Assembly (NCBI GenBank): GCA_903922535.1
Contig: CAIXUF010001457.1
Span: forward strand, 1 to 14,614
Source of the DNA: Candidatus Hydrogenedentota bacterium
GTDB taxonomy: Bacteria > Hydrogenedentota > Hydrogenedentia > Hydrogenedentiales > CAITNO01
Direction of reading: 5' to 3'
Length of the DNA: 14,614 nt
Every line of letters begins with the position of its first letter. Within the stretch, counting starts at the first letter, position 1. The translations under genes were made by a program, and so were the position numbers. A model generated the notes under the pieces. The model searched no databases. It was not told the DNA's origin and saw only the letters and a list, made by a program, of their open reading frames with translations. Of this stretch, positions 1 to 14,614 are shown piece by piece.

Positions 1-329
1 GGACAGTGTCCCGTCGATACCACCAGGTCCACAGTGCTGCCAAAGGGCACCTGCTGACCCGCCGCCGGGCTCTGGCTGATGACCCGGCCTTCCGCCACGG
101 TGTCGCTGCATTGTTGCGTCACCACACCGGTGCTCAGGTTTGCGCCGCTGAGCAAGATGCCGGCCACCGCCTGCGTCTCACCCGCCACGGCGGGCACCGT
201 CACAGGACAGTGTCCCGTCGATACCACCAGGTCCACGGTGCTGCCAAAGGGCACCTGCTGACCCGCCGCCGGGCTCTGGCTGATGACCCGGCCTTCTGCC
301 ACCGTGTCGCTGCACTGCTGCCTCACCAC
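1..329 (-). repeat. 204-bp direct tandem duplication of one PASTA unit
   Basis: Bases 1-125 match bases 205-329 with six differences, and only one of these falls in the first 92 bases. The offset of 204 is exactly 68 codons, one PASTA unit, so the frame is preserved. Divergence rises beyond this core (126-204 against 330-408). This points to a recent in-frame unit duplication or gene conversion. The true extent cannot be seen because the edge cuts it. Confidence 0.9.
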
Positions 330-605
330 GCCGACGGTCAGATTCGCGCTGCCGAGCAGGATGCCCGCCGCCTCCTGCGTCTCGCCCGCCACAGCGGGCA
401 CCGTTGCCGGGCAGGGACCCGTCGACAGGACCAGCGAGACAGCGCCGCCCAGCGGCGCCAACTGCTCTGCCGCCGGGTCTTGGCTGATGACCAGCCCCGC
501 CGCCACCGTGTTGCTGCACTGCTGCGTCACCGCACCGGTGGTCAGGCCGGCGGCGTGAATTGCCGTGTTCGCCGCTGTCAGGGCCTGGCCCGCCACATCG
601 GGCAC
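1..605 (-). repeat. PASTA block E, at least three units (residues 2421-2621, cut)
   Basis: Units begin at residues 2421, 2489 and 2557; the third is cut near its end by the window edge (last residues STGHC). Units 20 and 21 share an identical stretch of about 39 residues covering the middle and C-terminal parts. More units probably follow outside the window. Confidence 0.88.
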
Positions 606-3600
606 GGCGACGGACGCCTGAACGCACACACTGTCCAGCGCGAAGTCCAGGAGCGCATCCATGGCATTCGTATGGCTGACAAACGCCACGGTGTGCTGTC
701 CGCCGTCGGCAAAGGCGGAGAGATCCACCTCGATGCGGGTCCATGCGGAGAATGACGCGGCATCCGCCTCCGTCGCCTCGAACAGTTTCTGCCCGTCCAC
801 AAGAAGCCTCATGTATCCGGTGCTGCCCGCAACCGGAATCCACACGTAGAAGGACAGGCTGGCCGTTCCGGAGGGCAGCGTAATCTGCTGTGTGACGCTC
901 CCGTCCTCCGCGGCCTGCGAAGCGCCGAACAGCACGAACAAGTACCCTTCCTGCGCAAAATCAGGCAAATCTGTGCACAGCGGGGACTCGCGGTTTAGTG
1001 ATTGCATCTGCCATGCCCCGTTAGTCGATCCGTTTTCGAAGCTGCCGTCGGCGAGGATATTTCCCGGACAATAGTCCACGGACGGGATGGTCGCCAAGAC
1101 GGTGTAGTCCCCGGTTTCTCCGGCGTGACCGGCCACGCGCAGGAAATAGGCGGCACCCGCGGTCAGGCGCACGTCAACCTGTGACTGCAGACCGCAGGAG
1201 GAATCGTTGTTGTATCCAATTTGGGCCAGGGAACCGCAGTCACCTTCATAGACATGGAGCGTGGTGTCGAAGGAGGAACCGCACAGCGAAAATCTGTGGG
1301 TGGCGGTGCGGGATGCCTGGAATTGGAACCACACATCCGCCCCGGAACCGTCGTCCGTGACCAGGTCAGTCGCGGCGCCGACGGTGCTGTTCGAATAGGC
1401 CGTGTTCAACAGCAGCGTTGCGGCGGTGCCGCAGGTGTCATTCGCAGCGCCTCCGCAGGGTCCCGTGGAAATCACCAGCGCGACTGCGCTTTCCAGGTCT
1501 GCCGTCGCGCCCGCCGCCGGATCCTGGCTGATGACCAGGCCTGCCGCCACCGTGCCGCTGCATACCTCCGTGATTACGCCGATGGTCAGGTTCACCTCCG
1601 CGAATGCCGCCGTTGCGTCGGCTTGCGTCTGACCTACCACGTCGGGCACGGTTGTTTTGCAGGGCTCTCCGTTCGACACGACCAGCGCCACCGTGCTGCC
1701 GGGAAGAATCTGGCCGCCCGCCGCCGGGTCCTGGCCGATGACCAGGCCCGCCGCCGCCGTGCCATTGCAGGCCTGCGTGATTGTGCCGACAGTCAGTCCT
1801 GCACCCGTGATTGCCGCCGATGCATCCGCCTGTGTCTGGCCTGTCACGTCGGGCACGCTCACAGGGCAGGGTCCGGACACCACCGTCAGCGCCACCGCGC
1901 TGCCGGAGGGCGCGTCTGTGCCTGCCGCCGGGTCCTGGCTGATGACCAGCCCCGCCGCCACCGTGTCGCTGCAAACCTCCGTAATCGTGCCGATACTCAG
2001 GTTCGCACCCGTGATCGCCGCCGATGCATCCGACTGCGTCTGGCCTGTCACATCGGGCACGGTCTGGCAGCTTCCGGCCGCCACCAAGAGTGCCACCGCG
2101 CTGCCCGAAGGCACGCGTGCAGTTGCCGCAGGATTCTGGCTGACAACCAAACCGGCCGCCACCGTGTCGCTGCAAACCTGTGTGGTCGTGCCGACAGTCA
2201 GGTTCGCATTCGCAACCGCCGCGGATGCATCCGCCTGCGTCTGGTTCGTCACGTTGGGAACAGGAACCAGTGATGCGACGGAGTGAATGCACACATCATC
2301 AAGCAGGAAGTACAGGGGGGCGGAAGCCACCTCGTCCGTGTGGCTGGTGAACTCGACGGTATGCAACCCACCGCCGACAAAGGCAGATATGTCAATTTCC
2401 ACGCGGGTCCACGACGCATACTTTGCGGCGTCCGCGTTGGTCGCCTCAAAAACTTGTTGACTGTCCACCAGGAGTCTCATGTATCCCGGGGTGCCCGACT
2501 GGTAGATCCACAAATAGAATGACAGGCTGGTCGACTCGGCGGGCAGGACAAGCTCCTGCGAAATACTTCCATCTTCCGCAACATCCTCGCCGCCAAACAG
2601 ACAGAGCCAGTCTCCCTCATACGCAAAGCCCGCCCCCTTGGTCAACGGCGAATCGTAGTTCAGGGAGTACTCCTTCCATGCCGTGCTCGGCGAGCCTTCT
2701 TCAAATCCGCCGTCGGCGACCACATTTCCCGGACAGAAACCGGGCAGGAGGGTTGCAAGCAGCGTGTATTCGCCGTTTGCTCCGGCTTTCCCGGCCACGC
2801 GCAGGAAACAGGTCGAGCCCGCCGTCAAATACACCAGCGCCAGGGACTGGAGACCGCAGGAATTGTCGTCGTATCCAATCTGGGTCAGGGACCCGCAGGA
2901 ACCGGAATAGATGTAGAGGGTGGTGTCGAAAGCAGCGTCGCAGAGCGAGAACTCGTAGTTGCCTGCGGCGGTTGCGTCAAACCGGAACCACACATCCGCC
3001 CCTGACCTGTCATTCGTGACAAGGTCGGTGGCGGCGCCTGCATTGGTTCCTGAATAGGGCGTGTCCAGCAGCAGGGTCGCGGCAGTATCGCAGGTCTCAT
3101 TCACGATGATTGGGCAGATACCCGTGGACACCACCAGCGCCACCGCGCTGCCTGGAGGCGCCTGCGCGCCCGCCGCCGGATTCTGGCTGATGACCAGGCC
3201 CGCCGTAACCGTATTGCTGCACTGCTGCGTCACTGTGCCGGTGGTCAGGCCCGCGTCGCCAAGCAGGGTGCCTGCCGCCGACTCGGTCTCACCCGCCACG
3301 TTGGGCACGGTCACCGGGCATGGCCCCTCGGACAACACCAGCGCCACCGCGCTGCCGGGAGCAACCTGTGTGCCCGCCGCCGGGTCTTGGCTGAGAACGA
3401 GGCCCTCTGCAACCGTGTCGCTGCACTGCAGTGACACTGCGCCGGTGATGAGGCCGTCATTCGTGAGCAGGGTGTCCGCCTCCGCCTCCGTCTGGCCCGT
3501 CACATTGGGCACGGGCACATTGCAGAGGTCACCGTTGGACACCACCAGCGCCACTGTGCTGCCGGGAAGCGCCTGCGCGCCCGCCGCCGGGTCCTGGCTG

Positions 3601-6600
3601 ATGACGAAGCCCGCCTCCACCGTGTCACTGCACGCCTGCGTGATCGTGCCGGCAGCAAGGGTTGCGTTCGTGATCGTCGCCGCTGCATTCGCCTGCGCCT
3701 GGCCCGTGACATCGGGCACCGCCACGCAGTCTTCTGCCGACACCACGAGGGCCACCGCGCTGCCCGAAGGCACGAGCGCGTTTGCCGCCGGAATCTGGCT
3801 GATTACCAGACCCGGCGCCACCGTGCCGCTGCACACCTGCGTGATCGTGCCGACAGTCAGGCCTGAATCCGTGACCGCCGTCGAAGCATCGGCCTGCGTC
3901 TGGCCGGTTGCGCCGGGAACCGGGGTCATTTGGGTGACGGAGTGCACGCACACATCGTCCAGGAAGAAGTGCAACGGTGCGACAGACACCGGGTCCGTAT
4001 GGCCGGTGACCGAAAGGGTATGCATCCCGTCATCGGCAAAGGCGGAAACATCAACCTCCACTCGGGTCCATGACGCAAACTTTGCGGCATCCGATTGGGT
4101 CGCCTCAAAGACTCCCAGGCCGTCCACAAGGAGTCTCAGGTATCCCGTGGTGCCCGACTCGGGTATCCGAAGATAGAACGACAGGCTGATCGCATCGGGG
4201 GGCAGGTGGATCTCCTGCGAAACGCTGCTGTCTTCCTCGCCGGCATCACCGCCGAAAACGCAAAGCCAGTTTCCCTCATAGGCGGAATCCGGCATTTCCC
4301 GCAGCGGGGAACCGTAGTTCACGGAGGTCTCCTGCCATGCCGTACTCGGCGTGCCTTCCTCAAACCCGCCATCGGCAAGCATGTTTCCAGGACAGAAGCC
4401 GGACAAAAGGGTGGCCAACAGCGTATAGGCACCCGCCGCACCGTTGTTTCCGGCCACGCGCAGGAAACAGGTCGAGCCCGCCGTCAGATACGCCAGCGCC
4501 ACGGACTGGACATAGCTGCTATTGTCGTTGTATCCGACCTGGACGAGGGAACCGCAGGAACCGGAATAGACGTAGAGGGTGGTGTCAAAACCAGAACCGA
4601 AAAGTGAAAACTCGTAATTGCCGGTGGCGGCGGCATCAAACCTGAACCACACATCCGCTTCTGAACCGTCACTCGTAACAAGGTCGGTGGCCGCGTCAAC
4701 GCTGCTTCCCGCATACGGCGTATTCAGCAGCAGCGTCGCGGCAGCATCGCAGGTGTCGTTTGTAAGAACCGTACACCGGCCGGAGGACACGACGAGCGCC
4801 ACCGGGGTGCCGGGGACAAACTGGCCGCCTGCGGCCGGGTCCTGGCTGATGACCCGGCCCGCCGCCACTGCATCACTGCACACCTGCGTGACCGTGCCGA
4901 CCGTCATTTGTCCTCCCTCGAGTGCCGCCGATGCATCCTCCAGCGTCATGCCTTCCACGTCGGGCACGAGCACGGGACACGGGCCGGATGATACCGTCAG
5001 CGCCACGGCACTGCCCGCAGGCACCCCTGAGCCCATCGGGCTCTGTCCTGGAGACTGGCTGATGACCATGCCCTGCGGCCAGCTAGCACCGCATTCCTCC
5101 GTGATTATGCCGACCGTCAGGTTTACCGCGGTGAGCGCCGCCTCTGCATCCTCCTGAGACATCTGTGTTACATCAGGCACGGGCACGCAGCTTCCAGCGG
5201 CCACCTGAAGCGCCACAACGGTGCCCGCCTGCACGCGCGCACCGGCCACCAGGCTCTGCCCGATAATCGTGCCCGTCGGCACCCCCGTGTCACCGCAAAC
5301 TGGTGTTACCACGCCCACGACGAAGCCTGCGCCGATGAGCGACGCCGAAGCATCCGTCTGCGTCTGGCCGATCACGCTGGGAACCGGGACCAGTGATGCG
5401 AGGGACTGGATGCACACGGCATCCAGGACAAAGAGCAGGGGGTCGGATGACACCTCGTCTGTATGGCTGGAGAACTCAAGGGTATGTCCTTTGCCGTCGG
5501 CAAAGGCGGAGAGGTCGATTTCAACGCGGGTCCAGTCCGCATACGCTGCGTCATCCGCCTCGGTCGCCTCGAAGAGTTCTTGGCTGTCAACGAGGACTTT
5601 CATGTACCCCGGAGTGCCTGCGGAGAAAATCCACAAATAGAACGACAGTTGGACCGAGTCGGCAGGCAGGGTGATCTCCTGCGAAATGCTTCCGTCTTCC
5701 GAGGGGCCGTTGCCGCCAAAGAGGCAGACCCAGTTGCCCTCATAGGAGTATTGCGACCCGACCTTGGCCAACGGCGTGTCATAGTTCAAAGAGTACTCCT
5801 GCCATGCCGTGCTCGGCGAGCCTTCCTCAAACCCGCCGTCGGCAACCACATTTCCCGGACAGAAACCGGGCAGGACCGTCGCCAGCAGCGTGTAGTTGCC
5901 GGTCGCTCCGGCCTTTCCGGCCACGCGCAGGAAACAGGTCGAGCCCGCCGTCAAATACACCACGGCAAGGGACTGGAGACCGCAGGAATTGTCGTTGTAT
6001 CCAATCTGGGCAAGCGAAGCGCAGGAACCGGAATAGATGTAGAGGGTGGTGTCGAAAGCAGCGTCGCAGAGTGAGAACTCATAGTTGCCGGCAGAGGCGG
6101 CGTCAAACTTGAACCACACATCCGCCCCCGAACCGTCACCCGTGACAAGGTCCGTGGCGGCGCCGACATTGCTTCCAGTATAGGGCGTGTTCAGCAGCAG
6201 CGTTGCGGCAGTGTCGCAAGTGTCGTTTGCAACGAGTATTGGGCATGGCCCCGTGGACACCACCAGCATCACCGCGCTGCCTGGAGTTAGTTGCGCGCCC
6301 GCCGTCGGGGTCTGGCTGATAACCAGGCCCACCGCCACGGTGTCGCTGCACTGCTGCGTCACCGTGCCGACAGTAAAGCCGGCGCTGCCGAGCAGGGTGC
6401 CCGCCGCCGACTCCGTCTCGCCCACCACATCGGGCACCGCCACTGTGCAAAGGCCCGTGGACACCGTCAGCGCCACCGCGCTGCCGGGAATAGCCTGTGT
6501 GCCTGCCGACGGGTCCTGGCTGATGACCGTGCCCGCCGCCACCGTGTCACTGCACTGCTGCGTGATCGTGCCGACAGTCAGGTTTGCACCCATTACTGCC

Positions 6601-7865
6601 GTGGACGCGTCCGCCTGCGTCTGGCCCGCCACGTCGGGCACGTCTACGCAGGCGGTAGGACTCGAGATTACCACCCTTACCCCGGTGCCATAAAGAACCT
6701 GTGTTCCTCCCGCCGGATCCTGGCTGATGACCGTGTTGGGAGGAGCCGGGCTGCACTGCGCGGTTGTTTGACCAGCATAAAGCCCCACCTGGGACAGCGC
6801 GGTGTTCACCGCATCAAGCAGCAGCCCATTCAAGTTGGGAACCGTTACGAGACAGCGGCCGGTCGACACTGCCAAAGCCACCGCACTGCCGGGAGGCGCT
6901 TGCGTGTTTGCTGCCGGATCCTGGCTGATGACCAGTCCCGCCGCCACGGTGTTGCTGCACTGCTGTGTCACCGTGCCGACCGTGAGGTTCGCAATTGTGA
7001 TGGATGTGGACGCATCCGCCTGCGTTTGGCCCGCCACATTGGGCACCGTCACCGGACAGGGTCCGGTGGACACGATCAGTTTCACCGGATTGCCGAACAG
7101 CGAGTCTGAGCCTGCTTCCGGGTCCTGGCTGATGACCAGACCCGCCGCCACCGTGTCGCTGCACTGCTGCCACACGATGCCGGTAACCAGGCCCGCACCG
7201 GTGAGCAGGGTATCTGCCGCCGCCTGCGTCTCACCCACCACATTGGGCACCTCCACCGGACAATACCCGCTGGACACCACCAGCGCCACCGCACTACCGG
7301 AGGCAACCGACGCCCCCGCTGCCGGGTCCTGGCTGATGACCCGGCCCGCCAGCACCGTGTTGCTGCAAACCTGCGTCACGGTGCCGGTGGTCAGTCCCGC
7401 GCCGATGAGCAGGGTGCCCGCCGACGACTGCGTCTCGCCCACCACGCCGGGCACAGACACCACCGGACAGGGCCCTGTGGACATGACCAGCGCCACCGCG
7501 CTGCCGGGAGGCGCATCGGTGCCTGCCGCCGGGTCCTGGCTGATGACCCGGCCCGGCGCCACCGTGTTGCTGCACTGCTGCGTCACGGTGCCGACCGTCA
7601 GGCCCACGCCGACGAGCAGGGTGTCCGCCGCCGACTGCGTCTCGCCCACCACATTGGGCACGGTTGCCATGGGTGCGGAAACCTTTACGGGCACGATGGT
7701 ACCCGCCGCGCTCAGTGATTTCTCCGGCACAGGCCCCGAAATCGGTCCTCCTGTCTCCCCCCCGGACACAGGGGAAAGGTTGCCGCCAAGAGCCGCCTGC
7801 GCGAAAAGCGCGAACAGCATCCCCGTCATCAGAATGCCCCGAAACCCAAAACCTTCCCTTGACAT
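1..7865 (-). CDS. Giant secreted PASTA/PPC/jelly-roll repeat protein, 3' end outside window
   Basis: One frame stays open for 2621 codons from ATG 7865 to the left edge. Frame phase was checked at the start of every repeat and module and never changes. The start is set by AGAAGGAG 7 bases upstream. Residues 1-27 look like a Sec signal peptide: basic start, hydrophobic core 11-22, small residues around 24-27. After a linker, PASTA-like units of about 68 residues begin at residue 69. In-window order is 7 PASTA, PPC plus jelly-roll module, 3 PASTA, module, 4 PASTA, module, 4 PASTA, module, 3 PASTA (last one cut). The typical unit reads VPDVTGQTQADAS, then VGTVTQQCSDTV, then ISQDPAAG, ending VVSTGPCP. 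No catalytic domain, transmembrane anchor or sorting signal is seen, but the C-terminus is missing. PASTA domains are known to bind peptidoglycan fragments in kinases and PBPs. Here adhesion, matrix or wall binding is only an inference. Confidence 0.93.
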   Translation of the reverse strand, partial: MSREGFGFRGILMTGMLFALFAQAALGGNLSPVSGGETGGPISGPVPEKSLSAAGTIVPVKVSAPMATVPNVVGETQSAADTLLVGVGLTVGTVTQQCSNTVAPGRVISQDPAAGTDAPPGSAVALVMSTGPCPVVSVPGVVGETQSSAGTLLIGAGLTTGTVTQVCSNTVLAGRVISQDPAAGASVASGSAVALVVSSGYCPVEVPNVVGETQAAADTLLTGAGLVTGIVWQQCSDTVAAGLVISQDPEAGSDSLFGNPVKLIVSTGPCPVTVPNVAGQTQADASTSITIANLTVGTVTQQCSNTVAAGLVISQDPAANTQAPPGSAVALAVSTGRCLVTVPNLNGLLLDAVNTALSQVGLYAGQTTAQCSPAPPNTVISQDPAGGTQVLYGTGVRVVISSPTACVDVPDVAGQTQADASTAVMGANLTVGTITQQCSDTVAAGTVISQDPSAGTQAIPGSAVALTVSTGLCTVAVPDVVGETESAAGTLLGSAGFTVGTVTQQCSDTVAVGLVISQTPTAGAQLTPGSAVMLVVSTGPCPILVANDTCDTAATLLLNTPYTGSNVGAATDLVTGDGSGADVWFKFDAASAGNYEFSLCDAAFDTTLYIYSGSCASLAQIGYNDNSCGLQSLAVVYLTAGSTCFLRVAGKAGATGNYTLLATVLPGFCPGNVVADGGFEEGSPSTAWQEYSLNYDTPLAKVGSQYSYEGNWVCLFGGNGPSEDGSISQEITLPADSVQLSFYLWIFSAGTPGYMKVLVDSQELFEATEADDAAYADWTRVEIDLSAFADGKGHTLEFSSHTDEVSSDPLLFVLDAVCIQSLASLVPVPSVIGQTQTDASASLIGAGFVVGVVTPVCGDTGVPTGTIIGQSLVAGARVQAGTVVALQVAAGSCVPVPDVTQMSQEDAEAALTAVNLTVGIITEECGASWPQGMVISQSPGQSPMGSGVPAGSAVALTVSSGPCPVLVPDVEGMTLEDASAALEGGQMTVGTVTQVCSDAVAAGRVISQDPAAGGQFVPGTPVALVVSSGRCTVLTNDTCDAAATLLLNTPYAGSSVDAATDLVTSDGSEADVWFRFDAAATGNYEFSLFGSGFDTTLYVYSGSCGSLVQVGYNDNSSYVQSVALAYLTAGSTCFLRVAGNNGAAGAYTLLATLLSGFCPGNMLADGGFEEGTPSTAWQETSVNYGSPLREMPDSAYEGNWLCVFGGDAGEEDSSVSQEIHLPPDAISLSFYLRIPESGTTGYLRLLVDGLGVFEATQSDAAKFASWTRVEVDVSAFADDGMHTLSVTGHTDPVSVAPLHFFLDDVCVHSVTQMTPVPGATGQTQADASTAVTDSGLTVGTITQVCSGTVAPGLVISQIPAANALVPSGSAVALVVSAEDCVAVPDVTGQAQANAAATITNATLAAGTITQACSDTVEAGFVISQDPAAGAQALPGSTVALVVSNGDLCNVPVPNVTGQTEAEADTLLTNDGLITGAVSLQCSDTVAEGLVLSQDPAAGTQVAPGSAVALVLSEGPCPVTVPNVAGETESAAGTLLGDAGLTTGTVTQQCSNTVTAGLVISQNPAAGAQAPPGSAVALVVSTGICPIIVNETCDTAATLLLDTPYSGTNAGAATDLVTNDRSGADVWFRFDATAAGNYEFSLCDAAFDTTLYIYSGSCGSLTQIGYDDNSCGLQSLALVYLTAGSTCFLRVAGKAGANGEYTLLATLLPGFCPGNVVADGGFEEGSPSTAWKEYSLNYDSPLTKGAGFAYEGDWLCLFGGEDVAEDGSISQELVLPAESTSLSFYLWIYQSGTPGYMRLLVDSQQVFEATNADAAKYASWTRVEIDISAFVGGGLHTVEFTSHTDEVASAPLYFLLDDVCIHSVASLVPVPNVTNQTQADASAAVANANLTVGTTTQVCSDTVAAGLVVSQNPAATARVPSGSAVALLVAAGSCQTVPDVTGQTQSDASAAITGANLSIGTITEVCSDTVAAGLVISQDPAAGTDAPSGSAVALTVVSGPCPVSVPDVTGQTQADASAAITGAGLTVGTITQACNGTAAAGLVIGQDPAAGGQILPGSTVALVVSNGEPCKTTVPDVVGQTQADATAAFAEVNLTIGVITEVCSGTVAAGLVISQDPAAGATADLESAVALVISTGPCGGAANDTCGTAATLLLNTAYSNSTVGAATDLVTDDGSGADVWFQFQASRTATHRFSLCGSSFDTTLHVYEGDCGSLAQIGYNNDSSCGLQSQVDVRLTAGAAYFLRVAGHAGETGDYTVLATIPSVDYCPGNILADGSFENGSTNGAWQMQSLNRESPLCTDLPDFAQEGYLFVLFGASQAAEDGSVTQQITLPSGTASLSFYVWIPVAGSTGYMRLLVDGQKLFEATEADAASFSAWTRIEVDLSAFADGGQHTVAFVSHTNAMDALLDFALDSVCVQASVAVPDVAGQALTAANTAIHAAGLTTGAVTQQCSNTVAAGLVISQDPAAEQLAPLGGAVSLVLSTGPCPATVPAVAGETQEAAGILLGSANLTVGVVRQQCSDTVAEGRVISQSPAAGQQVPFGSTVDLVVSTGHCPVTVPAVAGETQAVAGILLSGANLSTGVVTQQCSDTVAEGRVISQSPAAGQQVPFGSTVDLVVSTGHC
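606..1442 (-). repeat. PPC-like plus jelly-roll-like module 4 (residues 2142-2420)
   Basis: The most divergent of the four modules. It starts NDTCGTAATLLLNTAY, has GADVWFQFQASRTATHRFS and YNNDSSCGLQS, and the junction is DYCPGN rather than GFCPGN. The second domain (2265-2420) begins ILADGSFENG and ends LDSVCVQ. It is therefore probably the oldest copy or one under different constraint. Confidence 0.78.
1443..2261 (-). repeat. PASTA block D, four units (residues 1869-2141)
   Basis: Units begin at residues 1869, 1936, 2004 and 2073. These are the most uniform units, all with the QTQADAS or QTQSDAS helix start. Unit 18 ends GPCGGAANDTC and leads straight into module 4. Two cysteines are present in each unit. 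Confidence 0.87.
2262..3101 (-). repeat. PPC-like plus jelly-roll-like module 3 (residues 1589-1868)
   Basis: Begins NETCDTAATLLLDTPY. The PPC-like part spans 1589-1709 and the second domain 1710-1868, with FCPGNVVADGGFEEG and LDDVC. The stretch at about 2790-2970 is nearly the same DNA as about 5910-6090 in module 1, including synonymous positions, so the two copies are recent duplicates or have been homogenised. Confidence 0.8.
3102..3920 (-). repeat. PASTA block C, four units (residues 1316-1588)
   Basis: Units begin at residues 1316, 1383, 1452 and 1520. The last of the block resembles the last unit of block A: both use a GETESAAGTLLG start and run from GPCPI or GICPI into the next N(D/E)TC module. 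This indicates that duplication units spanned PASTA and PPC domains together. Confidence 0.86.
3921..4760 (-). repeat. PPC-like plus jelly-roll-like module 2 (residues 1036-1315)
   Basis: The PPC-like part (1036-1156) begins NDTCDAAATLLLNTPY and has ADVWFRFDAAATGNYEFS. It differs from modules 1 and 3 by FGSGFD in place of CDAAFD and by NDNSSYVQS in place of NDNSCGLQS, so it lacks two of the module cysteines at once, which suggests those two form a disulphide in the other copies. The second domain (1157-1315) begins FCPGNMLADGGFEEG and ends LDDVCVHS. Confidence 0.8.
4761..5384 (-). repeat. PASTA block B, three units (residues 828-1035)
   Basis: Units begin at residues 828, 896 and 967. The first two are the most degenerate after unit 5: unit 8 has IIGQSLVAG where others have ISQDPAAG, and unit 9 has ECGASWPQG and a small insertion SPGQSPMGSG. 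Both cysteines are nevertheless kept in all three. Confidence 0.85.
5385..6227 (-). repeat. PPC-like plus jelly-roll-like module 1 (residues 547-827)
   Basis: Residues 547-667 begin NDTCDTAATLLLNTPY and carry GADVWFKFDAASAGNYEFS, FDTTLYIYSG, NDNSCGLQS and TCFLRVAG, the pattern of bacterial pre-peptidase C-terminal (PPC) beta-sandwich domains. FCPGN joins this to a second domain (about 670-820) with ADGGFEEG, a central Ser-Gln-Glu segment, SFYLWI, LVDSQELFEAT, VEIDLSAFADG and a final LDAVC. That looks like a carbohydrate-binding or MAM-like jelly roll. PPC is confident; the jelly-roll label is inferred from beta-rich pattern only. Closely related at DNA level to module 3. Confidence 0.8.
6228..7661 (-). 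repeat. PASTA block A, seven units (residues 69-546)
   Basis: Units begin at residues 69, 138, 206, 274, 342, 409 and 477, a spacing of 67-69 residues. Unit 5 (from residue 342, VPNLNGLLLDAV) is the most divergent: its middle reads AQCSPAPPNTVISQDPAGG and it ends SSPTAC instead of STGPC. All seven keep one cysteine in the middle and one at the end. This is the longest block and lies directly behind the signal peptide and linker. Confidence 0.88.
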
Positions 7866-7872
7866 ACCGCAA

Positions 7873-7880
7873 CTCCTTCT
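7873..7880 (-). promoter_or_regulatory. Ribosome binding site of the giant PASTA gene
   Basis: Reads AGAAGGAG on the minus strand, 7 bases before ATG 7865. It decides the start, since it precedes a good signal peptide. Confidence 0.85.
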
Positions 7881-7913
7881 GTTGATACTTCCCTGACTGC
7901 ATCCATATCAACA
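7880..7913 (-). promoter_or_regulatory. Leader inverted repeat just upstream of the ribosome binding site
   Basis: TGTTGATA (7880-7887) is the exact reverse complement of TATCAACA (7906-7913), with an 18-base loop. It lies inside the predicted leader and touches the edge of the ribosome binding site, so it could modulate translation or be an operator. The stem is short and AT-rich, so function is only a suggestion. Confidence 0.45.
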
Positions 7914-7942
7914 TACCCTATGAGGATACGCCTGTCGATAAA

Positions 7943-7971
7943 AGTATATTTCTGTGTTGTTGTTGGGTCAA
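7943..7971 (-). promoter_or_regulatory. Sigma70-type promoter of the giant PASTA gene
   Basis: On the minus strand, TTGACC (7966-7971) and TATACT (7943-7948) are 17 bases apart; each matches 5 of 6 consensus bases. Transcription would start near 7936, giving a leader of about 70 bases before ATG 7865. Confidence 0.7.
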
Positions 7972-8031
7972 ACTTTCCCGCAGTGTGCCGCGCCGTGCCA
8001 AGAGGCCCAATTCAGGGCATAAATGACTGCC

Positions 8032-8057
8032 CCGGGTTCTTTCCAGAAAGGGCCCGG
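8032..8057. other. Long stem-loop in the intergenic region
   Basis: CCGGG-TT-CTTT, loop CCAG, AAAG-GG-CCCGG: 11 stem positions are paired by 9 Watson-Crick pairs plus two T-G wobbles on the plus strand. There is no T-run on either side, so it does not look like a standard terminator. It sits about 60 bases upstream of the giant gene's -35 element. Role unknown. Confidence 0.4.
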
Positions 8058-8119
8058 ATCGGATTGGGCGAGGCCATGCACGGACTGGTGGACTTCCCAC
8101 CCGCGCCGGTCCCGGCCCT

Positions 8120-8510
8120 TTCCCCATGCGGATGCCGGGCACGGTGCAGGCCGCGCTGCGCGATGCCGGGGTCATTGGAATGTGGGTGTTAATTTGCGCA
8201 CATGCGAGCGGGTGGAGCACCGGCACTGGCTGATGGAAACGGCCATCCGAGAAGGCACACTGACGCCCGGCGAAACCGTTGTGCTGGAAGCCGAGAGTCC
8301 CGACTATTCCGGCTGGATTCTGGTTGACTGCGCCGAGGCGGCGGTGTCGCTCCGGATACTTGCAAGGCTGTTATGACCTGGAAACAGGGACCGGCTGCGT
8401 TGAGGCGGTCTTGGACGGGGTGGAGGGGCTGTCGCGCTGGACGCTGTGCCTGTTCGACGGCGCACTGGCATGGGTGTCCCGCCCGTGTCCGGAGGCATTG
8501 TCACGGATCT
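8120..8510 (+). pseudogene. Decayed glycoside hydrolase family 2 (beta-mannosidase-like) gene remnant
   Basis: Pieces of a GH2-like N-terminal sugar-binding domain lie in two frames. Frame 2 from about 8126 reads MPGTVQAALRDAGVIG, matching the PGTVQ..L..AG(L/V)I signature of beta-mannosidase-type enzymes. Frame 1 from about 8166 continues WNVGVNLRTCERVEHRHW, then LMETA, TPGETVVLEAE and DYSGWILVD, the expected next segment, and stops at 8376. A third piece in frame 2 (CYDLETG at about 8364, then GLSRWTLCLFDGALAWVS) may come from the far end of the same gene after an internal deletion, but I cannot place it. A whole GH2 enzyme needs 600-900 residues including the catalytic barrel, which is absent. 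No start or ribosome binding site was found. Assignment is from remembered family motifs, without alignment. Confidence 0.5.
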
Positions 8511-8542
8511 GGAACATGGGCAGGATGCCCCTGCCACACGAG
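8505..8542. repeat. REP-like short palindromic element
   Basis: GGCAGG (8519-8524) and CCTGCC (8530-8535) form a perfect 6-bp stem with a 5-base loop. The plus strand translates across it as EHGQDAPATR, resembling a phrase that recurs in spurious hypothetical proteins of many environmental genomes, where it comes from dispersed GC-rich stem-loops. It lies just past the 3' end of the PQQ gene and could also help terminate that transcript, though no T-run follows on the minus strand. Confidence 0.4.
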
Positions 8543-8561
8543 TGCCCGGCGTCGATCCCCC

Positions 8562-9872
8562 CTACTTCTTCCCGATGCAGTACAGATGCGTGGCGGTGCG
8601 CAGGAAAAGCTGGTTGTTTGACACCGCGAACGAGGACAGCGTCTTGGACTCGTCCAGCTTGTTGGTGGCCAGCACCTTGAACTCGGGCCCCGCCGAGACC
8701 ACGAAAGTCACCGCCTCCTCATTGGTGAAGTAGATGCGCCCGCCCGCCAGCAGCGGGGACGCGCTGACAATGCCCTCGCCCGCGCGTTCCGGCCCCCAGA
8801 CGGGGGTGCCCGTCTTTATGTCCACACAGGTGACACGCGTGCCGTCATCCACCATGTAGAGGTGCTTGCCGTCGCAAATGGGCGTGGGCACGTCGGGCGA
8901 GCCGAGCTTGTCCCACACCCACGCCGTGTGCGTCTCGGTGACATCGCCCGTGCCGTCCGCGCGGATGGCCAGCAGCGGCTTCACGCGCGAGGACGCAAAG
9001 ACCATGCCGTCGCCGACGGCGACGGTCGGGATGATCCGGTTGTACTGGCCGTGCCTTGGGTTGAGTCCCCAAGCCCGCCAGATCTCCCGGCCCGTGTCCG
9101 CATCGTGCCCTGTGACGCAGTCGCCGCCGGACAGGATAATCTGCGTCTTGCCGTTGACCTGAAGGAACGTGGGCGTGTTGTACGTGTCCGGCCCCTCGAC
9201 CACGGCCGTGGTGGGCCGCTCGATGCGCCAGCGCACCTCACCGGTCAGCCCGTCAAACGCCACCATGTAGCAGGGATCTTTCGTGAAAAAGCCATGCTGC
9301 ACCGCAATAATCACATTTCCGCCGTACAGCACCGGCGACGACGCATAGCCGAACTGCATGCCGAACTTGCCGTACATCTGCTGGATGTCTTTCTTCCACA
9401 GCTCCTTGCCGTCCATGTCCATCCCGGTCAAAATGCCCGACCCCGTAATAGTCCACAGATGCGTTCCGTCGGTCACCGGCGTGGGGGAGGTCATGTTCTG
9501 CTTGTTGCCCAGCTTGTTGCCCTCGGCCAACTCGTGCTCCCAGAGCACCTTGCCGTCGGCCTTGGCGATGCACAGCAGCAGCAGCTTCGCCCCGCCGGTT
9601 TCCCGCTCCTCCTTGGTGTCCCCCGGTTTGGACGGCGACATGAGGTAGACCTTGTCGCCCCAGACGATGGGCGAACCGCCGCTCCACGAAGGCAGCGCGG
9701 TTTTCCAGACGATGTTCTCCGTTTCGCTCCATGTCAGCGGCGGGTCTGCCGTTGTTGCAATGTTGTTCTGGTCCGGGCCGCGCCACTGCGGCCAGTTCTC
9801 CTGCGCCGAAGCCGGCACCGCCAGCACTGCCGCCGCCAATGTCACCAACACGCCAATGACTCTCCAGAACAT
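8562..9872 (-). CDS. Secreted PQQ-binding-like beta-propeller repeat protein
   Basis: 436 residues. The start at 9872 is preferred over the upstream ATG at 9935 because AGGAG lies 6 bases before it and the protein then opens with a clean signal peptide (residues 1-23, core VIGVLVTLAAAVLAV, cut after ASA). The mature protein begins QENWPQWRGP, a hallmark of a PQQ-like (BamB/YncE-type) propeller family common in Planctomycetes and relatives. Blade motifs repeat along the chain: GGSPIVWGDKVYL, ADGKVLWEHEL, PTPVTDGTHLWTI, DGKELWKK, SSPVLYGGNVIIA, LTGEVRWR, DADTGREIWRA, PTPICDGKHLYMV, IKTGTPVWGP, SASPLLAGGRIYF. No catalytic residues are evident; such proteins usually act as periplasmic scaffolds or have unknown function. 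Encoded downstream of the C39-like peptidase on the same strand with a 91-base gap, but with its own -10 element. Last blade intact, ends YCIGKK. Confidence 0.9.
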   Translation of the reverse strand: MFWRVIGVLVTLAAAVLAVPASAQENWPQWRGPDQNNIATTADPPLTWSETENIVWKTALPSWSGGSPIVWGDKVYLMSPSKPGDTKEERETGGAKLLLLCIAKADGKVLWEHELAEGNKLGNKQNMTSPTPVTDGTHLWTITGSGILTGMDMDGKELWKKDIQQMYGKFGMQFGYASSPVLYGGNVIIAVQHGFFTKDPCYMVAFDGLTGEVRWRIERPTTAVVEGPDTYNTPTFLQVNGKTQIILSGGDCVTGHDADTGREIWRAWGLNPRHGQYNRIIPTVAVGDGMVFASSRVKPLLAIRADGTGDVTETHTAWVWDKLGSPDVPTPICDGKHLYMVDDGTRVTCVDIKTGTPVWGPERAGEGIVSASPLLAGGRIYFTNEEAVTFVVSAGPEFKVLATNKLDESKTLSSFAVSNNQLFLRTATHLYCIGKK

Positions 9873-9878
9873 TGCTCT

Positions 9879-9883
9879 CTCCT
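9879..9883 (-). promoter_or_regulatory. Ribosome binding site of the PQQ-propeller gene
   Basis: AGGAG on the minus strand with 6-base spacing to ATG 9872. It favours this start over the ATG 21 codons upstream, which would bury the signal peptide. Confidence 0.75.
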
Positions 9884-9921
9884 GTTTGCCGCCCGCTTGT
9901 TGCATCCGCAAAAACTGCGCG

Positions 9922-9927
9922 ATTATA
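9922..9927 (-). promoter_or_regulatory. Consensus -10 element upstream of the PQQ-propeller gene
   Basis: A perfect TATAAT on the minus strand, 50 bases before ATG 9872 and within the 91-base gap after the peptidase gene. The -35 position (about 9945-9950, GGCAAC) is poor, so the promoter is probable rather than certain. It implies the propeller gene can be transcribed apart from the peptidase gene. Confidence 0.45.
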
Positions 9928-9963
9928 CCGATCATACCCCCTGCGTTGCCCCTTTGGGCCGCG

Positions 9964-10740
9964 CTACTTCAGCGCCATCAGAAACCCCGTGTATTCATAG
10001 GCGTGCCGGAACTCGTCCAACCGCAGTCTCTTGTGGCCGGACAGGGGGTCCACGCAGTCCACTGTTTCGCCGTCGCAGCCCAGCAGGGCTAGAAAGTGAC
10101 CCGCCACACCCGCGCCAAGTTTCACGCCGATGATGCCGCGCTTGCCTTTCAGTCCTTCCAGCGTTCCGTGCTCGAAGTGCGCCTCCAGCCCTTTTTCCCT
10201 GGCGTGGCGGGCCAGATACCACACTTCCGTGCCGCTGGCGGTGGTCAGGCTGTTCCGGGCGACGTCGCGTTCGGATTCCTTTTTTCCGGCCAGGCTCAGA
10301 AAGGTCGCCAGACAGGCCGGACCGCAGGTGTGGCCCGTGCTCTGCAGGCAGTACGGCCCGTCCCAGCGTTCCTGTAGGGGCTTCGTGTCAAGCGGGGCGA
10401 AGACGTTCTTCACATACGGCAGCATGGACAGCACCGCCATGGACGGAACCAGCACAGCGACCAGCAGCCTTAGGTTGCGCCGGTGCATCTCCCGCACCAC
10501 GATGCCGGTTCCCAAGCCCAACAGCCCACTGGAAAGCTCGATGCATGGAATGGAGCGGAAGCTGTAATACAGCGGAAGATCATCCACAAGATGGAGGTAA
10601 TACAGGCCGACAAGCCCCGTGGGCAGGCAGGAAAGCGCCAGCAACTCCCACCGAAGCTTTCCGGGAAGCGCCGGCAGCAGCGTCCCGGCGAGAAAAGTGC
10701 ACAGATAGATTCCCAAGAGGGTGGTGGCCAGTATGTCCAT
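9964..10740 (-). CDS. Membrane-anchored C39-like cysteine peptidase
   Basis: 258 residues from ATG 10740. A longer frame reaches 10866 but would overlap the divergent URO-D gene start and adds no recognisable sequence. The ribosome binding site is weak, so a GTG one codon upstream is also possible. Residues 1-110 are hydrophobic with about four likely membrane segments (about 4-24, 33-52, 68-82, 91-110). Residues 128-258 form a papain-like C39 domain: QSTGHTCGPAC gives the oxyanion Gln133 and candidate nucleophile Cys139, GHFLALLG gives His215, and VDPLSG gives Asp231. C39 domains normally cleave double-glycine leaders, and often sit on ABC exporters. Here no transporter domains exist and none are encoded nearby, so the substrate is unknown. 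It might process an exported protein or be a stand-alone maturation or defence peptidase; both are guesses. Confidence 0.8.
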   Translation of the reverse strand: MDILATTLLGIYLCTFLAGTLLPALPGKLRWELLALSCLPTGLVGLYYLHLVDDLPLYYSFRSIPCIELSSGLLGLGTGIVVREMHRRNLRLLVAVLVPSMAVLSMLPYVKNVFAPLDTKPLQERWDGPYCLQSTGHTCGPACLATFLSLAGKKESERDVARNSLTTASGTEVWYLARHAREKGLEAHFEHGTLEGLKGKRGIIGVKLGAGVAGHFLALLGCDGETVDCVDPLSGHKRLRLDEFRHAYEYTGFLMALK

Positions 10741-10835
10741 CACGTTTGTCCCATGCTCCAAGGCCCAAATTTGGTGTAGTATACCGATGGCACAACCGCA
10801 ATCCCAGACCCGGGCAACCGACAGGAACGCAGACC
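10741..10835. promoter_or_regulatory. Divergent promoter region with a 10-bp palindrome
   Basis: These 95 bases separate the start codons of the C39-like peptidase (minus) and the URO-D gene (plus). CCAAATTTGG at 10765-10774 is a perfect palindrome and a possible operator. On the minus strand TATACT (10778-10783) matches 5 of 6 -10 bases; on the plus strand TAGTAT or TATACC overlaps it. No good -35 is visible for either side. Positions 10823-10827 (AGGAA) are the likely ribosome binding site of the URO-D gene, 8 bases before its ATG. Confidence 0.4.
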
Positions 10836-11927
10836 ATGACCTCACGCGAAAGAACCCTGGCCGCACTGCGGCGCCAACCGGCCAACCGGGTGCCCGTGTT
10901 CATGTGGTTTCATCCGTCCACGGCCCAGCGGCTTGCGGCACTGATGGAGATCCCCGTGGACCGCGTGGGCGAGGCCATGGGCAACGACATCCGCCAGACC
11001 TGGGTGAACAACAATTACGCCATGGAGGGAATCGTCCACGACAACGAGGGGGACGCGCACACCGATGAATGGGGCGTGCACTGGGTCAAGCGCGGCGAGT
11101 TCAACCAGATCGAGGGATTTCCCCTCGCGGGGCTCGCGCCGGAGGAGGTGCTGCGCTACCGCTTTCCCGCGGAACACATGGAATTCCTAATGCAGCGCAT
11201 GGCGCCCGTGCTGGAAAACCGGGGCGATGATTTCATCGGCGTCGATGTGTCGCCCTGCGTGTTCGAGATGTACTGGCGGCTGCGCGGCATGGAGGACGCC
11301 ATGCTCGACATGGCCGTAAACTGCGCCATGGCCGACACCATGTTCGCCCGCTGCGCCGACTTCTCGGTCATGCTCTCGGTGGCCGCCTGCGAGCGCTTCG
11401 ACGTGGACTGGCTCTGGACGGGAGACGATGTCGCAGGCCAGCAGGCGCTCATGATGAGCCCGGCGCTTTGGCGCGAACTCGTCAAGCCCCATCTCGCGCG
11501 CATCGTGGACGTCGGGCTCCGCCGCGGCCTGCCCGTGGCCCACCACTGCTGCGGCGCACTGCGCGACATCATCCCCGACCTCATCGAAATCGGCATCACC
11601 ATCCTCAACCCGGTCCAGTGCAACTGCCCCGGCATGGACCCGCTCGACCTCAAGCGCGAATTTGGGCGGCAACTCAGCTTCATGGGCGGGGTGGACACGC
11701 AGGGTGTGCTGCCCAACGGCTCGGCCGACGATGTGCGCCGCGCCACCGAACGGCTTGTCGGGGGCATGACGGCGGACGGCGGCGGCTATATCCTTGCCGC
11801 ATCGCACACCATCCCCCCCGAGACACCGGACGAGAACATCTTCGTGCTGTATGAGGCGGCCGGCATCCCCCGCCAGGAAATCTTCGACAACGCCGCCGCG
11901 ATCCGCGCTGTGGCTAAGCGGATATAG
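10836..11927 (+). CDS. Uroporphyrinogen decarboxylase (URO-D) family protein, methyltransferase-like
   Basis: 363 residues, the usual length for this family. The start at 10836 is supported by AGGAA 8 bases upstream and the family-typical opening MTSRERTLAALRRQPANRVP. The frame stays open upstream, but that part overlaps the divergent peptidase and is rejected. A TIM-barrel URO-D domain covers almost the whole chain. Late motifs are AHHCCGALRDIIPDLIEIG, NPVQC, GGVDTQGVLPNGSADDV and GGYILAASHTIPPETPDENI. His237-x-Cys239 matches the HxC part of the zinc site of MtaA/MtbA-type corrinoid-dependent methyltransferases; Cys262 or Cys264 are possible third ligands, although the classical distal cysteine position appears to be alanine or serine. 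It is therefore unlikely to be HemE of haem synthesis. A methyl transfer or demethylation role is inferred from the family, with no corrinoid protein encoded nearby to support it. Confidence 0.85.
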   Translation: MTSRERTLAALRRQPANRVPVFMWFHPSTAQRLAALMEIPVDRVGEAMGNDIRQTWVNNNYAMEGIVHDNEGDAHTDEWGVHWVKRGEFNQIEGFPLAGLAPEEVLRYRFPAEHMEFLMQRMAPVLENRGDDFIGVDVSPCVFEMYWRLRGMEDAMLDMAVNCAMADTMFARCADFSVMLSVAACERFDVDWLWTGDDVAGQQALMMSPALWRELVKPHLARIVDVGLRRGLPVAHHCCGALRDIIPDLIEIGITILNPVQCNCPGMDPLDLKREFGRQLSFMGGVDTQGVLPNGSADDVRRATERLVGGMTADGGGYILAASHTIPPETPDENIFVLYEAAGIPRQEIFDNAAAIRAVAKRI

Positions 11928-11941
11928 GGCGGCCGCCACTG

Positions 11942-11979
11942 GGAGCGCCGGCATCCCTGCCGGCTCCGGATCGATTTTT
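11942..11979 (+). terminator. Terminator-like hairpin after the URO-D gene (REP-like)
   Basis: GGAG-CG-CCGGCA (11942-11953), loop TCCC, TGCCGG-CTCC (11958-11967): ten pairs with a 2-base bulge. A run of five T follows at 11975-11979, 7 bases after the stem, so termination may be weak. The core translates as SAGIPAG, another phrase typical of dispersed palindromic repeats in environmental genomes, so the hairpin may be a mobile REP-like unit recruited as a terminator. Confidence 0.5.
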
Positions 11980-11994
11980 CCACATGCCCGCATC

Positions 11995-12035
11995 AAAACA
12001 TAAAGACCGTGGAGCCCGTTTCCGGGCCCCACGGT
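11995..12035 (-). terminator. Terminator of the HtrA-type protease gene
   Basis: Read on the minus strand the stem is ACCGTGG-G-GCCCG, loop GAAA, CGGGC-T-CCACGGT (12006-12035), i.e. 12 pairs with one mismatch and a stable GNRA-type loop. It is followed by CTTTATGTTTT. It begins 32 bases after the htrA stop codon and faces the URO-D terminator, as expected for convergent genes. Confidence 0.65.
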
Positions 12036-12067
12036 GTGGAGAGGTGGGATACCTCTATGCGCAACCG

Positions 12068-13576
12068 TTATGCCGCGTTCAGCGCAACGTAACGGGAGGA
12101 TTGTCCGTCCTGCACCAACAGCAGCGCCGCCTGATCCTTCGGCCCCTTCTGTATGGCGTCCTCGAATTCACGCGGATTGTTCACCGCCTGGCGGTTCACT
12201 TCCTTGATCAGCATCCCCGGTTTGATTCCGGCGCGTGCCGCCTGGGAGCCCGGTGTCACCTCTGAAACCACCACGCCGCTCTCGCCCTCGTAGCCCATGC
12301 GCCTGGCCAGGTCGTCGCTCAGGCCCTGCACGGTGATGCCCAGCTTTGTCCGCGGCTCCTGTTTCCCGTTTCCGCCGGCCTTGGCCATTTTGTCGCCGGG
12401 CAGGGTGCCCACCTCAACGGTCTTCTCCATGCGGTTTCCGCCCCGCACGATGGCCAGTTTCAAAGACGTGCCCGGGGCTGTGGTGGAGATATGGCTGCGG
12501 AACGCGCCAATCTCGCCCACAGGCTGGCCGTCCAGTTCCACAATCACGTCATCACGCTGCAGGCCCGCCTTTTCCGCCGGCGAGTCCTTGCTCACGTCGG
12601 CAATCAGCACGCCGTGGCCGTCGGTCAGTTTGAACCACTTGGCGATTTCAGGCGTGACGCCCTGGATGTTGACCCCCAGGAACCCCCGCGTGATGCTGCC
12701 ATGGTCGCGCAACTGTGCCACAATGTACTTCATCATGTTGGCCGGTATGGCGAAGCCGACCCCGTTGCTGCCGCCGGTGCGGCTCATGATCGCCGTGTTC
12801 ATGCCGACCACGTCACCGTCCATGTCGAGCAGCGGCCCGCCCGAGTTGCCCGGGTTGATGGACGCGTCCGTCTGGATGAAGTCGGCGTAGTCAACGATGT
12901 TCACGTCGCCGCGTCCCCGCGCGCTCACGATGCCCGAGGTCACCGAGTGCTTCAGGCCGAAGGGGCTGCCGATGGCGAGCACCCATTCACCCACGCGCAC
13001 CTTGTCGGAGTCGCCCAGCTTGAGCGTGGGCAGGCCCTTCGCGTCCACCTTGATCAGCGCGATCTCCGTTTCCGGGTCCGAGCCGATCAGCTTGGCGTCA
13101 AAGCTGCGGCCGTCTTCAAGGGTTACTTTCAGGCCGTCCGCGTCGCCCGCCACATGGTGGTTCGTCACGATGTAGCCGTCTTCCGAGATGATGAACCCAG
13201 AACCCTCGCCCACGGGAACAGGCGTTGATTCCGGCTCCTCCATGTGGGGCATGCCCCGGCGGCCGCCCATCGGCGGGCCGCCAAAGAAACGCTGGAAAAG
13301 ATCGTCGGGGCTCAGGGGCGACCCGTCCGACTCTTCATACACCATGGGGCCGCCCCTCATGTTCTTTTCCACCCGGATGTTCACCACCGCCGGTGACGTG
13401 TCGTTGACGACCTGTTCAAAGGCGTCGCTCAGCGCTTTCACCACCGAGAGCGACTCGGGCGTGGCGGCAGCGGTGGCTGCTTTGGGTTGGACCCCAATTA
13501 GGGTCATTGCAGCAACAAGGGTTATGGCTATGCCGCATAGCGTTACCCATGCGGACCGCTTTCTCAACGTGCTCAT
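12068..13576 (-). CDS. htrA: Periplasmic HtrA/DegP-type serine protease, two PDZ domains
   Basis: 502 residues, a normal length for Do-type proteases. The start at 13576 has AAAGGAAT with about 8-base spacing and opens a signal peptide (basic MSTLRKR, hydrophobic core 11-29, likely cut near residues 32-38, ATAAA). Residues about 50-290 are the trypsin-like domain: TNHHVAG gives His141, NPGNSGGPLL gives Ser245, and the acidic triad position falls in DPETEIALIKV, where most relatives have Asp but this protein has Glu171. An acidic Gly-Met-Pro-rich insert (about 75-118, with FQRFFGG) corresponds to the LA loop. PDZ1 spans about 297-393 (RGFLGVNIQ, DSPAEKAGLQRDDVI) and PDZ2 about 411-500 (LGITVQGLS, GSQAARAGIKPGMLI). 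It should degrade or hold misfolded envelope proteins. Transcribed alone; no convincing sigma70 promoter was found in its upstream region. DegP, DegQ and other Do homologues cannot be separated here. Confidence 0.93.
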   Translation of the reverse strand: MSTLRKRSAWVTLCGIAITLVAAMTLIGVQPKAATAAATPESLSVVKALSDAFEQVVNDTSPAVVNIRVEKNMRGGPMVYEESDGSPLSPDDLFQRFFGGPPMGGRRGMPHMEEPESTPVPVGEGSGFIISEDGYIVTNHHVAGDADGLKVTLEDGRSFDAKLIGSDPETEIALIKVDAKGLPTLKLGDSDKVRVGEWVLAIGSPFGLKHSVTSGIVSARGRGDVNIVDYADFIQTDASINPGNSGGPLLDMDGDVVGMNTAIMSRTGGSNGVGFAIPANMMKYIVAQLRDHGSITRGFLGVNIQGVTPEIAKWFKLTDGHGVLIADVSKDSPAEKAGLQRDDVIVELDGQPVGEIGAFRSHISTTAPGTSLKLAIVRGGNRMEKTVEVGTLPGDKMAKAGGNGKQEPRTKLGITVQGLSDDLARRMGYEGESGVVVSEVTPGSQAARAGIKPGMLIKEVNRQAVNNPREFEDAIQKGPKDQAALLLVQDGQSSRYVALNAA

Positions 13577-13800
13577 TATGTGATTCCTTTCATTTGTCGC
13601 ATGCGCCGATGCCGAACATCAGCGAACGACGCTGTTCACGATTCCGCTGCCACCCATGCAAGCATACGGCGTGCCAAAACGGGCCCCTTCCGCAAGTGCC
13701 TGTTCCGCAAAGAGTTCCGCGCGCGGCCCCTTTTTGAAGTGTTGGCCGGTCCGGGTATTCAGAGACCCTTTGCCTGTTTTGGGGCATGAATGCCGGTGAA
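13577..13800. other. Upstream region of htrA, no gene seen
   Basis: This forms most of the 314-base gap between the divergent htrA and saccharopine dehydrogenase-like genes. The htrA ribosome binding site AAAGGA is at 13585-13590. Open frames here on both strands lack ribosome binding sites and recognisable sequence. The GC-rich stretch around 13680-13740 contains runs such as GGCCCC but no clean hairpin. No consensus minus-strand promoter was found, so htrA may depend on an alternative sigma factor. Confidence 0.5.
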
Positions 13801-13830
13801 TTGACCTTGCATGCCCGCACTGTCTAGACT
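13801..13830 (+). promoter_or_regulatory. Sigma70-type promoter of the saccharopine dehydrogenase-like gene
   Basis: TTGACC (13801-13806) and TAGACT (13825-13830) are 18 bases apart, matching 5 of 6 and 4 of 6 consensus bases. Transcription would start near 13837, about 54 bases before ATG 13891. The -35 is the same hexamer as in the giant gene promoter. Confidence 0.55.
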
Positions 13831-13876
13831 GACCGCGTTCAAGACATCCGGGAAAGTGGGTTCCCGGAGACGGCCG

Positions 13877-13883
13877 AAGGAGG
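13877..13883 (+). promoter_or_regulatory. Ribosome binding site of the saccharopine dehydrogenase-like gene
   Basis: AAGGAGG with 7-base spacing to ATG 13891; near-perfect and fixes the start. Confidence 0.85.
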
Positions 13884-13890
13884 ACATGCG

Positions 13891-14614
13891 ATGAAAGTGC
13901 TTGTGCTGGGCGGATGTGCGGACATGGCCATTCCCCTGCTGCCTTTGCTGGCAAAGGACGCGGAAGTGGAGGAGGCCGTTCTGGCCGACATCAACGGGCC
14001 CAAGGCACGCCAACTGGCGGCGGAATATGGCGCCAAGTTTCGCGGCGCGGCTTGCGACGCCAACGACACGGAGTCTGTGGTGCGCCTCATGCGCGGCTGC
14101 GATGTCAGCATCTGCTACGTCGGGCCGTTCTATGTCTTTGAAAGCAAGATGGCGCGCTGCGCCATCGAGGCGGGCGTTCCCTACGTGTCCATTGCGGACG
14201 ACTATGACGCCTATCTGGACGTGATCAAACTGGAGGGCGCTGCCCGTGACGCCGGAGTGAAGATACTCACCGGTTTTGGCAACTCGCCGGGCATCACTCA
14301 GATCCTTGCGCGAAAGGGGTACAACGAAGTCCCGGAACCCAGACGCATCAGCGTGAATTGGTGCGCCGGTTCCAGTGAATCGGTCGGCGTCTCCAACCTT
14401 GTCCATCTTTTCCATATCTTCAATGGAACCACCCTCCAGCGCTTCAACGGCGAAGAGGTGCCCGTGAAAACGGGCGCCGGGAAGAAATGGGTGGAGTTCC
14501 CCGAGCCCATCGGACGCACGCCCGTCTATTACACGGGACACGCCGAATCCGTTTCGCTGCCGCGCAACCTGCCAGGGCTGACCGAGGTAACCCTGCATGG
14601 CGGCACCAAGCCCA
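13891..14614 (+). CDS. Saccharopine dehydrogenase-like NAD(P)-binding protein, 3' end outside window
   Basis: The first 241 residues of a protein whose family is usually about 350-450 long. A Rossmann fold opens the chain: MKVLVLGGCADMAIPLLPLL with a glycine-rich turn at 7-8, then VLADINGPKARQLA with the acidic end of beta-2 (Asp33) that binds the ribose. RGAACDANDTESVVRLMRGCDVSICYVGPF (residues 51-80, shown here as the segment RGAACDANDT, then VVRLMRGCDVSICYVGPF) is the typical third-to-fourth strand region. IADDYDAY and ILTGFGNSPGITQILARKG follow as in saccharopine dehydrogenase-like proteins and carboxynorspermidine synthases. The catalytic-domain half begins about residue 150 and is cut. 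The real substrate cannot be told: many homologues are not lysine enzymes. It is transcribed away from htrA with its own promoter, and any downstream partner lies outside the window. Confidence 0.85.
   Translation, partial: MKVLVLGGCADMAIPLLPLLAKDAEVEEAVLADINGPKARQLAAEYGAKFRGAACDANDTESVVRLMRGCDVSICYVGPFYVFESKMARCAIEAGVPYVSIADDYDAYLDVIKLEGAARDAGVKILTGFGNSPGITQILARKGYNEVPEPRRISVNWCAGSSESVGVSNLVHLFHIFNGTTLQRFNGEEVPVKTGAGKKWVEFPEPIGRTPVYYTGHAESVSLPRNLPGLTEVTLHGGTKP

What the first reader, a model, noticed from the sequence alone, without database searches (positions are those of the whole stretch)
1..7865. A secreted repeat protein of more than 2600 residues alternating PASTA blocks with PPC/jelly-roll modules
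The minus-strand frame is open for 2621 codons and still has no stop at the edge. The order 7-3-4-4-3+ PASTA units separated by four PPC plus jelly-roll-like modules is unlike the usual use of PASTA domains (a few copies on Ser/Thr kinases and penicillin-binding proteins). Here PASTA acts as a bulk building block of a huge exported protein, possibly a stalk, adhesin or wall/matrix binder. Gene predictors may miss or fragment it because the repeats leave long open shadow frames on both strands.
Basis: partly seen in the sequence, partly recalled or inferred. Interest (0 to 1): 0.8.

Follow-up and report, generated by a model that had tools for sequence, protein, structure and literature searches.

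The report
Giant PASTA-stalk surface protein, Hydrogenedentota
The window holds the first 2,621 residues of a huge exported bacterial protein made of cysteine-paired PASTA rods that carry four modules shaped like sugar- and collagen-binding domains; relatives suggest it is a surface stalk held to the cell by a C-terminal tail.

Summary
An ATG-started frame (7865 to 3, minus strand) with a ribosome-binding-like site and a signal-peptide-like start runs 2,621 codons off the window. It holds 21 PASTA units as 7-3-4-4-3+, separated by four copies of one module. A confident model (pLDDT 93.1) shows each module as a PPC/collagen-binding-type domain plus a CBM/MAM-type jelly roll. The source is a Hydrogenedentota bacterium: its HtrA is 82-87% identical to two genomes of that phylum.

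Giant multi-PASTA proteins are not unusual: 88 of 194 retrieved proteins have 10 or more units. Distinctive: (1) all 21 units carry exactly two Cys, and Cys come in pairs across relatives, suggesting an internal disulphide. (2) An N-truncated homologue, 81% identical at module 4, shows the probable missing end: nine PASTA, EF-hand-like pair, then a GCxGC / G[DN]LF / hydrophobic / basic tail. (3) That tail occurs in 25 of 68 Hydrogenedentota genomes, up to 26 copies each, and in 0 of 119 genomes of another phylum; Pfam and NCBIfam scans named no model for it. Best reading: a surface-anchored adhesive stalk.

The parts
3..7865 (-). Open reading frame of the giant PASTA protein, 2,621 codons, C terminus beyond the window
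7873..7880 (-). Ribosome-binding-site-like AGAAGGAG upstream of the ATG
   Evidence: read directly
7943..7971 (-). Promoter-like pair TTGACC-17-TATACT
   Evidence: consensus match, 2 found in the kilobase against 0.2 expected; not evidence of function
7785..7865 (-). Signal-peptide-like N terminus, residues 1-27
   Evidence: by inspection (no predictor run)
6237..7661 (-). PASTA block 1, seven units (residues 69-543), each with two Cys
5388..6236 (-). Module 1: PPC/collagen-binding-type domain plus CBM/MAM-type jelly roll (residues 544-826)
4767..5384 (-). PASTA block 2, three units (residues 828-1033)
3921..4766 (-). Module 2 (residues 1034-1315)
3108..3920 (-). PASTA block 3, four units (residues 1316-1586)
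2262..3107 (-). Module 3 (residues 1587-1868)
1452..2261 (-). PASTA block 4, four units (residues 1869-2138)
606..1451 (-). Module 4 (residues 2139-2420); 81% identical to the module of the homologue P0123
3..605 (-). PASTA block 5, three units seen (residues 2421-2621), the third cut by the window edge; P0123 has nine at this place

Best explanation
The gene encodes a cell-surface stalk protein of a Hydrogenedentota bacterium. It is exported by an N-terminal signal peptide. PASTA units, each probably locked by one internal disulphide, stack end to end as stiff rods. Four PPC-type plus CBM-type modules set between the rods bind a ligand outside the cell, most likely a polysaccharide or matrix polymer, at several points along the stalk. 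The unseen C terminus carries more PASTA units, an EF-hand-like pair and a Cys motif - hydrophobic helix - basic tail, which a membrane enzyme processes to anchor the protein on the cell surface. Shown: sequence, domains, predicted module fold, Cys pairing statistics, and the tail in a close homologue and in related genomes. Inferred: the disulphide, the rod geometry, ligand binding, the tail of this particular protein, and the anchoring.
Against: The window does not contain the C terminus, and the nearest genomes do not show the gene at this place: G001's contig ends there and G009 has other genes on that side of its HtrA. No ligand is shown; a shared fold shows no function. Disulphide geometry could not be measured (no coordinates returned). 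Repeat counts are not independent; one of P0123's 12 full PASTA units has no Cys. P0123's EF-hand matches are under Pfam cut-offs. The processing enzyme is not identified: a CPBP protease weakly like myxosortases is in 11 of 25 tail-bearing and 5 of 43 tail-free genomes, but the myxosortase core model does not discriminate (41 of 68 genomes, none over cut-off).
Confidence: 0.6

Rival explanations
1. A peptidoglycan tether: the PASTA blocks bind muropeptides of the cell wall, and the protein holds outer layers to the wall or senses wall fragments.
For: PASTA-containing regions of PknB and PrkC bind muropeptides (passages of PMC3601408).
Against: The same review says only one of three PrkC PASTA domains binds, so binding is not a general property. 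No kinase or PBP domain is listed at E 0.01. In related proteins PASTA arrays sit between varied N-terminal parts and the C-terminal tail, as spacers would.
Confidence: 0.2
2. A freely secreted multi-domain protein (matrix component or scaffold) without a cell anchor; the window protein differs from P0123 beyond the window edge.
For: The C terminus is not in the window; many of the distant multi-PASTA proteins end in other ways, for example in PASTA itself (by eye), and only 14 of 194 retrieved proteins have the tail.
Against: P0123 is 81% identical at module 4 and has the tail; the two nearest genomes have 21 and 15 tails.
Confidence: 0.15
3. The length is partly an assembly effect of near-identical repeats and the true protein differs in unit number.
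For: The last two units, at the window edge, are 90% identical in DNA; a break or collapse there is plausible.
Against: The other unit pairs are at most 81% identical in an ungapped DNA comparison, median 66%; the order around module 4 is the same in P0123.
Confidence: 0.05

Closest known systems
Giant PASTA domain-containing proteins, some named as of Planctomycetota, Sedimentisphaerales or Hydrogenedentes (120 of 184 hits listed)
   Same: Over a thousand residues, often tens of PASTA units
   Different: 93 of 123 proteins examined have no two-Cys PASTA unit; of 194 retrieved proteins only P0123, P0030 and P0122 join the full PPC plus jelly-roll module to PASTA
P0030 and P0122 (and two G014 frames, L071 and L051): PPC, jelly roll, PASTA, tail; P0030 and P0122 with a trypsin-like domain
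   Same: Same module (40-46% identity to the window's modules in P0030 and P0122), PASTA, the same kind of C terminus
   Different: PASTA (1-4 units) only after the module, one full module
Frames of G019, G020 and G001 with PASTA and half modules (L096, L092, L079)
   Same: PPC-type halves set between PASTA units (G019, G020) or a jelly-roll half after a PASTA block (G001)
   Different: Half modules; loci hold only part of each frame
PASTA kinases (PknB, PrkC/Stk1)
   Same: PASTA sequence match; linear PASTA arrays
   Different: No kinase domain here, far more units, interleaved modules; I recall no Cys pair in those PASTA units
MYXO-CTERM proteins and myxosortase (PMC11980579, abstract and passages seen)
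   Same: Tail plan in the relatives: Cys motif (GCGC-like in several), hydrophobic segment, mostly basic end, many copies per genome
   Different: Conserved G[DN]LF stretch, EF-hand pair often just before it, another phylum; no NCBIfam match

Membership tests
PASTA domain (PF03793) | Match over the Pfam gathering score | tested here: met
PASTA Ser/Thr kinase (PknB/Stk1) | Kinase domain | tested here: not met
   No kinase family among the Pfam matches of this 2,621-residue part; the best stretch of NF033483 covers model positions 363-563 of 563
PPC / collagen-binding-type domain | Fold, or profile over cut-off | tested here: met
CBM/MAM/choice-of-anchor-J type jelly roll | Fold | tested here: met
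CBM/MAM/choice-of-anchor-J type jelly roll | Carbohydrate binding | not testable with these tools
   Fold alone shows no function
Cys-containing C-terminal sorting signal (MYXO-CTERM-like) | Cys motif, hydrophobic helix and basic end at the extreme C terminus of this protein | not tested
   C terminus lies outside the window; present in homologue P0123
Cys-containing C-terminal sorting signal (MYXO-CTERM-like) | Many copies per genome at exact C termini (in relatives) | tested here: met
   25 of 68 genomes, up to 26 copies; in 23 of 24 frames the tail ends within one residue of the stop, the other reaches a contig edge
MYXO-CTERM (TIGR03901) | Match to the NCBIfam model | tested here: inconclusive
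   0 of 5 genomes, but no positive control rang; none of five tails gave it in hmmscan
MYXO-CTERM (TIGR03901) | Dedicated myxosortase in the genome | tested here: inconclusive
   CPBP protein L062: 11 of 25 tail-bearing and 5 of 43 tail-free genomes; Mrt_core 41 of 68 genomes, 0 over cut-off

The most novel reading that the evidence does not exclude
Part of the Hydrogenedentota uses an uncatalogued Cys-containing C-terminal sorting signal (GCxGC ... GDLFLxGL ... RR, often after an EF-hand pair) to put many proteins per genome on the cell surface, with PASTA arrays as their standard stalk; the window protein is a stalk-only member in which each PASTA unit is a disulphide-locked variant and matrix-binding modules are strung along the rod.
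Probability: 0.55. Interest if true: 0.65.

Novelty: new variant of a known kind. Interest (0 to 1): 0.5.

Why it matters
PASTA domains are mostly discussed as wall sensors on kinases and PBPs. Here they look like a general-purpose surface stalk in a little-studied phylum, with a cystine variant that would suit an oxidising outside. The tail gives a concrete handle: it predicts surface proteins of these bacteria and poses a testable enzyme question (which membrane protease or sortase processes it).

Tried and rejected
Own-genome search: none held. First genome-contig scan with the whole protein: 17 pattern matches, none a relative. Plasmid collection: 17 records, none covering 80% of the query, mostly annotated as PASTA kinases or PASTA proteins. 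First structure job on PASTA-module-PASTA with four sequences: long stretches of the module under pLDDT 50, so its fold matches were used only for PASTA; the module was remodelled with 28 sequences. Foldseek's own top rows for that model were enteropeptidase entries with low TM-scores; the per-domain reading rests on the second aligner. Synteny: G001 has HtrA, URO-D and the start of the PQQ gene in the same order but its contig ends there; G009 shows none of the window's genes on that side of HtrA in the stretch fetched. Sorting enzyme: CPBP (PF02517) is in 67 of 68 genomes and shows nothing; Mrt_core is in 41 of 68, none over cut-off; a specific CPBP is associated with the tail (Fisher p 0.006) but kinship was not corrected for, so it stays a lead.

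Literature, held library only. No paper holds both PASTA domain and Hydrogenedentes, PASTA domain and 'giant protein', or 'C-terminal sorting signal' and hydrogenedent*. PASTA domain with Planctomycet*: 2 papers, listing only. PASTA domain, surface protein and stalk: 1 paper, listing only. Hydrogenedent* with 'pasta': 2 papers, passages seen, unrelated. PASTA domain with disulfide: 18 papers, 15 listed, only PMC3601408 opened, at passages; its disulfides are of PknH. Searches were read as listings, apart from PMC11980579 (outline, abstract, passages). The 2024 myxosortase paper (PMC10810001, known from a reference list) is not held, so a description of this tail there is not excluded.

Selection to note: tail alignment A3 was seeded from 12 PASTA proteins, so '14 of 14 tailed proteins have PASTA' is biased; the 24 frames come from a tail-only search, all 15 tails of G001 but only 5 of 21 of G009 and 4 of 26 of G002, picked partly for long frames. 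PASTA counts per genome are capped at 76. Only the best 120 of 184 hits were listed and used. On checking, I corrected an earlier belief that interleaving was seen only in P0123: half modules also alternate with PASTA in G019 and G020.

Full report
Observation. The minus-strand frame from 7865 to 3 has an ATG, a close AGAAGGAG ribosome-binding-like site, a signal-peptide-like start (MSREGFGFRGILMTGMLFALFAQAALGG, by eye) and no stop to the window edge, 2,621 codons in all. Codon-position GC is 0.64/0.54/0.77. Pfam's PASTA model matches in 21 stretches (E 3.5e-281), and a model from the window's own units places 21 units in blocks of 7, 3, 4, 4 and 3, the last cut by the edge. Four modules of about 285 residues lie between, modules 2-4 being 65, 79 and 59% identical to module 1.

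Cysteines. Every PASTA unit of the window protein has exactly two Cys (21 of 21), one near QQC after the first strand and one near GPC after the last; 11 of 12 full units of P0123 have two and one has none. In an alignment of 1,763 units from the window protein and its relatives, two columns hold most Cys (211 and 201 units; the next column 21); of 1,684 units with both places readable, 190 have both, 20 and 18 have one, 1,456 none. Counting 1,749 units of 55 residues or more in 123 proteins: 1,483 have none, 41 one, 216 two, 9 three; leaving out the window protein and P0123, 1482/41/184/9 against a Poisson 1331/338/43/4. Four two-Cys units have only Cys-free neighbours, which points to a pair within a unit. 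In a few units a Cys sits instead in a loop column. I infer one disulphide per unit. Units of one protein are not independent, so the p-values should not be quoted as such. 30 of 123 proteins have at least one two-Cys unit.

Who carries it. The neighbouring HtrA-type protease is 87% and 82% identical to HtrAs of G009 and G001; the next best listed among 68 genomes of that phylum is 61%. G001 is the genome of locus L001, a record titled Candidatus Hydrogenedentes bacterium isolate MJ-2014_bin-0815. The window is therefore most likely from a Hydrogenedentota bacterium.

The missing end. The search with module 1 found 20 proteins, of which P0030, P0122 and P0123 have the whole module with PASTA. 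P0123 (1,223 residues, JGI source, contig of 9,993 bases, N terminus cut) has a module 81% identical to module 4 of the window but 53-56% to modules 1-3, preceded by three full PASTA units and followed by nine, an EF-hand-like stretch under Pfam cut-offs and the end GCAGCSGGKSAFTHGQMLELLGNLFVGGLGLMVLSVFAKRRL. If the window protein ends in the same way it has about 3,140 residues and 27 PASTA units. This is inference.

The tail. Tails of 12 relatives were aligned (A3). In 68 Hydrogenedentota genomes, 25 have matches at E 0.001, with 26 (G002), 21 (G009), 16 (G011) and 15 (G001) copies in the richest; in 119 genomes of the phylum of G005, a genome reached through a record titled Planctomycetaceae bacterium, none (the model's positive control is). 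Of 24 tail-bearing frames read from G001 (15, all), G009 (5 of 21) and G002 (4 of 26), the tail ends within one residue of the stop in 23 and one runs into a contig edge. 23 of 24 contain PASTA, with the last unit 0-93 residues before the tail; in 14 the gap holds an EF-hand-like stretch, in nine it is 25 residues or less (EF hands by eye; Pfam listed EF hands in two of ten frames scanned, with three lists cut at 25 families). The parts before PASTA vary: WD40 repeats, trypsin-like protease, right-handed beta helix, and short N-terminal parts with CxxCH motifs. So in these genomes PASTA arrays look like stalks between a head and a C-terminal anchor. No Pfam model matched four tails at E 1 and no NCBIfam model matched five tails, apart from one chance-level row. 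The plan resembles MYXO-CTERM: a motif with an invariant Cys, a transmembrane helix and an Arg-rich end, processed by the CPBP protease myxosortase (PMC11980579, abstract and passages). I ran no transmembrane predictor; the hydrophobic stretch is read by eye, and one of the 12 seed tails lacks the first Cys while four end without an RR pair.

Sorting enzyme. A CPBP protein of G001 (L062) has weak matches to myxosortase models (MrtJ E 6.6e-10, Mrt_core 1.2e-8, both under cut-off). Its relatives are in 11 of 25 tail-bearing and 5 of 43 tail-free genomes. But the Mrt_core model hits 41 of 68 genomes without reaching its cut-off in any, and kinship is not corrected. I leave the enzyme open.

Working model. 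Signal peptide, export, oxidative folding of PASTA rods, display of four binding modules along a rod, anchoring by the tail. PASTA arrays in PknB and PrkC are linear (passages of PMC3601408), which fits a rod. The chief rival is wall binding by PASTA; the same review states that muropeptide binding is not an intrinsic property of PASTA domains.

Known or new. Giant multi-PASTA proteins are common among the proteins retrieved (88 of 194 with 10 or more units, up to 40). Among 194 proteins the full module with PASTA occurs in three, and of these only P0123 has PASTA on both sides of it. Among the loci held, 30 frames have a module part and eight of these also PASTA: two G014 frames have module, PASTA and tail in that order; PPC-type halves alternate with PASTA in G019 and G020; a G001 frame has a PASTA block then a jelly roll (loci hold only part of most frames). 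So the window protein is an extreme of a local habit of mixing these parts. I rate it a new variant of a known kind; the tail is the part most likely to be new, subject to one unread 2024 paper on Cys-containing sorting signals.

Noticed in passing
window 3-7865 (-): The NCBIfam equivalog NF033483 (PknB_PASTA_kin) scores 971 bits against a cut-off of 450 although no kinase domain is found, so automatic annotation could call this protein a Ser/Thr kinase; P0123 exceeds the cut-off too.
   Followed up: partly
window 9964-10740 (-): A C39-type peptidase gene (weak FapD-like match) that appears to be missing at the same place in G001, where the stretch before it runs straight into the PQQ gene: an insertion or a loss. 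The true start is probably the ATG at 10740.
   Followed up: partly
window 8562-9935 (-) and 12068-13576 (-): A BamB-like PQQ-propeller protein and a DegP/HtrA protease lie upstream on the same strand.
   Followed up: partly
window 10545-11927 (+): URO-D-type (corrinoid methyltransferase-like) protein, 90% identical to G001 from residue 66; the listed start looks too far upstream, probable start near 10836.
   Followed up: partly
window 3-401 (-): The last two PASTA units are 90% identical in DNA, the closest pair of all 21, right at the window edge; a repeat-caused assembly break is possible.
   Followed up: yes
L133, L149: Several tail-bearing proteins of G001 and G002 have an early CxxCH motif (CTLCH or CLLCH), like a haem-binding site, before PASTA and tail: possibly surface cytochromes on PASTA stalks.
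   Followed up: no
L062 (G001:C720), L063 (G002:C438): CPBP-family membrane protease weakly like myxosortases, with its closest relatives in the tail-rich genomes G001, G002 and G009; candidate for processing the tail, unproven.
   Followed up: partly
L096 (G019), L092 (G020), L079 (G001): Frames in which PPC-type or jelly-roll halves of the module are mixed with PASTA units.
   Followed up: partly
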